Part shown: positions 1 to 64,000 of the stretch, in pieces
Position numbering within the stretch: the first letter of the stretch is position 1
Layout: each line of letters begins with the position of its first letter
Source: Crocinitomicaceae bacterium
Lineage (GTDB): Bacteria; Bacteroidota; Bacteroidia; Flavobacteriales_D; Crocinitomicaceae
DNA length: 64,000 nucleotides
Reading direction: 5' to 3'
Assembly: GCA_024643365.1 (NCBI GenBank)
Contig: JAHENC010000021.1
Span: 223,975-287,974, forward strand
The notes under the pieces: generated by a model
Database searches by the model: none
The model's input: only the letters and a program-made list of their open reading frames with translations
Told to the model about the DNA's origin: nothing
Program-made: the position numbers and the translations under genes

Positions 1-2451
1 GATAGTCTTTACATTTATTTGACGGCTAGCGATTCATTGATTAAAATTTCAAAATTGAAGTCCTTCAACGTCTGTGAAGATGCTTCGGTAATGGCGTATT
101 TGTCCGAGGTGAGTCCAAAACCAGCACCCGAAGTCAAAAAGACGTGGTTGCAAAAACATGGATTCAAAAAAGAAGAAAAACCAACCGAGAAACCAAAAAG
201 CGACGGACATCAACTTACCGTTTGGACGACCACAAGCACTTGGACACAAAAGAACGTGACGAAGTACTCCATGCCAAAAAACGGAAAATACATCGCGATT
301 GTTACCCAGCAAAAACTGAAAAACGATTCTTCACAGGTTCGTATTTACGAGCTTGCAACGCAACAACTCATCAAAGAATTTGACCGAAATACCGCTTGTG
401 AAGCACCGGTATGGAACGAAGACGGAACGCGCTTGGCATTTTTTGCTAGTTTGGATACCAACAAAGTGAAACAATTTGAATTGAATGTCTTTGACCTCGT
501 TTCTAATAAAACGTGGATATTTGGCGACACACTGTCCCGCGATTTCGATTCTTTGAAAGGAATTTCCGAAAACCGCACACCTATTTTCACCCAAGATAAT
601 CGCTTTTTATTTTTCGGTGTGGCGGAGCGTGTTAAGCCTGAGGCAAAGGATTCACTACTTGAATCAGAGAAAGTCCGTGTAGATATTTGGCATTACCAAG
701 ACCAGGAACTCCAAGCGCAGCAATTAGTACAGTTGAATCAAGAGAAAAAACGCAGTGATTTGTACGTGTTTCGTTTTGATAACGAAAAAATTATTCCTCT
801 CAGCAACGATACCCTTAGCGTGCGTGTTTCCGATCAGCAAATCGGAGATTTTCTTCAAGCGACGAGCAATGAATCCTACGCCATTCAACAACAGTGGAAG
901 TCACCCGGACTGGAGGATGTCTACCGTATTTCGTTGATCGATGGTTCGATTGAAATCCTCATAAAAGGACTGGCTTATCCAGGAATCCTCTCTCCAAAAG
1001 GAAGGTACTTCACGTATTTCAATCCAGCGAAAAGTCAACACATTTTGCTCGATATCCCGGCGAAAAAGCTTGTCTACATGAACGTGTTTCGGAACGACAT
1101 CACCTGGAACGAGGACATCAACGGTCAACCAATGGAGGCAGGACCAGAAGGATGGATTGGCTTCGATCGCAGCGAAGACCATGTGTATTTTAAGTCCCGT
1201 TTCGATCTGTGGGATTATCAAATAAGTTCACAGAATTTAAAGTCCCTCACTAATGAATGGGCAACGAAAAACAAAGTCCGCCTGGACTTAGTACAATGGG
1301 AATCCGATAGCATCTACATTGACCTGAACGATTGCTATGCAAAAAGCTTTGAACTATCCTCCAAAAAAGAAGGACTCCATCACTTCGATGCAAGTCAAGT
1401 AAACGGTTTACGTCAAATTATTCAAATTCCAGCACGCATTTCTTTCATTGAACGTTCGCCCAATAAAAACCACTATTTTTTCCGTTGGATGACGGTTTCA
1501 CATTACCCAGAATTGGAATTGTGGAACGATCAATATCAGCCAGAGGGAGTCTTGTCCGTGACGAATCCACAGCAAGCCAACTACAATTGGGCAACGAGTG
1601 AAATGGTTAAATGGAAAACGTATGATGGTCAAAACCTCGAGGGGATTTTGTACAAACCGGCTGATTACGATGCAACGAAAAAATACCCGCTCATTCTTTA
1701 TTACTACGAATTGAATTCGGACAACCTGCATAACTATCAGGGACCGCGTCCTTCAGCGAGTACGATTAATCCGACCGAATATGCTTCTGCGGGATATTTT
1801 GTATTCATTCCAGACATCCGCTACGAGATTGGGCATCCTGCCAAATCGGCATATAATTGCATCATGAGCGCAACAGATCACCTCATTAAACACTTTCCAA
1901 TTGATTCCACACGCATGGGCTTGCAAGGACAAAGTTGGGGTGGATATCAGACTGCACAGCTGGTAACCATGACCAAACGCTATGCGGCTGCCATGGCCGG
2001 AGCTCCGGTCAGCAATATGATTTCCGCATACGGTGGTATCCGCTGGGGATCAGGTTTAAACAGGCAATTCCAATACGAGTCCACGCAAAGTCGCATCGGA
2101 AAAACGATTTGGGATGCTCAAGCACTATACATCGAGAATTCGCCATTGTTCCATTTGCCAAATGTCACGACACCATTATTAATTATGGCGAATGACCGAG
2201 ACGGTGCCGTTCCGTGGTACCAAGGACTTGAATTATACAACGGAATGAGACGCCTTGGCAAAGCATGTTGGATGTTAAACTACAATGACGATGATCACAA
2301 CCTGACCAAACTTCCATACAAAATGGACCTCAGCATACGCATGCGTCAATTTTTTGATCATTACTTGCAAGGGAAACCAGCGCCTATTTGGTTGAAAGAT
2401 GGAATACCGGCAATTAAAAAAGGAGTAGCTTTGGGGTATGAATTGGAATAA
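1..2451 (+). CDS. S9 family (prolyl oligopeptidase) serine peptidase, 5' end outside window
   Basis: The reading frame is open to base 1, so the N-terminus lies left of the window. The only in-window start would be a TTG at 19, which I do not regard as the real start. Numbering residues from that TTG, the C-terminal alpha/beta-hydrolase domain carries the nucleophile elbow GQSWGG with Ser639, Asp726 in NDRDGAVPW and His760 in DDDHN, a complete Ser-Asp-His triad in family order. The roughly 500 residues before it have the repeated beta-strand pattern of the S9 propeller (for example TQDNRFLFFGV and SPKGRYFTYF). The family cleaves peptides or works as an acylaminoacyl/dipeptidyl peptidase; the substrate cannot be read here. 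It overlaps the VanZ gene by 14 bases, suggesting co-transcription. Confidence 0.9.
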   Translation, partial: DSLYIYLTASDSLIKISKLKSFNVCEDASVMAYLSEVSPKPAPEVKKTWLQKHGFKKEEKPTEKPKSDGHQLTVWTTTSTWTQKNVTKYSMPKNGKYIAIVTQQKLKNDSSQVRIYELATQQLIKEFDRNTACEAPVWNEDGTRLAFFASLDTNKVKQFELNVFDLVSNKTWIFGDTLSRDFDSLKGISENRTPIFTQDNRFLFFGVAERVKPEAKDSLLESEKVRVDIWHYQDQELQAQQLVQLNQEKKRSDLYVFRFDNEKIIPLSNDTLSVRVSDQQIGDFLQATSNESYAIQQQWKSPGLEDVYRISLIDGSIEILIKGLAYPGILSPKGRYFTYFNPAKSQHILLDIPAKKLVYMNVFRNDITWNEDINGQPMEAGPEGWIGFDRSEDHVYFKSRFDLWDYQISSQNLKSLTNEWATKNKVRLDLVQWESDSIYIDLNDCYAKSFELSSKKEGLHHFDASQVNGLRQIIQIPARISFIERSPNKNHYFFRWMTVSHYPELELWNDQYQPEGVLSVTNPQQANYNWATSEMVKWKTYDGQNLEGILYKPADYDATKKYPLILYYYELNSDNLHNYQGPRPSASTINPTEYASAGYFVFIPDIRYEIGHPAKSAYNCIMSATDHLIKHFPIDSTRMGLQGQSWGGYQTAQLVTMTKRYAAAMAGAPVSNMISAYGGIRWGSGLNRQFQYESTQSRIGKTIWDAQALYIENSPLFHLPNVTTPLLIMANDRDGAVPWYQGLELYNGMRRLGKACWMLNYNDDDHNLTKLPYKMDLSIRMRQFFDHYLQGKPAPIWLKDGIPAIKKGVALGYELE

Positions 2452-2782
2452 ATTTCTGAAATTTTTATGGTGGGGAACGGTAATAGGGATTACGGTACTG
2501 AGTTTGATGCCTCCCGAATCCGGAAAGGAACTTCCAACAAATGACAAAGTTGGTCATTTTATCGCTTACGGTACATTTGCGTTGATTAGTTTGATTTACG
2601 GCAGTAGTCGATTCAAAATCACTTATATCCTTTTATTCACATTTTCATTTGGTATCTTGATGGAATATTGTCAAGGATTCATTCCTGGACGTGAGCCTTC
2701 ATTTTTTGATGCTTTGGCAAATACGGGAGGAATCCTTCTTGGACTTTTACTCTTTTTCTACTTTAGTCGAAAACGAACTTGA
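2438..2782 (+). CDS. VanZ family membrane protein
   Basis: A 114-residue protein with four hydrophobic segments (about 7-24, 38-55, 61-81, 89-108). It has the VanZ-family signatures DKVGHFIAYG after the first helix, and EYCQGFIPGREPSFFDALANTGG before the last, in which the E..Q, PGR, D and N..G positions are the ones conserved in the family. The namesake VanZ gives low-level teicoplanin resistance in enterococci; chromosomal copies in Bacteroidota have no settled role. The start lies inside the end of the peptidase gene. Its 3' end overlaps the convergent rhomboid gene by 36 bases, with no room for a separate terminator. Confidence 0.85.
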   Translation: MNWNKFLKFLWWGTVIGITVLSLMPPESGKELPTNDKVGHFIAYGTFALISLIYGSSRFKITYILLFTFSFGILMEYCQGFIPGREPSFFDALANTGGILLGLLLFFYFSRKRT

Positions 2783-3538
2783 GTCCTTCGGTTGATAATC
2801 GTACGTGACCGTAATTTGGCTGCTTACATTTCGAAGTTCCTCCAATTTTCGTTGTTCTTCTTCCTCTTGCAAACGTAGTTTTTCAAGGTACATTCCTTCT
2901 AAATCCGGAGGTTCGATGCCCAATTCTTTTTCGATTTCATATTGGTATTTTGGACGCTGAGGTCCTAATTTGCGGTAATAAACAGCCAAGAACACACCGA
3001 CAATCATTCCACTCAAGTGTCCCTCCCAAGAAATACGCTCCTTCGTTGGAAAAATTCCCCAAATCATCGAGCCATATAAAAAGACGATGAACAAGGCTAA
3101 TGCTTGCAATGGCAAGTATTTCCTCAGTACTCCAGAGGTAAACAAAAACGCTGCGAGACTGTAAATCACTCCGCTCATGCCGATGTGGTGCGCGCCATTA
3201 TTCGCGCCAAAAACCCAAAGGAAAAGTCCCGTCAAAAACCAACTAAACAAAAAGACTTTCAGCGCAATTTCTTTGTAGGAATAAAACAACAAAGTCATCA
3301 ACAAAAAAGCAGGAACTGAATTATTCAAGATGTGTTTGACATCCGAATGCGCATGAATCCATGGCATAAAAAAGATTCCTTTCAATCCGGAAACTTGTTT
3401 TGGAACAACTCCTAAGCGATGAAAATCGAAAATAAAGAGATAATCCGCCCAATAAACCAACCACATGATGAGCACCGCCACCAAAGCAGGTGGAATGGCA
3501 TTTCTCAAATGAGATTCAAAGGGTGGTGTTTGTTGCAT
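2747..3538 (-). CDS. Rhomboid family intramembrane serine protease
   Basis: A 263-residue polytopic membrane protein. The rhomboid catalytic dyad is visible: Ser122 in GMSGVIYSL and His174 in WEGHLSGMIVG, the latter matching the usual GH.xG context in the last core helix. There are six or so membrane segments between residues 15 and 190. A charged cytoplasmic tail follows, including a Glu-rich stretch at about 215-235 (LRLQEEEEQRKLEELR) likely to form a short coiled coil. Rhomboids cut membrane-spanning substrates; the substrate is unknown. The gene is convergent with VanZ and its 3' end overlaps it. It is divergent from the DUF2480 gene across a 97-base spacer. Confidence 0.9.
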   Translation of the reverse strand: MQQTPPFESHLRNAIPPALVAVLIMWLVYWADYLFIFDFHRLGVVPKQVSGLKGIFFMPWIHAHSDVKHILNNSVPAFLLMTLLFYSYKEIALKVFLFSWFLTGLFLWVFGANNGAHHIGMSGVIYSLAAFLFTSGVLRKYLPLQALALFIVFLYGSMIWGIFPTKERISWEGHLSGMIVGVFLAVYYRKLGPQRPKYQYEIEKELGIEPPDLEGMYLEKLRLQEEEEQRKLEELRNVSSQITVTYDYQPKDSSSFSTKVEKE

Positions 3539-3579
3539 CGACCTACAATTGTCAAAAGATATGCCTAGTTGAAAATACT

Positions 3580-3590
3580 GACAGACTGTC
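3580..3590. promoter_or_regulatory. Perfect 11-base palindrome in a divergent promoter region
   Basis: GACAGACTGTC reads the same on both strands around a central base. It lies in the spacer between the divergent rhomboid and DUF2480 genes, about 34 bases before the DUF2480 -7 element, a position suited to a repressor or activator site. No protein can be assigned from sequence alone, and short palindromes also arise by chance. Confidence 0.25.
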
Positions 3591-3623
3591 CTAAAAATAA
3601 AGGTCCTGTTTTTAACAATCCCT

Positions 3624-3631
3624 TATCTTTG
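3624..3631 (+). promoter_or_regulatory. -7 promoter element of DUF2480-menA, apparently leaderless
   Basis: TATCTTTG matches the Bacteroidota -7 consensus TAnnTTTG. No TTTG is found at the -33 distance. The final G is only five bases before the A of the ATG at 3636, so transcription should begin at or beside the start codon, giving a leaderless mRNA. Confidence 0.55.
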
Positions 3632-3635
3632 TAAC

Positions 3636-4139
3636 ATGGAGGAAATTAAAAACAAGGTCAAAGAAAGTAGTCTAATTCAGATGGACTTGGCTGATTTCAA
3701 ACCGAAAGAAAAGATCGTGGGAATTGATTTAGCATCTCAGCTTTGGCAGGGATTGGTTCTGAAAGAAAAAGACTTTCGATCATGGATTAAAACAGAAGCT
3801 TGGGAACAGTTTGAAAGTCAAGCTGTATTCATTCATTGCTCTGCGGATGCAATTGTTCCCACTTGGGCATACATGTTAGTCGCTTCCGCCCTTCACACAC
3901 ACGCGTCAAATGTTGTTGTTGGATCACAATTGGAGCTCGAAAAAGCACTCATTAGAAAAAATATAGAACAACTCGACTTAAGCACATTTCAAGACGGGAA
4001 AGTCATCATCAAAGGATGCAGCGACATTTCTTGTCCGGAGTTCGCAATGGTGACACTTGTTCAAAAATTGCAAACAACCGTTCAGTCCATCATGTATGGC
4101 GAACCTTGTTCCACAGTTCCCATTTACAAAAGAAAATAA
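3636..4139 (+). CDS. DUF2480 family protein
   Basis: A 167-residue soluble protein without signal peptide or membrane segment. I recognise the DUF2480 family of Bacteroidota from its N-terminal opening (NKV..SSLI..DL), the LKEKDFR segment near residue 45, CSADAIVPTWAYML near residue 70 and the C-terminal SIMYGEPCSTVP block. Cysteines in KGCSD, SCPE and GEPCS are notable and could matter for metal or redox chemistry, but no function is established to my knowledge. ATG 3636 keeps the conserved family N-terminus, so I retain it although it sits almost on the promoter. One base separates its stop from menA, so the two genes form an operon. Confidence 0.85.
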   Translation: MEEIKNKVKESSLIQMDLADFKPKEKIVGIDLASQLWQGLVLKEKDFRSWIKTEAWEQFESQAVFIHCSADAIVPTWAYMLVASALHTHASNVVVGSQLELEKALIRKNIEQLDLSTFQDGKVIIKGCSDISCPEFAMVTLVQKLQTTVQSIMYGEPCSTVPIYKRK

Positions 4140-4140
4140 C

Positions 4141-5049
4141 ATGAAAATAAACGCCTGGTTAAACGCTGCACGGTTGAGAACATTGCCTCTTTCTGTTTCT
4201 GGAATCATCATAGGATCTGGACTCGCAGCTGCCTTAGGGAAATGGGACGGACTCATTTTTTCGTTGGCTATGCTCACGACTATTGGATTTCAAGTAGTTT
4301 CTAATTTCGCCAACGATTTAGGTGATAGTCAAAAAGGAACGGATAACGAAAACCGTGTTGGACCAAAACGCACGATACAAGCTGGATTAATTTCTCAAAA
4401 AGAAATGAAACGCGGCATTTTTCTGACCTCGCTTTTATCCGCAGCGGCAGCGATTTCACTCATTTCCATCAGTGCGAAAAATTTAACCTCACAGTCCATG
4501 TTTGTGTACTTGGTTCTTGCCGGACTGTGCATCCTTGCAGCCATCACGTACACCGTTGGAAAAAATGCCTACGGTTACCGTGGACTAGGCGACCTCATGG
4601 TCTTTATTTTCTTTGGATTGGTAAGCGTCTTGGGCGTTTTTCAATTATATGGATTAAGCTTTGAGTGGCTGGTCTTGTTTCCTGCCATCACCATCGGACT
4701 TTGGAGCACCGCGGTGTTAAATTTGAATAATCTTAGAGACATCGAAAACGATCGAAAATCGAAAAAAAATACCTTGATTGTTCAATTGGGCTTCAAAAAA
4801 GGAAAAATCTACCATGCTTTTTTAATTGTAGGTGGCGCATTAACGTTTTGGACCACCGTCTATTTCTTAGCAAGAATATCGATGAATCCCTTCCTTTTTC
4901 TATCCTTGATCCCAAGTATTTTATTATTTATTCACTTGAAGAAAGTATTTTTAACCACGATTCCATCAAGCCTAGATCCAGAACTAAAGAAGGTCGCCTT
5001 ATTGACTTTTTTCTCGTCCGTGATCTTTGCTATTGCATTGAATTATTAA
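4141..5049 (+). CDS. menA: 1,4-dihydroxy-2-naphthoate polyprenyltransferase
   Basis: A UbiA-superfamily prenyltransferase of 302 residues that attaches the polyprenyl chain to 1,4-dihydroxy-2-naphthoate in menaquinone synthesis at the cytoplasmic membrane. The first Mg-diphosphate motif is NDLGDSQKGTD near residues 58-68, followed by RVGPKRTIQAG. The second is NLNNLRDIENDRKSKKNTL near residue 200. The protein is hydrophobic with about eight to nine membrane helices. I chose ATG 4141, giving MKINAWLNAARLRTLPLS, the family N-terminus. An in-frame upstream start at 4057 would lie inside DUF2480 and add unrelated residues. Confidence 0.93.
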   Translation: MKINAWLNAARLRTLPLSVSGIIIGSGLAAALGKWDGLIFSLAMLTTIGFQVVSNFANDLGDSQKGTDNENRVGPKRTIQAGLISQKEMKRGIFLTSLLSAAAAISLISISAKNLTSQSMFVYLVLAGLCILAAITYTVGKNAYGYRGLGDLMVFIFFGLVSVLGVFQLYGLSFEWLVLFPAITIGLWSTAVLNLNNLRDIENDRKSKKNTLIVQLGFKKGKIYHAFLIVGGALTFWTTVYFLARISMNPFLFLSLIPSILLFIHLKKVFLTTIPSSLDPELKKVALLTFFSSVIFAIALNY

Positions 5050-5096
5050 ATTTATTTACAAGAGAAAATTGTCCCGTTTTGGTAGATTAATTTCCT

Positions 5097-5104
5097 TAAA
5101 TTTG
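5097..5104 (+). promoter_or_regulatory. -7 promoter element of etfB-etfA
   Basis: TAAATTTG fits TAnnTTTG, followed by GC. A TTG at 5069-5071 is the nearest -33 candidate at a slightly long 25-base spacing. The ATG of etfB follows 25 bases downstream. Confidence 0.5.
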
Positions 5105-5129
5105 CATCACTTTTTAAAAGATCTAGAAC

Positions 5130-5870
5130 ATGAATATTTTGGTTTGCATCAGTAAAGCTCCAGATACCACTTCTAAAATTGCGTTTACAAACAACAGCAC
5201 GCAATTCGATGAAAATGGAGTTCAATTTATTGTTAATCCTTACGATGAGTGGTACGCACTTGTTCGTGCACTTGAGTTGAAAGAAACGATTGGTGGAAAT
5301 GTAACCATCGTTACTGTGGGAACAGCGACAGATGAAGCCATCATCCGTAAAGCGTTAGCGATTGGTGCGGACGAAGCCGTGCGTATTGATGCCGATCCAA
5401 AAGACGCCTATTTCGTTGCCATGCAAGTAGCTTCTTACGCGAAAGCAAAAGGATTCGACCTAGTAATGACTGGAAAAGAAACCATCAATTACAATGGTTC
5501 TCAAGTAGGTGGAATGATTGCAGAAGCAATGGACCTACCATTTGTTTCTTTGGCAACTAAATTAGATGCTAACGGAACGAAATTAACCTTAGAACGTGAA
5601 ATCGTTGGAGGTGTTCAAGTTGTAGAAGTGCAAACTCCAGCAGTCATCTCTTGTGCAAAAGGAATGGCAGAACAACGCATTCCAAACATGCGCGGAATCA
5701 TGGCGGCTAGAACGAAACCTTTAACCGTTATTCCTGCTGAAGCAGTAGAAGATTTGACAAGCTATGTAACGTATAGCATGCCGAATGCGAAGTCTTCCGT
5801 GAAGATGATCGATCCTTCGAACATGGATGAGCTTGTCGCTCTATTACACAATGAAGCTAAAGTAATTTAA
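5130..5870 (+). CDS. etfB: Electron transfer flavoprotein subunit beta
   Basis: A 246-residue cytoplasmic protein of the ETF beta/FixA family, the AMP-binding half of the heterodimer that carries electrons from acyl-CoA dehydrogenases to the respiratory chain. Visible family features are MNILVCISKAPDT at the start, VNPYDEWYALVRALELKE near residue 36, VTVGTATDEAIIRKALAIGADEAVRI, the AMP-binding TGKETINYNGSQVGGMIAE segment near residue 115 and MRGIMAARTKPL. It is ten bases upstream of etfA in a clear two-gene operon and probably serves fatty-acid and amino-acid oxidation. Confidence 0.95.
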   Translation: MNILVCISKAPDTTSKIAFTNNSTQFDENGVQFIVNPYDEWYALVRALELKETIGGNVTIVTVGTATDEAIIRKALAIGADEAVRIDADPKDAYFVAMQVASYAKAKGFDLVMTGKETINYNGSQVGGMIAEAMDLPFVSLATKLDANGTKLTLEREIVGGVQVVEVQTPAVISCAKGMAEQRIPNMRGIMAARTKPLTVIPAEAVEDLTSYVTYSMPNAKSSVKMIDPSNMDELVALLHNEAKVI

Positions 5871-5880
5871 GAAAAGACAC

Positions 5881-6822
5881 ATGGTACTCGTATATATCAA
5901 TTCAACAACTGGATTATCCAAAGCAGCTTTGGAAACAGTGACTTACGGTAAAAAATTAAGTGGCGATGTGACAGTGATCACGAACGGTTCAGCATCAAAT
6001 GAGCAATTAGCTCAACTAGGTGAATACGGCGCGTCAAAAGTATTAGTAGATCGCTCTGTTGACGGAGAAGATCCACAACAATTAGCACGATTGGTAGCAG
6101 CTGTAGCAGATCAAGTTTCTGCTTCAACGGTTATTTTCTCACATGATATTTATGGAAAAGCTGTAGCTCCAAGACTTTCAGTTCGCATGAAAGCTGGATT
6201 AGTAGCTGGTGCAATCGCTGTTCCTGAAGCAGATGGTTCAGTGAAAGTGAACGTATTCTCTGGAAAAGCAGTTGGATACGTGAAAGTGGCGAGCTCAAAA
6301 CAAATTATTTCCTTGTTACCGAACAGTATCCAACCTGAAAAAACAGGTAGTGTATGTTCTGTAGAAGAAACGAATGGACTTGCAGGAGCAAGTGCCATCA
6401 ATGTTTTAGAAACAAAGAAACCAGAAGGAAATATTCCGTTGCCAGAAGCAGAATTGGTAGTTTCCGCAGGACGTGGATTGAAAGGTCCAGAGAACTGGGG
6501 AATGATCGAAGAGTTGGCAACAGCACTTGGCGCAGCAACAGCTTGTTCTCGTCCAGTAGCGGATATCGGTTGGAGACCTCACCATGAACACGTAGGTCAA
6601 ACAGGTGTGGCTATTCGTCCAAACTTGTACATTGCAGTCGGAATTTCTGGAGCAATTCAACACCTTGCTGGTGTGAATGGTTCCAAAGTAATCGTTGTCG
6701 TGAATACTGACACTGAAGCACCATTCTTCAAAGCCGCTGATTACGGTGTCGTTGGTGATGCATTTGACGTGATTCCGAAGTTGACTGAAGCAGTGAAACG
6801 CTTCAAAGCAACTCAACATTAA
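5881..6822 (+). CDS. etfA: Electron transfer flavoprotein subunit alpha
   Basis: A 313-residue FAD-binding partner of EtfB. The C-terminal FAD domain has VSAGRGLKGPENWGMIEELA (about 197-216), then ACSRPVADIGWRPHHEHVGQTG, then PNLYIAVGISGAIQHLAG, and finishes with VVNTDTEAPFFKAADYGVVGDAF. These are the hallmark blocks that hold the isoalloxazine and the adenine. The length is normal. The short gap to etfB and shared orientation make it the second gene of the operon. A TATCTTCG at about 6828-6835 in the following spacer could start the next gene separately. Confidence 0.95.
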   Translation: MVLVYINSTTGLSKAALETVTYGKKLSGDVTVITNGSASNEQLAQLGEYGASKVLVDRSVDGEDPQQLARLVAAVADQVSASTVIFSHDIYGKAVAPRLSVRMKAGLVAGAIAVPEADGSVKVNVFSGKAVGYVKVASSKQIISLLPNSIQPEKTGSVCSVEETNGLAGASAINVLETKKPEGNIPLPEAELVVSAGRGLKGPENWGMIEELATALGAATACSRPVADIGWRPHHEHVGQTGVAIRPNLYIAVGISGAIQHLAGVNGSKVIVVVNTDTEAPFFKAADYGVVGDAFDVIPKLTEAVKRFKATQH

Positions 6823-6849
6823 TCCGTATCTTCGTTAGAAACAAGAGTT

Positions 6850-7440
6850 ATGCAGAAAATCAAGTTGGAAATAACCGGGATTGCTTACAGCCAAACACAG
6901 TCTGGTTCGTACGTCCTGACCCTTCTTGAGGTCGCAGGGAAACGGAAATTACCCATCGTCATTGGTGGATTCGAAGCACAAGCAATTGCTGTAGAGTTGG
7001 AGAAAATGGTTCCTTCTCGTCCCCTCACCCATGATTTATTCAAATCTTTTTGCAAATCTTTTGGGGTAAGCGTAAAGGAAATACTCATCTATAAATTTCA
7101 AGAAGGTGTCTTCTATTCGAAATTGATTTGTGAGAAGGACGGACAACAAACGGAAATCGATAGCCGAACATCGGACGCGATTGCCATTGGGGTTCGTTTT
7201 AATGCACCAATTTACACACTAGGAATCATTTTAGATGAAGTTGGTGGAGCTGAAAATGCTACCGACGACACATTTGATTTTGATGAAGAAGAGGAAGAGG
7301 AACACGTGTTTTCCGCAGATGGAAACCAGTGGAAAGATGTCAGTTCGGAAGAGCTTTCGAATCAACTGATGGAGGCGATTGAAAATGAAGATTATGAACT
7401 AGCCTCTAAAATACGTGATGAAATCAAACGACGCGATTAA
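6850..7440 (+). CDS. Bifunctional nuclease (BFN, DUF151) family protein with C-terminal UVR motif
   Basis: A 196-residue protein. The N-terminal 130 residues are the BFN/DUF151 domain: LPIVIGGFEAQAIAVELE, RPLTHDLFKSF, and the SRTSDAIAIGVRFNAPIY block. An acidic linker (DEEEEEEH, near 145-150) leads to a UvrB/UvrC motif at about 168-195 (LMEAIENEDYELASKIRDEIKRRD). The same two-part layout is usual in Bacteroidota homologues. The family was named for nuclease activity in plants and archaea; its bacterial role is unclear. The 3' end overlaps the start of the nucleoside permease by 23 bases, suggesting translational coupling. Confidence 0.85.
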   Translation: MQKIKLEITGIAYSQTQSGSYVLTLLEVAGKRKLPIVIGGFEAQAIAVELEKMVPSRPLTHDLFKSFCKSFGVSVKEILIYKFQEGVFYSKLICEKDGQQTEIDSRTSDAIAIGVRFNAPIYTLGIILDEVGGAENATDDTFDFDEEEEEEHVFSADGNQWKDVSSEELSNQLMEAIENEDYELASKIRDEIKRRD

Positions 7441-8731
7441 TACCTCTATTTCAACAATCAAGTACAAATTAACCGCGATGAGCTTTTTACAGTTCTTCGT
7501 CTGGGGAGCTTGGTTAACAACCATTGGAACCTATTGCACCGTTGGAAAAGGATGGACATTCGGACAATTCGGAGCAATCTTTTCGACCTTAGCACTTTCT
7601 TCTATCCTGATGCCTTCCATTATCGGTATCATTGCGGATAAATGGATGCGGGCTGAAAGACTGTACGGTTTATTGCACATTTGTTACGGTAGCATTTTAT
7701 TGCTCATCCCAAATCTCTCCTTCGTTCAAGAAAACGTTACCTTCTTTTCGCACATGCCCGAATACGACGTTTTGTATTGGGTAATTTTCGCTGGAATGAT
7801 TTGCTACATGCCAACCATTTCATTGTCAAACTCCGTTTCTTACCGCATTCTAAATATGTTCAATGGCAACATCGTCAAAGATTTTCCATCCATTCGCGTG
7901 TGGGGAACTGTTGGCTTCATCGCTGCCATGTGGACGACAAACTTGACCGGAAGCAAAGACAATTCCATGCAATTTGTCATTGCTGGAGTGAGCGCCATCC
8001 TCCTTGGACTCTACGCCTTCACCCTACCTGCCTGTTCACCTGAAGGAAAAAGCGCAGAGAAAAAATCATTGGTTTCCATGCTGGGACTTGACGCTTTTCG
8101 TTTATTTGGCTCGTACAAAATGGCCTTGTTTTTCGTGTTTTCCATGTTACTTGGTGCCGCATTGCAATTATCAAACATGTATGGTGATGCCTTTTTAAGT
8201 GGATTCCCTGCAGGATCAGTAGTTGAGAAATATTCAACCATCATCTACTCCATTTCACAGTTTTCGGAAACAGCATTCATTTTAACCATTCCATTCTTTT
8301 TGAAGAAATTCGGGATGAAAAACGTCATGTTATTCGCCTTGTTCGCCTGGGTTTTACGCTATGGATTCTTTGCCTTTGGAATGGTGCCAATGGGAAGTGT
8401 GTTTATCGTATTATCGTGCATCGTCTACGGAATGGCTTTTGACTTCTTTTTGATTTCTGGATCCATGTACATCGAAACAACGACCGATTCACGCCTGCGT
8501 TCCAGTGCTCAGGGATTGTTCATCATGATGACGAATGGATTCGGCGCTTACTTTGGAACCATGATCAGCAGCTGGGTAATTGATCGCTACTTTACGTTTT
8601 CAGACGGAACCATTAACTGGCATTTCACTTGGATCACCTTTGCAGGATATTGCTTAGTTGTAGCGGTATTGTTCGCTGTATTGTTCAAGCATGAACACCG
8701 TCCGGAGGAGATTAACTCACCAACTCACTAA
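7418..8731 (+). CDS. Nucleoside permease / MFS nucleoside:H+ symporter
   Basis: A 437-residue polytopic protein with about twelve membrane segments, belonging to the NupG-like branch of the major facilitator superfamily. Family landmarks are FLQFFVWGAWLTTIGTY at the N-terminus, GIIADKWMRAERLYGLLH after helix 2, PTISLSNSVSYRILN, PSIRVWGTVGFIAAMW mid-protein, and RSSAQGLFIMMTNGFGAYFGT in helix 10. ATG 7418 is preferred over the adjacent GTG 7415. The gene starts inside the BFN gene, and its stop overlaps the convergent regulator by four bases. It likely imports nucleosides for salvage. Confidence 0.85.
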   Translation: MKSNDAINTSISTIKYKLTAMSFLQFFVWGAWLTTIGTYCTVGKGWTFGQFGAIFSTLALSSILMPSIIGIIADKWMRAERLYGLLHICYGSILLLIPNLSFVQENVTFFSHMPEYDVLYWVIFAGMICYMPTISLSNSVSYRILNMFNGNIVKDFPSIRVWGTVGFIAAMWTTNLTGSKDNSMQFVIAGVSAILLGLYAFTLPACSPEGKSAEKKSLVSMLGLDAFRLFGSYKMALFFVFSMLLGAALQLSNMYGDAFLSGFPAGSVVEKYSTIIYSISQFSETAFILTIPFFLKKFGMKNVMLFALFAWVLRYGFFAFGMVPMGSVFIVLSCIVYGMAFDFFLISGSMYIETTTDSRLRSSAQGLFIMMTNGFGAYFGTMISSWVIDRYFTFSDGTINWHFTWITFAGYCLVVAVLFAVLFKHEHRPEEINSPTH

Positions 8732-9411
8732 GAAACAAACTTGTATCCCACTCCACGTATGGAGAAGAAATGTTGTGGTGTCTTTGGATCTGCTTCGAAT
8801 AATTTCCTAAAAACAAGGATGTAATTATCAATGGTGCGAGTAGTTGGAAACTGATCAGTTCCCCAAACTCGGTCCAAAATCTCATTTCTAGAGATTACCT
8901 TACCTTCTTTCTCGTGAAATAACGTCAATAATTCCATTTCACGCTTCGAAAACTGATGAATGGAAAGTCCATCCTCGTTTTGAACGTTAAAGGTGCTAAA
9001 ATCAATGCGGTAACCACCAATTCTCATGTAACTTTGTGCTTCTGCACTGACAAGTCCTTGGGTAAGGATCTGAACTTTCAGCAAGAATTCTTCGAGGTCA
9101 AAAGGTTTCGCCAAGTAATCATTCGCACCCAGTTTCAGTCCTGCAACGCGATCGGCTGTTGTTCCCTTCGCTGATAGAAACAAAATGGGCGTTGCAGCAT
9201 GTTTACGTATTTCGCGACAAATGTCAAATCCATTTACATGTGGCAGCATGACATCCAAGATGATCAGGTCAAAATGAAAAGGTTTTGACAAAACATCCAA
9301 GGCTTTTTGTCCGTCTGTAAAACAATGAACATGGTAACCCTCCATTTCCAAATTGAGGGTAATAAGTTCAACTAAACTTTGTTCATCTTCGACCAAACAA
9401 ACACGCAGCAT
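8728..9411 (-). CDS. OmpR/PhoB-family response regulator, orphan
   Basis: A 227-residue regulator. The receiver domain has the acidic pocket VEDE (E8-D9), phospho-acceptor Asp53 in LIILDVMLP, the Ser switch in ILFLSAKG and Lys in LAKPFD. The winged-helix domain ends with TIDNYILVFRKLFEADPKTPQHFFSIRGVGYKF, the OmpR-class recognition helix and wing. No histidine kinase lies on either side, so its partner is encoded elsewhere; RprY of Bacteroides is a comparable regulator. It is divergent from the secreted protease gene (61-base spacer) and could control it, although this is only positional. Confidence 0.88.
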   Translation of the reverse strand: MLRVCLVEDEQSLVELITLNLEMEGYHVHCFTDGQKALDVLSKPFHFDLIILDVMLPHVNGFDICREIRKHAATPILFLSAKGTTADRVAGLKLGANDYLAKPFDLEEFLLKVQILTQGLVSAEAQSYMRIGGYRIDFSTFNVQNEDGLSIHQFSKREMELLTLFHEKEGKVISRNEILDRVWGTDQFPTTRTIDNYILVFRKLFEADPKTPQHFFSIRGVGYKFVS

Positions 9412-9414
9412 ACC

Positions 9415-9444
9415 TTTGAAAATTAAGAAAAAGTTCTATTTTTG
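9415..9444 (+). promoter_or_regulatory. Promoter of the secreted trypsin-like protease
   Basis: TTTG at 9415-9418 and TATTTTTG at 9437-9444, separated by 18 bases, match the Bacteroidota -33/-7 arrangement. The ATG follows 28 bases after the -7 element. The -33 overlaps the first codons of the divergent regulator gene. Confidence 0.55.
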
Positions 9445-9472
9445 AGGTGAAATTACAACAAACTATCAAACC

Positions 9473-11893
9473 ATGAAAAAATTAGTACTATCCACGTTGG
9501 TGTTGGTGTTAATGGTGAGTGCGAATTTATTCGGACAATCCTACATGTCAGCCATCAATAAATTTGAATTCTCCAAAAACATTCCTGTCCGAAGCGTCGA
9601 AGCACCAGATCGCGTGCAATTAGCTGAAGAAGATGTCCTTAGAGACCGTCAAGGCTTACTTTACCGCATTGGAGTGGCACGCTTAACGAATGTCAATACC
9701 GCAAACAGTGGAATTTGGTCTACTTTATCAAACGGAGACCGCCAATGGCAATTAATCGTCAATGCACCAGGCGCAGAGGCCATTAGTTTCTTATTTGAAA
9801 CATTTAAGATTTACGGTGGAACAACCTTGCGCATTCAGAACATGAAAGGACAAGATGTTCATGCGATCATGACCGCTGCTGATGTGCAAGAGCATTTTCG
9901 TCAAAATGCAGCCTTATGTTTCGGTGATAAATTAGTATTGTCCTTAATTGAGCCAAAATACACAACGCCGTCTGTGATTGATATGGACCGCATCATGTAT
10001 AATTACCGTTCAACTGGAAATCAAAGTGCTCAAAAAATCAATGAGTCTGATCCATGTGAAGTAAACGTAAACTGTACACCTGTTGGAGATCCTTGGCAAG
10101 ACGAAAAACGCGGTGTGGCTCGTTTATATGTTGTCGAAGGCACACAAGCTGGATGGTGTTCAGGAACCTTGATTAACAATACGGCTGCTGACTGTAAACC
10201 ATATTTTTTAACAGCTCTTCACTGTGGTGTGAATGCAACAACGGCAAACATGACACAATGGAAATTCTACTTTGGATACGAAGCACCAACTTGTACGAAT
10301 CCAACTACAGGCGGATCTCTTGCAAGTCATTTCATCACCGGATGTTTACGCATCGCGGATTCAGGTGACGGTGGTGGAAATTCTGGTTCAGACTTTTTAC
10401 TTGTTAAAATGGGGACAGCAAGCAACGAAGCGAATGTTATTACACAATTAAAATCTACCGCTTTCAATGCGTATTGGAATGGATGGAATGCTAACACAGC
10501 TGCTACTACCGGTGGAGCAAGTATTCATCATCCAGCTGGAGACATCAAGAAAATCTCCACTTTTACAGGAAATACAGTGAGTACGCAATGGGGTACAGCC
10601 GCAGGATCTCACTGGAGAGTAACATGGACATCTAATGCGAATGGATACGGTGTAACGGAAGGTGGTTCTTCTGGATCACCATTATTTAATAGCTCACAAG
10701 GATACGTAATCGGAACATTGACTGGTGGAGGTTCGTTTTGTACATCACAAACCGCTCCCGATCAATACGGAAAAATGGCTTTTCACTGGACAAACAACGG
10801 AACGGCAACGAATCGTCAGTTGAAACCATGGTTGGATCCAACAAACTCCGGCTTGCTCGTACTTGCTGGATCAACTGATCCTTGTTCAGTGGTTGTTCCA
10901 ACGGCCCCAATCGCCAATTTCGCGGCAAACCAAACGAATGTTACACCAGCAACAACGGTTCAATTTACAGATTTGACAACTGGCGTGCCTACATCTTGGG
11001 CTTGGACAGTCGCACCAGCAACTGGGTGGGTGTATACGGCAGGAACAAGTGCAACAAGTCAGAATCCACAAATTACCTTCAATACGGTTGGACAATACAC
11101 CATTACCTTGACCGCAACAAATGCACAAGGTTCGGATAGCGAAATCAAAAATAACTACATCGTTGTTGCCGCTTCAACTGGTCCATGTACAGGGTCTTCT
11201 GCGACATGTGATGAATTCATCAACAATGTCAACTTGAACACCATCAACAATACTTCAACTTGTTCAACGGGAGGTTATGCAAATTACACAACGACAACCA
11301 CAACGTTAGCAAAAGGTAGTTCGTACAGCTTGACTGTTATTCCAGGAACTCCTGGTCAAACAAACTCAGCTTACAACGATGATGAAATTGCCGCATGGAT
11401 TGATTTCAACAACAACAATAGCTTTAATGATCCAGGAGAGCAAGTGGGATATGTGCTTGTTGCAGCTGGATGGTCTAATGTATTCAACTTTACAGTACCA
11501 ACATCAGCTACGCTTGGAAACGTGCGTATGCGTGTTCGTATTTCGTATTCCCCAGATGGCGCAATTGACCCATGTGGACAAAGTACCTATGGAGAAGTCG
11601 AAGACTATACCATCAACATTACGGCTTCCAGTGGACTTACTGAAAATCCATTAGATGCCATTTCTGTGTATCCGAATCCAACGGAAAATGAATTATTCGT
11701 TGACATGAAAAATATTGACGCAGATTTAACGCGCATTGAAATCCTTGACCTTAGTGGAAAAGTACTTCAAGTTGCTTCAGCAAATCAAGGTGCTATCATG
11801 AAAATGAATACAAGCAACCTTGCTCAAGGAATGTACCAAATCAGAATCATTTCGGATGATTACGCGGTTACAAAACGCTTCGTGAAAAAATAA
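9473..11893 (+). CDS. Secreted trypsin-like serine protease (lysyl endopeptidase-like) with PKD, GEVED and T9SS sorting domains
   Basis: An 806-residue secreted protein. A signal peptide (about 1-22, ending NLFGQ) is followed by a propeptide. The S1-type domain has His250 in TALHCG, Asp307 in SGSDFLLVK and Ser400 in EGGSSGSP, the motif form seen in lysyl endopeptidases rather than GDSGGP. A PKD domain follows at about 480-560 (PIANFAANQTNVTPATTVQFTDLT), then a GEVED domain (about 590-720, with YGEVEDYTI). The type A T9SS sorting signal occupies the last 75 residues (ISVYPNPTENELFV, then GMYQIRI and KRFVKK). It should cross the outer membrane through the SprA machine encoded 7 kb downstream. 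A strong terminator follows. Confidence 0.9.
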   Translation: MKKLVLSTLVLVLMVSANLFGQSYMSAINKFEFSKNIPVRSVEAPDRVQLAEEDVLRDRQGLLYRIGVARLTNVNTANSGIWSTLSNGDRQWQLIVNAPGAEAISFLFETFKIYGGTTLRIQNMKGQDVHAIMTAADVQEHFRQNAALCFGDKLVLSLIEPKYTTPSVIDMDRIMYNYRSTGNQSAQKINESDPCEVNVNCTPVGDPWQDEKRGVARLYVVEGTQAGWCSGTLINNTAADCKPYFLTALHCGVNATTANMTQWKFYFGYEAPTCTNPTTGGSLASHFITGCLRIADSGDGGGNSGSDFLLVKMGTASNEANVITQLKSTAFNAYWNGWNANTAATTGGASIHHPAGDIKKISTFTGNTVSTQWGTAAGSHWRVTWTSNANGYGVTEGGSSGSPLFNSSQGYVIGTLTGGGSFCTSQTAPDQYGKMAFHWTNNGTATNRQLKPWLDPTNSGLLVLAGSTDPCSVVVPTAPIANFAANQTNVTPATTVQFTDLTTGVPTSWAWTVAPATGWVYTAGTSATSQNPQITFNTVGQYTITLTATNAQGSDSEIKNNYIVVAASTGPCTGSSATCDEFINNVNLNTINNTSTCSTGGYANYTTTTTTLAKGSSYSLTVIPGTPGQTNSAYNDDEIAAWIDFNNNNSFNDPGEQVGYVLVAAGWSNVFNFTVPTSATLGNVRMRVRISYSPDGAIDPCGQSTYGEVEDYTINITASSGLTENPLDAISVYPNPTENELFVDMKNIDADLTRIEILDLSGKVLQVASANQGAIMKMNTSNLAQGMYQIRIISDDYAVTKRFVKK

Positions 11894-11911
11894 GAAATCA
11901 TTTCACTCTTC

Positions 11912-11940
11912 AAAAAGGCTCCAAGTGGAGCCTTTTTTTT
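11912..11940 (+). terminator. Rho-independent terminator after the protease gene
   Basis: Stem AAAAAGGCTCC, loop AAGT, then GGAGCC running into eight T residues. It lies 19 bases after the protease stop codon. Confidence 0.9.
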
Positions 11941-12224
11941 ATCCTTCTACTTTTAAAGTTGAATGAAATGCGTCGGTTTCTTTATTATTCCGCGCTTTTT
12001 TTGCGTAGTAAGGAATTCAAGCAAATTGAACGCATCACCATTTTAGGTAAAGCTGAAATGTTTCAAAATTAAACATGAAGACCTAAAACCCAATTAGATG
12101 AAGGGATGACACGTCTTTCATCCTCTTTAAATCATACAAAAACACAGCGATTTGCCTTAAAAAATGGGCTAGCAAAACGACTTAATCTTAGCTTAACATT
12201 TCCTTCATTTTAAGCACAAATACC

Positions 12225-12232
12225 TAACTTTG
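12225..12232 (+). promoter_or_regulatory. -7 promoter element of sucA
   Basis: TAACTTTG followed by C fits TAnnTTTG. No TTTG is present at the -33 distance; instead TTAAT (12182), TTAAC (12193) and TTCAT (12204) stand in 11-base register just upstream. This resembles the operator-like sets before 49976 and 52988 but is weaker and differently spaced. Confidence 0.5.
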
Positions 12233-12257
12233 CGGTGTAAAAAAAGGATTGAAGCGA

Positions 12258-14969
12258 ATGGATAAGATTTCATATGTGGGAAATGCCGATGTTAATGCCA
12301 TCGACTACCTGTACGAACAATATCGTCAGAACCCAGAGAATGTAGATATTAGTTGGAGTAAATTCTTCGAAGGATTCGAATTTGCCCAAACGAATTTTGA
12401 GGAGAAAGGCGTCATACCAGAAAATTATGTCAAAGAATTCAAGGTATTAAACCTCATCAACGGGTACCGAACACGTGGACACCTCTTCACGAAAACGAAT
12501 CCAGTTCGCGAACGCAGACAATATGCTCCAACATTAGAGATTGGCAATTTCGGGTTAAGCGAAGCTGACTTAAATGAAGTTTTTCAAGCCGGAGAAGAAA
12601 TCGGTATTGGTGCAGCAAAATTGAGTGACATTATTGCTCACTTGGAATTAACGTATTGTCAGTCTATTGGAATCGAATACATCTACATGCGTGATCCAGA
12701 TCGCATCGATTGGTTCCGAAATAAAATTGAATTAAATAATCGTCCGTCTTTTGATAAAAACCGTAAGATTCAAATATTCAAGAAGCTCAATGAAGCATCT
12801 GGATTTGAAGCATTTTTAGGGAAAAAGTTCGTTGGTCAAAAACGATTTTCGATTGAAGGTGGGGAAGCCTTAATTCCTGCCTTAGATACACTTGTTCAAA
12901 AAGGTACAAGCTTAGGGGTTGAGTATTTCGTTATGGGAATGGCTCACCGTGGACGCTTAAATACCTTGACAAATATTTTCGAGAAACGTCCGCGTGACAT
13001 CTTCTCTGAATTCGAAGGAAAACAATTCGACTTTGAAGGATATTTTGATGGTGACGTGAAATACCACCAAGGATTTACGTCCCACGTGAAAATGAATGGT
13101 GACAAAGAAATAGGACTTACTTTAGCGCCGAATCCATCTCACCTTGAAGCAGTCAACACTGTTGTGGAAGGAATCTCTCGTGCTAAAATTGATCAAGTTT
13201 TCCACGACGAAAGCAAAGTATGTCCAGTGTTGATTCACGGAGATGCTGCTGTTGCCGGACAAGGTATCGTATACGAAACAATTCAAATGGCACAATTGGA
13301 TGGGTACCGCGCAGGTGGAACCATTCACATCGTAGTTAACAATCAAGTTGGATTCACCACGAATTACTTGGATGCACGTTCATCTACGTACTGTACTGAT
13401 GTGGCGAAAACGACTTTGTGTCCAGTCTTCCACGTAAATGGAGATGACATCGAAGCGGTTGTTCAAACAATCGAAATCGCTATGGAATACAGACAACAAT
13501 TCCACCGCGATATTTTTATTGACTTACTTTGCTACCGCAAGTACGGACACAACGAAGGCGACGAACCAAAATTCACGCAACCGAAGTTGTACAATATCAT
13601 TGCAAAACACCCGAATCCGAAGGATATTTATTTGGAGCAACTTGAAAGAGAAGCTATTTTATCCAAAGATGACGCGAAGAAAATTGAAGAAGAATATCAA
13701 CAATTCTTGGAGGATGAATTCACAGCCTCTAGAAAGAATGAAAAAGCCTTGGTTTATGACTTCCTAAGTTTGACTTGGGATAAATACCGTCACGGAACAC
13801 AAAAGGACTTCGATGCTTCGCCGAAAACAGGTTTGGATAAAAAGAAATTAATGGAACTGGGCATCAAATTGTCCACGCTTCCGGAAGGAAAAAAATATTT
13901 CCGAAAAATCGCTAAAATCTTTGAAGATCGTTTGAATGCATTCAAAGACGATAAATTAGACTGGGGATCTGCCGAGATGCTTGCTTATGCAACTTTATTA
14001 ACCGAAGGACACCCGGTTCGTATTTCAGGACAAGACGTAGAACGCGGAACATTCTCGCACCGTCACGCTGTCGTAAAAACTGAAGACACCGAAGAAGAAG
14101 TGGAAACATTGAACTTGTTATCAGATAAACAAGCAAACTTTTCCATCTACAACTCTTTGTTATCTGAATACGGCGTACTAGGATTTGAATACGGTTATTC
14201 ATTGGCGACACCAAACTCTTTAACCATTTGGGAAGCGCAATTTGGAGACTTCTTCAACGGAGCGCAAATCATGATCGACCAATTCATTTCTGCCGGAGAA
14301 GACAAATGGGCAACGCAAAGTGGTCTTGTGATGTTACTTCCTCACGGTTATGAAGGACAAGGTGCGGAACACTCATCTGGTAGAATGGAACGATTCTTAC
14401 AGCAATGTGCCGATTTAAATATGCAAATTGTCAACACCTCTACCCCTGCAAACCATTTCCATTTGTTGAGAAGACAAATGAAGAGGGATTTCAGAAAACC
14501 GTTGGTTGTTTTCTCACCTAAAATGTTACTTCGCTACCCTGCGGCAACATCAACTTTAGCAGAATTAGCAAGCGGCTCCTTCCAAGAAGTCTTAGATGAT
14601 CCGACAGCAAATGTAAAAACGGTAGATACCGTTGTCCTTTGTAGCGGTAAATTCTACTACGAAATGAAAGTGAAAGCGGAAGAAATCGGAGTGAAAAACA
14701 TGGCATTTGTTCGTGTGGAGCAACTTTATCCGCTTCCTCAAATACAAATTGATGCCATTTTAGCAAAATACAAAGCAAAAAATATCCTTTGGGCACAAGA
14801 AGAACCAGCGAATATGGGAGCATGGACACACATCGCTATGAGCATGCGTCACCTTCCAATTCAAGGAATTTGTCGTTCCGCTTCTGCTGCTTCTGCCGAA
14901 GGATCAAAAAAATTACACGAAATTAGATTGGCGAAGTTGTTCAGTGACATCTTTGCTTTTGCAAAATAA
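12258..14969 (+). CDS. sucA: 2-oxoglutarate dehydrogenase E1 component
   Basis: A 903-residue thiamine-diphosphate enzyme that decarboxylates 2-oxoglutarate and passes the succinyl group to the lipoyl arm of SucB in the TCA cycle. Visible features are the N-terminal [24 protein letters not shown], the [11 protein letters not shown] block, [14 protein letters not shown], the diphosphate-binding stretch [41 protein letters not shown] and the transketolase-like C-terminal half with [19 protein letters not shown] 12258 is chosen because it gives the family N-terminus; the in-frame TTG at 12249 adds only three residues. sucB follows after 22 bases. Confidence 0.96.
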
Positions 14970-14991
14970 TACGAGTTTAAAAAAGGAAATT

Positions 14992-16257
14992 ATGGCTATG
15001 CTAGAAATGAAAGTCCCTAGTCCGGGCGAATCAATATCCGAAGTAGAAATCGCAACTTGGTTGGTTGCAGACGGTGACTATGTTGAAAAAGACCAAGCAA
15101 TTGCAGAAGTTGATTCTGACAAAGCAACACTCGAACTTCCAGCAGAAGAAAGCGGAATCATCACGCTAAAAGCAGCAGAAGGGGATGTTGTTAAAGTTGG
15201 TCAAGTGGTGTGCTTAATTGATACATCTGCAGCGAAACCAGCAGGAAGCGCAACAGTAGCGGCAGCAAAACCAGCGGAAGCAACTCCAGCTGCAGCTCCA
15301 GCAAAAGAAGAGAAAGCGGCAGCAGCTCCGAATCCAGATCCAATTAAATCTGATTCTTATGCAGCTGGTTCAGCTTCACCTGCAGCGTCAAAATTGATGA
15401 AAGAGAACAATGTTTCTGCGAATCAAGTGAAAGCAAGTGGTAAAGATGGACGCATCACAAAACAAGATGTCATCGAAGCAATGTCCGCCGGATTCTCAAC
15501 AGATGCTGCGAAAGTTTGGGGCGGATCTCGCAACCAAAGTCGTGAAAAAATGTCCATGTTGCGCCGTAAAATCGCAGAACGTCTCGTTGCCGTGAAAAAC
15601 GAAACAGCGATGTTGACGACATTCAATGAAGTGGACATGAAACCAATCATGGACCTTCGTGCAAAATACAAAGATGCCTTCTCCAAGCACCACGAAGTGA
15701 ACTTAGGATTTATGTCCTTCTTCACAAAAGCGGTAACAGAAGCCTTGAATTTATACCCATCTGTTAACGGACAAATCAGCGGAAATGAAATGATTTTCCA
15801 TGATTACGCAGATATTGGTATTGCTGTTTCTTCTCCAAAAGGACTCATGGTTCCAGTTGTGCGCAACGCAGAGCAAATGTCTTTGGCTGAAATCGAACGT
15901 GAAATCAAACGATTAGCGATCAAAGCAAGAGATGGAAAAATTACACCTGAAGACATGACTGGCGGGACATTTACCATCACCAATGGTGGGGTTTTTGGGT
16001 CGATGTTGTCTACTCCGATCATCAATCCACCTCAATCTGCGATCCTTGGAATGCACAACGTCGTAGAGCGTCCTGTTGCAATTAATGGGAAAGTGGAAAT
16101 TCGTCCAATCATGTATGTAGCATTGTCCTACGATCACCGCATCATCGATGGAAAAGAATCTGTTGGATTCCTAGTGAAAGTAAAAGAAATGCTAGAGCAC
16201 CCAGAAAGAATGATCTTTGGTTCAAAAGATCCATTAGAAGTTCTTCTCGGACTATAA
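14992..16257 (+). CDS. sucB: 2-oxoglutarate dehydrogenase E2 (dihydrolipoyllysine succinyltransferase)
   Basis: A 421-residue E2 subunit. The lipoyl domain (about 1-75) carries the modified lysine in [13 protein letters not shown]. An Ala/Pro/Lys linker (about 80-120) leads to the peripheral E3-binding domain ([32 protein letters not shown]). The catalytic domain ends with [15 protein letters not shown], including the His and Asp of the HxxxDG motif. I chose ATG 14992 ([14 protein letters not shown]), preceded by AAAAAGGAAA; an earlier in-frame start at 14944 lies inside sucA and adds unrelated residues. Together with sucA it makes two of the three complex subunits; E3 is not in the window. 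Confidence 0.95.
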
Positions 16258-16273
16258 GTCAAAATACCTAATG

Positions 16274-16322
16274 AAATCCTCGTAAGCGATTGAACAAACA
16301 ATCACTTGCGAGGATTTTTTGT
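16274..16322 (+). terminator. Long-hairpin terminator after sucA-sucB
   Basis: AAATCCTCG at 16274 pairs with CGAGGATTT ending at 16317, and the inner arms TAAGCGATTG and CAATCACTTG also pair with one wobble and one mismatch, giving a near-perfect 19-bp stem around a six-base loop. A run of T residues follows. Confidence 0.88.
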
Positions 16323-16345
16323 TTTCCCTATTCGGCTCGTTTTCG

Positions 16346-16353
16346 TATATTTG
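16346..16353 (+). promoter_or_regulatory. -7 promoter element of maeB
   Basis: TATATTTG matches the -7 consensus, with a TTTG at 16318-16321 (24-base spacing, slightly long) in the tail of the preceding terminator. The ATG of the malic enzyme gene is 19 bases further on. Confidence 0.5.
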
Positions 16354-16371
16354 TTTCCCTAAAATAATGGA

Positions 16372-18642
16372 ATGTCGAAAATCAGAAAACAAGATGCCTT
16401 GGATTACCATTCTTCCGGAAAACCCGGGAAGATTGAAGTAGTACCAACAAAACCTTATGCATCTCAACGTGATTTATCACTCGCCTACTCTCCAGGTGTT
16501 GCAGAACCATGTCTAAAAATCGCCGAGAATAAGGCAGATGTCTATAAATATACGAGCAAAGGAAACTTAGTAGCGGTAATCACCAACGGAACAGCAGTTC
16601 TTGGTTTAGGTGATATTGGACCAGAAGCGTCCAAGCCGGTAATGGAAGGAAAAGGATTACTTTTCAAGATTTTTGCCGATATCGATGTATTTGACATCGA
16701 AATTGATGCAAAAGATCCAGAACTTTTCATTCAAACGGTTAAAGCGATTGCACCAACATTTGGTGGAATCAACCTAGAAGATATCAAAGCTCCTGAAGCT
16801 TTCGAAATCGAAAGAAGACTGAAAGAAGAGTTGGATATTCCGATTATGCACGATGACCAACATGGAACAGCCATCATCAGTTCAGCTGCCCTGTTAAATG
16901 CATTGGAATTAGCGAAAAAGAAAATTTCCAAAGTGAAAATCGTTGTTTCCGGAGCCGGAGCAGCAGCGATTTCTTGCGCACGCTTGTACCATTCCCTAGG
17001 TGTTCAATTAGAAAACCTCTATTTGTACGATTCCAAAGGATTGATCCACAAAGGAAGAACAGACTTGGATGAAATGAAAGCTTATTACGCGAATCATCCG
17101 AAAGATATCCCATTCGATCAAGCATTTAAAAATGCCGATGTGTTCTTAGGATTGTCAAAGGCTGGACTCGTTTCGAAAGACATGATTGCAAGCATGGCGA
17201 AAGATCCAATTGTATTTGCTTTAGCGAATCCTGAACCAGAAATCTCCTACAAAGAAGCAACCTCCGTTCGTAAGGATATCATCATGGCTACCGGACGCTC
17301 AGACCATCCTAATCAAGTGAATAATGTATTGGGATTCCCATACATTTTCCGTGGCGCATTGGATGTTCGTGCGAAAAGTATCAACGAAGAAATGAAATTA
17401 GCAGCCGTGAAAGCGATTGCATCTCTTGCGAAGGAAACCATTCCAGAGGAAGTAATCGAAGCATACGGTGGGAAAAATATTTCGTTTGGACGTGAGCAAA
17501 TCATACCAAAACCATTAGATCCACGTTTGATTTACTACGTGGCACCTGCTGTGGCGCGTGCTGCGATGGAATCTGGTGTGGCGCAATTCCCTATTCAAAA
17601 TTGGGAGGACTACGAAAATCAGCTGAAAAGTCGATTGGGCTTAGACAACAAACTCGTGCGTAACATCACGACAAAAGCACAAGGAAATCCGAAAACAGTT
17701 GTCTTCCCTGAAGGTGACAATATTAAAATACTTAAAGCAGCGCAACAAGCGTACGAAGATGGAGTCGCTTTCCCAATTTTACTGGGACGCAAACAAAAGA
17801 TTCTCGATTTGATGAACGAATATGGCATCGAAATGCCTGAGGTTCAAATCATCGACTGTAAGTCCGATGAGGAAGAAAAACGAAGAATCGCCTACGGTTC
17901 AGTATTCTTCGAAAAACGCAAGCGCAAAGGAATGACAGAATTTGAGTCCATTTCCTTGATGCGCGAACGAAATTACTTTGGTGCCATGATGGTCGATCAA
18001 GGTGATGCCGATGCGATGATTACAGGAATTACTCGCAGCTACCGCTCGTCTGTTCGTCCAGCAATTCGAACAATTGGCATGCAAAAAGATGTGAACGTTG
18101 TTTCAGGAATGTACATTCTAAACACCAAAAGAGGACCCCTTTTCTTGGCGGATACAACCGTAAACTTGAATCCAACGGCTGAGCAAATTGCAGAAATTAC
18201 GGTTCACGCCGCTAAAATGATTCGTCGTTTGAAAATGACACCACGAATCGCATTATTGAGCTATTCGAATTTCGGATCTTCACCTGGACCAGACCCAGAA
18301 AAAATGGCGAGGGCAGCAGAGATCTTGCACGAAACGCATCCAAATTTGATTGTTGACGGAGAAATGCAGGCGAATTTTGCCTTGAATGGCGAATTAATGA
18401 ACGAGAAATTCCCTTTCTCTACACTTGCGAATAAAGAAGTGAATACCTTGATTTTCCCGAATCTTTCTTCTGGAAATATTGCCTACAAGTTGTTGCAACA
18501 AATGAACGAAGTTGATGCGATTGGTCCGATCTTAATTGGACTCAGAAAATCTGTTCACGTTCTTCAACTAGGTGCTTCTGTCAGAGAAATTAACAACATG
18601 ATTAAAATTGCGGTGATTGACGCACAAAACAACGAGAAATGA
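16372..18642 (+). CDS. maeB: NADP-dependent malic enzyme with C-terminal phosphotransacetylase-like domain
   Basis: A 756-residue two-domain enzyme of the MaeB type. The N-terminal malic enzyme half (about 1-425) decarboxylates malate to pyruvate with NADP+. It shows LAYSPGVAEPC, the catalytic and metal-binding GDIGPEASKPVMEGK, the IMHDDQHGTAI block and the dinucleotide fold VSGAGAAAISCARLY. The C-terminal half (about 430-756) is homologous to phosphate acetyltransferase (KTVVFPEGDN, MYILNTKRGPLFLADTTVNLNPTAEQ); in MaeB enzymes it is a regulatory rather than catalytic domain. The length is standard. Its stop overlaps the ruvA start (ATGA). Confidence 0.95.
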   Translation: MSKIRKQDALDYHSSGKPGKIEVVPTKPYASQRDLSLAYSPGVAEPCLKIAENKADVYKYTSKGNLVAVITNGTAVLGLGDIGPEASKPVMEGKGLLFKIFADIDVFDIEIDAKDPELFIQTVKAIAPTFGGINLEDIKAPEAFEIERRLKEELDIPIMHDDQHGTAIISSAALLNALELAKKKISKVKIVVSGAGAAAISCARLYHSLGVQLENLYLYDSKGLIHKGRTDLDEMKAYYANHPKDIPFDQAFKNADVFLGLSKAGLVSKDMIASMAKDPIVFALANPEPEISYKEATSVRKDIIMATGRSDHPNQVNNVLGFPYIFRGALDVRAKSINEEMKLAAVKAIASLAKETIPEEVIEAYGGKNISFGREQIIPKPLDPRLIYYVAPAVARAAMESGVAQFPIQNWEDYENQLKSRLGLDNKLVRNITTKAQGNPKTVVFPEGDNIKILKAAQQAYEDGVAFPILLGRKQKILDLMNEYGIEMPEVQIIDCKSDEEEKRRIAYGSVFFEKRKRKGMTEFESISLMRERNYFGAMMVDQGDADAMITGITRSYRSSVRPAIRTIGMQKDVNVVSGMYILNTKRGPLFLADTTVNLNPTAEQIAEITVHAAKMIRRLKMTPRIALLSYSNFGSSPGPDPEKMARAAEILHETHPNLIVDGEMQANFALNGELMNEKFPFSTLANKEVNTLIFPNLSSGNIAYKLLQQMNEVDAIGPILIGLRKSVHVLQLGASVREINNMIKIAVIDAQNNEK

Positions 18643-19214
18643 TCGGTAGATTGAACGGACGCTTAATTGAGAAAAATCCAACAGACCTACTCATTGAATG
18701 TGGTGGCGTTGGGTACGAGGTGAAAATTTCACTCAATACGTTTTCTCAACTAGGTAGCGACGAAGCAGTGCAAGTTTTCACGAAGTTAATCGTTCGCGAA
18801 GATGCTCACATTCTATATGGATTTGCGAATAAGGAAGAACGAGAAATGTTTAATCACTTGGTGAGTGTTTCGGGAATTGGACCAAATACAGCCATGATCA
18901 TGCTTTCCTCTCTCGTGCCAGATGAAATTGCACAAGCAATTTTGACCGAGGACGTTGCTACCATTCAGAAAATCAAAGGAATCGGAACAAAAACCGCTCA
19001 ACGAGTGATCATCGATTTGAAAAGTAAAGTATCCAAAATGGAACTTTCTTCAGAAAATATTTTCACTTCAAACAATAGAAATCGTTTTGATGCGTTAAAT
19101 GCATTGGTATCTCTCGGATTTGATAAGAAATCCGCCGAAAAAGTATTGGATAAAATCGATACAGGAAACCAAAGCGTGGAAGAACTCATTAAAGACGCAT
19201 TAAGGAATTTATAA
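18639..19214 (+). CDS. ruvA: Holliday junction branch migration protein RuvA
   Basis: A 191-residue DNA-binding subunit that tetramerises on four-way junctions and loads the RuvB motor during recombination and repair. The N-terminal OB-fold begins MIGRLNGRLIEKNPTDLLIECGGVGYEV. Two helix-hairpin-helix motifs follow, VSGIGPNTAMIMLSS (about 74-88) and IKGIGTKTAQRVIIDLKSK (about 109-127). The C-terminal RuvB-binding domain is NALVSLGFDKKSAEKVLDKI. It overlaps maeB by four bases and is 11 bases upstream of sprA; the ruvA-sprA adjacency is widely seen in flavobacteria. Confidence 0.96.
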   Translation: MIGRLNGRLIEKNPTDLLIECGGVGYEVKISLNTFSQLGSDEAVQVFTKLIVREDAHILYGFANKEEREMFNHLVSVSGIGPNTAMIMLSSLVPDEIAQAILTEDVATIQKIKGIGTKTAQRVIIDLKSKVSKMELSSENIFTSNNRNRFDALNALVSLGFDKKSAEKVLDKIDTGNQSVEELIKDALRNL

Positions 19215-19225
19215 CGAAACAAAAA

Positions 19226-22200
19226 GTGCATACATTGATACGATTCACTACCGGGAAAACAATTCATAAAGCGATTTACCTTGCTTTATTTGTCCTGCTG
19301 TATGCTGGAAACGTACATGCACAAAACGGTTTCAATCTTCCTTTCCCTATTTATAACCCAATGAATCCCTATCAAAACTTACCACAAAGTTTTGACTTAG
19401 GAGATCCGACATCCATGCAACAAACCATCGTTTTTGATCCGGAAACTGGACAATACGTATTTAAAGAAACTTTAGGGAAAAGCGGTTTGTACTATCGCAA
19501 TCCATCCAAAATGAGTCTAGAAGATTACCTGGACTACAACGAGAAGAAGTCTCAAAAAATGGATTGGCAAGAAATCATCGAAGAACAAACTGCGGAAAAC
19601 CGCGCTTTCGAATTACCAATTAAGATTGGAAGCAAAGCATTCTCCAGTATTTTCGGTTCGGATGAAATTAAAATTATTCCAGGTGGGAATTTGGAACTAT
19701 CCCTTGGACTGAATCATTCACGTGTAGATAATCCACTTTTGCCGCAAAGGCAACGCAACATCACGCGTTTCGACTTCAATCAGAACATCAATATGGACAT
19801 CACTGGTCAGATTGGAACCAAGATGAAGCTGAATATGAAGTATAATACCGCTGCGAATTTTGACTTTGAAAATATTTCAAAAATCGAGCATACAGGAAAA
19901 GAAGATGAAATCATTCAGAAAATCGCATTGGGAAATGTCGCTTTAGAACTTCCGACTTCACTCATTCAGGGTTCACAGACTTTATTCGGTGTGAAGACAC
20001 AATTAAAATTTGGTCGCTCTACATTTGATCTAATAGCAGCAGCTTCAAAAGGGAAAAAAACGGAAATCAATGTTTCAGGAAAAGCACAGATACAGAAATT
20101 CGAAATCACCGCGGATAACTACGAGGCGAACAGACACTACTTCCTAAATCTATACCACCAACAGCATTACGACACGGCGATGTCCACCTTGCCAATGGTG
20201 AATTCAACCATGTTTATCACCCGTATCGAAGTTTGGGTAACGAATCGCACCAGTAACACGGAAAACACTAGAAACATTGTGGCATTTTCTGATTTAGGTG
20301 AAGCATTGCCAAGCAATTGTCAAGGAAATCCAGGTTCATTCGCGGGAACAGAGATTCCGGATAACCAAGGAAATGGACTCTACGAATGGGCGGCAAATCA
20401 ACCAATGATTCGCAGTTTTGTCAACTCGACAACAGCACTTTCAACGCAGGTAAATGCTCCTGGTCCATTTCTTCAAGCTGTCGACTACGAAAAAGTAGAA
20501 AATGCACGTAAATTAACCGAAGCAGAATTTACATACAATGCCCTACTCGGATACATTTCCTTGAACAACGCCTTAAATAATGATGAGGTTTTGGCTGTAT
20601 CCTACGAATACACCTACCGCGGAGAGACCTTCCAAGTAGGAGAGTTTTCGACGGATGGTGCAAGTGGACAACAAGCGCTTATCTTGAAATTAATCAAACC
20701 AACCATCACCAACCCGAAAAATAAGATTTGGGACTTGATGATGAAAAACGTGTACTCGATTGGTGCTTATCAAGTCGATCAACTTGGATTCAAAATTGAC
20801 GTTTATTACAACAACCAAGAGACATCGCTTTTACAACCGTTTATGCCTTTCCCAGGTGTGGACAAAAAACAGATCGTTACTTTATTGGACATGGATAAAA
20901 TCAATCAGAACAACCAACCTTTTTCGGATGGTGTTTTTGACTTTGCTCCTTTCAATATCGTAGGAAATAAAATTGACAACGGGGGAACCATCAATAAGAA
21001 AAACGGACGTATTTTCTTCAGTACGGTTGAACCTTTCGGTAAAACGTTGGCAAAGAAATTAGCAGATTCCGGAGTTCCACAAGTCAACGTCAATAAAATA
21101 GCATACACGGAATTGTATGACTCAACAAAAACAGCTGCACAACAAATCCCAAGTAAAAACCGCTTTGTTTTCAAAGGGGAATTCCAATCGTCGATTAGTT
21201 CTGAAATTCCACTGAATCAAATGAATATTCCACAAGGTGCTGTCGTAGTTACAGCAGGAGGAATACGCTTAATTGAAGGTACGGATTACACCGTTGATTA
21301 TGCATTTAGTCGCGTAAAAATCTTGAATACTGGAATTCTTGAATCCAATACACCGATTAAAATTACTATTGAGAGTAACTCTGTCTTTGGATTCCAAGCG
21401 CGTTCCATGATGGGTGGACACTACCAATACCGTTTGAATGAGAATTTCAAAATTGGTGCAACGTACATCCGTATGTTGGAAAGACCTGTGACCAATAAAG
21501 TTGATTTCGGGAATGAACCATTCAAAAACAGCATGCTTGGTGCTGATTTCTCCCTGCGAACGAACGTTCCTCTTTTGACTAAATTAGTCGACTTACTTCC
21601 TGTAATATCTACAAACCAAATGTCCACACTTTCCTTAACAGGGGAATACGCGCATTTAATTCCAGGTCAGCCAAAAGCCATCAACAAATCGGGGACTTCT
21701 TACATTGATGACTTTGAGGCAAGTCAAAGCGCCATCGATTTGCGCCAATTCTCTGCTTGGAAAATGGCTTCTATACCACAAGGACAACCGGATTTATTCC
21801 CGGAGGCAAGTTCGAAAAACGTTTCAGCTGGATTCAAACGTGCAAAAGCTGTTTGGTATACAATCGATCCTGTTTTCTATCAAAGCAATGCCTTGACGCC
21901 TAACCACATCAAGCAAAATCCAGCGATGCTTACAGATAGTCGTATGCGTTTGGTCAACCAAGTGGACATCTTCCCGAACTTGCAACAGCAATACGGTTCT
22001 ATTCAAAATATTCCTTTACTCGAGTTGGCGTATTATCCGTCCGAAAGAGGAATGTACAATTACGACACCACGAATACCGTTGATTCTATCGGTCGATTCA
22101 TCAATCCTGAAAATCGTTGGGGTGGAATTATGCGTGGTTTAACTACCAATGACTTTGAAGTAGCGAATATTGAATTCATTCAATTCTGGGTGCTAGATCC

Positions 22201-25200
22201 ATTCAATGAAGACGCTGAAAACGAAAATCCAAATACCTTTCATACTGGTGGGGACTTGTACTTCAACTTAGGAAATATTTCTGAAGATGTCCTTCCAGAT
22301 TCACGTAAAAGTTTTGAGAATGGACTTCCAGCATCAACGACAGCTCCATTAACCGACAACATGGATACAACGGCTTGGTCGAGAATTTCAACGCAACAAA
22401 TCGTGGTGAATGCCTTTGACAATGATCCTGCCGCTCGTGCAAATCAAGATGTGGGAATCGACGGATGGAAAAATAACCTCGAACAAAATTCATATCAGTC
22501 TTACGTGAATTGGGTTCAAAACAATACAACACTCAATGCGGCTACAAAAGCTCGTATGATTGCGGATCCATCCAATGATGATTACACGTACTACCTCGAT
22601 GATAATTACGACAACGAACAACTGAACATTCTAAAACGATACAAGCGCTACAACGGCATGGAAGGAAACTCTCCAACCACCGAAATGTCAGACACGACAA
22701 ATCAAGCTGGTTATCCAACTCAAGCGAGCAATCAACCGGACAACGAGGACATCAACCAAGATAACAACTTAGCGGAAAGTGAAAGTTATTTCCAATACCG
22801 AGTAAGTATGAGACCGAACGATTTGCAACAAGTAGGGTCTAATTACATCACCAATAAACAAGTATATCAAAGCGGGACAAAAACAGAAACATGGTATCAA
22901 TTTAAAGTACCAGTGAAAGATTTTGAAAAACGCGTGAATGGCATTCAAGATTTCCGATCTATTCGCTTCATGCGCATGTACCTGAAAAACTTCGATGAAG
23001 AGGTGATTTTACGTTTCGCGCGTCTCGAATTAATCCGTGGAGAATGGAGAAGATACACGCAAGATTTGACACAACCTGGCTTAAGCGTTCAAACGGATCC
23101 AAACTTAACCACCTTTAATATTGCGGCCTTGAACATTGAGGAAAATGGTCAACGTCAGCCAATCAATTATGTAATCCCTCCTGGAATTACACGTGAAATC
23201 GATCCATCACAAGTGTACCAACGTCAAATGAACGAACAATCGTTAGTCTTGGAAGTTTGTAATTTACAAGATGGAGACGCACGTGCTGCTTACCGCAATG
23301 TTCAGTTCGACGTACGTACCTACAAAAAAATGAAGATGTTTGTCCATGCAGAATCAGTGGTACAAAATCAATTAAAGGATAACGAATTATCTGTTTTCGT
23401 AAGACTTGGAACCGATTACGTAGAAAACTACTACGAATACGAACTACCAATGAAGGTTACCGACTGGGGAACGACAAATCCAGAATCTATTTGGCCAGAA
23501 GCGAACAACATCGAAATTATTTTCGACGATTTACTCAACCTAAAAACAGAACGAAACAAAAAAATTGAACAAGGAGCACCAGGTGTTTCCTACATCAACG
23601 AATATGAAATCGTCGACCCTCAAAACCCACAAAGAAGATTAAAAGTAAAAGGTAGTCCAAACTTACAAGGAATGCGCACCATTATGATTGGTGTTCGAAA
23701 TCCATTAAAAACGGATCCAGATAATATTTGGCAACCTGACGCCGGTGATGCGGAATGTGTCAATGTATGGGTGAATGAACTACGTTTAACGGATTTCGTT
23801 AGTGATGGTGGAGATGCCGCAATTGGACAAATGCAAGTTCAATTAGCCGATTTCGCCAATATCTCTGCATCTGGAAACTATTCTGGTATCAACTGGGGAA
23901 GTGTAGATAGCCGTGTACAAGACCGCCAACGAAATCAAAAAATTGGTTTCGACATGAACTCAACTGTTCAACTCGGACAATTCTTCGGAAAACAAGCACG
24001 TGTTTCATTGCCGTTCTTTTATGGTTATTCCTTAGGTGTCATCAATCCAGAATACGACCCATTCAATCCAGATATCAAATTATCCAATTATGATCTTGCG
24101 ACTCGTAAAGAACGTTCGAAACTAGGACAAGACTTTACGGAACGTCGTTCATTCAACTTTACTAATGTCCGCAAGGAAGCCAAAGCTGGAACAAAAGCAC
24201 AATTCTGGAGTATCTCCAATTGGTCTGCAACCTATGCTTTTGCTGAAAACCTCAAACGCGATTTCAACATCACTGCTGATCGCACAAAAACTTGGACAGG
24301 TGCCTTGAACTACAACTACACCTTCTCCGGTAAAGCCATTGAACCATTCAAAAAATGGGAAGCTGTTCAAAAATCACCATGGCTAAAATTCATCAAAGAA
24401 TTTAACCTCTTCCTGCTGCCTAAAAACATCACCTTTACCAACGATTATTCAAGAATATACAACGAACGCCAAGTACGTAATATCATCGTGCCAACTTACC
24501 AATTCGATCCGATTTACTTGAAACGATTCGATTGGAATAGAAATTACCAAATTGGATACGACTTAACGAAAAACTTAAAAACGACATTCAGCGCTACGAA
24601 TAAATCCATTTTCGTTGAAGGAAACAACGGTGTAGATCGCGTGACGAATCCGGAAGGATACCGTGAATTCATGGATACCATTCGCTCTCAAATCACTACG
24701 TTTGGACGCACCATGGATTACAGTCATAACTACAGCGTAAGTTACAATGTGCCATTTGACAAATTTCCGATAACAAATTGGATCACTGCTAACGCGAAAT
24801 ACGCAGGAACATTTAATTGGCAACGTGCACCACTTGGACAAGCTCCATTCGGAAACACAGTTCAAAATAATCGTTCCATCAATATGACGTTGCAAGGTAA
24901 CTTTGTGACACTTTACAACAAAGTGCCTTATTTCAAACGGGTGCTTTCCGATGGAAAAGGAATGAAATCCAATGTCACTTCGAAAGTTGGAAACGCAGGA
25001 GAAGGCGGTGCTGCCGCCAAACCAAAACCTGGACCAACAAAGTTGCCGGAATTCAAACCTGAGAAACCTTTGGAAGAAATGACAGCTAAAGAGCTGAAAC
25101 AATACGAAAGACAGAAAAAACGTTTCGATAAAAAACAACTTCGTCTACAAGAAATTAAGGACAAGGAAAAAGAAAAGGTAAATCCAATCGGTGGATTCAT

Positions 25201-26578
25201 TGCACGATTAATTATGAGCGTGCGAAATGTATCCGGTACTTATGCCTTGACAGATGGTACTATGTTACCAGGCTATAATCAGGAATCGAGTATTCTTGGT
25301 ATGAATGGAAGCAGTTTAGGTATGTCTGGTTTTGTATTTGGTAAACAAGGATATGATCTACTTGGTAGAAGCAATGGATATAACGTAGGAACACTTGCCC
25401 GAGACAATAATTGGCTTGTCCAAAATGAAAATTTGAATAAACAGTTTACAACGACGCACACTGCGAATCTTCAGTTGAAAGCAACCTTAGAGCCAATCAA
25501 AGATTTAAATATCAACTTAAACCTAAGCAGAAATTACAGCACAAATTCCGGTGAATTCTACCGATGGAATTCAACGACAAGTGCATTTGAAAGTCAAAGT
25601 AAATTCGAAACAAGTACGCTTACTTACACAACGGTTACCTGGGGCTCTGCGTTCATTAAGGAAGGAAAAGATTTCTCCTCCTCCGTATTCCAAACTTTAT
25701 TGAATAACCGTAAGGAAGTGTCCAGTTTACTTGGTGCACAGAATACCAACTCTACTCTTTTACCGAACGGTTACTATAGCGGTTATTCAGGATCGCAACA
25801 AGAGGTCGTAATGGGCGCATTCTTGGCAGCTTACTCTAACACTAGTGTATCAAGTAAATCGATTAATCCATTGTCGAATCTTCCATTGCCAAATTGGACA
25901 ATCAACTACAACGGACTTTCAAAATTTGCTTTTGCGAAAGACGTGGTGAAATCGTTTAAACTGAATCACGGGTATTCTTCCTCAGTGAGTGTAAACGGAA
26001 TGCAAACGAACTTGAATGCTATGACCGATGCAAATGGACAATCAACGGCATTAGACATCAATAACAACTACATTGCTGGAATGCAAGTTCAAAACATCAC
26101 CATATCAGAACGCTTCTCACCACTTATTGGAATGTTGGCCACATGGAATATCTTAGGCAAAAACATTACAACCAATTTTGAATACAAGAAAGACCGTCAA
26201 ACAACCCTTTCATTAAACAACAATCAAGTAACAGAAGTTCTTGGTAAAGAAATCGTGGTTGGAACTGTCATCAATATTCCGAAATTGAAATTGCCAATTC
26301 GAACGTTAAAAGCTAGTGACTTATTAATTAACGTGAATTTCTCATTCAGGGATAATTCCACCGTCATTCGTAAAGTCGTAGAAAACACCAATCAGGCAAC
26401 AGCCGGACAAACAACGGTAAGTTTCAAATTAGACGCGAACTACAAATTGTCGGAGCATTTAAGTGCGATTTTCTATTACGAGCAATTCCTGAATACACCA
26501 AAAGTATTCATCAGTTATCCAACAGGAAACTTGAAAACAGGAATCACCTTGCGCTTTGACTTGAACGGATTGAAATAA
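19226..26578 (+). CDS. sprA: T9SS outer membrane translocon / gliding motility protein SprA (Sov)
   Basis: A 2450-residue outer-membrane protein, the usual size for SprA/Sov, the giant 36-stranded barrel through which T9SS cargo crosses the outer membrane. A signal peptide of about 33 residues ends VHAQ. The start is GTG 19226; no ATG gives a signal peptide. Repeated amphipathic strands run the whole length, and the protein ends TLRFDLNGLK. Recognisable blocks include IIPGGNLELSLG, YIDDFEASQSAIDLRQFSAWKMASIP, and RMYLKNFDEEVILRFARLELIRGEWRRY. A Lys/Glu-rich loop at about 1930-1980 (EEMTAKELKQYERQKKRFDKK) is strongly charged. Four probable cargo proteins are encoded in this window. Confidence 0.95.
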   Translation: MHTLIRFTTGKTIHKAIYLALFVLLYAGNVHAQNGFNLPFPIYNPMNPYQNLPQSFDLGDPTSMQQTIVFDPETGQYVFKETLGKSGLYYRNPSKMSLEDYLDYNEKKSQKMDWQEIIEEQTAENRAFELPIKIGSKAFSSIFGSDEIKIIPGGNLELSLGLNHSRVDNPLLPQRQRNITRFDFNQNINMDITGQIGTKMKLNMKYNTAANFDFENISKIEHTGKEDEIIQKIALGNVALELPTSLIQGSQTLFGVKTQLKFGRSTFDLIAAASKGKKTEINVSGKAQIQKFEITADNYEANRHYFLNLYHQQHYDTAMSTLPMVNSTMFITRIEVWVTNRTSNTENTRNIVAFSDLGEALPSNCQGNPGSFAGTEIPDNQGNGLYEWAANQPMIRSFVNSTTALSTQVNAPGPFLQAVDYEKVENARKLTEAEFTYNALLGYISLNNALNNDEVLAVSYEYTYRGETFQVGEFSTDGASGQQALILKLIKPTITNPKNKIWDLMMKNVYSIGAYQVDQLGFKIDVYYNNQETSLLQPFMPFPGVDKKQIVTLLDMDKINQNNQPFSDGVFDFAPFNIVGNKIDNGGTINKKNGRIFFSTVEPFGKTLAKKLADSGVPQVNVNKIAYTELYDSTKTAAQQIPSKNRFVFKGEFQSSISSEIPLNQMNIPQGAVVVTAGGIRLIEGTDYTVDYAFSRVKILNTGILESNTPIKITIESNSVFGFQARSMMGGHYQYRLNENFKIGATYIRMLERPVTNKVDFGNEPFKNSMLGADFSLRTNVPLLTKLVDLLPVISTNQMSTLSLTGEYAHLIPGQPKAINKSGTSYIDDFEASQSAIDLRQFSAWKMASIPQGQPDLFPEASSKNVSAGFKRAKAVWYTIDPVFYQSNALTPNHIKQNPAMLTDSRMRLVNQVDIFPNLQQQYGSIQNIPLLELAYYPSERGMYNYDTTNTVDSIGRFINPENRWGGIMRGLTTNDFEVANIEFIQFWVLDPFNEDAENENPNTFHTGGDLYFNLGNISEDVLPDSRKSFENGLPASTTAPLTDNMDTTAWSRISTQQIVVNAFDNDPAARANQDVGIDGWKNNLEQNSYQSYVNWVQNNTTLNAATKARMIADPSNDDYTYYLDDNYDNEQLNILKRYKRYNGMEGNSPTTEMSDTTNQAGYPTQASNQPDNEDINQDNNLAESESYFQYRVSMRPNDLQQVGSNYITNKQVYQSGTKTETWYQFKVPVKDFEKRVNGIQDFRSIRFMRMYLKNFDEEVILRFARLELIRGEWRRYTQDLTQPGLSVQTDPNLTTFNIAALNIEENGQRQPINYVIPPGITREIDPSQVYQRQMNEQSLVLEVCNLQDGDARAAYRNVQFDVRTYKKMKMFVHAESVVQNQLKDNELSVFVRLGTDYVENYYEYELPMKVTDWGTTNPESIWPEANNIEIIFDDLLNLKTERNKKIEQGAPGVSYINEYEIVDPQNPQRRLKVKGSPNLQGMRTIMIGVRNPLKTDPDNIWQPDAGDAECVNVWVNELRLTDFVSDGGDAAIGQMQVQLADFANISASGNYSGINWGSVDSRVQDRQRNQKIGFDMNSTVQLGQFFGKQARVSLPFFYGYSLGVINPEYDPFNPDIKLSNYDLATRKERSKLGQDFTERRSFNFTNVRKEAKAGTKAQFWSISNWSATYAFAENLKRDFNITADRTKTWTGALNYNYTFSGKAIEPFKKWEAVQKSPWLKFIKEFNLFLLPKNITFTNDYSRIYNERQVRNIIVPTYQFDPIYLKRFDWNRNYQIGYDLTKNLKTTFSATNKSIFVEGNNGVDRVTNPEGYREFMDTIRSQITTFGRTMDYSHNYSVSYNVPFDKFPITNWITANAKYAGTFNWQRAPLGQAPFGNTVQNNRSINMTLQGNFVTLYNKVPYFKRVLSDGKGMKSNVTSKVGNAGEGGAAAKPKPGPTKLPEFKPEKPLEEMTAKELKQYERQKKRFDKKQLRLQEIKDKEKEKVNPIGGFIARLIMSVRNVSGTYALTDGTMLPGYNQESSILGMNGSSLGMSGFVFGKQGYDLLGRSNGYNVGTLARDNNWLVQNENLNKQFTTTHTANLQLKATLEPIKDLNINLNLSRNYSTNSGEFYRWNSTTSAFESQSKFETSTLTYTTVTWGSAFIKEGKDFSSSVFQTLLNNRKEVSSLLGAQNTNSTLLPNGYYSGYSGSQQEVVMGAFLAAYSNTSVSSKSINPLSNLPLPNWTINYNGLSKFAFAKDVVKSFKLNHGYSSSVSVNGMQTNLNAMTDANGQSTALDINNNYIAGMQVQNITISERFSPLIGMLATWNILGKNITTNFEYKKDRQTTLSLNNNQVTEVLGKEIVVGTVINIPKLKLPIRTLKASDLLINVNFSFRDNSTVIRKVVENTNQATAGQTTVSFKLDANYKLSEHLSAIFYYEQFLNTPKVFISYPTGNLKTGITLRFDLNGLK

Positions 26579-27027
26579 TGAGTTCAATGATTCGCAAAGC
26601 GCTACGATCAGATGTGCCAGCAATTTTCGGGCTGATTCAAGAACTTGCCCTTTACGAAAAAGCACCTGATCAAGTCACAAACACAGCAGAGCAATTGGCC
26701 ATTGATTTATTCGATGATCACCTTTGCGAAGCTATTGTTGCAGAGCTTGACTCTGAAATAGTAGGCTTTGCGCTCTACTACACCTCCTACTCTACTTGGA
26801 AAGGCGCATGTCTATACCTAGAGGACTTCTACGTGAAAGAGGAAAATAGAAAACATGGAATCGGTCAATTGTTATTCGATGAAATTCTTCTTGTTGCAAA
26901 ACGTTCGAATGTTAAACGCATGGACTGGCAAGTTTTAGCATGGAATGAGCCAGCAATTCAATTTTATCAAAAACAAGCAGCACTTTTAGACCCGGAGTGG
27001 TTAAATGGACGCTTATTTTTTGAATGA
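26578..27027 (+). CDS. GNAT family N-acetyltransferase (spermidine/diamine acetyltransferase-like)
   Basis: A 149-residue single-domain acetyltransferase. The N-terminal IRKALRSDVPAIFGLIQELALYEKAPDQV and the central LYLEDFYVKEENRKHGIGQLLFDEI, with the acetyl-CoA-binding (R/K)xxGxG loop, place it near the SAT1-like branch. The C-terminal MDWQVLAWNEPAIQFYQK completes the fold. That branch acetylates polyamines or thialysine; the substrate here is inferred from similarity only. The start codon shares one base with the sprA stop (TAATG), so translation is likely coupled to sprA. Confidence 0.85.
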   Translation: MSSMIRKALRSDVPAIFGLIQELALYEKAPDQVTNTAEQLAIDLFDDHLCEAIVAELDSEIVGFALYYTSYSTWKGACLYLEDFYVKEENRKHGIGQLLFDEILLVAKRSNVKRMDWQVLAWNEPAIQFYQKQAALLDPEWLNGRLFFE

Positions 27028-27066
27028 TGCGCAAGTTTTTCATCAAACTGACATCATAGGGATACT

Positions 27067-27636
27067 GTGTCTAAGGAAATTGATATCGCCGCACTACAAA
27101 GTGGAAACATACAAGCTTTTGAGCAACTGGTAGAGCTCTATGAAAAAAAGGTGCTCAACATGTGTTGGTACCTTCTGCACAACCGAGAAGAAGCAGAGGA
27201 CGCTACACAAGATATCTTTATTGCCATTTATCAGTCGAAACACCTGTTTAAAGGCGAATCTCATCTATCTACTTGGATTCATCGCATTACCATGAATAAA
27301 TGCCTGGAATACATGAGGCGTGCGAAACGAAAAAAACGTTTTGGAATCAAGGTTCCCATTGATGAATCGTTCCTAGGGGTAGAAAATGAGTCCCAACTAA
27401 ATCCTGAACAAGTGCTGATGGAACGGGAACGATCAACAGCATTTTTTATTGCTGTACAAAATCTATCGGAAAATCAAAGGGCTGCTTATTCACTACATCA
27501 CTTTGAAGATTTTAGCTATAAAGATATAAGCGAAAGCATGAATCTATCCGTTTCAGCTATTGAATCGCTAATCTTTCGAGCCAAACAACAATTATTAAAA
27601 CAATTAAAAGACCCAATTCTACATAATTGGATTTAA
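27067..27636 (+). CDS. RNA polymerase ECF sigma factor
   Basis: A 189-residue sigma-70 family protein of the ECF class. Region 2 is FEQLVELYEKKVLNMCWYLLHNREEAEDATQDIFIAIYQ (about 17-56) with the following HLSTWIHRITMNKCLEYMRR promoter-melting part. Region 4 is NQRAAYSLHHFEDFSYKDISESMNLSVSAIESLIFRAKQQL (about 139-180), a helix-turn-helix. The start is GTG 27067. It begins an operon with a small one-span membrane protein and a periplasmic metal-sensor-like protein, the CnrH-CnrY-CnrX logic, so it probably switches on the downstream copper-linked genes. Confidence 0.9.
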   Translation: MSKEIDIAALQSGNIQAFEQLVELYEKKVLNMCWYLLHNREEAEDATQDIFIAIYQSKHLFKGESHLSTWIHRITMNKCLEYMRRAKRKKRFGIKVPIDESFLGVENESQLNPEQVLMERERSTAFFIAVQNLSENQRAAYSLHHFEDFSYKDISESMNLSVSAIESLIFRAKQQLLKQLKDPILHNWI

Positions 27637-27683
27637 TACGCAAGAAAAATAACTGATTAACATCTAAGTAATTAGAAAATATT

Positions 27684-27920
27684 ATGAAAAATAATCGAAC
27701 GATTCAACCAATAGAAGTCAGCTCTTCACTTCATGATAAACTCATGAAAAGTCCGGTTCATGCGCAAAAAATCAAAACGCGCACACTGACTGTAAGTATC
27801 ATCACGACACTTTTGATTCTCATAAACCTATTTTATTACATGTCCAACCAAGAAAATTTAGCTGAAAATCAAATTCTTGAATCTCAATACGCTAATTTTG
27901 GTTCCGACCTTGCCATTTAA
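27684..27920 (+). CDS. Small single-span membrane protein, candidate anti-sigma factor
   Basis: A 78-residue protein with about 33 charged and polar cytoplasmic residues, one membrane segment (about 35-52, LTVSIITTLLILINLFYYM) and a short periplasmic tail. I recognise no family. Its size, topology and place between an ECF sigma gene and a CnrX/CpxP-like gene match small anti-sigma factors such as CnrY, in which the cytoplasmic part holds the sigma factor. That role is inference from context. The next gene starts ten bases after its stop. Confidence 0.6.
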   Translation: MKNNRTIQPIEVSSSLHDKLMKSPVHAQKIKTRTLTVSIITTLLILINLFYYMSNQENLAENQILESQYANFGSDLAI

Positions 27921-27930
27921 CACTGAAAAA

Positions 27931-28368
27931 ATGAAAGCAAATCGCCTCCTTCTTCTTTGCATTGGAATTTTGATTGTTATCAATCTGTTTTTCCTCTTGG
28001 AATGGAACAAACCTGAACATCAAGGCCCACCCAATTTACCAAAATTAAGCATCGCTCTCGACATGAAAGGAGCAGATGCAGAATGGGTTGATCATGAATT
28101 TAAACGTCATATTCATGAAAAAGGCCGTTTTTTAGAGGAACAAAAGTCCTGGCGCATGAAACTCTTACTAGATCGTTCGAAAACAGAACAAAATCAGCGT
28201 ATTTTTGAAAAAATCAGTCGACTTCAATTTCAAATTGACTCGTGTACTTTCGATCACTTTATGCGGGTGAAAACCAAATGTTCGAAGAAACAGAAAATGA
28301 AATTAAATAAACTTGTTCGCCGCATGATTCAAAGAGCTGGTAGACCCGGTCCCAAAGGAAGACCATGA
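27931..28368 (+). CDS. Periplasmic heavy-metal sensor-like protein (CnrX/CpxP/Spy type)
   Basis: A 145-residue protein anchored by an N-terminal membrane segment (about 5-23, LLLLCIGILIVINLFFLLEW). The rest is helical and highly charged, with the heptad-rich stretch HEFKRHIHEKGRFLEEQKSWRMKLLLDRSK (about 50-79) and QRIFEKISRLQFQIDSCTFDHFMRVKTKC, the antiparallel hairpin layout of the CpxP/Spy/CnrX family. Several His residues and two Cys could bind metal. ATG 27931 is preferred to an upstream in-frame TTG at 27877 that would overlap the previous gene. It overlaps the MbnP-like gene by four bases. The likely role is to sense periplasmic metal for the sigma/anti-sigma pair. Confidence 0.7.
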   Translation: MKANRLLLLCIGILIVINLFFLLEWNKPEHQGPPNLPKLSIALDMKGADAEWVDHEFKRHIHEKGRFLEEQKSWRMKLLLDRSKTEQNQRIFEKISRLQFQIDSCTFDHFMRVKTKCSKKQKMKLNKLVRRMIQRAGRPGPKGRP

Positions 28369-29015
28369 GGAAACTTTTCACATTCATTGTTTTTATGGTG
28401 TTTTTACACCCAGCACACGCGCAATTGAATGTATCTGTTCGTTGGGGAACCGAACCAATTACGTTAGAAAAATCCTACTTCCTCGTAAAGGACAGTTTGA
28501 TGTTTCGTGAATTGAAACTCTATCTTTCAGACTTTCAATTTGAAAAACAATCAAGAAAACAGGTGTTTGTTGGACCACAACTTATCGATCTCGAGGACCC
28601 CAATTCTCTTGTGTTATTTCCAAATTTTCCTGTAGCGGAATACCAATCACTCCGTTTCCATTTTGGACTCGATAGTTCCTATAACGTATCTGAAATTGTC
28701 GATGGACCGTTGAATCCCATGAATGGCATGTACTGGGCTTGGAATTCTGGATATATTCAATTCAAATGCACAGGAACCTCATCCTCCATTCCCTTAACGG
28801 ATCAAACTTTTGAATACCATTTGGGAGGATATCGTCACCCATTTGAAACGCAAGAGTCTATTCAATTAACTATTCAAGGAAACACGCTCATCTTGGACAT
28901 CAAACCATTTTTTGAGCAAACGGTCGATTTAACGTTGATACAACGTGTCATGATTCCTGGGAGACTGGCCCAATCCTATTGCCGAGAACTATCCAAATCC
29001 TTTCGCTCCGAATGA
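28365..29015 (+). CDS. MbnP-like periplasmic copper-binding family protein
   Basis: A 216-residue exported protein with a signal peptide of about 20 residues ending AHAQ. The MbnP-family pattern is clear: FRELKLYLSDFQF, a LIDLEDPNSL segment, YQSLRFHFGLDSSYN, then GPLNPMNGMYWAWNSGYIQFK with Trp124 and Trp126, and FEYHLGG. In methanotrophs MbnP partners with the di-heme enzyme MbnH, which oxidises a tryptophan of MbnP to kynurenine and creates a copper site. The same partner follows here, overlapping by four bases. No methanobactin precursor gene is seen nearby. The C-terminus has an extra Cys and charged tail of unknown meaning. Confidence 0.8.
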   Translation: MRKLFTFIVFMVFLHPAHAQLNVSVRWGTEPITLEKSYFLVKDSLMFRELKLYLSDFQFEKQSRKQVFVGPQLIDLEDPNSLVLFPNFPVAEYQSLRFHFGLDSSYNVSEIVDGPLNPMNGMYWAWNSGYIQFKCTGTSSSIPLTDQTFEYHLGGYRHPFETQESIQLTIQGNTLILDIKPFFEQTVDLTLIQRVMIPGRLAQSYCRELSKSFRSE

Positions 29016-30055
29016 AACAAATGTTCATCATATTCGGGAGTCTTGTGCTCAGTTGGATTTTCCTAGCGGGAATCCAAGACGAAACACCTTTTTATGTTCC
29101 CGAGAAATGGCCAAAACCTCATTATGACTTTACACAAAATCCACTTTCAAAGGAAAAATTTGAATTGGGACGTACCTTGTTTTACGATGCTGATCTTTCC
29201 AGAGATAGCACCATTTCCTGTGCGAATTGTCACTTACAATATTCAGGATTTACACATATTGATCACTCTTTAAGCCATGGCATTGATGGTAAAATCGGAA
29301 CACGAAATGCCCCTGTGCTTATTAATTTAGCTTGGCAACAGTTTTTCCATTGGGATGGCGGTGTGACTTCCTTAAATAAACAAGCCATTAACCCACTCAC
29401 ACATGCGAAGGAAATGGATAACCGACTAGACGAGGTACTGCGAAGATTAAACCAATCGTCCTTTTACCGAAATCGTTTTTACCGTGCTTTTGGTGATAGT
29501 GCGATTCAAACAGCATCCATGTTAAAAGCCCTTGCGAGCTTTACGGTATCCTTAGTTTCGGCAAATTCAAAATATGACCAAGTCAAACGAGGTGAGTCCA
29601 ACTTTACTAATCAAGAAAAATCAGGATACCAACTGTTTAAAAAGTATTGTGCTTCGTGCCATCAGGAACCATTGTTTATGAAGAATGAATTTAAATCTAA
29701 CGGCATCGCGCTTGTCCCGTTACTCAATGACTACGGACGAATGGACATCACCAATCGAAAAGAAGATTCCTTACTTTTTAAAATTCCTACACTGCGAAAT
29801 GTGGAGTTTAGTTTCCCATATATGCACGATGGACGCTATAAACACTTGAAAGAAGTACTGAATCACTATGGAACCTTACATGAGCAGCAACCTTACTTCA
29901 GTAAAGAACTTAAAAAATTAAACCGAGTCCTTACCTCCAACGAACAAAAGGATCTCATTGCCTTCTTGAAAACATTAAGTGACCAAGAATTTCTCTTTAA
30001 TCCTTTATTCAAATACCCGAAAAATGAGCGAAACGCAAGTTTTCAAAAGAATTAA
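29012..30055 (+). CDS. MbnH-like di-heme cytochrome c peroxidase
   Basis: A 347-residue exported protein of the CcpA/MauG/MbnH superfamily. An N-terminal hydrophobic segment (about 4-22) acts as signal or anchor. Two heme c sites are present: C70-AN-C73-H74 and C213-AS-C216-H217. Family blocks include FELGRTLFYDADLSRDSTISCANCH, the GIDGKIGTRNAPVLINLAWQQFFHWDGG stretch, and PTLRNVEFSFPYMHDGRYKHLKEVLNHY with the Met-His region. ATG 29012 overlaps the MbnP-like stop (ATGA); an in-frame TTG at 28979 is inside that gene and is rejected. It probably oxidises the adjacent MbnP-like protein, or acts as a peroxidase. Confidence 0.82.
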   Translation: MKQMFIIFGSLVLSWIFLAGIQDETPFYVPEKWPKPHYDFTQNPLSKEKFELGRTLFYDADLSRDSTISCANCHLQYSGFTHIDHSLSHGIDGKIGTRNAPVLINLAWQQFFHWDGGVTSLNKQAINPLTHAKEMDNRLDEVLRRLNQSSFYRNRFYRAFGDSAIQTASMLKALASFTVSLVSANSKYDQVKRGESNFTNQEKSGYQLFKKYCASCHQEPLFMKNEFKSNGIALVPLLNDYGRMDITNRKEDSLLFKIPTLRNVEFSFPYMHDGRYKHLKEVLNHYGTLHEQQPYFSKELKKLNRVLTSNEQKDLIAFLKTLSDQEFLFNPLFKYPKNERNASFQKN

Positions 30056-30082
30056 CCTCTAACTTTATTCAAGCAGAACGAT

Positions 30083-31441
30083 ATGAAAAAAACGAACCTT
30101 TTATTCTTGCTAATTGTTTGCGGTCAGCAGGCAATGGCACAATTAAATCCAGCGATTGAACATTGGATGATTAATTCATCTGGCATTACCGGAAGACACT
30201 ACATTCAAGGTAATTCCACGCCCATCAATGAAACAACATTAGCAAATGTTCAATCAGTTCAGTATTCGAACAATTGGGTTTATGTTACGGCGACAGGTGT
30301 ACCTTCCTACATTACAGGTCCATTCATGGATGGCAATCCATCATTAGCAACCAATCAAAATGCAATCTTTAAAATGCCGCTTAATCCAACCCAAAATACC
30401 GGAACGTTAACAAACACTACAGGTGGAAATATTGGGATCTTCATCAATGGCGTTGCATTATTTGATTACCGAGACGGCGTTGCATGGAATTCAAACACGA
30501 ATTCATTATGCGGTGGTTTGCCTGGAATGTCTCCTTGTCCGGGTGGACCGGGTGCATCCTTTTCTTGGAATCGAGATGCCATTCCAGCCGAAAAAGCCGG
30601 TTTCGATTGTTCCAAAGGACATCCTGCGATGGGGAATTACCACCACCACCAAAATCCAAGTGCCTTTAAATTAGACTTAACAGTTATTTCCAATGTGTGT
30701 GATTTATACGATGCGGATGGACTTTACGTCATTGACTCAATGGTTCATTCTCCTTTAATTGGCTACGCTTACGATGGCTTTCCGATTTACGGTGCATATG
30801 GGTTTAAAAACGCAGATGGAACAGGTGGAATCACTCGCATCAAATCTGGCTACCAATTGAGAAATATCACGACAAGAGCGGTTTGGGCAGATGGGACAAA
30901 TGTTCCTGACGGACCAAATGTTAGCACAACCTATCCATTGGGTTACTTTAGGGAAGACTACGAGTTCATCAATCATGCTCAAGCAGATTATTTAGATGTC
31001 CATAACGGACGTTTTTGCGTGACTCCAGAATATCCAAATGGGATCTATTGTTATTTCGCGACTGTGGATGAAGAATGGAATTCAGCGTATCCATATGTGG
31101 TTGGACCAACATTTTACGGTGTAAAAACAGCTGCAAAAGTGACTTCCATTTCTGAAACAGTCACAAGCTATACGTCATCAGCTGGAATAACCGAATTAAC
31201 AGAAAATGAGTGGACAGTATATCCAAATCCAAGCAATGACATCATTATGGTGCAAGTGAGTAATCTGACCAATCAAACGTACTCGGTTGAGTTATACGAT
31301 GCATTAGGGAAACAAATCCAAACTCAACAAATTGTTCAAGGAAGTACGATCGCCTATTTCAACGCAGATACACTTTACAAAGGCGTATATTACGTGAAAT
31401 TGAAAGGACAAAACGGATCAAAAAAAATCGTGATCAAATAA
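30083..31441 (+). CDS. Secreted YHYH-domain protein with T9SS sorting domain
   Basis: A 452-residue protein with a signal peptide (about 1-19, ending AMAQ). The centre is a YHYH domain: GVALFDYRDGVAWN, CPGGPGASFSWNRDAIPAEKAGFDCSKGHPAM, then Y186-H187-H188-H189, followed by GYAYDGFPIYGAYG and FREDYEF. The last 75 residues are a type A T9SS signal (WTVYPNPSNDIIMVQVS, KGVYYVKL, KKIVIK). The function of the domain is not established; its His cluster suggests metal binding. It closes the sigma-MbnP-MbnH operon, 27 bases after the peroxidase gene and before a terminator, so a copper-linked surface role is a fair guess. Confidence 0.8.
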   Translation: MKKTNLLFLLIVCGQQAMAQLNPAIEHWMINSSGITGRHYIQGNSTPINETTLANVQSVQYSNNWVYVTATGVPSYITGPFMDGNPSLATNQNAIFKMPLNPTQNTGTLTNTTGGNIGIFINGVALFDYRDGVAWNSNTNSLCGGLPGMSPCPGGPGASFSWNRDAIPAEKAGFDCSKGHPAMGNYHHHQNPSAFKLDLTVISNVCDLYDADGLYVIDSMVHSPLIGYAYDGFPIYGAYGFKNADGTGGITRIKSGYQLRNITTRAVWADGTNVPDGPNVSTTYPLGYFREDYEFINHAQADYLDVHNGRFCVTPEYPNGIYCYFATVDEEWNSAYPYVVGPTFYGVKTAAKVTSISETVTSYTSSAGITELTENEWTVYPNPSNDIIMVQVSNLTNQTYSVELYDALGKQIQTQQIVQGSTIAYFNADTLYKGVYYVKLKGQNGSKKIVIK

Positions 31442-31839
31442 AATTACTTCAAATAATCTAGAAAAAAAGGCACATTCATCATGTGCCTTTTTTTGTGCGA
31501 AACTGATTCAAATAGACATTTCCATCATTTTGAAAATGAAATATTCGTAAAAAAGGGCACAATATTCATTTGGTGTGGAAGGATATTCATTTGATGGAAA
31601 GAACTCGAAACTTAGTTCCTACATTTATTATGAAATAAGGAGAGAAACAGGATTCTTTTTATATGTAGAAGTTGACAGGCTGCTTGGAGAGGCAGTTTCA
31701 TTTTCTAGTTTGATAAGAGTTTAATAGTTTTTGTTGACGTCCCTCGGGAATATATATAAAAAGAGCCTGTCCTTATTACTGAAAACGTACCACTCAGACT
31801 TTAATGTCTACTACTAGGAAGGGCTGAAAAGCCCTTTTT
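31442..31839. other. Gene-free 398-base region between the YHYH gene and the cyclase gene
   Basis: The region holds the YHYH terminator (31462-31495), a direct repeat ATATTCATTTG at 31562 and 31583 (21 bases apart), two pairs of complementary segments between 31655 and 31771, and a second plus-strand terminator at 31819-31841. No open frame of convincing length is present. The second terminator implies a plus-strand transcript that ends here and is not explained by any protein gene. Confidence 0.7.
31462..31495 (+). terminator. Terminator after the YHYH gene
   Basis: AAAAAGGCACAT, a five-base loop, ATGTGCCTTTTTTT. The stem has A and T runs on both sides, so it could also act in the reverse direction. 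Confidence 0.88.
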
Positions 31840-31841
31840 TT
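31655..31841 (+). ncRNA. Candidate structured non-coding RNA of about 180 nt
   Basis: GACAGGCT at 31674-31681 is perfectly complementary to AGCCTGTC at 31764-31771, and CTTTTTATAT at 31655-31664 to ATATAAAAAG at 31754-31763. The two helices cross, so they would form a pseudoknot or be alternatives. Local hairpins include CTGCTT-GGAG-AGGCAG at 31680-31695 and AGAC-UUUAAU-GUCU at 31796-31809. The segment ends in a terminator. Length and setting would suit a 6S-like or other small regulatory RNA, but I cannot match it to a named family and see no exact -7 element in front of it. Confidence 0.3.
31819..31841 (+). terminator. Second plus-strand terminator, with no preceding protein gene
   Basis: AAGGGCT, loop GAAA, AGCCCTTTTTTT. 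The T run follows only on the plus strand, so it does not serve the minus-strand cyclase gene whose stop codon adjoins it. Confidence 0.75.
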
Positions 31842-32580
31842 ATTGTATTTTGTAAAGTACTGGCCTACTCGGACTCGCATCATTATGAAAGGCAGCCAAT
31901 TGTATTTCTAGAATATAGGTTCCATCCGCTACTTCATTTGGAACATAGATTAATTCGGTAATCGTACGTTCAAAATTTGGTTTTTCCGGGACATTCCAAA
32001 ATGCATGGTGGAAGGCCAAAGCTCCTCCATCCTCCTCTCTGTCCACAGAGGGTTGATCTACTAAAAAATGCTTCACACCGTATTCATTTAACAAGGCAAC
32101 GACTTCAATATCAAAGTAACAAGGATTCGTTCCTGAATAATTCAATGATTTTTTTCCGATTCCGTTCGGTAAGGTGCGAATTAGAACCGCATCACTGAAG
32201 TCCTTTTGTAAATAAGGGGCAATTTGTGTTGCTTGAACAATAAAATCACCATTTTCCAATTGTACGGGATCAATAGTAATTAATGTCGCTCGATAGAAAT
32301 ATTCCTTCAAGACATCATTAACGGCATATACTTCTTGTGTAATGTGTCCACAACACTCGGTGTGTGTCCCGTGTCCGTGTGGATTGAAAAATACATCGCG
32401 AAAATTCACACTTCCCCCTTCTTGAATACTTCCGATAAATCCATTTGCACGAACGATTTCCATTCTTGGTGGATCAACATACCAAGCTCTCACGTTATCT
32501 GTTGAGGCTTGAAGTGACATTGATAAATCAATTGCTTCACTTGTTTCAATAAATTCGGATTTGGAAAGGTATAAACGCAT
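31840..32580 (-). CDS. Cyclase family protein (kynurenine formamidase-like fold)
   Basis: A 246-residue cytoplasmic protein of the cyclase/KynB superfamily. The metal-binding signature appears as NPHGHGTHTECCGHI (about residues 89-103), the family's HxGTHxDxPxH with Glu and Cys in place of the usual Asp and Pro. Other family features are VLIRTLPN, the FDIEVVALLNEYGVKHFLVDQPSVDRE segment and the late ALAFHHAFW block. Members hydrolyse amides such as N-formylkynurenine, or have polyketide-cyclase roles; the substrate is unknown. It is monocistronic and divergent from glyS across a 100-base spacer. Confidence 0.75.
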   Translation of the reverse strand: MRLYLSKSEFIETSEAIDLSMSLQASTDNVRAWYVDPPRMEIVRANGFIGSIQEGGSVNFRDVFFNPHGHGTHTECCGHITQEVYAVNDVLKEYFYRATLITIDPVQLENGDFIVQATQIAPYLQKDFSDAVLIRTLPNGIGKKSLNYSGTNPCYFDIEVVALLNEYGVKHFLVDQPSVDREEDGGALAFHHAFWNVPEKPNFERTITELIYVPNEVADGTYILEIQLAAFHNDASPSRPVLYKIQ

Positions 32581-32643
32581 GGAGTAAAAGTAAACATTCG
32601 CGACAATCTTTCAAAAATGACTTGTTGAAATTGTTTTCAGATT

Positions 32644-32676
32644 TTGACGCTCAAATCTTCAGAAGGGCTAACTTTG
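32644..32676 (+). promoter_or_regulatory. Promoter of glyS, apparently leaderless
   Basis: TTG at 32644-32646 (within TTTTG) and TAACTTTG at 32669-32676 are separated by 22 bases. The final G is five bases before the A of the glyS ATG, the same spacing as at DUF2480, and the joining bases are almost identical (TTTGTCACATGG against TTTGTAACATGG). Transcription would start at or next to the start codon. Confidence 0.6.
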
Positions 32677-32680
32677 TCAC

Positions 32681-34222
32681 ATGGATCAAAATCAAGACAA
32701 ACTCAAGGACATTATCTCGCATTCAAAAGAATACGGATTTATTTTTCCCTCATCGGAAATTTACGACGGACTCGCTGCCACATACGACTATGGACAATTA
32801 GGATCAGAGTTGAAAAACAACATCAAAACGTATTGGTGGAAAGCGATGGTGCAAATGCACGAAAACATTGTGGGAATTGATGCGTCTATTTTTATGCATC
32901 CAACTACCTGGAAGGCTTCTGGTCACGTTGATGCCTTTAATGATCCATTGATTGATAATAAAGATTCCAAAAAAAGATACCGCGCGGATGTGTTACTAGA
33001 AGAATACATGGAGAAAATCCGTCAAAAGATTGAAAAGGAAGTAGAAAAAGGGAAAAACCGCTTCGGAGCTGATTTCGATGAAACACAATTCCGAGCAACC
33101 AATCCAAATGTCCTTCGAAATGCTGAGAAAATTTCTTCCATTGAAGGACGTATGCGTGAAGCATTAGAAAACAACGATTTAGAAGCTGTTCGCAACTTAA
33201 TTGTCGATCTAGAAATCGTTTGTCCCGTTTCTGGTTCTAAAAACTGGACAGATGTTCGTCAGTTCAATTTAATGTTCTCGACAGAACTTGGTTCCGTTGC
33301 AGGGGATGCCTCAACGATCTATTTACGTCCAGAAACAGCACAAGGAATTTTCGTCAATTTCTTGAATGTTCAGAAATCCGGAAGAATGAAAATTCCATTT
33401 GGAATTGCACAAATTGGTAAAGCATTCCGAAATGAAATCGTTGCTCGTCAGTTCATTTTCCGTATGCGTGAATTCGAACAAATGGAAATGCAATTTTTCG
33501 TTCGTCCTGGTGAAGAGATGAAATGGTACGCATATTGGAAAGATGCACGCGAAAAATGGCACAAAAACCTCGGTCTTGGTGCAAATTTATACCGTTTTCA
33601 TGACCACATCAAATTAGCGCATTACGCAAACGCTGCGTGTGATATCGAATACAACTTCCCAATGGGATTCAAAGAGTTGGAAGGAATTCACTCACGTACA
33701 GACTTCGATTTAAAGCAACACGAGCAATTCTCGGGTAAAAAATTACAGTTCTTTGATCCAGAATTAAATCAAAGCTATGTGCCATATGTAGTCGAAACAT
33801 CCGTTGGACTTGACCGTATGTTTTTGTCAGTTCTGAGTGCTGCTTACCAAAATGAAAAATTAGAAGATGGCTCGGAACGCGTTGTTTTGCGCATTCCAGC
33901 AGTACTTGCTCCATACAAAGCAGCAGTGTTGCCATTGGTGAAAAAAGACGGACTTCCAGAAAAGGCACGTGAAATCATGAAGCAACTTCAGTTTGACTAT
34001 TCCATTCAATATGATGAAAAAGATTCCATTGGAAAACGTTACCGCCGACAAGATGCGATTGGAACACCATTCTCTATAACAATTGATCATCAGACCCTAA
34101 CAGATAATATGGTCACTGTTCGAGATCGTGATACCATGGAACAAATCCGAATAGGAATTTCAGAAATTGAAGGACTTTTAGCCGATAAAGCTAGTTGGAA
34201 GAGCGTATTAAGCACCTTATAA
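32681..34222 (+). CDS. glyS: Glycine--tRNA ligase (single-chain, dimeric type)
   Basis: A 513-residue class II aminoacyl-tRNA synthetase of the single-polypeptide alpha2 type, not the GlyQ/GlyS heterotetramer. Features are FIFPSSEIYDGLAATYDYGQLGSELKNNI at the N-terminus, YLRPETAQGIFVNF, motif 2 as GKAFRNEIVARQFIFRMREFEQMEMQFF, motif 3 in VVETSVGLDRMFLSVL, and the C-terminal anticodon-binding domain (APYKAAVLPLVKKDGL onward). Glycine charging is essential. The next gene starts seven bases after its stop, so read-through transcription is likely. Confidence 0.96.
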   Translation: MDQNQDKLKDIISHSKEYGFIFPSSEIYDGLAATYDYGQLGSELKNNIKTYWWKAMVQMHENIVGIDASIFMHPTTWKASGHVDAFNDPLIDNKDSKKRYRADVLLEEYMEKIRQKIEKEVEKGKNRFGADFDETQFRATNPNVLRNAEKISSIEGRMREALENNDLEAVRNLIVDLEIVCPVSGSKNWTDVRQFNLMFSTELGSVAGDASTIYLRPETAQGIFVNFLNVQKSGRMKIPFGIAQIGKAFRNEIVARQFIFRMREFEQMEMQFFVRPGEEMKWYAYWKDAREKWHKNLGLGANLYRFHDHIKLAHYANAACDIEYNFPMGFKELEGIHSRTDFDLKQHEQFSGKKLQFFDPELNQSYVPYVVETSVGLDRMFLSVLSAAYQNEKLEDGSERVVLRIPAVLAPYKAAVLPLVKKDGLPEKAREIMKQLQFDYSIQYDEKDSIGKRYRRQDAIGTPFSITIDHQTLTDNMVTVRDRDTMEQIRIGISEIEGLLADKASWKSVLSTL

Positions 34223-34229
34223 GTCAAGG

Positions 34230-35117
34230 GTGAAAATAGCGTTTGGAATTATTTTTCTTGTTCCACTTTTCTGTAACTCGCAAATCCTGCTAAATCAGGC
34301 AGGTGAAGCATTTACGGAAACTCCCTTTTTTAATGTTGATGTCATTCGATCCAATCACATTAAGTCCATTGAAGGGAACTACTCTACCAAAAAACCTGGT
34401 GAAGTCATTCGGGAAAGTACGGATTGGTTTCGCTACCGCTTTGATGAACAAGGTCGTCTTTTGGAGAGTCAGGATATACGAACAGTTAACCGAAAAAAGG
34501 ACACGACTGTCCATCAATATAGCTACAATTCACTGAACCAACTTACGGAACATAGAAAAACAGAAAATGGTGGATACACCACAAGTAAATATGTATACGA
34601 TTCCCTAAATCGACTTCAATCGGAACTAACCTATCGCGAAGTTATTCATATTCAGAACAAGCAAGTTATTCAATCAAATTTGGTGAATACTGAGTATTTC
34701 CAATATGCTATGCGACCAAATGAACGTGAACAAGTGCGCTATAATTCCTACAGACTTCCTTACATGGATGAAGTGAGCTACTTCAATAAAGATGGTTACC
34801 TCATTGAGAAAAAAACAAATTACCGCATGAGCTCCATTGCGCACTCGACGAAATTTTCTTACGACGAACATGGACTCCTAGCATCAAAAGCCCATTTTAA
34901 CGACGAAGATGTCATTGCTGAACAAGAATGGAAATACCGTTACGATTCATTTGGGAATCTCATCGAGGTGCATTATTTCCGCTACGGGCAACTTCAAAAG
35001 GATCTTCAAATTGTTTTTGACACCAAAACACAATTATTAGGTTCAACGATTCAGCGTGATGTCGAAACAAATTCCCTACTCATCCTTAGGTTTACAAAAA
35101 TTACATATTTCAAATAA
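34230..35117 (+). CDS. Secreted hypothetical protein with YD/RHS-like repeats
   Basis: A 295-residue protein starting at GTG 34230 with an N-terminal signal segment (about 1-17, IAFGIIFLVPLFCNSQ). The rest shows repeated beta-strand units of the tyrosine-aspartate type: FRYRFDEQGRLLESQD, HQYSYNSLNQLTEHRK, KYVYDSLNRLQSELT, FSYDEHGLLASKA and WKYRYDSFGNLIEVH. Such repeats form extended beta structures in RHS-like and related surface proteins. It is much shorter than RHS toxins and has no toxin-like C-terminus. No specific function is recognised. It probably shares a transcript with glyS. Confidence 0.65.
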   Translation: MKIAFGIIFLVPLFCNSQILLNQAGEAFTETPFFNVDVIRSNHIKSIEGNYSTKKPGEVIRESTDWFRYRFDEQGRLLESQDIRTVNRKKDTTVHQYSYNSLNQLTEHRKTENGGYTTSKYVYDSLNRLQSELTYREVIHIQNKQVIQSNLVNTEYFQYAMRPNEREQVRYNSYRLPYMDEVSYFNKDGYLIEKKTNYRMSSIAHSTKFSYDEHGLLASKAHFNDEDVIAEQEWKYRYDSFGNLIEVHYFRYGQLQKDLQIVFDTKTQLLGSTIQRDVETNSLLILRFTKITYFK

Positions 35118-35217
35118 CAGCAAGGAATTCAACAACTTCAAGAGAGTGATTTTTTTTCTCTTTGATTTTTTCGGAAATTTGGCATGAAAATAGGTAGAGC
35201 ACCTAAAAATTCCGACT

Positions 35218-38200
35218 ATGAAAAAATTGTACATTCTAAGCATACTCTTACTAAGTATCTCTTTTACTCACGCACAACGAATCAACTACGACATCAGTTC
35301 GAAGTGGTTTTTTGGATTAAATGCAGGTGTTACATGGAATACAAATGATGTGAAAAATGTCAATAGCTCCGGTTATGGACTCGTTCTTGGTCGCTCCTTC
35401 AACTATAACTACGGTAAAATAATTAGTTTCGACCTACGTGGTCGCTACCTTGCTGGAACCTGGGTTGGACAAGACACAAGTGCCTTTTCTTTATCAAATT
35501 ATCAAGGTGGTCCATTGGATAGTTACCACAGCGATAGCAACTCCATTTACGTAAACAATTTCCAAACCGACGTGCGTAGACTTGGCCTCGAACTCGTTTT
35601 ACACCTGAACCGTATCCGAGAAAAGACAGGAGTAGATCCGTATGTTTTTGGTGGAATTGGCTTGACTTGGACTCAAACCTACGGTGATTTACTCAACACA
35701 ATTGACTCAAGTTCTCTATACGACTATTCGGCTTTGCAGCAAACTGGACCTATCGGACCACAGTTACCTTCGACGTTAGATGGATTGTATGAAACACGTC
35801 TTGATGGCGGCTTTAACAATCAATATAATGTAAGATGGATGCCAAGCTTAGGTTTTGGACTTGGGTATCAAGTTGGTAAAAGAACAAGCTTGGGTATCGA
35901 ACACAAAACAACTTTCACCAAGGGAGATTCCTTCGATGGATTCATTTCTGAAAGTCCTCGTCTAAAAAATGATTGGCACCATTACACTTCCGCTTACCTG
36001 AGAATTAATTTTAAATCCCGCGGAGGAAATACTTCTGAGAACTCCTCTAGCAATGTCAACAATTACACTTCGACAACGAATTGTCCAAAGCCAGTAATTA
36101 CGTTGGTTTCAGGTAATAATAGAACCGTTACGAATAGTCAATACCGCATTGAATTTAAAGTCAGTAACTTATTGAATGCCAGCGGAGCAAGCTTCCTGAA
36201 CGACCAAAATCAACCGGTACTTTTTAATTACAATGCCTCCACAAATGTACTGGATGCGATGGTTTCATTGCATGATGGACAAAATAGATTTTACCTGACG
36301 GCTAGCAATAATTGCGGCAGTGAAACAGCGACAGTTCTGGTAACGTTGTTGAATTGTGTTACTCCTACCGCTTCGTTTACGAGTCCAAACGGTGGCAATA
36401 TCACCGTGAGAACAAACGATTTTGCGTTCAGCGCCATTGTTCATGGTGCAGTAAATGCGAATGGAATCAAATTAGTGATGAATGGAATGGCATTAAACGG
36501 GGCTACGTACAATCAAACAAATGGTTTGATACAACGCGCCATCACTTTAGTGCCTGGAGTTAATACCATCCTATTGACCGTAACGAATGACTGTGGAACA
36601 AATACATACACCGCAACAATCAACTACGACAATTGCGCACCGGTAAGCCTGCAATTCTTAAATCCAAGTGCTTCGGGGACAACAACGAACTCCTCAAACT
36701 ACACGATCAGTGCTGCGCTAACTGGCAGCCTATTAAATGTTCAAGTGAAAGTTTTCCAAAACGGAATTCAAATCCCGAATGTGGTTCTTCAAGGGAATGG
36801 TCAAATTCAAATACCAACAACCTTGACTGCCGGAATAAACACCTTCAACGTTGAAGTCAGTAATGGCTGCGGAAACGATGCGGAACTTACCACGATAAAT
36901 TATCAAAATTGTATTGCCCCTGCTATTTCCATTCAAAGTCCAACACAGAATCAATCACTAACGGCATCAGCAAATGCAATTCGCTTGAAATCCACAATTA
37001 GTAACGTTGCTTCAAAGCAAAACATCAAAGTGATTGTAAACGGAATCGAGCAATCGAATTTTACCTTTAATGCTACAACAGGTGCTCTTGAATTGGGATT
37101 AGCTCCAATTAACGGAAGTAATAGCATCACCATAACTGCAACGAACAACTGTGGTTCAGATGTGGAAACGATTCAATTTAACTACATCAATTGTACGGGA
37201 ATTACACCAAACGTGAGCATCCTTTCTTCAGGAGGGACAACGAATTCCGCGATTTATACCTTACTAGCGAGCACGGTGAATCCTGGAAGCATTTCGCAGA
37301 CCGGACAATCAATCACGGTAACACAAAATGGTTCACCGATTGCATTTAACCAAATTTCAGGTCAAATTAATGCCATAACAACGTTGATACCGGGAGTAAA
37401 CACCTTTGTAGTCACGGCAACTACTTCTTCATGCGGAACAGACTCGAAAACGATTACCGTCAATTACAACAACTGTATTGCACCGCAAATCACTTTAATT
37501 CAACCGACTACAACCGGAGGAACAACCAATAATGGAACACTTCAATTTAAAGCAAGTGCAACAAATATTGTTCAATCGCAAAATATACAGTTGGTTAAAA
37601 ATGGACAACAAATTCCGTTCACTTTTACAAACGGGATCATTGATGCGAGCATTGTATTAACCAATGGCATCAATACCATTACATTAACGGTAAACAACAC
37701 ATGCGGAAACGATGCCGAAACGTTTACGGTGAACTATGTTCAATGTACACCACCAACCATCCAATTAAATTCGTCGCTTCCTTCAGGAACTACTGTGACA
37801 AATGCTAATTTTCAGTTTAGCGCGATTGTACTAGGGGCAACAGCTCAAAATATGAGTTTGAAACTAAATGGTGTTTCCATTCCTTTCAATAATGGAAATG
37901 ATGCTGTAACTGCAGCATTGAACCTTAGTCCAGGTTTAAATACAATTATTTTCAATGCTAGCAATGATTGTGGAGTTGATGTCGAAACCATTACAGTGAA
38001 TTACGATAACTGTATGGCTCCATCTATTTCCAATTTTTCGGCAAATCAAACGACGGTAATCGCAAACCCTACACAAACCATTTCAGCGAATATTGCACAT
38101 GCAACGACACAGAACATCATTTTTACGCAGAATGGGATTCAACGTCCGTTTAGTTTTGTAAATGGTCAGTTCAGTGCTTCAGTGACTTTATCCAATGGTG

Positions 38201-40437
38201 CAAATTCTTTTGTGCTAACGGTCAATAACAATTGCGGGACCGATCAACACGATTGGAACATTCAATTTACTCCTTGCACAGCACCAACGATTGGAATAAC
38301 GAATCCAAGTATTAGCGGCACCTCTGTGAATTCAGCAAGTTTTGCTTTTGCAGCGACTATTCAAAACATGACAAGTGCTCAAGGAATTCTCCTAAGTCTG
38401 AATGGAACAAGCATTTCGAATTTCAGTTTCAATAATAGTACATTGACAGCGAATCTCAATCTTCAAAACGGATTAAATACAATTGTATTAAAAGGGACAA
38501 ATGCCTGCGGAACAGATATTAAAACCATCACGATTTTCTATACAAATTGTACAGCACCAGTTGTAAGCATTTCGAGTCCAACAAATATAAATGGTACTGT
38601 TGCCTCTTCCGCTTACACCTTTGTAGCTACGATTCAAAATATCACTAGTTCACAAGGTATTTTACTGAGTTTAAATGGTGTGGCTATTACAAATTATAGT
38701 TTTACCAACGGACAACTATCCGCATCTGTAAATCTTGCTTCGGGCATGAACACATTCGTGGTCAACGCAACCAACGCATGTGGCACTGATATGGAATCAA
38801 TTAATGTGAAATACCTAAATTGTACTGCTCCGATTGTTCAAATTACGAATCCACTGAGTAATAACCTTTCGGTTTCTAATGCCTTGTATTCATTCCAAGC
38901 AAACGTGCAGAACATGACGAGTTTACAAGGAGTATCCTTGCAATTAAACGGATCTACTGTGTCCAATTTGTCATTAGCAAATGGCGTTATTTCTGCAAAT
39001 GTGTCTTTAATTGCTGGCAACAATACTTTTGAATTAACTGCGGTGAACACCTGTGGAACAGATTCCAAAACAGTCTATGTGAAATTTGAAGAATGCCTAG
39101 CGCCTGTTGTAAGTATTAGTAGTCCAATGACGACCAACTCTTCAGTAACCAATGCTAGTTTCAATTTTACCGGAACTATTCAAAACATTGGAACTGGACA
39201 AGGAATCAACTTAACCTTGAATGGAAACATTATACCAAATGCCAGTTTCGTGAATGGACAAATTTCTGCCAACTTAACCTTAACAAGTGGGGTAAATCAA
39301 ATTGTATTATCCGCAGTGAATAATTGTGGCTCAGATAGTCAAACATCCAGCATTACCTTCGACCAATGTATTCCGCCGGTTGTGAGTATTCAAAATCCAT
39401 TAGATCTATTTTACGGGGTAAGCAATCCGATTTTCCCTTTCCAAGCGACGGTATTAAATATGCCAAGTACACAAGGAATCAACCTTACCGTCGGCGGAAG
39501 TCCTGTTAACAATTTTAGCCTTGTTTCTAATAATTTGACCTCCACATTGACCTTGCCAGAAGGAGTAATTGAACTTGTTTTAACGGCAACAAATGCTTGT
39601 GGAACATCCTCTCAATCCCGCACCATTCGTTACCAAAACTGTATCCCGCCTGTTGTGAACGTGACTACAGATCCAAGTTCCGGAAGCATAACAAATTCGA
39701 CTAATTTGGTTTACACAGCCAATGTGACAAATTTCTCAACAAGCACGATTCTTCAATTATCAGTAAATGGGGTGAATTTTTCCAATTTTTCCAATAGTAA
39801 TGGTGTAATAAGCGCAAATATCTCCCTTGTTAATGGAATAAATGAAGTTCAACTCACGGCAATTAGCACATGTGGAACAGATACGAAAACGTATGTAATA
39901 ACTTTTGATGATAGCAGTCCAAATGGTGGGCCAGGAAATTCAGATGGAACGTTTAAGCAAAATCAACAAATAAACCAGAACAAACCAACACAAACACCAA
40001 CTACTGTGAAACCGGCGAAACCCGTAACGACTCCAACTCCAGTAAAACCAACAACTCCAGTTGCGAAACCAGCAACAGCGCCACCACCACCACCGCCTGC
40101 AAAACCAGCGGCGAAACCAGTAGCAACACCAACTCCGGTTAAACCAACCTCAACACCGCCACCACCACCGCCTGCAAAACCAGCGGCGAAACCAGTAGCA
40201 ACACCAACTCCGGTTAAACCAACCTCGACACCGCCACCACCACCACCTGCCAAACCAGCACCAACTACAACTACAACTACAACTACAACGAAGCCTACAC
40301 CAACAACCGCTCCTGCAAAAGAATCCACGACAACCGGTGGTGGAAATAAACCATCAACTGTACAACAGAGTCCACAAAATCAAACAAATCCTGTAACACC
40401 GAAAGGTGGAACAACACAAAAAGGAGGAGGCAAATAA
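35218..40437 (+). CDS. Giant outer-membrane/surface protein: beta-barrel, 14 Cys-containing repeats, proline-rich tail
   Basis: A 1739-residue protein. After a 19-residue signal peptide (ending THAQ), residues about 20-265 resemble an outer-membrane porin barrel (FGLNAGVTWNTNDVKN, DVRRLGLELVLHLNR, PYVFGGIGLTWTQTYG, TSAYLRINFKSRG). Residues 289-1565 hold fourteen repeats of about 91 residues, each starting NCxxPxVxIxxP and ending NxCGTDxxTxxVxY, so each unit has two Cys. The last 175 residues are Pro/Lys/Thr-rich with PPPPPPAKP blocks and end KGGGK. No enzyme or sorting motif is visible. The repeats look Ig/adhesin-like. It could be a surface fibre or scaffold held by its own barrel; this is inference. 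Confidence 0.7.
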   Translation: MKKLYILSILLLSISFTHAQRINYDISSKWFFGLNAGVTWNTNDVKNVNSSGYGLVLGRSFNYNYGKIISFDLRGRYLAGTWVGQDTSAFSLSNYQGGPLDSYHSDSNSIYVNNFQTDVRRLGLELVLHLNRIREKTGVDPYVFGGIGLTWTQTYGDLLNTIDSSSLYDYSALQQTGPIGPQLPSTLDGLYETRLDGGFNNQYNVRWMPSLGFGLGYQVGKRTSLGIEHKTTFTKGDSFDGFISESPRLKNDWHHYTSAYLRINFKSRGGNTSENSSSNVNNYTSTTNCPKPVITLVSGNNRTVTNSQYRIEFKVSNLLNASGASFLNDQNQPVLFNYNASTNVLDAMVSLHDGQNRFYLTASNNCGSETATVLVTLLNCVTPTASFTSPNGGNITVRTNDFAFSAIVHGAVNANGIKLVMNGMALNGATYNQTNGLIQRAITLVPGVNTILLTVTNDCGTNTYTATINYDNCAPVSLQFLNPSASGTTTNSSNYTISAALTGSLLNVQVKVFQNGIQIPNVVLQGNGQIQIPTTLTAGINTFNVEVSNGCGNDAELTTINYQNCIAPAISIQSPTQNQSLTASANAIRLKSTISNVASKQNIKVIVNGIEQSNFTFNATTGALELGLAPINGSNSITITATNNCGSDVETIQFNYINCTGITPNVSILSSGGTTNSAIYTLLASTVNPGSISQTGQSITVTQNGSPIAFNQISGQINAITTLIPGVNTFVVTATTSSCGTDSKTITVNYNNCIAPQITLIQPTTTGGTTNNGTLQFKASATNIVQSQNIQLVKNGQQIPFTFTNGIIDASIVLTNGINTITLTVNNTCGNDAETFTVNYVQCTPPTIQLNSSLPSGTTVTNANFQFSAIVLGATAQNMSLKLNGVSIPFNNGNDAVTAALNLSPGLNTIIFNASNDCGVDVETITVNYDNCMAPSISNFSANQTTVIANPTQTISANIAHATTQNIIFTQNGIQRPFSFVNGQFSASVTLSNGANSFVLTVNNNCGTDQHDWNIQFTPCTAPTIGITNPSISGTSVNSASFAFAATIQNMTSAQGILLSLNGTSISNFSFNNSTLTANLNLQNGLNTIVLKGTNACGTDIKTITIFYTNCTAPVVSISSPTNINGTVASSAYTFVATIQNITSSQGILLSLNGVAITNYSFTNGQLSASVNLASGMNTFVVNATNACGTDMESINVKYLNCTAPIVQITNPLSNNLSVSNALYSFQANVQNMTSLQGVSLQLNGSTVSNLSLANGVISANVSLIAGNNTFELTAVNTCGTDSKTVYVKFEECLAPVVSISSPMTTNSSVTNASFNFTGTIQNIGTGQGINLTLNGNIIPNASFVNGQISANLTLTSGVNQIVLSAVNNCGSDSQTSSITFDQCIPPVVSIQNPLDLFYGVSNPIFPFQATVLNMPSTQGINLTVGGSPVNNFSLVSNNLTSTLTLPEGVIELVLTATNACGTSSQSRTIRYQNCIPPVVNVTTDPSSGSITNSTNLVYTANVTNFSTSTILQLSVNGVNFSNFSNSNGVISANISLVNGINEVQLTAISTCGTDTKTYVITFDDSSPNGGPGNSDGTFKQNQQINQNKPTQTPTTVKPAKPVTTPTPVKPTTPVAKPATAPPPPPPAKPAAKPVATPTPVKPTSTPPPPPPAKPAAKPVATPTPVKPTSTPPPPPPAKPAPTTTTTTTTTKPTPTTAPAKESTTTGGGNKPSTVQQSPQNQTNPVTPKGGTTQKGGGK
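36082..39912 (+). repeat. Fourteen tandem coding repeats of about 273 bases
   Basis: The repeats encode units of about 91 residues with two Cys each (CGTD near the end and NC at the next start). Similarity is highest among the later copies around 38280-39400, where NACGTD and NCTAPVVSISSP recur almost unchanged, suggesting more recent duplication there. The DNA copies have diverged enough to be stable. Confidence 0.85.
40096..40262 (+). repeat. 75-base tandem repeat in the proline-rich tail
   Basis: Copies at 40096-40170 and 40171-40245 differ at only two positions, both silent third-codon changes. A partial third copy begins at 40246. The unit encodes 25 residues, so gain or loss of a copy keeps the frame. 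A short ACTACA run follows at about 40263-40290. Confidence 0.9.
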
Positions 40438-40450
40438 GCCTCCTTTTTTA
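40418..40450 (+). terminator. Terminator formed across the stop codon of the giant surface protein gene
   Basis: AGGAGGC at 40425-40431, a six-base loop containing the TAA stop codon, and GCCTCCT running into TTTTT. The 5' arm is coding sequence for the terminal Gly-Gly-Lys residues. Confidence 0.82.
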
Positions 40451-40483
40451 TTAGAAATAGTAGTAATTTTCATCATTTCTTGC

Positions 40484-40491
40484 TATATTCG
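40484..40491 (+). promoter_or_regulatory. Probable -7 element of the PPIase gene
   Basis: TATATTCG differs at one position from TAnnTTTG and lies 20 bases before the ATG at 40512. It follows directly after a terminator, so a promoter is needed here. Confidence 0.4.
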
Positions 40492-40511
40492 CAATCTTAA
40501 AATTTAGTGAA

Positions 40512-42743
40512 ATGGCAATTATCGGAAAAATACGTTCCAAATCGGGATTACTTGTTGGAGTCATTGGACTTGCATTAGCAACATTTATTTTATCAGATTA
40601 CCAACAAATGTTGGGAATAAATGAAGGTCAATATGGAATTGGAACTGTTTACGGGGAAAAAGTTGATCCTAACGAGTACAACGTAGCAAGTACAAAATTT
40701 CAGGAGCAGGGAAGAAACCAAGCAATGCAGAACAACAAAGAGTTCACAGATGCGGATATGGAAACTGCAAATGACAATAGCTGGAACTATTTAGTAGACT
40801 CAACGATTCTAAGCAAAGAGTACGATGCATTGGGTATTTCTGTTTCGGAACGTGAGTTCAATGCATATTTAATGGCAACAGATGGATTCAACATTATCCA
40901 AGATTTGAATCAATTTTTTGTTGATTCACTAACAGGTGTTGTTTCTCCTCAATCGATGGTAGAAGGAAGAAAAAAACTTCAATCTACGTTGACGAAATTG
41001 AAAACAAGCAAAGAACCACAAGCTGTTCAACAATGGAATGGAACAAAACAATATTACACAGATACAAGAAAACGTGAGAAATACTTCGGTTTACTTGATC
41101 AAGCTGCATATGTAACAAACTTAGAAGCGGAGGATAAATATTACGCAGCAAAAGAGACAAAATCTATTTCGTTTGTTTTCCGTCCATATTCTGACATCGC
41201 TGATGCAAATGTGAAAGTATCAGAAAGCGAATTACAAGCGTACTATGAAGAACACAAAGCAGATAAAAAATATGCGATTCGTTCTTCTTCCCGTGAAGTG
41301 AAAGTATTTGATGTAGTAGTTGCTCCATCGAAAGCGGATACGAATAAAATGAATTCAACGTTAAATGAATTGAAAGCTGGATTCATTACTTCAACAAATG
41401 ACTCATTGTATGTATTGCGTAACAGCGACGTGAAAGTTTACTTCAACAACAAACGTTCTACGGCAGTTCCGGAAGGAAATCCAAAATCAAATCAATACCA
41501 AACGTACCCAATCTCTTACGATACAATCTTTAAATTAGCTGCTATTGGTCAAGTTGTTGGTCCTTATGCAATGAAAGAAAACATGGTGATTTCTAAAGTG
41601 ATTGGCTTTACACCATCACGTTTGAAAGCTCGTCACATTTTACTTTCAACAGGTGGATCGAAAGATGCTAAAGTTCTTGAAGCTAAACGCAAAACTGCTG
41701 ATAGTTTACTGAAAGTAATCAACAAGGACAACTTCGTTGCGCTTTCTGATAAATTTTCAGATGACACGCAATCCAAAAAAGCTGGTGGGGTTATTGATAA
41801 TTTCCTTGAAGGTGACATGGTTGCGGAATTCGGATCTTATTGTGCAACAGCTCCTTTAAATAAATTTGGAGTTGTTAAAACTGAATTTGGTTTCCACATC
41901 GTGGAGGTAATGGAAAGAGATGCGTCTAAACTCCCTGTTTTGGCATCCATTTCAAAACAATTTAAAGCTTCTGAAGAAACGATTAGCAACAAGGAAAGTG
42001 AAATCAATAATATCCTTTATAAATTGGATAGAAAAATTGGTAAAACGAGCGATTTGTTGAAAAAAGTAAGCTTGTTTGATACCATTGTACGTCAAGCAAA
42101 CTATGTTGCTCGCTCTATTATGTTAGAAGACAAAGCGCCTAAGGCATATGGATTTATGACATCGATGGCTTCGGATAAAATTCTTGAATTAGCGTATAGC
42201 GAAGGTGTAGAAGTTGGATCATTAACTACCTACCCTATCAAAGATAAAGACAAATACATTATCGGAATGGTTAGCTCTATTAAAGAAGAAGGCGAACCAA
42301 CTTTTGAAAATGTGAAAGCTGAAATGGAAAGAGAACTTATTATCGAGAAAAAAGCGAAACGATTAATGAACCAAATGTCCAAAGGAAACTCATTGAAATC
42401 AGTAGCTAAAAAATGCAATGTTGCGGTTCAATCAGCTGAGATTACTTTTGCGAATCCGCAAATTGCGAATGTTGGATACGAGCCAGAAATCATTGGTATG
42501 CTATTCTCTTCTGTAATGAAAGACGGAAAACGTACATTGCCTTTAAAAGGTAAAAGCGGTGTTTACATGGTTCAAATCATGAAAACAACAAAAGCACCTG
42601 CTTCAACTGTTTTCAAAGTTGAGCGCGATGAAATGACTAAAACGTTGAAAGGATCATTCCAAGGTCAAGCTATTGGGGCACTGAGAAAAACAGCTGAGGT
42701 TGTTGATAATCGTAAATTAAATGAATTAAGATTACGTCTGTAA
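40512..42743 (+). CDS. Membrane-anchored periplasmic peptidylprolyl isomerase (PpiD/SurA-like)
   Basis: A 743-residue protein with one N-terminal membrane helix (about 10-30, SGLLVGVIGLALATFILSDY) and a large periplasmic part, as in PpiD. A SurA-N-like chaperone region follows (about 35-230). The parvulin/PpiC domain is at about 372-475 (KARHILLSTGGS, DNFVALSDKFSDDTQSKKAGGVIDNFLEGDMVAEF, FGVVKTEFGFHIVEVMERD). A second, weaker rotamase-like stretch occurs near 560-700. The length is typical for Bacteroidota PpiD homologues. It probably helps envelope proteins fold, including the outer-membrane proteins encoded nearby. Confidence 0.88.
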   Translation: MAIIGKIRSKSGLLVGVIGLALATFILSDYQQMLGINEGQYGIGTVYGEKVDPNEYNVASTKFQEQGRNQAMQNNKEFTDADMETANDNSWNYLVDSTILSKEYDALGISVSEREFNAYLMATDGFNIIQDLNQFFVDSLTGVVSPQSMVEGRKKLQSTLTKLKTSKEPQAVQQWNGTKQYYTDTRKREKYFGLLDQAAYVTNLEAEDKYYAAKETKSISFVFRPYSDIADANVKVSESELQAYYEEHKADKKYAIRSSSREVKVFDVVVAPSKADTNKMNSTLNELKAGFITSTNDSLYVLRNSDVKVYFNNKRSTAVPEGNPKSNQYQTYPISYDTIFKLAAIGQVVGPYAMKENMVISKVIGFTPSRLKARHILLSTGGSKDAKVLEAKRKTADSLLKVINKDNFVALSDKFSDDTQSKKAGGVIDNFLEGDMVAEFGSYCATAPLNKFGVVKTEFGFHIVEVMERDASKLPVLASISKQFKASEETISNKESEINNILYKLDRKIGKTSDLLKKVSLFDTIVRQANYVARSIMLEDKAPKAYGFMTSMASDKILELAYSEGVEVGSLTTYPIKDKDKYIIGMVSSIKEEGEPTFENVKAEMERELIIEKKAKRLMNQMSKGNSLKSVAKKCNVAVQSAEITFANPQIANVGYEPEIIGMLFSSVMKDGKRTLPLKGKSGVYMVQIMKTTKAPASTVFKVERDEMTKTLKGSFQGQAIGALRKTAEVVDNRKLNELRLRL

Positions 42744-42764
42744 TTATTTCTTAGTGATTTTTTG

Positions 42765-43328
42765 ATGCTCAAATCGGAAATCAGATCCTTTTACAAGGAA
42801 AAAAGATCGGGACTTAGTCCAAACGAAATAGAAAGAATCTCATCACAAGTCACAGCACTTGTGAGAGATTCTTTTTCGTTTAAGGACAAATACGTTAGCT
42901 TGTTTTTACCTATTGAACGTCAAAAGGAAATCAATACCTACGGACTACTCGAAGAAATCATTGAACAAGGCGGATTACCAGTTGTTGCTAAATCGAATTT
43001 TTCAGATCTTAGCATGAGCTTGTTTCTATACGAATCGGCAAATCAATTGAAAGTGAATAACCATGGTATTCCCGAACCTACTGGTGGAATAGAAATCAAA
43101 GCCGAGCAATTAGATATAGTTTTTGTGCCGTTATTAGGGCTTGACAAGAACGGATTTCGAGTAGGCTATGGAAAAGGGTTCTATGACCGCTTACTCAATC
43201 TCTGCAAGCCTGAATGCGTATTTATAGGTTTACACCTGTTCAACGAATTTATGAACGTGGATGACCTACATCAAAACGACATAGCCTTACACCAATGTTT
43301 CACACCAACAAAAAAATATGATTTCTGA
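42765..43328 (+). CDS. 5-formyltetrahydrofolate cyclo-ligase
   Basis: A 187-residue cytoplasmic enzyme that converts 5-formyl-THF to 5,10-methenyl-THF with ATP. Family blocks are the N-terminal LKSEIRSFYKEKRSGLSPNEIE, YVSLFLPIERQKEINTYGLLEEI, the GIPEPTGG loop, and the C-terminal VFVPLLGLDKNGFRVGYGKGFYDRLL that forms the nucleotide and folate site. ATG 42765 is used; the adjacent in-frame TTG at 42762 is less likely. It follows the PPIase by 21 bases, and its 3' end overlaps the small membrane protein gene by 11 bases. Confidence 0.92.
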   Translation: MLKSEIRSFYKEKRSGLSPNEIERISSQVTALVRDSFSFKDKYVSLFLPIERQKEINTYGLLEEIIEQGGLPVVAKSNFSDLSMSLFLYESANQLKVNNHGIPEPTGGIEIKAEQLDIVFVPLLGLDKNGFRVGYGKGFYDRLLNLCKPECVFIGLHLFNEFMNVDDLHQNDIALHQCFTPTKKYDF

Positions 43329-43479
43329 TAAAAAACTACAAGGAAGATTTCATTTGTTGGCCATCCTTTTAATTCCAGCCAACATGATGGCAATATTCCT
43401 ATCTCCTAACTGGTGGATAGAAATACTGGTTCACTTCATTTCTGTGCTTGTGATTATTTTTGTTTTGAAGAAGAAGTAG
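43318..43479 (+). CDS. Small 53-residue membrane protein
   Basis: ATG 43318 to TAG 43479 encodes MISDKKLQGRFHLLAILLIP at its start, then two closely spaced hydrophobic segments (about 13-29 and 33-50), ending VLKKK. The start overlaps the folate cyclo-ligase stop in the fashion of translationally coupled genes, and the last 26 bases overlap the convergent DUF4920 gene. A charged start, hydrophobic body and lysine end look like a real small membrane protein. I do not recognise a family, and short hydrophobic frames can be accidental. Confidence 0.45.
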   Translation: MISDKKLQGRFHLLAILLIPANMMAIFLSPNWWIEILVHFISVLVIIFVLKKK

Positions 43480-43939
43480 GAATTAAAACTCCATCTGCTA
43501 GAAAATTTAATTCAATCTTCGGGGCAACAATTTTGTCGATTTCCGACTGCGGTGCGTTTCCGTCTTCTAAAAAATGTTTTTGAAGTTGCACGGAAATCGT
43601 ATCGTAATATGCGGTTCCATGAAAGTATGCTATATTTCCCGTTTCCGTTTTCGGTGGAATACCAAAATGGTCTTTGAATCGAATACGAAGTAAATCCCCA
43701 TCAGTTTTTTTCACATTTACCCAGCAGCCAGCGCTTTGACAAACATTCACGATTGGAGCAGAAAATGTAAAAGTATCTTGTTGAGGATTTTGGTTGAATT
43801 GTTTCACCATTTCATCCAAAGAAATCGCTTTTGAACTATCCACCGCTGTAGGTCCATAATGTTTGAATGCTTCCTTCTCAGCACCACAGCTTTGCAGAAT
43901 TAATCCAATACTTAAAATTGATGCAAAATAGGTTCTCAT
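43454..43939 (-). CDS. DUF4920 domain lipoprotein
   Basis: A 161-residue exported lipoprotein: the signal peptide ends in the lipobox LILQSC with Cys18 as the lipidation site. The body matches DUF4920 as I know it: KHYGPTAVDSSKAISLDEM, FSAPIVNVCQSAGCWVNVKKTDGDLLRIRFKDHFGIPP, and AYYDTISVQLQKHFLEDGNAPQSEI. The VCQSAGCW motif with two Cys could bind metal or form a disulfide. Its start overlaps the stop of the upstream gene on the same strand (ATGA). No function is established. Confidence 0.78.
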   Translation of the reverse strand: MRTYFASILSIGLILQSCGAEKEAFKHYGPTAVDSSKAISLDEMVKQFNQNPQQDTFTFSAPIVNVCQSAGCWVNVKKTDGDLLRIRFKDHFGIPPKTETGNIAYFHGTAYYDTISVQLQKHFLEDGNAPQSEIDKIVAPKIELNFLADGVLIPTSSSKQK

Positions 43940-44307
43940 TTTTCAAGGAAGTTTTGATAAAAGTCTTGTAATTGGTATGATTTTCCATCAACCACGACTG
44001 TTTGAATTTGATTTGCTGACAAAAAACGTAAAATCACTCGACGTGAATCAGGAGTGTTTGTTACCATTTGAAAGGTAGCTACATGATTTTTTGAATTAAA
44101 ATCAACATAGAAAAATGGCTCGTAATACTTCGCGTAGCTCACCACGTCCTCCGGAGTCAATTGATTCGGTAAGGTAACTTCGATTTTACCGGTCGCAACG
44201 CCTTCTTTCAAATTTTTAGATGAGGGACAACTAGCCGTGTTTGCTGTTTGTGCAAAAGAAATTGAACCCGTCAAAAAGAAAAGGATTCCAAAAAGTACAT
44301 GTTTCAT
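43936..44307 (-). CDS. Secreted hypothetical protein, partner of DUF4920
   Basis: A 123-residue exported protein with a signal peptide of about 19 residues (ending SFAQ). The mature part has no family I recognise: it starts with TASCPSSKNLKEG and continues with PNQLTPEDVVSYAKYYEPFFYVDFNSKN and SRRVILRFLSANQIQTVVVDGK, an alternating alpha/beta pattern. It is translationally coupled to the DUF4920 lipoprotein gene by a four-base overlap, so the two probably act together in the periplasm or outer membrane. It is divergent from rnhB across a 60-base spacer. Confidence 0.65.
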   Translation of the reverse strand: MKHVLFGILFFLTGSISFAQTANTASCPSSKNLKEGVATGKIEVTLPNQLTPEDVVSYAKYYEPFFYVDFNSKNHVATFQMVTNTPDSRRVILRFLSANQIQTVVVDGKSYQLQDFYQNFLEK

Positions 44308-44367
44308 AGCGAAATGGTTTAAAATCGTATGTGCTAATCTACAAAATATTTTGCAATTTTGAATCCA

Positions 44368-44979
44368 ATGGCAAATTTATTAGCATTCTTAGAACTTGGA
44401 CGAACAGAAGGTGGCTGCGATGAAGCAGGTCGCGGTTGTTTAAGTGGGCCCGTTGTAGCCGCTGCCGTAGTATTAGATCCAGACAAACCCATCACTGGAC
44501 TAAATGACTCTAAAAAAATCAATGAAAAAAACAGATTGCTCCTCCGTGATCAAATAATGAATGAAGCCATTTCTTACGCCATTGGAATTGTAACACACGA
44601 AGAAATTGACGAAATAAATATTCTCAACGCAAGTTTTTTAGCAATGCATCGAGCCGTTGATCAATTAAAGGTTCAACCCGCGTTTTTACTCATCGATGGC
44701 AATCGATTCAAAGCGTATCCAAATATTCCACATGCGTGTATCATTAAGGGTGACGCAAAATTTCAATCGATTGCCGCAGCATCAATTTTAGCCAAAACAA
44801 AAAGGGATGAAATCATGGAAAATTTACATGGCGAATTTCCTGTCTACCAATGGAAAAAAAACAAAGGATACCCAACAATCGACCATCGTTCGGCCATTGA
44901 AAAATATGGCCCAAGTCCATATCACCGGTTGACATTTCGCTTACTTCCAGATAAAAGTCAACTTGATTTATTCGAGTAA
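44368..44979 (+). CDS. rnhB: Ribonuclease HII
   Basis: A 203-residue enzyme that removes ribonucleotides misincorporated in DNA and RNA primers from RNA/DNA hybrids. The RNase HII signature is [18 protein letters not shown] near the N-terminus with the first catalytic Asp-Glu pair. It is followed by [16 protein letters not shown] (third acidic residue), [22 protein letters not shown] and the C-terminal [27 protein letters not shown] chose ATG 44368, since the in-frame TTG at 44359 adds three residues outside the family start. The length is typical. Confidence 0.95.
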
Positions 44980-45057
44980 ACATTTCCTTGTTAATTTAAA
45001 TCACTGTAAGCATTCTAAACACTGCGAATTCAAGCTAATTTTGAATAAATACGTGAA

Positions 45058-47226
45058 ATGATGAAACGTTTGCTCCTTGCCATTTTCGGCTTGTTTATAC
45101 TTACCTGGATTAGCTTTGTGTCGTACGACCTTCTTCAAAAGGAAAATACACATGATTTCAGAACATACTTTCATCATTCCGATGGAGCGATTTGGGCCAT
45201 CCATCAACCCAATGAGGTAAACTGGGATGATCATAGCATTCAAACATTGTCTCTAAACCAAGCGCTTTTCTCTTCCCTATCCATTCGGATGAAAGAACCT
45301 TGTTCTTATTTTTTCAGCACTAAAAAAGTACTTTTCTTATTGGAAAAAAGAAGCTCCTGGTCAAAAAAAGAAATTCAACAGCTTTTTGAAAATGGGATGT
45401 TTCCCTTCGAACTCGGTAAATTAAATTCATTCGAATACGGAAAACTTCACGGGATTTTTAAAGGAAATCAGTTGTTAATCTTCGATGGAGAACTTGCTGA
45501 ACCGAATGACCATGCATTTCGTGTTGACACAAAAGCGAGTTTGAGTCGTGTCGTACTTTCTAAACATCACAAAAGCGGACGTGTGAGCGACATGTACCTA
45601 AAAAAAGGTCGAATTTATACCTATTCGAAGAGCTCAATTGGCAAGAACACCATAAAGGAAATTGATGACCGTCGAATTTTTGCACATGTCGTTCCCTCTA
45701 ATATCGAAAGTTATTCTTTTTATGAACGTTCCTACTTAGCAAAGGTTGATCCAGTTTTTGCACATTCCGTGTTTTCAAAACAAATGATTACCAACGGGGT
45801 TGTTTTTGTAACCAAAGACGATCGTAGTGCAGCTATTTTTGACTATCAAGAAGACTACAGTCCAATTGATATTCTGAATGAACATTTTCAAAAAGAAGGA
45901 TCAGATGAACTTAGTGCAGAATACAAGCACCTTCGCTTTGCAAAGATCTTAGAAAAGTTCTCAGACAGTACCGCTCAGAAGCCTTCTTTGCACATTGCAT
46001 TAATGGACGGCTTTGCTGTCGTTTCAAGCTCGAAAGATTTCCTTGATTACGTTATTTCTGAAGCAGAATTATCCAATACACTTTCTCAAGATGAAAGAAA
46101 AATTGCTCACGTGTATGGAAATCTCCCGAAAAAAGTTGCCTATCGACAGGTCTCCAATTCCAAACAACAATCCATTAGTGTTTACGGTAAAAAAATGCTA
46201 GAGACAAGTTGCCGGATGATTGATATTGTTGAGCGTAAAGAAAATCAAAAAATTAAAGATTACTTCGTTATGAATCCAGGTGTGCGTGTGATCGACTTTG
46301 CCGCATTTCCAGAAAGAGGTAATGTAATTGCACTCACAGAAAACCACATGCTTGTTGGATACATTAACGGTTTGAAAAAATGGGGGAAACCATGTCCACA
46401 AGAGGTCCTTTCCATGAACCTTATCGAAATAGGGCAATCTTATGTTTCTGTTCAATTCGCAAAAGAAACCCAACTCTTCGATAAAACTGGACGTCTTGTT
46501 TTTCGCATGACTTCACAAAACAACATCACACCAAGTGCCTATTTTGCCAAAAACAAAATGGAGTTTGTGATCGCAAATACCGATAAAAGTGTCCAATTAC
46601 TCAACGAGAAAGGAACACTCATCAAACCATTCCAAGTGAACGGAACAATAAAACAAATCGCCGTAACGACACAAGCCAAAAAACCGATACTTGGCGTGCT
46701 CACCTCAACGATGTACTATACAATTGACTTAGAAAAACGCAAAACATTGAGCAAATTGTCCATTGATAGTACTTATTCCCTCATCAATACAGGAGTGGAT
46801 TTAATCCCTACTTCTGCACGAAATTCAAGCTTGTCCATGATTAAAAATGGTAAGACCACACAATTTTCAACGAAAAGCAACGTTAAACTGCTCGGGTCTT
46901 ATCTGTTAAACAAAGAATTAACAGTTATTCTATCCCGCGGAAAAGAATTATATGCTTATCAAAATGGAAAAGTTATTTGGGAAAAGACCATTTCTGCACA
47001 AGAAATTAGTGCATTAAGCATCCAAAAATCCAAAAATGGAATACCCATACTTTGTGTACTGGATGCACTTGAAAATGAACTGTATATTTTAGATCAACTT
47101 GGACGCGCTAGTGACACGGATGAACGACATGGAGAAATGAAGGTGCAAGTAAGTCCTTTCGGAGCTAACGCCTACTCCATTACGACGTTTTTAGGATCCT
47201 ACCTTATCCAATACACCAAACAATAA
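45058..47226 (+). CDS. Membrane-anchored hypothetical protein, C-terminal half propeller-like
   Basis: A 722-residue protein with one N-terminal membrane segment (about 5-24, LLLAIFGLFILTWISFVSYDLL) and a large presumably periplasmic remainder. I do not recognise a family. Residues about 420-720 have short beta units resembling propeller blades (IDFAAFPERGNVIALTENHMLVGYI, SYVSVQFAKETQLFDKTGRLVF, MEFVIANTDKSVQLLNEKGTLI, LYAYQNGKVIWEKTI, ELYILDQLGRA). The gene is three bases upstream of the DUF5723/OmpA gene, so an envelope role tied to that protein is likely. There is no lipobox and no sorting tag. Confidence 0.6.
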   Translation: MMKRLLLAIFGLFILTWISFVSYDLLQKENTHDFRTYFHHSDGAIWAIHQPNEVNWDDHSIQTLSLNQALFSSLSIRMKEPCSYFFSTKKVLFLLEKRSSWSKKEIQQLFENGMFPFELGKLNSFEYGKLHGIFKGNQLLIFDGELAEPNDHAFRVDTKASLSRVVLSKHHKSGRVSDMYLKKGRIYTYSKSSIGKNTIKEIDDRRIFAHVVPSNIESYSFYERSYLAKVDPVFAHSVFSKQMITNGVVFVTKDDRSAAIFDYQEDYSPIDILNEHFQKEGSDELSAEYKHLRFAKILEKFSDSTAQKPSLHIALMDGFAVVSSSKDFLDYVISEAELSNTLSQDERKIAHVYGNLPKKVAYRQVSNSKQQSISVYGKKMLETSCRMIDIVERKENQKIKDYFVMNPGVRVIDFAAFPERGNVIALTENHMLVGYINGLKKWGKPCPQEVLSMNLIEIGQSYVSVQFAKETQLFDKTGRLVFRMTSQNNITPSAYFAKNKMEFVIANTDKSVQLLNEKGTLIKPFQVNGTIKQIAVTTQAKKPILGVLTSTMYYTIDLEKRKTLSKLSIDSTYSLINTGVDLIPTSARNSSLSMIKNGKTTQFSTKSNVKLLGSYLLNKELTVILSRGKELYAYQNGKVIWEKTISAQEISALSIQKSKNGIPILCVLDALENELYILDQLGRASDTDERHGEMKVQVSPFGANAYSITTFLGSYLIQYTKQ

Positions 47227-47229
47227 TCA

Positions 47230-49809
47230 ATGAAAAAACTAATCTTGTGTCTTTCCATATTTGCTTTTCTAGCAAAATTTCACGCACAGAGTTACCTTGG
47301 ACTAAGTTCTAGCAACTACGCAGGTGTAATTGGCAACCAATTGAATCCAGCTAGCTTCGTAGATGGTAGATATAAATTCGATATGTTGTTGTTTGGTACC
47401 AACATGAATGTTTACCAGAATTTCGGGTATTTCGATGCAAATGCCATGCGCGCTGCACAAGGAGGAAAAGGATATTGGTGGTATAAATCAATTGGCGATG
47501 AAAACATTTTAAATGCATGGTCTCAAGATTGGACGCCGCCAGATTCTAGTTTCTTAGATCGATTCATCGTTCACAATTACGATGAAACCTCCACAAAAAC
47601 ACTAGGTGCGAACATCAATTTTCAAGTCGACCTGTTGAATACAATGTTCCATATCAATGAGAAAACAGCAATTGGATTTAACGTTCGTAACAGAACAATT
47701 GTCAATGTCGATAACATGGATCCGAAATTGGCCGTATTAGCTGAAGATGGTTTAGAACATCCAAGTTTATGGGATGCTGTTTACAATGAACAATTATTCA
47801 ACGCAAACTTCATGACATGGTCGGAAGTTGGATTCAACTATTCCCAAGTTTTAATCGATAACGAAGAGCATTTCTTAAAAATAGGTGTTGCTCCGAAAGC
47901 TTTACTTGGACATGCAGCAGCCTACGTTTATACGGATGACTTCTCCTATAATTTAGTGAATGAAGACACCTCTCAATATTTAACAGGTACCTTTGATTAC
48001 GGTTACTCGAACAACATCAATGGAATCCTTAATAAGGGAATGGCTGGACAAAATCCAAGTATTTCAGAACTTATTGATCCAGCATCGAAGTTAGGATTTG
48101 GTTTAGATATTGGAGCTGTATACGAATGGCGACCAAAATATGCCAAATTCAAATACGACATGGACGGCGAAACAAATTTATGGCGTCGCAATGAGAATAA
48201 ATACAAACTACGTGCTGGATTTTCCATCCTAGATATGGGAAGCATGAAATTTACAAAAGGTGGATTAAGCCGAAATTTTACTGTGAATACTTCAAATTTG
48301 TTCAACCTTCAAATATTTAATACAGCAACAAACTTGGAAGGATTTGATGGAGTAATCGATAGCCTCATTACTCAATCCACAACAGCCGGAAACCAAGAAT
48401 GGGTATCACTTCAAGATCCATCCGAAACCTTTCGAATGCGCACACCAACCGCGGTAAGTTTTCAATTCGATTATCAGATTTGGAAAGGATTTTACATCAA
48501 TGCTACTTCCATGGTGAATTTAATTTCTCAAGGGAAAGACACAAAGGTAAAAACAGCAAATCAATTCTCCATTACACCAAGTTTTGATAGTCCTTACTTT
48601 GGGGTTTACATGCCCATTTCCGTGAATCAATATAGTGGAATGAAGTATGGCATAGCAACGCGTATCGGTCCGCTAATTTTAGGGATTACTGATATGAAAA
48701 CGCTGATGGCGAAAAACAACATAAGCGGAATTGAGTTTTATGCAGGAGCACGTGTTCCTATTAATTACACACGTGTAAAAGACAAGGATAATGACAAGGT
48801 CTCCAATCGAAAAGATGAATGTAAAGAAGTTCCTGGCACTTGGGCTTTTAAAGGTTGTCCAGATACAGATAATGATGGCATTCCCGATTCAGATGATGAG
48901 TGCATAAACGAACCAGGTACAGCCGAATTCAAAGGATGTCCAGATACTGACGGAGATAAAATCATCGATAAAAAAGATGCATGTCCAGATGTTGCCGGCT
49001 TGAAAGAATATAAAGGATGTCCAGATACTGATGGTGACAAAATCATCGATTCTGAGGATGATTGTCCTACGGTTGCCGGCTTACTTGCACTCAAAGGTTG
49101 TCCGGACCGCGATGGTGACGGTGTACAAGATGCAGTAGATGCCTGTCCTGACAATGCCGGACCAAAAGAAAACAAAGGTTGTCCGGATAAAGACGCAGAC
49201 GGAGTTTATGACTTCATCGATGAATGTCCAGATGTTGCTGGTCCACAAGAAAATCGTGGTTGCCCGTATAAAGATGGAGACAACGATGGAATCTTAGACA
49301 AAGATGATGAGTGTCCAACTTTAGCTGGTCCTGCAGCAAACAAAGGTTGTCCATATAAAGACTCAGATAAAGATGGACTTCTCGACAAAGATGACGATTG
49401 TCCAAATACACCTGGACCAAAATCAAATAAAGGATGTCCGGTGATCGAACAAGCAGTGATTGAAGTGTTAAAAACAGCATTTGACAACTTAGAATTTGAG
49501 GTAGGTAAAGACATCATCCTAGAAGGATCACACATTTCACTTAGTGAGTTAGCGGATGTGTTAAAGAAAAAACCAACATGGAAACTAGAAATCACAGGGC
49601 ACACAGATAACCAAGGTGATGATACAGCGAACATGCTTCTCTCCAAAAAACGTGCTGAAGCTGTGAAAGCGTACCTCGTATCACAAGGAATTGACGTTTC
49701 ACGTTTTATCATTCAATATTTCGGAGAAACAAAACCAATTTCGAGTAACGATACACCAGAAGGACGTCAAAAAAACAGACGTGTAGAAATGAAAGTTGTA
49801 TTCGACTAA
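47230..49809 (+). CDS. DUF5723/OmpA family protein with thrombospondin type 3 repeats
   Basis: An 859-residue outer-membrane protein. The signal peptide is about 1-19 (ending FHAQ). Residues about 20-510 are a DUF5723-type beta-barrel (SYLGLSSSNYAGVIGNQLNPASFVDGRYKFD at the start). Residues 517-736 carry eight calcium-binding thrombospondin type 3 repeats, each DxDxDGxxDxxDxCP followed by GP/GL-xxx-KGCP. Residues about 745-859 are an OmpA peptidoglycan-binding domain (LEITGHTDNQGDDTANMLLSKKRAEAVKAYL, ending GRQKNRRVEMKVVFD). It should link the outer membrane to peptidoglycan. It is the second gene of an operon with the 722-residue protein and ends at a terminator. Confidence 0.88.
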   Translation: MKKLILCLSIFAFLAKFHAQSYLGLSSSNYAGVIGNQLNPASFVDGRYKFDMLLFGTNMNVYQNFGYFDANAMRAAQGGKGYWWYKSIGDENILNAWSQDWTPPDSSFLDRFIVHNYDETSTKTLGANINFQVDLLNTMFHINEKTAIGFNVRNRTIVNVDNMDPKLAVLAEDGLEHPSLWDAVYNEQLFNANFMTWSEVGFNYSQVLIDNEEHFLKIGVAPKALLGHAAAYVYTDDFSYNLVNEDTSQYLTGTFDYGYSNNINGILNKGMAGQNPSISELIDPASKLGFGLDIGAVYEWRPKYAKFKYDMDGETNLWRRNENKYKLRAGFSILDMGSMKFTKGGLSRNFTVNTSNLFNLQIFNTATNLEGFDGVIDSLITQSTTAGNQEWVSLQDPSETFRMRTPTAVSFQFDYQIWKGFYINATSMVNLISQGKDTKVKTANQFSITPSFDSPYFGVYMPISVNQYSGMKYGIATRIGPLILGITDMKTLMAKNNISGIEFYAGARVPINYTRVKDKDNDKVSNRKDECKEVPGTWAFKGCPDTDNDGIPDSDDECINEPGTAEFKGCPDTDGDKIIDKKDACPDVAGLKEYKGCPDTDGDKIIDSEDDCPTVAGLLALKGCPDRDGDGVQDAVDACPDNAGPKENKGCPDKDADGVYDFIDECPDVAGPQENRGCPYKDGDNDGILDKDDECPTLAGPAANKGCPYKDSDKDGLLDKDDDCPNTPGPKSNKGCPVIEQAVIEVLKTAFDNLEFEVGKDIILEGSHISLSELADVLKKKPTWKLEITGHTDNQGDDTANMLLSKKRAEAVKAYLVSQGIDVSRFIIQYFGETKPISSNDTPEGRQKNRRVEMKVVFD

Positions 49810-49832
49810 AAAAACAATCATTGTTGAAATAT

Positions 49833-49864
49833 AAAAAAAGGAGGGCATGCCCTCCTTTTTTTAT
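49833..49864 (+). terminator. Terminator after the DUF5723/OmpA gene
   Basis: AAAAAAAGGAGGGC, a two-base loop region at ATGC, GCCCTCCTTTTTTT. Symmetrical A and T runs give a strong plus-strand terminator. Confidence 0.9.
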
Positions 49865-49897
49865 ATTAAGGAAATGTTAATTGTATGACGCATTCTA

Positions 49898-49953
49898 TTA
49901 ACACAATCTTAACTTTCGATTAATTTACGGATTAAAGTGTCGACGTTCCTTTG
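49898..49953 (+). promoter_or_regulatory. PhoB-like operator and promoter of the TonB-dependent receptor gene
   Basis: TTAAC at 49898, TTAAC at 49909 and TTAAT at 49920 stand in exact 11-base register, the spacing of tandem PhoB subsites. The -7-like TTCCTTTG starts at 49946, 26 bases after the start of the last pentamer. No TTTG is at -33; the boxes lie there instead, as expected for an activator-dependent promoter. A fourth TTAAA at 49932 is one base out of register, and TTAAT at 49877 lies further upstream. Confidence 0.6.
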
Positions 49954-49975
49954 CATCGTGATTTAAACCCGATTT

Positions 49976-52822
49976 ATGAAGACCTATTTTCGCTTTTTTA
50001 CCTTATTCATTTTCAGTTCTATACAACTCATTTCCCTTGCTCAAACGGGAAGCATTTATGGAGTTATTAAGGATAAAAACAACGGTAGTCCCTTGGAATC
50101 TGCCAAAGTTATGTTAATGGGAGTAAACAAATTGGCTATTTCCGATGCGACTGGTGTATTCTCCTTCACTTCTTTAGAACCAGGAACGTATGGATTGGAA
50201 GTTCGCTTTATGGGGTATTTGTCCCAGAAAGTGGAAAACATCATCGTTAAGTCAGGCGAAAAAACAGAGGTGAATTTTGACATGGATAATGCAACCAAAA
50301 CAGAGAAAGAATTAAAAGTATTTTTCCAATCTAAACCGAAAGGAGATGCTGAAATCACTAAAATGCAGTTGAATCAAGGTGGACTTGTAGACGGAATTAA
50401 TAAAAATACCTTTATCAAAACACCAGATGCACGTGTATCAGACGTCTTCAAACGCATCAGTGGTGCAAGTGTTCAAGATAATAAATTTGTTGTTGTACGT
50501 GGATTAAGTGACCGATACAACTTTGCATTAATCAATGGCGCTTCTTTACCAAGTACAGAAAGTGACCGTAAAGCTTTTGCTTTCGATATTTTCCCATCTA
50601 ATATGTTAGAGAATCTTTTTGTAATGAAAAGTGCCACACCAGAACTTCCCGGAGAATTTGCTGGTGGAGTGATCGATATCAAAACATTAGAACCGCGTGA
50701 TGAAGCGTTTCAAAACATTCAAATTGGTGGATCTTACAATAGCATAAGTACTTTCAAAAACTTCAAAACGTATTCTAGTGGAAACTCCGATATATTTGGC
50801 TTGGGATCAAATACGCGTCAATTACCAGTTGGACTTCCATCTACTGCGGAATTTAATGCGTTAACAAGTGATCAAAAGGCTTCCTTCGCAAAATCAATTC
50901 CAAACTCTTGGGGTTCAAGTAACATGACTGCAATGCCTAATCTAAGTCTACAGTATTCGATTGGAAATATGTTTAAATTGAAAAACAAAAGAAAATTCGG
51001 ATATGTTTTTGCTTACTCTTACTCAAATAGTGCACAATTCAATTATGTAACTAGAAGAGAATTCGAAGAGCAAGCAACTGGAGTCGTTACAAAAAATGAA
51101 TTGCGTGACTCCGCTTACACGCAATCCGTTCTAAACACCGGAATGCTCAATTTAAAATACCAATTGAATCCAAAAAATGATATTCAATTGAAAACACTGT
51201 ACTCTATCAGTGCAGATGACAAAGTAAATACAAGAAATGGTAAACGTGATATGGACGTAGAATCTGTGTACAACGAGAAATCTACGAATATCTGGTATAC
51301 TCAAAACAACTTATTAAGTACTCAGTTACTAGGTAACCACAGTATTAAAGATAAAATCAAAGTTTCTTGGAATACTGGAATTAGCGACATTTCACGTCAA
51401 ATTCCTTTCCTAAGAAGAACCGTTTACCAACAAGTAGATACGACGTTGCCATACTTTGCAGTGATTCAAGCAAATGATATTTCTACACTCGGTGCAGGTA
51501 ATATGTTTTGGTCGAATTTAGATGAACGCATTTACAGTGGTCGATATGACGCTTCTTACCAACTCGGAAACGATGAATCGAAAAACTTCTTAAAAGCAGG
51601 TGGAATGCACCAATACAGAACACGTTCTTTCGATGCAAGAAACCTTGGTTTCAGTAAATTAGATCCAAGTGGAAGTTCAAGCTTTAACTCTAACTTGCTT
51701 CTTTTACCGGAAGACCAAATTTTTGCAGCCGAAAATCTTGGCTTAATGGCTGATGGACAAGGTGGTTTCAAATTAGAAGAAGGAACGAATGTAGATGATA
51801 GTTACCAAGCTTCATCCTTTTTAAATGCAGGATACGCTATGATTGATGCACGCCTATTTAGCAAATTAAGAATTGTGACCGGTGCTCGATTGGAATCGTA
51901 TAACCAACAATTCCATTACATTGAGTTTGGTTCTAACGCTCAAAAAGACCTTGACACAACAGTTGTAGATATTTTACCATCGATCAATTTAACGTACAGC
52001 TTCACTAAACGTTTTCAATTCAGAGCAAGTGCTTCTAGAACATTATCTCGACCTGAATTCCGTGAACTTGCACCATTTACATTTTATAACTTCCTAAATG
52101 ATAACTTAACGGCAGGTGATCCAAAATTACAGCGTGCATTGATTAATAACTACGATGCAAGATTAGAGTACTTTCCTGGTGAAGGTCAAGTCGTGAGTGT
52201 TTCTGGATTCTATAAAGACTTTCAAAATCCAATCGAATTAATCTTGCGCACAGGTACATCCGGTACACCAGAATTATACTACCGCAATGTTGGAGCCGTA
52301 AAAAGTTATGGAGCCGAAATTGAATACCGTATGAAATTGGATTTCCTAAGTAAGGACACTACTTCTTTCTGGAAAAACTTTACATTCTATACAAATGCTT
52401 CACTTATTCGATCAAAAGTTGACTTAAGTGCTGTTTCTGGACAAGCAGAATATCCTAACTCTTCTAGACCAATGCAAGGACAATCACCATTCATTATCAA
52501 TGCAGGTATTTTCTACTCAAATGAGAACGCACTTAATGTGAGTTTATCTTACAATCTTGTTGGGCAGCGTATCGCAATCGCAGGAAGTATTCAAGAACCA
52601 AGTGTTTGGGAAAATGGCCGTAACGTATTAGACTTCCAAATTTCTAAAACATTCAAAGAAAAATACGAAGTGAAATTAAATGTGAAAGATGCCCTTGCTC
52701 AAGACTTGGTATTCTTTCAAGACATTAATAAAAATCAAAAATACGACAAAGGTGTAGATAGCGCTTGGCAAGAAATAACCTTTGGTCAAACCATTAGCTT
52801 GTCTTTGAAATACAAGTTCTAA
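49976..52822 (+). CDS. TonB-dependent receptor with carboxypeptidase-regulatory-like N-terminal domain
   Basis: A 948-residue outer-membrane receptor. A signal peptide (about 1-22, ending SLAQ) precedes a carboxypeptidase-regulatory-like domain (about 25-105, GSIYGVIKDKNNGSPLESAKVMLMG...GVFSFTSLEPGTYGLEVRFMGYL). The plug domain is about 130-250 (TPDARVSDVFKRISGASVQDNKFVVVRGLSDRYNFALING, FAGGVIDIKT). The barrel ends in SLSLKYKF with the terminal aromatic. It is not a SusC-type receptor paired with SusD. The operator-like repeats and the adjoining PhoB/PhoR-like genes point to phosphate or organophosphate uptake, which is inference. Confidence 0.9.
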   Translation: MKTYFRFFTLFIFSSIQLISLAQTGSIYGVIKDKNNGSPLESAKVMLMGVNKLAISDATGVFSFTSLEPGTYGLEVRFMGYLSQKVENIIVKSGEKTEVNFDMDNATKTEKELKVFFQSKPKGDAEITKMQLNQGGLVDGINKNTFIKTPDARVSDVFKRISGASVQDNKFVVVRGLSDRYNFALINGASLPSTESDRKAFAFDIFPSNMLENLFVMKSATPELPGEFAGGVIDIKTLEPRDEAFQNIQIGGSYNSISTFKNFKTYSSGNSDIFGLGSNTRQLPVGLPSTAEFNALTSDQKASFAKSIPNSWGSSNMTAMPNLSLQYSIGNMFKLKNKRKFGYVFAYSYSNSAQFNYVTRREFEEQATGVVTKNELRDSAYTQSVLNTGMLNLKYQLNPKNDIQLKTLYSISADDKVNTRNGKRDMDVESVYNEKSTNIWYTQNNLLSTQLLGNHSIKDKIKVSWNTGISDISRQIPFLRRTVYQQVDTTLPYFAVIQANDISTLGAGNMFWSNLDERIYSGRYDASYQLGNDESKNFLKAGGMHQYRTRSFDARNLGFSKLDPSGSSSFNSNLLLLPEDQIFAAENLGLMADGQGGFKLEEGTNVDDSYQASSFLNAGYAMIDARLFSKLRIVTGARLESYNQQFHYIEFGSNAQKDLDTTVVDILPSINLTYSFTKRFQFRASASRTLSRPEFRELAPFTFYNFLNDNLTAGDPKLQRALINNYDARLEYFPGEGQVVSVSGFYKDFQNPIELILRTGTSGTPELYYRNVGAVKSYGAEIEYRMKLDFLSKDTTSFWKNFTFYTNASLIRSKVDLSAVSGQAEYPNSSRPMQGQSPFIINAGIFYSNENALNVSLSYNLVGQRIAIAGSIQEPSVWENGRNVLDFQISKTFKEKYEVKLNVKDALAQDLVFFQDINKNQKYDKGVDSAWQEITFGQTISLSLKYKF

Positions 52823-52845
52823 TTCTTTGTTATCACCCTATTTAT

Positions 52846-52873
52846 GAAAAAGCGGCTTATGCCGCTTTTTTTG
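52846..52873 (+). terminator. Terminator after the TonB-dependent receptor gene
   Basis: AAAAAGCGGC, loop TTAT, GCCGCTTTTTTT. It is 24 bases after the stop codon. Confidence 0.9.
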
Positions 52874-52897
52874 TTTGTTAACATTGAAGCACATTCC

Positions 52898-52964
52898 TTA
52901 ACAAACTCTTAAAGTAGAATTAAGGGTCCAATAACTTAAGTCGAAGGATAACGTCGGAACTTTG
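52898..52964 (+). promoter_or_regulatory. PhoB-like operator and promoter of the large T9SS protein gene
   Basis: TTAAC at 52898, TTAAA at 52909, TTAAG at 52920 and the degenerate ATAAC at 52931 keep an exact 11-base period. The -7-like GAACTTTG starts at 52957, again 26 bases after the start of the last box, as at the receptor gene. A further TTAAC lies at 52878, 20 bases before the first. No -33 TTTG is seen. Confidence 0.62.
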
Positions 52965-52987
52965 TCTCGATAAAAAAAATAAGAAAC

Positions 52988-55543
52988 ATGAAAAAAAATT
53001 ATTTACTATTCGCAGCATTACTTGCTAGCACGATGTTAAGTGCGCAAGATGCATTTTGGTCAGTGACCAACTACAAAGGCGCCTTTCCGGTAACAGACAA
53101 CACACCTGCTACAGACTGGACATCAGGATGGTCAAATTTCGACCCTGAAAACACGGTTTATCCGGCAACTATCACAACTGCTTCCGCAGACATTACGACT
53201 AATACAACATGGAGTGGTGTGGTGAAGTTGCAAAACAAAATTTATGTTAAAAACAATGCGACATTAACAATTGCACCAGGTACTATCATTCGTGGGGATA
53301 AGTTAACGCAAGCAACACTAATTATCACTCGTGGAGCTAAGTTAATTGCAGACGGAACAGCTAGTAATCCAATCATTTTCACTTCAAACGAAGCGGTAGG
53401 TTCTCGTAACGAAGGTGACTGGGGAGGTGTAGTGATGTTAGGACTTGCTAAAAACAACCAACCTGGAGGTGTAGCTAACATTGAAGGAATTGTTCCTACT
53501 ACGGATACGCAATTCGGTGGTAACTTTGATACGGATAATTCCGGAATCGTTCGTTACGTAAGAATTGAATTCGCTGGTATCGCACTTGAGCCAAACAAAG
53601 AAGTAAATGGTATTACATTTGGTTCAGTTGGTAGTGGTACAATCGTAGACAACGTTCAAGTTTCTTTTAGTGGTGATGACTCTTTCGAGTGGTTTGGTGG
53701 AACAGTAAACTGTAAACACTTGATCGCATACAGAGGATTAGATGATGATTTCGATACTGACTTTGGTTACAGAGGAAAAGTTCAATTCTTCTTGTCAATT
53801 CGTGACAAAGATTTGTTCGATGCTCCAGGAGACTCAAACTGTTTTGAATCAGATAACGATGCAGCTGGATCAACAGCTCAACCAAAAACTGCTCCAATTT
53901 TCTCTAATGGTACCATTGTTGGTCCAAAAGGAAATGGAACAATTGCTCTACCTGTAGGAGAAAAATTTGAAAAATCATTCCGTTTAAGAAGAAACACAGC
54001 TACGTCTGTATTCAACACATTAACAACTGGATGGGAAAAAGGACTTTCTATCGAAGGAACAGCAGTGGTAAATAACGTAAACGGAGACACTTTGGTTTTC
54101 GCTAACAACAACACTGTTAACTATGCAAACAACACAAATACAATTTACAACGCAGGAACAAGTGGTGGTGCTGCTTCAACGGCTGCTTTCTACAACTCTT
54201 TCTGGGGTGCTGATGGAAATGACTCTACACAAACAATTGCACAAATCAACTGGGTGAATTTATTCCCTGCTTTAGGCGTAACTCCAGATGCTCGTTTGGG
54301 TGCAGGTTCAGTAGCAGGTTCAGGCGCGAACTTCATGAATGCTAAATTCTATAGTGTTGCAGTTCCAACAACAAGTACTTCAACATACACGTACTGTGCT
54401 GGTGCTACAGCATCTGCTTTAACAGCAAATGCTTCTATTGGTAATACATTACGTTGGTATACTCAAGCAACTGGTGGTACCTATACTACTTCTGCTCCAA
54501 CACCTTCAACAACTACAGCTGGTTCATTTACCTATTATGTAAGTCAAGCTAATATTAACAATGACGAGAGTCAACGTATCGCAATTACAATTACTGTAAA
54601 TGCATTACCTGCGACGCCAACAATCACTGCTAACGGAGCTACAACATTCTGTACAGGTGGGTCAGTTGACTTAACTTCAAGTGCTTCAACTGGTAATGTT
54701 TGGACTACTACAGCTACTTCTTCAACTATTACAGTAACAACTTCTGGTTCTTACTCGGTAACAGTAACAGATGTAAATGGATGTGCTGCAACTTCTGCTG
54801 CAACAACTGTAAACGTATCTAACGCTCCAGCTCCAACAATTAACGCTACAGCAACACAAGCTTGTGATGGTGATGTAGTAACAATTACGGCTTCAACCTC
54901 TGATAGCTACTTATGGTCAACAGGTGCAACAACTCAAAGCATTGATGTAACTGCGACTGCAGCGAACGTGAACGTTGTAACAACAAATGCAAATGCATGT
55001 AACGGTGTTGGTGCTTCTGCTCCAATTACAGTAACATTCAACACAACACCAACCTCTGCTGGAACAATGACTTTAGCTGGAAATGTTGCGACATTTACTA
55101 ATACATCTACTGGAGCAACTTCTTACTCTTGGGATTTTGGTGACTTCACAAACTCTTCTGCTATTGCACCAGCTCACGCTTATGCTGTAAACGGATCATA
55201 CACAGTTGTTTTAACTGCGATCAACGGAAACTGTACAGACACGACAATCTTCTTAGTTGACGTAACAGTTGGATTAAATGAATTGGCTTCAAGCTCAAAC
55301 TTGACAATCTTCCCTAATCCAGCTAACGAAACAGTAAACGTTTCTTTCGAACAAAACACAAATGACCTAATTCAAATCGAATTAATCGATGCAACAGGTC
55401 GTATGATTGCTCAAGAGAGCTCTTTAGAGATCGGAACAATTAATGTTTCATTCGAAGTAACGAATCTTTCTTCTGGATTCTACACGGTACGTTTGACTAA
55501 TGCAAATGGAACTGAGAATCAGAAATTGATGATTCAAAAATAA
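52988..55543 (+). CDS. Large T9SS-exported surface protein (beta-helix-like, PKD)
   Basis: An 851-residue secreted protein. A signal peptide (about 1-19, ending LSAQ) is followed by a region to about residue 460 with TTWSGVVKLQNKIYVKNNATLTIAPGTIIRG and IIFTSNEAVGSRNEGDWGGVVMLG, resembling right-handed beta-helix surface proteins. Asp-rich stretches include GLDDDFDTDFGYRGK. Two Ig-like repeats come next, then a PKD domain (about 695-765, FTNTSTGATSYSWDFGDFT). A type A sorting domain ends it (LTIFPNPANETVNVSFEQ, then GFYTVRL and QKLMIQK). It shares its operator with the preceding receptor gene, so it may be the receptor's surface partner. The phosphate link is inference. Confidence 0.85.
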   Translation: MKKNYLLFAALLASTMLSAQDAFWSVTNYKGAFPVTDNTPATDWTSGWSNFDPENTVYPATITTASADITTNTTWSGVVKLQNKIYVKNNATLTIAPGTIIRGDKLTQATLIITRGAKLIADGTASNPIIFTSNEAVGSRNEGDWGGVVMLGLAKNNQPGGVANIEGIVPTTDTQFGGNFDTDNSGIVRYVRIEFAGIALEPNKEVNGITFGSVGSGTIVDNVQVSFSGDDSFEWFGGTVNCKHLIAYRGLDDDFDTDFGYRGKVQFFLSIRDKDLFDAPGDSNCFESDNDAAGSTAQPKTAPIFSNGTIVGPKGNGTIALPVGEKFEKSFRLRRNTATSVFNTLTTGWEKGLSIEGTAVVNNVNGDTLVFANNNTVNYANNTNTIYNAGTSGGAASTAAFYNSFWGADGNDSTQTIAQINWVNLFPALGVTPDARLGAGSVAGSGANFMNAKFYSVAVPTTSTSTYTYCAGATASALTANASIGNTLRWYTQATGGTYTTSAPTPSTTTAGSFTYYVSQANINNDESQRIAITITVNALPATPTITANGATTFCTGGSVDLTSSASTGNVWTTTATSSTITVTTSGSYSVTVTDVNGCAATSAATTVNVSNAPAPTINATATQACDGDVVTITASTSDSYLWSTGATTQSIDVTATAANVNVVTTNANACNGVGASAPITVTFNTTPTSAGTMTLAGNVATFTNTSTGATSYSWDFGDFTNSSAIAPAHAYAVNGSYTVVLTAINGNCTDTTIFLVDVTVGLNELASSSNLTIFPNPANETVNVSFEQNTNDLIQIELIDATGRMIAQESSLEIGTINVSFEVTNLSSGFYTVRLTNANGTENQKLMIQK

Positions 55544-55558
55544 ATTTCTCAAATAATT

Positions 55559-55590
55559 GGCTGCTAGACCATGTCTAGCAGCCTTTTTTT
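55559..55590 (+). terminator. Terminator between the T9SS protein gene and the PhoB-like gene
   Basis: GGCTGCTAGAC, three-base loop CAT, GTCTAGCAGCC, then seven T residues: an 11-bp perfect stem. The regulator start codon is only six bases beyond it, and I see no -7 element between, so the regulator may be transcribed by read-through. Confidence 0.92.
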
Positions 55591-55596
55591 AGCCCT

Positions 55597-56274
55597 ATGG
55601 AAAACTCAAAAGGACATACCATTTTAATCGTTGATGATGAACCAGATATTCTTGAGTTCCTTTCCTACAATATCCGTAAAGAGGGATTTAAAGTATACGT
55701 GGCATCAAACGGTCAAGAAGCGTTGCGAATTGTTCAACAAATAAATCCATCTCTCATTCTTTTGGATGTGATGATGCCAGTCATGGACGGTATTGAAACT
55801 TGTCAAATTATTCGTAAGGACTTGAATCTCAATCAACCGATAATTGCTTTTTTAACAGCCCGCACGGAGGACTACGCTCAAATCGCAGGTTTTGAAGCAG
55901 GGGCGGATGATTACATTAATAAACCCATAAGACCTAGGTTATTATTAAGTAAAATTGAATCCTTACTTAGAAGATCTAAAACTTCAGAAAAACAAATACA
56001 ATCAACTATTCAAATCGACCGTGACAGATTCCTTGTAATCGTAAATGGTGAATCTTTAACATTACCCAAAAAGGAATTCGAATTACTTGAATTACTTGCT
56101 AGTCGACCAGGAAAAGTATTCAATCGAGATCAAATACTTTCTGTCGTTTGGGGAAATGAAACCATCGTTGGAGAAAGAACTATCGATGTTCATATTAGAA
56201 AATTGCGTGAAAAGCTTGGAGATGATTATATTCGTACCATAAAAGGTGTCGGATATACCTTCAAGGATAAATGA
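55597..56274 (+). CDS. PhoB-like response regulator
   Basis: A 225-residue OmpR/PhoB-class regulator. The receiver has VDDE (D13-D14), phospho-acceptor Asp57 in LILLDVMMP, Thr in FLTARTED and Lys in YINKPI. The C-terminal winged helix includes LPKKEFELLELLASRPGKVFNRDQIL and GERTIDVHIRKLREKLGDDYIRTIKGVGYTFK, close to the PhoB recognition pattern. It is coupled to the histidine kinase gene by a four-base overlap. Adjacent operators with 11-base register match how PhoB binds tandem direct repeats, which supports a PhoB role but does not prove it. Confidence 0.85.
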   Translation: MENSKGHTILIVDDEPDILEFLSYNIRKEGFKVYVASNGQEALRIVQQINPSLILLDVMMPVMDGIETCQIIRKDLNLNQPIIAFLTARTEDYAQIAGFEAGADDYINKPIRPRLLLSKIESLLRRSKTSEKQIQSTIQIDRDRFLVIVNGESLTLPKKEFELLELLASRPGKVFNRDQILSVVWGNETIVGERTIDVHIRKLREKLGDDYIRTIKGVGYTFKDK

Positions 56275-57344
56275 AAACAGCAAGACCTAGCATTTTAATT
56301 TTTTATGGGAGTTTAGCATTCATGCTCATCAGCTTCCTATTGACTCTACTAGTTCACAATAGTATCCTCGCATTGAGTACAAACCTCATTATTGCCATTC
56401 CTCTTTTTTCAGGCGTATTTGCTTACCTCGTTTTCTATTTCCTATTAAAAGGATTTATTCAATATAGACTTTCGCTCATATACCGATCTATCCAGATCAA
56501 ACAGCCAGAGAATATCACCTTCGCGAAATCAATTGATTCCCTCATGGAGGATGCCGAAAAAAACGTGGCAGAGTGGAAAGAAAATAGCAGCATTGAAATC
56601 TCCAAACTAAAAGAACAAGCTGAATTTCGTAAAGAATTTCTTGGGAATTTAGCCCACGAACTTAAAACACCCGTTTTTTCCATTCAAGGATACTTACTGA
56701 CCTTACTTGACGGTGGACTTGAAGACCCTACTGTTAATCGATCGTTTCTTGAAAGGGCATCGAAATCCACAGATCGAATTACTGGAATTCTGGAGGACCT
56801 CGATCAAATTACCCGCATGGAAACAGAGAATCTTCGCCTCGAAATCCGATCTTTTGATATTGTAGAATTACTGAAAGAATCTTTTGAAACCTTCGAACTT
56901 ATTGCCAAAGAAAAAAATTACCAATTACTTTTTGAGAAATCATTTACCTCCAAATACGTAAACGCTGACCGCAATAAACTCGGTCAAGTCTTTACAAACT
57001 TGATTTCAAATGCCATCTCATACGGAAAGGAAAATGGAACTTTACTAGTATCCATTTTGGATATTAACGACCACTACCTACTAGAGTTTAAAGATAATGG
57101 TCCCGGAATTGAACCTCATCACCTCTCCCGCTTATTTGAGCGTTTTTACCGAGTAGAAAAAAGTAGAAACCGAAATGAAGGTGGGTCAGGATTAGGACTA
57201 TCCATCGCCAAACATATTGTCGAATCTCACGGTCAATCTATTCAAGTGAAAAGTCAAGTTGGAATTGGAACAACCTTTGTGTTAACTGTCGAGAAAAGTA
57301 AAAACACAGGTCCTGTAAGCTCAAGGGGTATTCCTTTGAAATAA
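56271..57344 (+). CDS. PhoR-like sensor histidine kinase
   Basis: A 357-residue membrane kinase. Two membrane helices lie near residues 8-27 and 32-57 with a very short periplasmic loop, so it is unlikely to bind a ligand outside; PhoR-type kinases sense through the membrane and a transporter. The linker is about 60-115. The H-box is LGNLAHELKTPVFSIQGYL with His129. The catalytic domain shows the N-box (LGQVFTNLISNAISYG), the D-box as LEFKDNGPGIEPH, the F-box and the G-box (NEGGSGLGLSIAKHIVE). There is no PAS domain. It is the partner of the preceding regulator. Confidence 0.88.
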   Translation: MKTARPSILIFYGSLAFMLISFLLTLLVHNSILALSTNLIIAIPLFSGVFAYLVFYFLLKGFIQYRLSLIYRSIQIKQPENITFAKSIDSLMEDAEKNVAEWKENSSIEISKLKEQAEFRKEFLGNLAHELKTPVFSIQGYLLTLLDGGLEDPTVNRSFLERASKSTDRITGILEDLDQITRMETENLRLEIRSFDIVELLKESFETFELIAKEKNYQLLFEKSFTSKYVNADRNKLGQVFTNLISNAISYGKENGTLLVSILDINDHYLLEFKDNGPGIEPHHLSRLFERFYRVEKSRNRNEGGSGLGLSIAKHIVESHGQSIQVKSQVGIGTTFVLTVEKSKNTGPVSSRGIPLK

Positions 57345-57388
57345 TTTGAAGGATATTATTCCTACCTTTATTTCCAAGTGCTTTCAAC

Positions 57389-58711
57389 ATGAGTTCATCC
57401 GAAAAACAAGTCTTCTCGCTAAAACAAGTCGTTCAGTCCATTCAAAAGACCATTGAAGAACGCTATTCAACGAATTATTGGGTAAAAGCAGAAATGCACA
57501 AAATGAATAGGTATCCAAGTGGGCACGCTTTTCCAGAGCTCGTTCAAAAGGAGGAAGGGAAAATTGTCGCTCAAATAACTGGGACCATCTGGAAACAACA
57601 GCTCGAACGAATCAATGAAGCATTTATCAATGTTGTGAAGGAACCCTTGCAAGACGGAAAAACCTTGCTTTTGTTGGTGAAAATAAATTATCATCCAACT
57701 TTTGGACTCACCCTTCAAATCTTGGACATCGATCCCTCCTACTCTTTAGGAGAATTGCAACGTGAGAGAGAGGAAACATTGAAAAAGCTCGAGGCTTTGC
57801 AATTGATTAATAGAAATCAATCCAAGGAATTTCCGCTGCTACCAAAAAGGGTCGCCATCATTTCCGGTGACTCAAGTAAAGGACTATCTGATTTTTACCA
57901 AGTACTTCAAGAAAATCCCTACCAATATTTCTTTGAGACAACACTTTTCGAAGCCTACGTACAAGGTGACTTAGCGGTGAATTCCATCGTAAATGCCCTG
58001 GAAAGAATCAAAGAAAATATTCACCAATTTGATGTGGTCGTGATCGTCCGTGGTGGTGGTGCAGAAGTCGGAATGACTTGTTACAATCATTTTGAACTGT
58101 GTAAGTCCATTGCCTCTTTCCCAATTCCCGTGCTAACCGGAATCGGACACTCCACGAACTTAACAGTTGCGGAGATGGTGGCCTATCGAAATGCCATTAC
58201 ACCGACGAAATTAGCAGAGTTTTTGGTCATGACTTTTCGTGAATTTGATTTAGAAATTGAAAAACTAATGAAGCAACTTTCATTAGAAAGCGAACGATTA
58301 CTCGCGATGAAACAATTGAAACTTATTGCACAAGCAAATGGACTCACGCAATTGGTTCAAAAAAGGGTGCGAAATGCAAAAGAACGTTTTTTATCTCTGC
58401 AATTTCAAGTGCAACATCAAAGTAGAAGTCAATTGGTAAAACACCAACAATCAATTGAAAACCAAGAAACACGGCTAAAGCCTCAAGTTCAGTTTTTTCT
58501 CGAAAAAGAAGATCAGAAGATAGTGCAATTAGAAGAAAAAGTCCATTTTTTAGATCCCATTCATGTACTTAAACGTGGCTACAGCATAACACGAATCAAC
58601 GGGAAAGCGATTGATGAAAAAGTACTAATTCCAGTTGATGCCGAACTAGAAACACAAACTGTACAAGGAACCATTTCATCAAAAGTCACTTCGGTTTTAA
58701 GCAATTCTTAA
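57389..58711 (+). CDS. xseA: Exodeoxyribonuclease VII large subunit
   Basis: A 440-residue subunit of the ATP-independent single-strand exonuclease that with XseB degrades ssDNA to oligonucleotides. The N-terminal OB-fold includes VFSLKQVVQSIQKTI and YWVKAEM, and the catalytic domain has RVAIISGDSSKGLSDF, the HQFDVVVIVRGGGAEVGM block, TGIGHSTNLTVAEMVAYRNAITPTKLAEFL and the C-terminal DPIHVLKRGYSITRING. A central coiled coil spans about 285-385. The xseB gene is not adjacent. The stop overlaps the convergent ChaN-like gene by four bases. Confidence 0.94.
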   Translation: MSSSEKQVFSLKQVVQSIQKTIEERYSTNYWVKAEMHKMNRYPSGHAFPELVQKEEGKIVAQITGTIWKQQLERINEAFINVVKEPLQDGKTLLLLVKINYHPTFGLTLQILDIDPSYSLGELQREREETLKKLEALQLINRNQSKEFPLLPKRVAIISGDSSKGLSDFYQVLQENPYQYFFETTLFEAYVQGDLAVNSIVNALERIKENIHQFDVVVIVRGGGAEVGMTCYNHFELCKSIASFPIPVLTGIGHSTNLTVAEMVAYRNAITPTKLAEFLVMTFREFDLEIEKLMKQLSLESERLLAMKQLKLIAQANGLTQLVQKRVRNAKERFLSLQFQVQHQSRSQLVKHQQSIENQETRLKPQVQFFLEKEDQKIVQLEEKVHFLDPIHVLKRGYSITRINGKAIDEKVLIPVDAELETQTVQGTISSKVTSVLSNS

Positions 58712-59589
58712 TGTGTTCTCGTCATCGATTCCGGAACGCAAATGATAAAGTCTGCGCGTCCAATGTGTTCCTTCTCCAATTTACGCACATCCTCTTGCGT
58801 GACGGTAGAAATGGTTAAAACACGAATATTCGCTTGTTTTTGTTGCACATACCATAGAATTCCTTGGTGGAAATCAGAATGAAAGGCTCCATTAAAATGT
58901 AAATGAACAGTGCCTTCTTTTCTTCCCGGATTTGACATAATAAATTGTGCCATTGTTGCGTCCTTGAAAGCTTGAGACGCAACCATGTTCATCCCCATGT
59001 TTACACCCATATGTCCACCCATCGTGTACACTTCTTTGTATTGAGAAAGTGTAGTGTCTAAAATAAAATCAATTGGCGCCATTTGAGATTTAATTGTCAA
59101 ACTCAATGTGTCTAAAGCCTTTCTGCCTTTCTTAAACAATAGCGAAGCATATTTACGCTGAACATTCGACGCCACACAAAACAGTTTATTTTTTTTAGCG
59201 AATTCAATGATTGGTGCATAATCCGTTTCGTAATTTGGCCAAAGACGCATGGTGTCCTTGAATTGTTTTGCCGTTAAATTACCCTGCAAATATTGACTTA
59301 GTAATTCCTGTTGATCTTGCTCAAACATTTCGAATCCTAATTGTAAATTAGGACCAACTTCCTCATACATTTCTTTCGTCAATTCCATTTGCAACCAATG
59401 TGAAATTGGATTGTCATGAAACTCCCCAAATAAGACAAGTTCTTTATTCTCACTAGATTCAACTAGTTTTTCAAATGTGGTTTTTTTACCATTTGAGGTA
59501 TAAATAACATAGGCCGGTTTATCTTGAGAAAAAAGTTGACTTGTCTGAAACAAACACATGAGGACAAGAATTATTCTAAGTTGTTTCAT
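58708..59589 (-). CDS. ChaN family protein (Tiki/heme-binding uptake type)
   Basis: A 293-residue exported protein with a signal peptide of about 21 residues (ending LFSQ, without lipobox). The ChaN/Tiki core is visible: VLFGEFHDNPISHWLQME near the start, LGFEMFEQDQQELLSQYLQGNL, WPNYETDYAPIIEFAKKNKL, MGGHMGVNMGMNMVASQAFKDATMAQFI and the C-terminal HFNGAFHSDFHQGILWYV. The conserved His and Glu positions form the metal or heme site in related proteins. In proteobacteria the family has been linked to heme and iron uptake. Here it is a single gene with no iron-uptake neighbours. Confidence 0.8.
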   Translation of the reverse strand: MKQLRIILVLMCLFQTSQLFSQDKPAYVIYTSNGKKTTFEKLVESSENKELVLFGEFHDNPISHWLQMELTKEMYEEVGPNLQLGFEMFEQDQQELLSQYLQGNLTAKQFKDTMRLWPNYETDYAPIIEFAKKNKLFCVASNVQRKYASLLFKKGRKALDTLSLTIKSQMAPIDFILDTTLSQYKEVYTMGGHMGVNMGMNMVASQAFKDATMAQFIMSNPGRKEGTVHLHFNGAFHSDFHQGILWYVQQKQANIRVLTISTVTQEDVRKLEKEHIGRADFIICVPESMTRTH

Positions 59590-59623
59590 TTGAAAGGTAT
59601 AAGTTTTGTTCGGCTAAATTTAA

Positions 59624-59631
59624 TATATTTG
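59624..59631 (+). promoter_or_regulatory. -7 promoter element of the heme/copper monooxygenase gene
   Basis: TATATTTG matches the consensus exactly. A TTTG at 59605-59608 is too close (15 bases) to be a typical -33. The leader to the ATG is about 56 bases. Confidence 0.45.
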
Positions 59632-59687
59632 GTTCAGCGAAAGCAATTTAGTTAAATCTAAATTCGATTTTTTAATCTGAGAAGCAT

Positions 59688-61241
59688 ATGAGGATTCTAT
59701 TTTTCACACTTTTTTTCATTTTCACGAACGTTTCCGCCCAAACATGGAGCGGTGAAGTAGCGCAAATTTTCTACAACAAGTGTACAAAATGTCATCATCC
59801 AGGTGGAGCAGCGCCAAATTCACTGATGACCTTTAACGATGTGAGTCCAATGGCATCACTCGTTTATCAATGCATCAATACCAATGAGATGCCACCATGG
59901 CCACCAGATAACAACTACCAACAATATTTACACAATAGATCCTTAAGCGCTGCGGAAAAATCGACTATTCTAACATGGTTGGACCTTGGTTTTCCAGAAG
60001 GTAATGCGGCAAGCACTCCGCCTCCACCGATTTATTCAAGCAGTTCATTCCTTGGAAATGGCGATTTGACCGTTCAGATTCCAACCTATATGAGCAAGGC
60101 TCTTTCCCATGATGACTATGTTTGCTTTTCTATTCCAACCAATTTGACACAAAACAGAATCATCAAAGCGGTTGAGGTCATTCCAGGAAATCGCGAGATT
60201 GTACACCACGCTCTAGTGTTTGTCGACCCAACAAGTGTGGAAAGTACGGATACCCTCGATGGAAATTGCGCGAGTCCAAGTAACGCTTCCACGAAATTAA
60301 TTACGGGATTCACACCTGGTGCAACTCCTATGATCTTACCTTCTGTAGATCCACTCAAACTGGGGATTGACATTGGTCCTGGATCAAGTATTTACTTTGC
60401 TATGCACTATCCCATGGGAAGTTATGGTGCTTTTGACAGCACCAAGGTAATCATCCATTTTTATCCAGTTGGAACGACAGGTGTCCGGCAAATCTCAGCT
60501 GGACCTCTCATAGCGAACAACAACTTTTCGCTTCCTGCCAACCAAGAAACAAGCTTAACTGCTCAATTTCCAAATGGCAATTCTGGATTACCATCAAGTT
60601 ATTCGGTTCTTTCCGTTTTCCCACATATGCATTTAGTAGGAAAGAACATCAAAGCATATGCTTACAAACAAAACTTAGATACAATTCCTTTCATTAATGT
60701 ACCTAACTGGGATTTCATGTGGCAAGATTTTTATTTTTTCCAACACATTCAGAAAGTTCCAACAGGCTACAAACTAAAGGGAGAAGCAACATTTGACAAT
60801 ACCATTAATAATTTAAACAACCCAAATAATCCACCTCAAAATGTCTACAGTGGATTTAACACGACAGATGAAATGTTTCTTGTTTATTTTCACTACTTGC
60901 CATATCAAAACGGAGATGAAACCTATGACTTGAATCAATTTGTCAGCGCAAGTGTAAGTGATTATATCCCGAATGAAGAAGGTTCCATACACGTATCCCC
61001 GAATCCCTTTAATAAAGGTTGTGACATTCATCTACCAGAGGAAATGGGCATCAATGACCAAGTATATGTGTATTCGGTATCTGGAGAATTAATTCGAAAA
61101 CTAACCAATTTGAATGGTTTACAAGACGTATATTGGGATGGAAACAACGATCAAGGAGACCAAGTTTCAAACGGGCTTTTCTACGTTTCCGCCAGAATTG
61201 GTAATAAATTGTTGTCAAAAAAGATAATGAAGTTCGATTAA
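59688..61241 (+). CDS. T9SS-exported fusion of a heme-binding N-terminus and a PHM-like copper type II monooxygenase
   Basis: A 517-residue secreted protein (signal peptide about 1-18, ending VSAQ). The N-terminal part has one heme c site, C32-TK-C35-H36, within CTKCHHPGGAAP, followed by MPPWPPD, as in planctomycete-type and Bacteroidota cytochromes. The middle resembles the copper type II, ascorbate-dependent monooxygenase family: H173-H174 in VHHALVF, H240 in HYPMG, and H313/H315 in FPHMHLVGKNI are candidate copper ligands. The C-terminus has SPNPF and DVYWDGNNDQGDQVSNGLFYV and ends with SKKIMKFD, a T9SS type A sorting domain. The enzyme may hydroxylate a surface substrate with electrons from heme; the substrate is unknown. 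Confidence 0.78.
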   Translation: MRILFFTLFFIFTNVSAQTWSGEVAQIFYNKCTKCHHPGGAAPNSLMTFNDVSPMASLVYQCINTNEMPPWPPDNNYQQYLHNRSLSAAEKSTILTWLDLGFPEGNAASTPPPPIYSSSSFLGNGDLTVQIPTYMSKALSHDDYVCFSIPTNLTQNRIIKAVEVIPGNREIVHHALVFVDPTSVESTDTLDGNCASPSNASTKLITGFTPGATPMILPSVDPLKLGIDIGPGSSIYFAMHYPMGSYGAFDSTKVIIHFYPVGTTGVRQISAGPLIANNNFSLPANQETSLTAQFPNGNSGLPSSYSVLSVFPHMHLVGKNIKAYAYKQNLDTIPFINVPNWDFMWQDFYFFQHIQKVPTGYKLKGEATFDNTINNLNNPNNPPQNVYSGFNTTDEMFLVYFHYLPYQNGDETYDLNQFVSASVSDYIPNEEGSIHVSPNPFNKGCDIHLPEEMGINDQVYVYSVSGELIRKLTNLNGLQDVYWDGNNDQGDQVSNGLFYVSARIGNKLLSKKIMKFD

Positions 61242-61274
61242 TTTGCTCGAATTAACAGAATTTTCATATTTTTG
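61242..61274 (+). promoter_or_regulatory. Promoter of tRNA-Cys
   Basis: TTTG at 61242-61245 and TATTTTTG at 61267-61274, 21 bases apart, match the Bacteroidota consensus in both elements and spacing. The tRNA starts ten bases after the -7 element. This is the cleanest promoter in the window. Confidence 0.75.
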
Positions 61275-61284
61275 CAACCCTGAT

Positions 61285-61355
61285 GGTCTCATGGCCGAGC
61301 GGTTAGGCACCGGTCTGCAAAACCGTCTACAGCAGTTCGAATCTGCTTGAGACCT
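61285..61355 (+). tRNA. tRNA-Cys (anticodon GCA)
   Basis: A 71-nt cloverleaf: acceptor GGTCTCA pairs with TGAGACC, the D-arm is GCCGAGCGGTTAGGC, the anticodon loop CTGCAAA places GCA at 61317-61319, and the T-arm is AGCAG-TTCGAAT-CTGCT. The outermost anticodon-stem pair is a C-T mismatch. The CCA end is not encoded. The anticodon reads TGC and TGT codons. Confidence 0.95.
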
Positions 61356-61360
61356 CTGAT

Positions 61361-61393
61361 AAAAAGCCCTGACTTAATCGTCTGGGCTTTTTT
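61361..61393 (+). terminator. Terminator after tRNA-Cys
   Basis: AAAAAGCCC, one mismatch, GAC, loop TTAATC, GTC, mismatch, GGGCTTTTTT: a long stem directly after the tRNA. Confidence 0.88.
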
Positions 61394-61421
61394 ATTTCCA
61401 ATTAATTCCCATTTCAATTCC

Positions 61422-61459
61422 TTGAATCAAGGTTAAGATTCTGTTAAGTTTTTTTTGTT
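61422..61459 (+). promoter_or_regulatory. Weak PhoB-like repeat set upstream of the ExbB operon
   Basis: TTGAA at 61422, TTAAG at 61433, TTAAG at 61444 and TTGTT at 61455 keep an 11-base period; two are good matches and two degenerate. No -7 element stands 26 bases after the last one; the nearest good one is at 61583. The set may still be an upstream operator, or chance in an A/T-rich stretch. Confidence 0.35.
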
Positions 61460-61582
61460 AGAATTATGGATTTTCAACGTTAAAGCATCTGAATAAGTGA
61501 CTTCGGATTAAAAAATCAATAAAATGAAGGAATAACGAAACTTTCTGTCGAAAGGATAGTTTAGGAACTAACAAAAGTTTTA

Positions 61583-61590
61583 TATATTTG
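61583..61590 (+). promoter_or_regulatory. -7 promoter element of the ExbB-ExbD-ExbD-TonB operon
   Basis: TATATTTG followed by GC matches TAnnTTTG and is 45 bases before the ExbB ATG. No -33 TTTG is found at normal distance. Confidence 0.5.
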
Positions 61591-61635
61591 GCATTCGAAA
61601 AATTTAAAAATTAGAAACACTAAAATCTATTTATC

Positions 61636-62439
61636 ATGAACAAAAACAAAAAGACGGCAGGAGGATTTTCAGCAATCGTTTCGTTTCTCGCTATTGCTAT
61701 TGCATTAGTAGCAGGAGCATTGATTTACAGTAAAGTTTTTGGAGATCCAAGTAACTTCGTTGATAACGATCCTACAGGAGAACCAATGGAAGGGAATTTG
61801 TATGGAGTAATCTACAAAGGTGGATTCATCGTACCAATTCTAGTAGCAATTAACTTAATCATTATCATTTTCTCTATCGAGCGTCTAGTTACGTTATTGA
61901 TGGCCAATGGAAAAGGTAATACAGATAAATTCATCGCGGCTATTAAAGGTCACATGGAGAAAAAAGATTACAAAGCAGCAATCGCGCAATGTGACAAACA
62001 AAAAGGTTCATTGGCGAATGTAGTACGTGCTGGACTCGAGAAATACGAGCATGTAAACGGTGATTCAAGCTTAACGAAAGAGCAAAAATTAGAGTCTTTG
62101 AAAAAAGAATTAGAGGAAGCAACATCTTTAGAGTTGCCTATGCTTTCTAAAAACTTAGCTGTTCTTTCTACTAGTGCTTCTGTTGCAACCTTAATCGGTT
62201 TGATCGGTACGGTACTTGGGATGATTCGTTCATTTGCTGCGATGTCAAAAGGTTCGCCGGATACAGCTGCACTTGCAACAGGTATCTCTGAGGCCTTGAT
62301 CAACACAGCATTCGGTATTACCGCTTCTACTTTAGCGATCATCTTGTACAACTTCTTCTCTACGAAGATTGATACAATGACTTACAGCATCGACGAAGCA
62401 AGCTTCACGATTGTTCAAGACTTCTCTTCAACAAACTAA
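61636..62439 (+). CDS. exbB: MotA/TolQ/ExbB proton channel family protein
   Basis: A 267-residue inner-membrane protein. A first hydrophobic helix (about 13-35, IVSFLAIAIALVAGALIYSKVF) is followed by the three-helix ExbB core: about 60-85 (VPILVAINLIIIIFSIERL), a long cytoplasmic helical region with CDKQKGSLANVVRAGLEKYEH, then about 175-200 (LSTSASVATLIGLIGTVLGMIRSF) and 212-245 (ATGISEALINTAFGITASTLAIILYNFFSTK). These are the pore-forming signatures. It uses the proton gradient, with two ExbD proteins and TonB, to power outer-membrane receptors. First gene of the operon. Confidence 0.9.
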   Translation: MNKNKKTAGGFSAIVSFLAIAIALVAGALIYSKVFGDPSNFVDNDPTGEPMEGNLYGVIYKGGFIVPILVAINLIIIIFSIERLVTLLMANGKGNTDKFIAAIKGHMEKKDYKAAIAQCDKQKGSLANVVRAGLEKYEHVNGDSSLTKEQKLESLKKELEEATSLELPMLSKNLAVLSTSASVATLIGLIGTVLGMIRSFAAMSKGSPDTAALATGISEALINTAFGITASTLAIILYNFFSTKIDTMTYSIDEASFTIVQDFSSTN

Positions 62440-62469
62440 TTGTTGGTCTAACATTTAAAGGAACAAGCA

Positions 62470-63138
62470 ATGCCTAAATTAAAAATACCTAAAAGTTCTC
62501 CGTCCATAGACATGACGCCTATGGTGGACTTGGCATTCTTGCTTGTTACATTCTTTATGTTGGCCGCTTCTTTCCGCGCAAGTGAACCCGTTACGGTAAA
62601 TACACCTTCCAGTATCAGTGATAAATTTATTCCTGAAAACGTGATTATGGTGACCATTGACCAAGAAGGACGTGTGTTCTTTAACTTGTCTGGAGCTGAA
62701 GCAAGACGTGAAATGCTTACGAATATGATGGGTAAGTACAAAATGAGCCTTTCTGAAGAGCAAATCGAAAAGTTCACGTTCATGTCAACATTTGGTTGTA
62801 CCATGCAAGAATTACCTTCTTACATTGATACAGGTGCGGATGATCGCATTACATTCCAAACAAAAGGTATTCAAGTAGATTCAACAAAAACGAATGAATT
62901 ATACGACTGGATTAGTTATGCTGGTGCTGCCGCTTTAAACTCTGCAAAAACAGCGTTTGAAGAAGCAAAACTGAAAGGCGAAAATCCAGAAGCGGAAGAT
63001 TTTAAACCGAAATTCATCCTACGAGTTGACTCGAAAACGAAATACCAAAAAGCGGAAGATGTCATCAATGTGTTCAGGGAATTGAACTTAAATAACTTGA
63101 ATTTCATAACTTCTTCGGAGCTCGCTCCGGTAAATTAA
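62470..63138 (+). CDS. exbD: Biopolymer transporter ExbD (first copy)
   Basis: A 222-residue protein with a short cytoplasmic N-terminus, one membrane helix (about 18-37) containing the conserved acidic residue in SIDMTPMVDLAFLLVTFFMLAASF, and a periplasmic domain. Asp24 in MVDLAF is the proton-path residue of the family. It is longer than the 140-residue E. coli ExbD, with an inserted stretch near 75-170 (GAEARREMLTNMMGKY), as in Bacteroidota double-ExbD operons. Its C-terminal VDSKTKYQKAEDVINVFRELNLNNLNFIT is the ExbD fold. It starts 30 bases after exbB. Confidence 0.9.
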   Translation: MPKLKIPKSSPSIDMTPMVDLAFLLVTFFMLAASFRASEPVTVNTPSSISDKFIPENVIMVTIDQEGRVFFNLSGAEARREMLTNMMGKYKMSLSEEQIEKFTFMSTFGCTMQELPSYIDTGADDRITFQTKGIQVDSTKTNELYDWISYAGAAALNSAKTAFEEAKLKGENPEAEDFKPKFILRVDSKTKYQKAEDVINVFRELNLNNLNFITSSELAPVN

Positions 63139-63144
63139 TCAGAC

Positions 63145-63792
63145 ATGGCAGAAATCGCAGAAGGCGGTGGCGGTGGCCACGGCAAAGGAAAGAAAAGAGC
63201 TAAAAAAAGCTCGACTCGAGTAGACATGACGCCCATGGTTGACTTGGCGTTCCTACTCTTGACGTTCTTCGTCCTTACATCCACTTTTAGTAAGCCTAAA
63301 ATGTTACCATTGGCTTATCCAGCAAAAGTTGACGAGAAAACAGATGTCAAAGGTCCAAAAATGAATAACGGGATTACCTTCCTACTTTCAGAAGACCGTA
63401 TTTTCTATTACCAAGGTGAATACTACAACAAAGATCACCGCGATAAAGACGGTTCAGTAACGGAGTTAAAAGAAGTTGATTTTGGGACTGGAGAAAAAAG
63501 TGTAAGAAAATTGTTAGGAAAACTAAATAATTACGTTTTAGTTCAAAAGCAAGGTCTTGATGAAAAACTAAAACGCAAGGAACTTAACGACAGTACTTAC
63601 CTTAAAAAGCTAGACGCACTTAGAGTGAAGAGAGAAGCACTGAAAGTACTGATCAAAACAGATGAAGAAGCGTTATGTAAGAATTTCATTGATCTTGTGG
63701 ATGAGTTGAAAATTGCAGAAATCGGGGTAATCGCACCAGTTGACATTACACCAGGAGAACTGCAGTTGATGAAAGAAAAACTTAAAAAATAA
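63145..63792 (+). CDS. exbD: Biopolymer transporter ExbD (second copy)
   Basis: A 215-residue paralogue of the preceding gene, six bases downstream. A Gly/Lys-rich cytoplasmic start (EGGGGGHGKGKKRAKKSSTR) leads to the single membrane helix with DMTPMVDLAFLLLTFFVLTSTF, including the conserved proton-path Asp. The periplasmic part has an insertion with charged helices (about 125-185, QGLDEKLKRKELNDSTYLKKLDALRVKREALK) not present in short ExbD proteins. Two non-identical ExbDs per operon is a common Bacteroidota layout. It works with ExbB and TonB. Confidence 0.9.
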   Translation: MAEIAEGGGGGHGKGKKRAKKSSTRVDMTPMVDLAFLLLTFFVLTSTFSKPKMLPLAYPAKVDEKTDVKGPKMNNGITFLLSEDRIFYYQGEYYNKDHRDKDGSVTELKEVDFGTGEKSVRKLLGKLNNYVLVQKQGLDEKLKRKELNDSTYLKKLDALRVKREALKVLIKTDEEALCKNFIDLVDELKIAEIGVIAPVDITPGELQLMKEKLKK

Positions 63793-63797
63793 TTCGT

Positions 63798-64000
63798 ATG
63801 CAAGTCCTCTATGTCATCGTTGCTTTAGTCACAGGATTTTCTCTCCTAGACTATTTAACTGCTCGTAAATGGCAGCAAGTAACATCAAACACGAGAAATG
63901 AAGTCGTTTTTGCGCACAGAAACAAAGCCTATGGTGCTTATGTCCTGAGAAGCAGCTACAACAAGCGTATGGTCATGATTATGGCTGGCTTGGTTCTTTT
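63798..64000 (+). CDS. tonB: Energy transducer TonB, 3' end outside window
   Basis: The first 67 codons are present, starting at ATG 63798, five bases after the second ExbD stop. An N-terminal hydrophobic stretch (about 1-18) is followed by NTRNEVVFAHRNKAYGAYVLRSSYNKRM (about 31-58), the N-terminal element typical of Bacteroidota TonB proteins, and then the start of the membrane anchor (VMIMAGLVL). The periplasmic Pro-rich spacer and C-terminal domain lie beyond the edge. The operon order ExbB-ExbD-ExbD-TonB is complete to this point; in related genomes a phosphate-binding PstS gene often follows, which cannot be seen here. Confidence 0.85.
   Translation, partial: MQVLYVIVALVTGFSLLDYLTARKWQQVTSNTRNEVVFAHRNKAYGAYVLRSSYNKRMVMIMAGLVL

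Follow-up and report, generated by a model that had tools for sequence, protein, structure and literature searches.

Arrays of TTAA boxes repeated at 11-base steps precede a TonB-dependent receptor gene and the adjoining gene for a T9SS surface protein in the 64-kb stretch of DNA analyzed here (the window; Table 1). It is highly probable, from comparison of orthologous promoters, that these repeats are the Pho box of Bacteroidota, i.e., PhoB operators driving a phosphorus-scavenging pair of the FII/ElpS type. Open-access literature searched for the Pho box, PhoB or the Pho regulon in Bacteroidota described no Pho box for this phylum. With a consensus whose spacing to the promoter is fixed, the phosphate regulon would become predictable across the phylum, uncultured lineages included, and it singles out the receptor and its beta-helix partner as a likely main phosphorus-scavenging machine. 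It also raises the question of how PhoR senses phosphate in the absence of Pst and PhoU.

Table 1. Operator, promoter, terminator and gene features of the window
Feature	Position	Strand	Remarks
TTAAN boxes at 11-base steps	49898..49924	+	TTAAC 49898, TTAAC 49909, TTAAT 49920; putative PhoB operator for the TonB receptor gene
Four-box array, 11-base steps	52898..52935	+	TTAAC 52898, TTAAA 52909, TTAAG 52920, ATAAC 52931; putative PhoB operator for the T9SS gene
Upstream box pair	49866..49881	+	TTAA 49866 and 49877, at -84 and -73 from TTTG
-7 element of receptor promoter, TTCCTTTG	49946..49953	+	TTTG 49950; from sequence; no -33 TTTG
-7 element of T9SS promoter, GAACTTTG	52957..52964	+	TTTG 52961; from sequence
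TonB-dependent receptor, 948 aa	49976..52822	+	PF13620/PF13715, PF07715, PF00593
Intrinsic terminator-like hairpin, receptor-T9SS intergenic region	52846..52871	+
T9SS surface protein, 851 aa	52988..55543	+	Right-handed beta-helix domain, Ig_7, PKD, Por_Secre_tail
Strong terminator-like hairpin and T tract	55559..55583	+	Fills the 53-base gap before phoB
PhoB-like response regulator	55597..56274	+	Best NCBIfam matches are PhoB models
PhoR-like histidine kinase	56271..57344	+	Pfam: only HisKA and HATPase; two apparent membrane segments

Box arrays and their conservation

An earlier note on this DNA had placed TTAAN boxes at exact 11-base steps before the genes at 49976 and 52988, with 26 bases from the start of the last box to the -7 element and no TTTG at -33. 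The boxes were borne out in the sequence, the 26-base distance is exact at both promoters (taking 52931 to be the final box of the T9SS array), and the -33 TTTG is missing from 42 of 42 orthologous promoters. Three boxes were absent from that note: the upstream pair at 49866 and 49877, and an additional box at 52878, upstream of the T9SS array. Among 21 orthologous receptor promoters, the upstream pair is represented by TTAA at -73 in 13 and at -84 in 7.

TonB orthologues (40-98% identity) were collected by protein search and not by motif. Relative to the TTTG, TTAA was present at -52, -41 and -30 in 21, 20 and 20 of the 21 receptor promoters; in the 21 T9SS promoters it was present at -63, -52 and -41 in 19, 15 and 15, and TAAC was conserved at -30. 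Each box position carried 1.95 bits in the receptor promoters, compared with 0.69 elsewhere, and 1.71 bits in the T9SS promoters, compared with 0.65 elsewhere (21 orthologues each); the anchoring TTTG was the one that best fitted the boxes, a choice that favors the register, and conservation of the whole promoter is visible by eye. The pattern with its -7 spacing was found at 47 places in 43 of the 61 genus genomes, against 7 places for the reversed control. Conservation at orthologous promoters had been set beforehand as a point on which the operator claim could fail, and the claim came through at both sets of 21 promoters.

Within the window's own genome (2.53 Mb), three perfect TTAA boxes at step 11 occur at five places. 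Two belong to the receptor and T9SS promoters, another to the intergenic region between the phosphate porin and PiT; one of the remainder lies in a coding region and the other 342 bp from the nearest same-strand gene start. When one mismatch was allowed there was no genome-wide excess (49 matches, against 104 for the reversed control pattern), and the array signal is therefore positional and not global. Within the window, 6 array matches were found where 1.05 were expected. Further sites in the genome, beyond the three phosphate promoters, were mostly coding or unconvincing matches.

Other arrays were seen in the window. A TTAAT-N6-TTAAC-N6-TTCAT array at 12182-12207, followed by TAACTTTG, stands before a 2-oxoglutarate dehydrogenase E1-like gene (12249); its spacing is about 5 bases off that of the phosphate promoters. 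At 61422-61447, the minus strand holds the array TTAACAGAATCTTAACCTTGATTCAA, which comes after an apparent tRNA gene and upstream of a gene (61636) with resemblance to MotA/TolQ/ExbB proton channels.

The array was scored across the phylum as three TTAA[CT] boxes, with a threshold of 11.5 or more. Receptor promoters reached this threshold in 39 of 60 cases at step 11, but in 0, 5, 3 and 1 at steps 9, 10, 12 and 13. Beyond the genus, in Bacteroidota, arrays were found before 32 of 63 TonB genes and 30 of 54 genes for the beta-helix partner, compared with 31 of the 296 other genes from the same loci that served as the control (Fisher 7e-12 and 1e-12, respectively). The position of the boxes relative to the promoter is also kept: among distant receptor promoters with both an array and a TTTG, 28 of 34 by tally have a TTTG spaced from the last box by 19, 30, 41 or 52 bases, which is the phase found in the window. 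Because related species are not independent, the phylum-wide counts overstate the sample.

TTAA is common in the window's genome and, together with the lack of a genome-wide excess at one mismatch, this would suit boxes that repress instead of activating, or boxes that arose by chance in AT-rich intergenic DNA. Both are very improbable in view of the box-specific conservation, the loss of the -33 element, the specificity for step 11 and the phase lock, and a chance origin is already largely refuted.

The receptor, its beta-helix partner and phoBR

The best NCBIfam match of the receptor is TIGR01782, below the cut-off. In its partner, the N-terminal domain is a right-handed beta-helix according to a structure model (pLDDT 86, pTM 0.90). 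This domain is covered by no Pfam family, and Foldseek returned no match to the model with E <= 0.001; the fold was assigned from VIA-align, by which beta-helix matches had Z about 22 and an rmsd of 3.4 over 273 residues, and from the strand pattern of the model. The domain contains an invariant set of acidic residues, which may bind metal. The hairpin between the two genes suggests that each probably has its own promoter.

Nearly all genus stretches of sufficient length show the order TonB gene, T9SS gene, phoB, phoR; at locus L111 the downstream genes are missing. Outside the genus, in other families, the pair adjoins phoB-phoR (L118, L119), PiT (L118) or a Na/Pi symporter-like gene (L121). 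Lipoprotein-like relatives occur at L119, L121 and L122. The receptor and beta-helix pair is found phylum-wide in named genomes (Pedobacter, Chitinophaga, Hymenobacter and Prevotella among others), with PiT-DUF47 beside it in Chitinophaga.

A PhoB-like regulator and a PhoR-like kinase had been reported as the next genes in line, and they are, at 55597 and 56271, in an order kept in the genus. The 55597 product scored 205 of 270 bits against NF053854 and 201.9 of 296.2 bits against TIGR02154, below the curated cut-offs, though these were its two best families. It carries the recognition helix R-T-I-D-V-H-I-R-K-L-R-E-K of phoB genes that are linked to phoR and phosphate genes. No PAS domain was found in the kinase by Pfam. 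A hairpin was present in 12 of 12 orthologous gaps examined before phoB (46-62 bases), its position kept and its sequence different. With the hairpin in place a promoter would hardly fit, and phoBR probably depends for its expression on read-through of this terminator, which would give it weak autoregulation.

The genome encodes a second PhoB-like regulator (C10:32783; L096 1495-2271), which has no adjacent kinase. The operator could be phosphate-linked and yet be bound by this protein, alone or with the 55597 product: it scores almost as well against the PhoB model (202.7 bits, compared with 204.6), its recognition helix, RTIDVHIRKLREKIG, differs little from that of the 55597 product, and two loci, L183 and L184, have a member of this second group immediately upstream of the TonB gene and phoB-phoR downstream. 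However, within the genus the regulator next to the pair is always the 55597 orthologue, with its kinase, and several distant first-group phoB genes have arrays of their own. The second regulator is thus an unlikely binder, and the 55597 product is the preferred one.

Phosphate genes and transporters

Besides the pair, the genes that carry arrays include phoB, DUF47-PiT, OprP-type porins, GDPD, a calcineurin-like phosphoesterase and pstC. The earlier note had proposed looking for the array before other phosphate genes, and across the phylum it was found there, with strong arrays before phoB, DUF47-PiT, OprP-type porin, GDPD and pstC; several, not all, of the 31 array-scoring genes in the control set are phosphate genes. 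At pstC loci across the phylum, the array was found in 6 of 27 at step 11 and in 0-2 at other steps, counted from 1.5-kb flanks that often miss the operon promoter.

In Pedobacter, strong 11-step arrays stand before both a TonB-type receptor gene (1083 aa) and an adjoining lipoprotein-like gene (546 aa) (L257 8485-14048, L219 8904-14456); it is possible that they form a further phosphorus uptake pair.

The arrays might instead serve another OmpR-family regulator or another condition, e.g., oxygen or redox, with an incidental link to phosphate. DAP-seq of Riemerella anatipestifer PhoP yielded a TTTAACA core that was compared with the ArcA motif, and a large, mixed regulon (PMC9603813); the likeness to ArcA, the breadth of that regulon and the window array before the 2-oxoglutarate dehydrogenase E1-like gene are all in keeping with such a role. 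It is nevertheless improbable, because the arrays are repeatedly associated with PiT, pst, OprP-type porin, GDPD, phoB and phoR, and because the Flavobacterium johnsoniae counterparts of the pair are induced upon Pi depletion (receptor Fjoh_0545, log2FC 8.0; lipoprotein FII, Fjoh_0546, log2FC 9.9; PMC8115612). The comparative evidence and this induced homologous locus support the phosphate-starvation regulon predicted beforehand.

A gene for a PF07396 OprO/P-type porin is divergent from DUF47-PiT in the window's genome, and an array lies between them (L003 1490-1537, equivalent to C1:26275-26322). This array was considered as the PiT promoter and rejected, being closest to the divergent porin; DUF47-PiT has its own TTTG-N19-TACATTTG promoter. 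Across 17 species, the porin promoters have 11-step boxes at -24, -35 and -46, so that their phase is shifted by approximately 6 bases, or about half a helical turn, relative to the pair. The regulon had been predicted to be built around the receptor and its T9SS partner rather than a simple porin. The conserved arrays of the pair uphold its first part; the contrast with a simple porin needs amending, given that in this genus the OprO/P-type porin beside PiT also has 11-step arrays, albeit in another phase. OprP of F. johnsoniae is not induced without phosphate (PMC8115612).

Neither PhoU nor PstC was detected in the window's genome, which has PiT and DUF47 and hence differs from the canonical Pst-PhoU-PhoR-PhoB system. 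PhoR is therefore unlikely to be signaled by Pst-PhoU, the route used in E. coli, and DUF47 with PiT is a candidate source of the phosphate signal. PiT was found in 47 of the 61 genus genomes and a PhoU domain, within long frames (450-734 aa), in only 9, none of which has PiT. Judging from this distribution, the genus has two alternative phosphate importers. Mutual exclusion of the TonB pair and PhoU was also considered and dropped, as genomes G075 and G079 have both a motif match and PhoU.

Proposed mechanism and comparison with known systems

The sequence itself shows the arrays with their conservation and their phase relative to the -7 element, an enrichment of arrays before phosphate genes, the order of the genes and the lack of detectable Pst/PhoU, and a model shows the beta-helix fold; from these we infer that the 55597 product binds the arrays, that it activates rather than represses, and that this organism responds to phosphate. 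The last TTAAC-like 11-mer would take the place of the -33 element, and transcription would then require phosphorylated PhoB, stacked on one side of the DNA helix. When phosphate is low, the arrays would switch on the TonB receptor and the T9SS-anchored beta-helix surface protein, which together would capture a phosphorus source, making them the putative equivalent in Bacteroidota of the FII/ElpS lipoprotein and its TonB receptor. Read-through into phoB-phoR, behind the conserved terminator, would provide weak positive feedback. The PhoB scores below cut-offs, the nearly equal score of the second PhoB-like regulator, the other phase of the porin array, the uninduced F. johnsoniae OprP, the non-phosphate genes among the 31 array-scoring controls, the small share of pstC loci with an array and the array at 12182 count against the Pho-box reading. 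A wider proposal, of a phylum-wide Pho operator with its own geometry that is used without Pst/PhoU, with DUF47-PiT signaling and phoBR fed by read-through of the conserved terminator that follows the surface-protein gene, is put forward only tentatively.

The closest known arrangement is the F. johnsoniae PhoBR locus (Fjoh_0541-0549, ‘PUSIV’), in which a TBDT and a beta-helix surface protein likewise adjoin phoB and phoR (PMC8115612). There, FII is described as a lipoprotein and assigned to the IPR011050 fold class, whereas the window protein has a T9SS sorting domain in place of a lipoprotein anchor; in the window's genus, unlike F. johnsoniae, phoBR is downstream and co-directional. The word ‘motif’ is absent from the main text of that study (PMC8115612). 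In a Flavobacterium MAG (L194), a PF04101 glycosyltransferase, PhoR, PhoB, the TBDT and the beta-helix protein follow the order of Fjoh_0541-0546, apart from OprP. The F. johnsoniae proteins FI-FIII are reported to have 31-36% identity to the Caulobacter protein (PMC8115612), and Caulobacter ElpS, a phosphate-starvation lipoprotein, is likewise a surface protein paired with a TonB receptor, Cc0171, whose gene is reported to be constitutive (PMC2996285). ElpS is released by the T2SS, whereas the window protein is T9SS-anchored, and the latter resembles FII/ElpS in its fold class and gene neighborhood.

The boxes also resemble the TTTAACA core bound by Riemerella PhoP, a PhoB-family regulator of a Bacteroidota species. 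The PhoB/PhoP operators of E. coli and B. subtilis are tandem direct repeats with an 11-base period that replace or overlap the upstream promoter element, and the B. subtilis Pho unit is TTAACA, nearly the same as the window boxes. The arrays share the features of such a Pho box: 11-base tandem repeats, located in the -35/-33 place at a fixed distance, before phosphate-acquisition genes. Unlike the operators of E. coli and B. subtilis, they are set by a fixed 26-base spacing to the Bacteroidota TAnnTTTG -7 element and extend to as many as five or six units.
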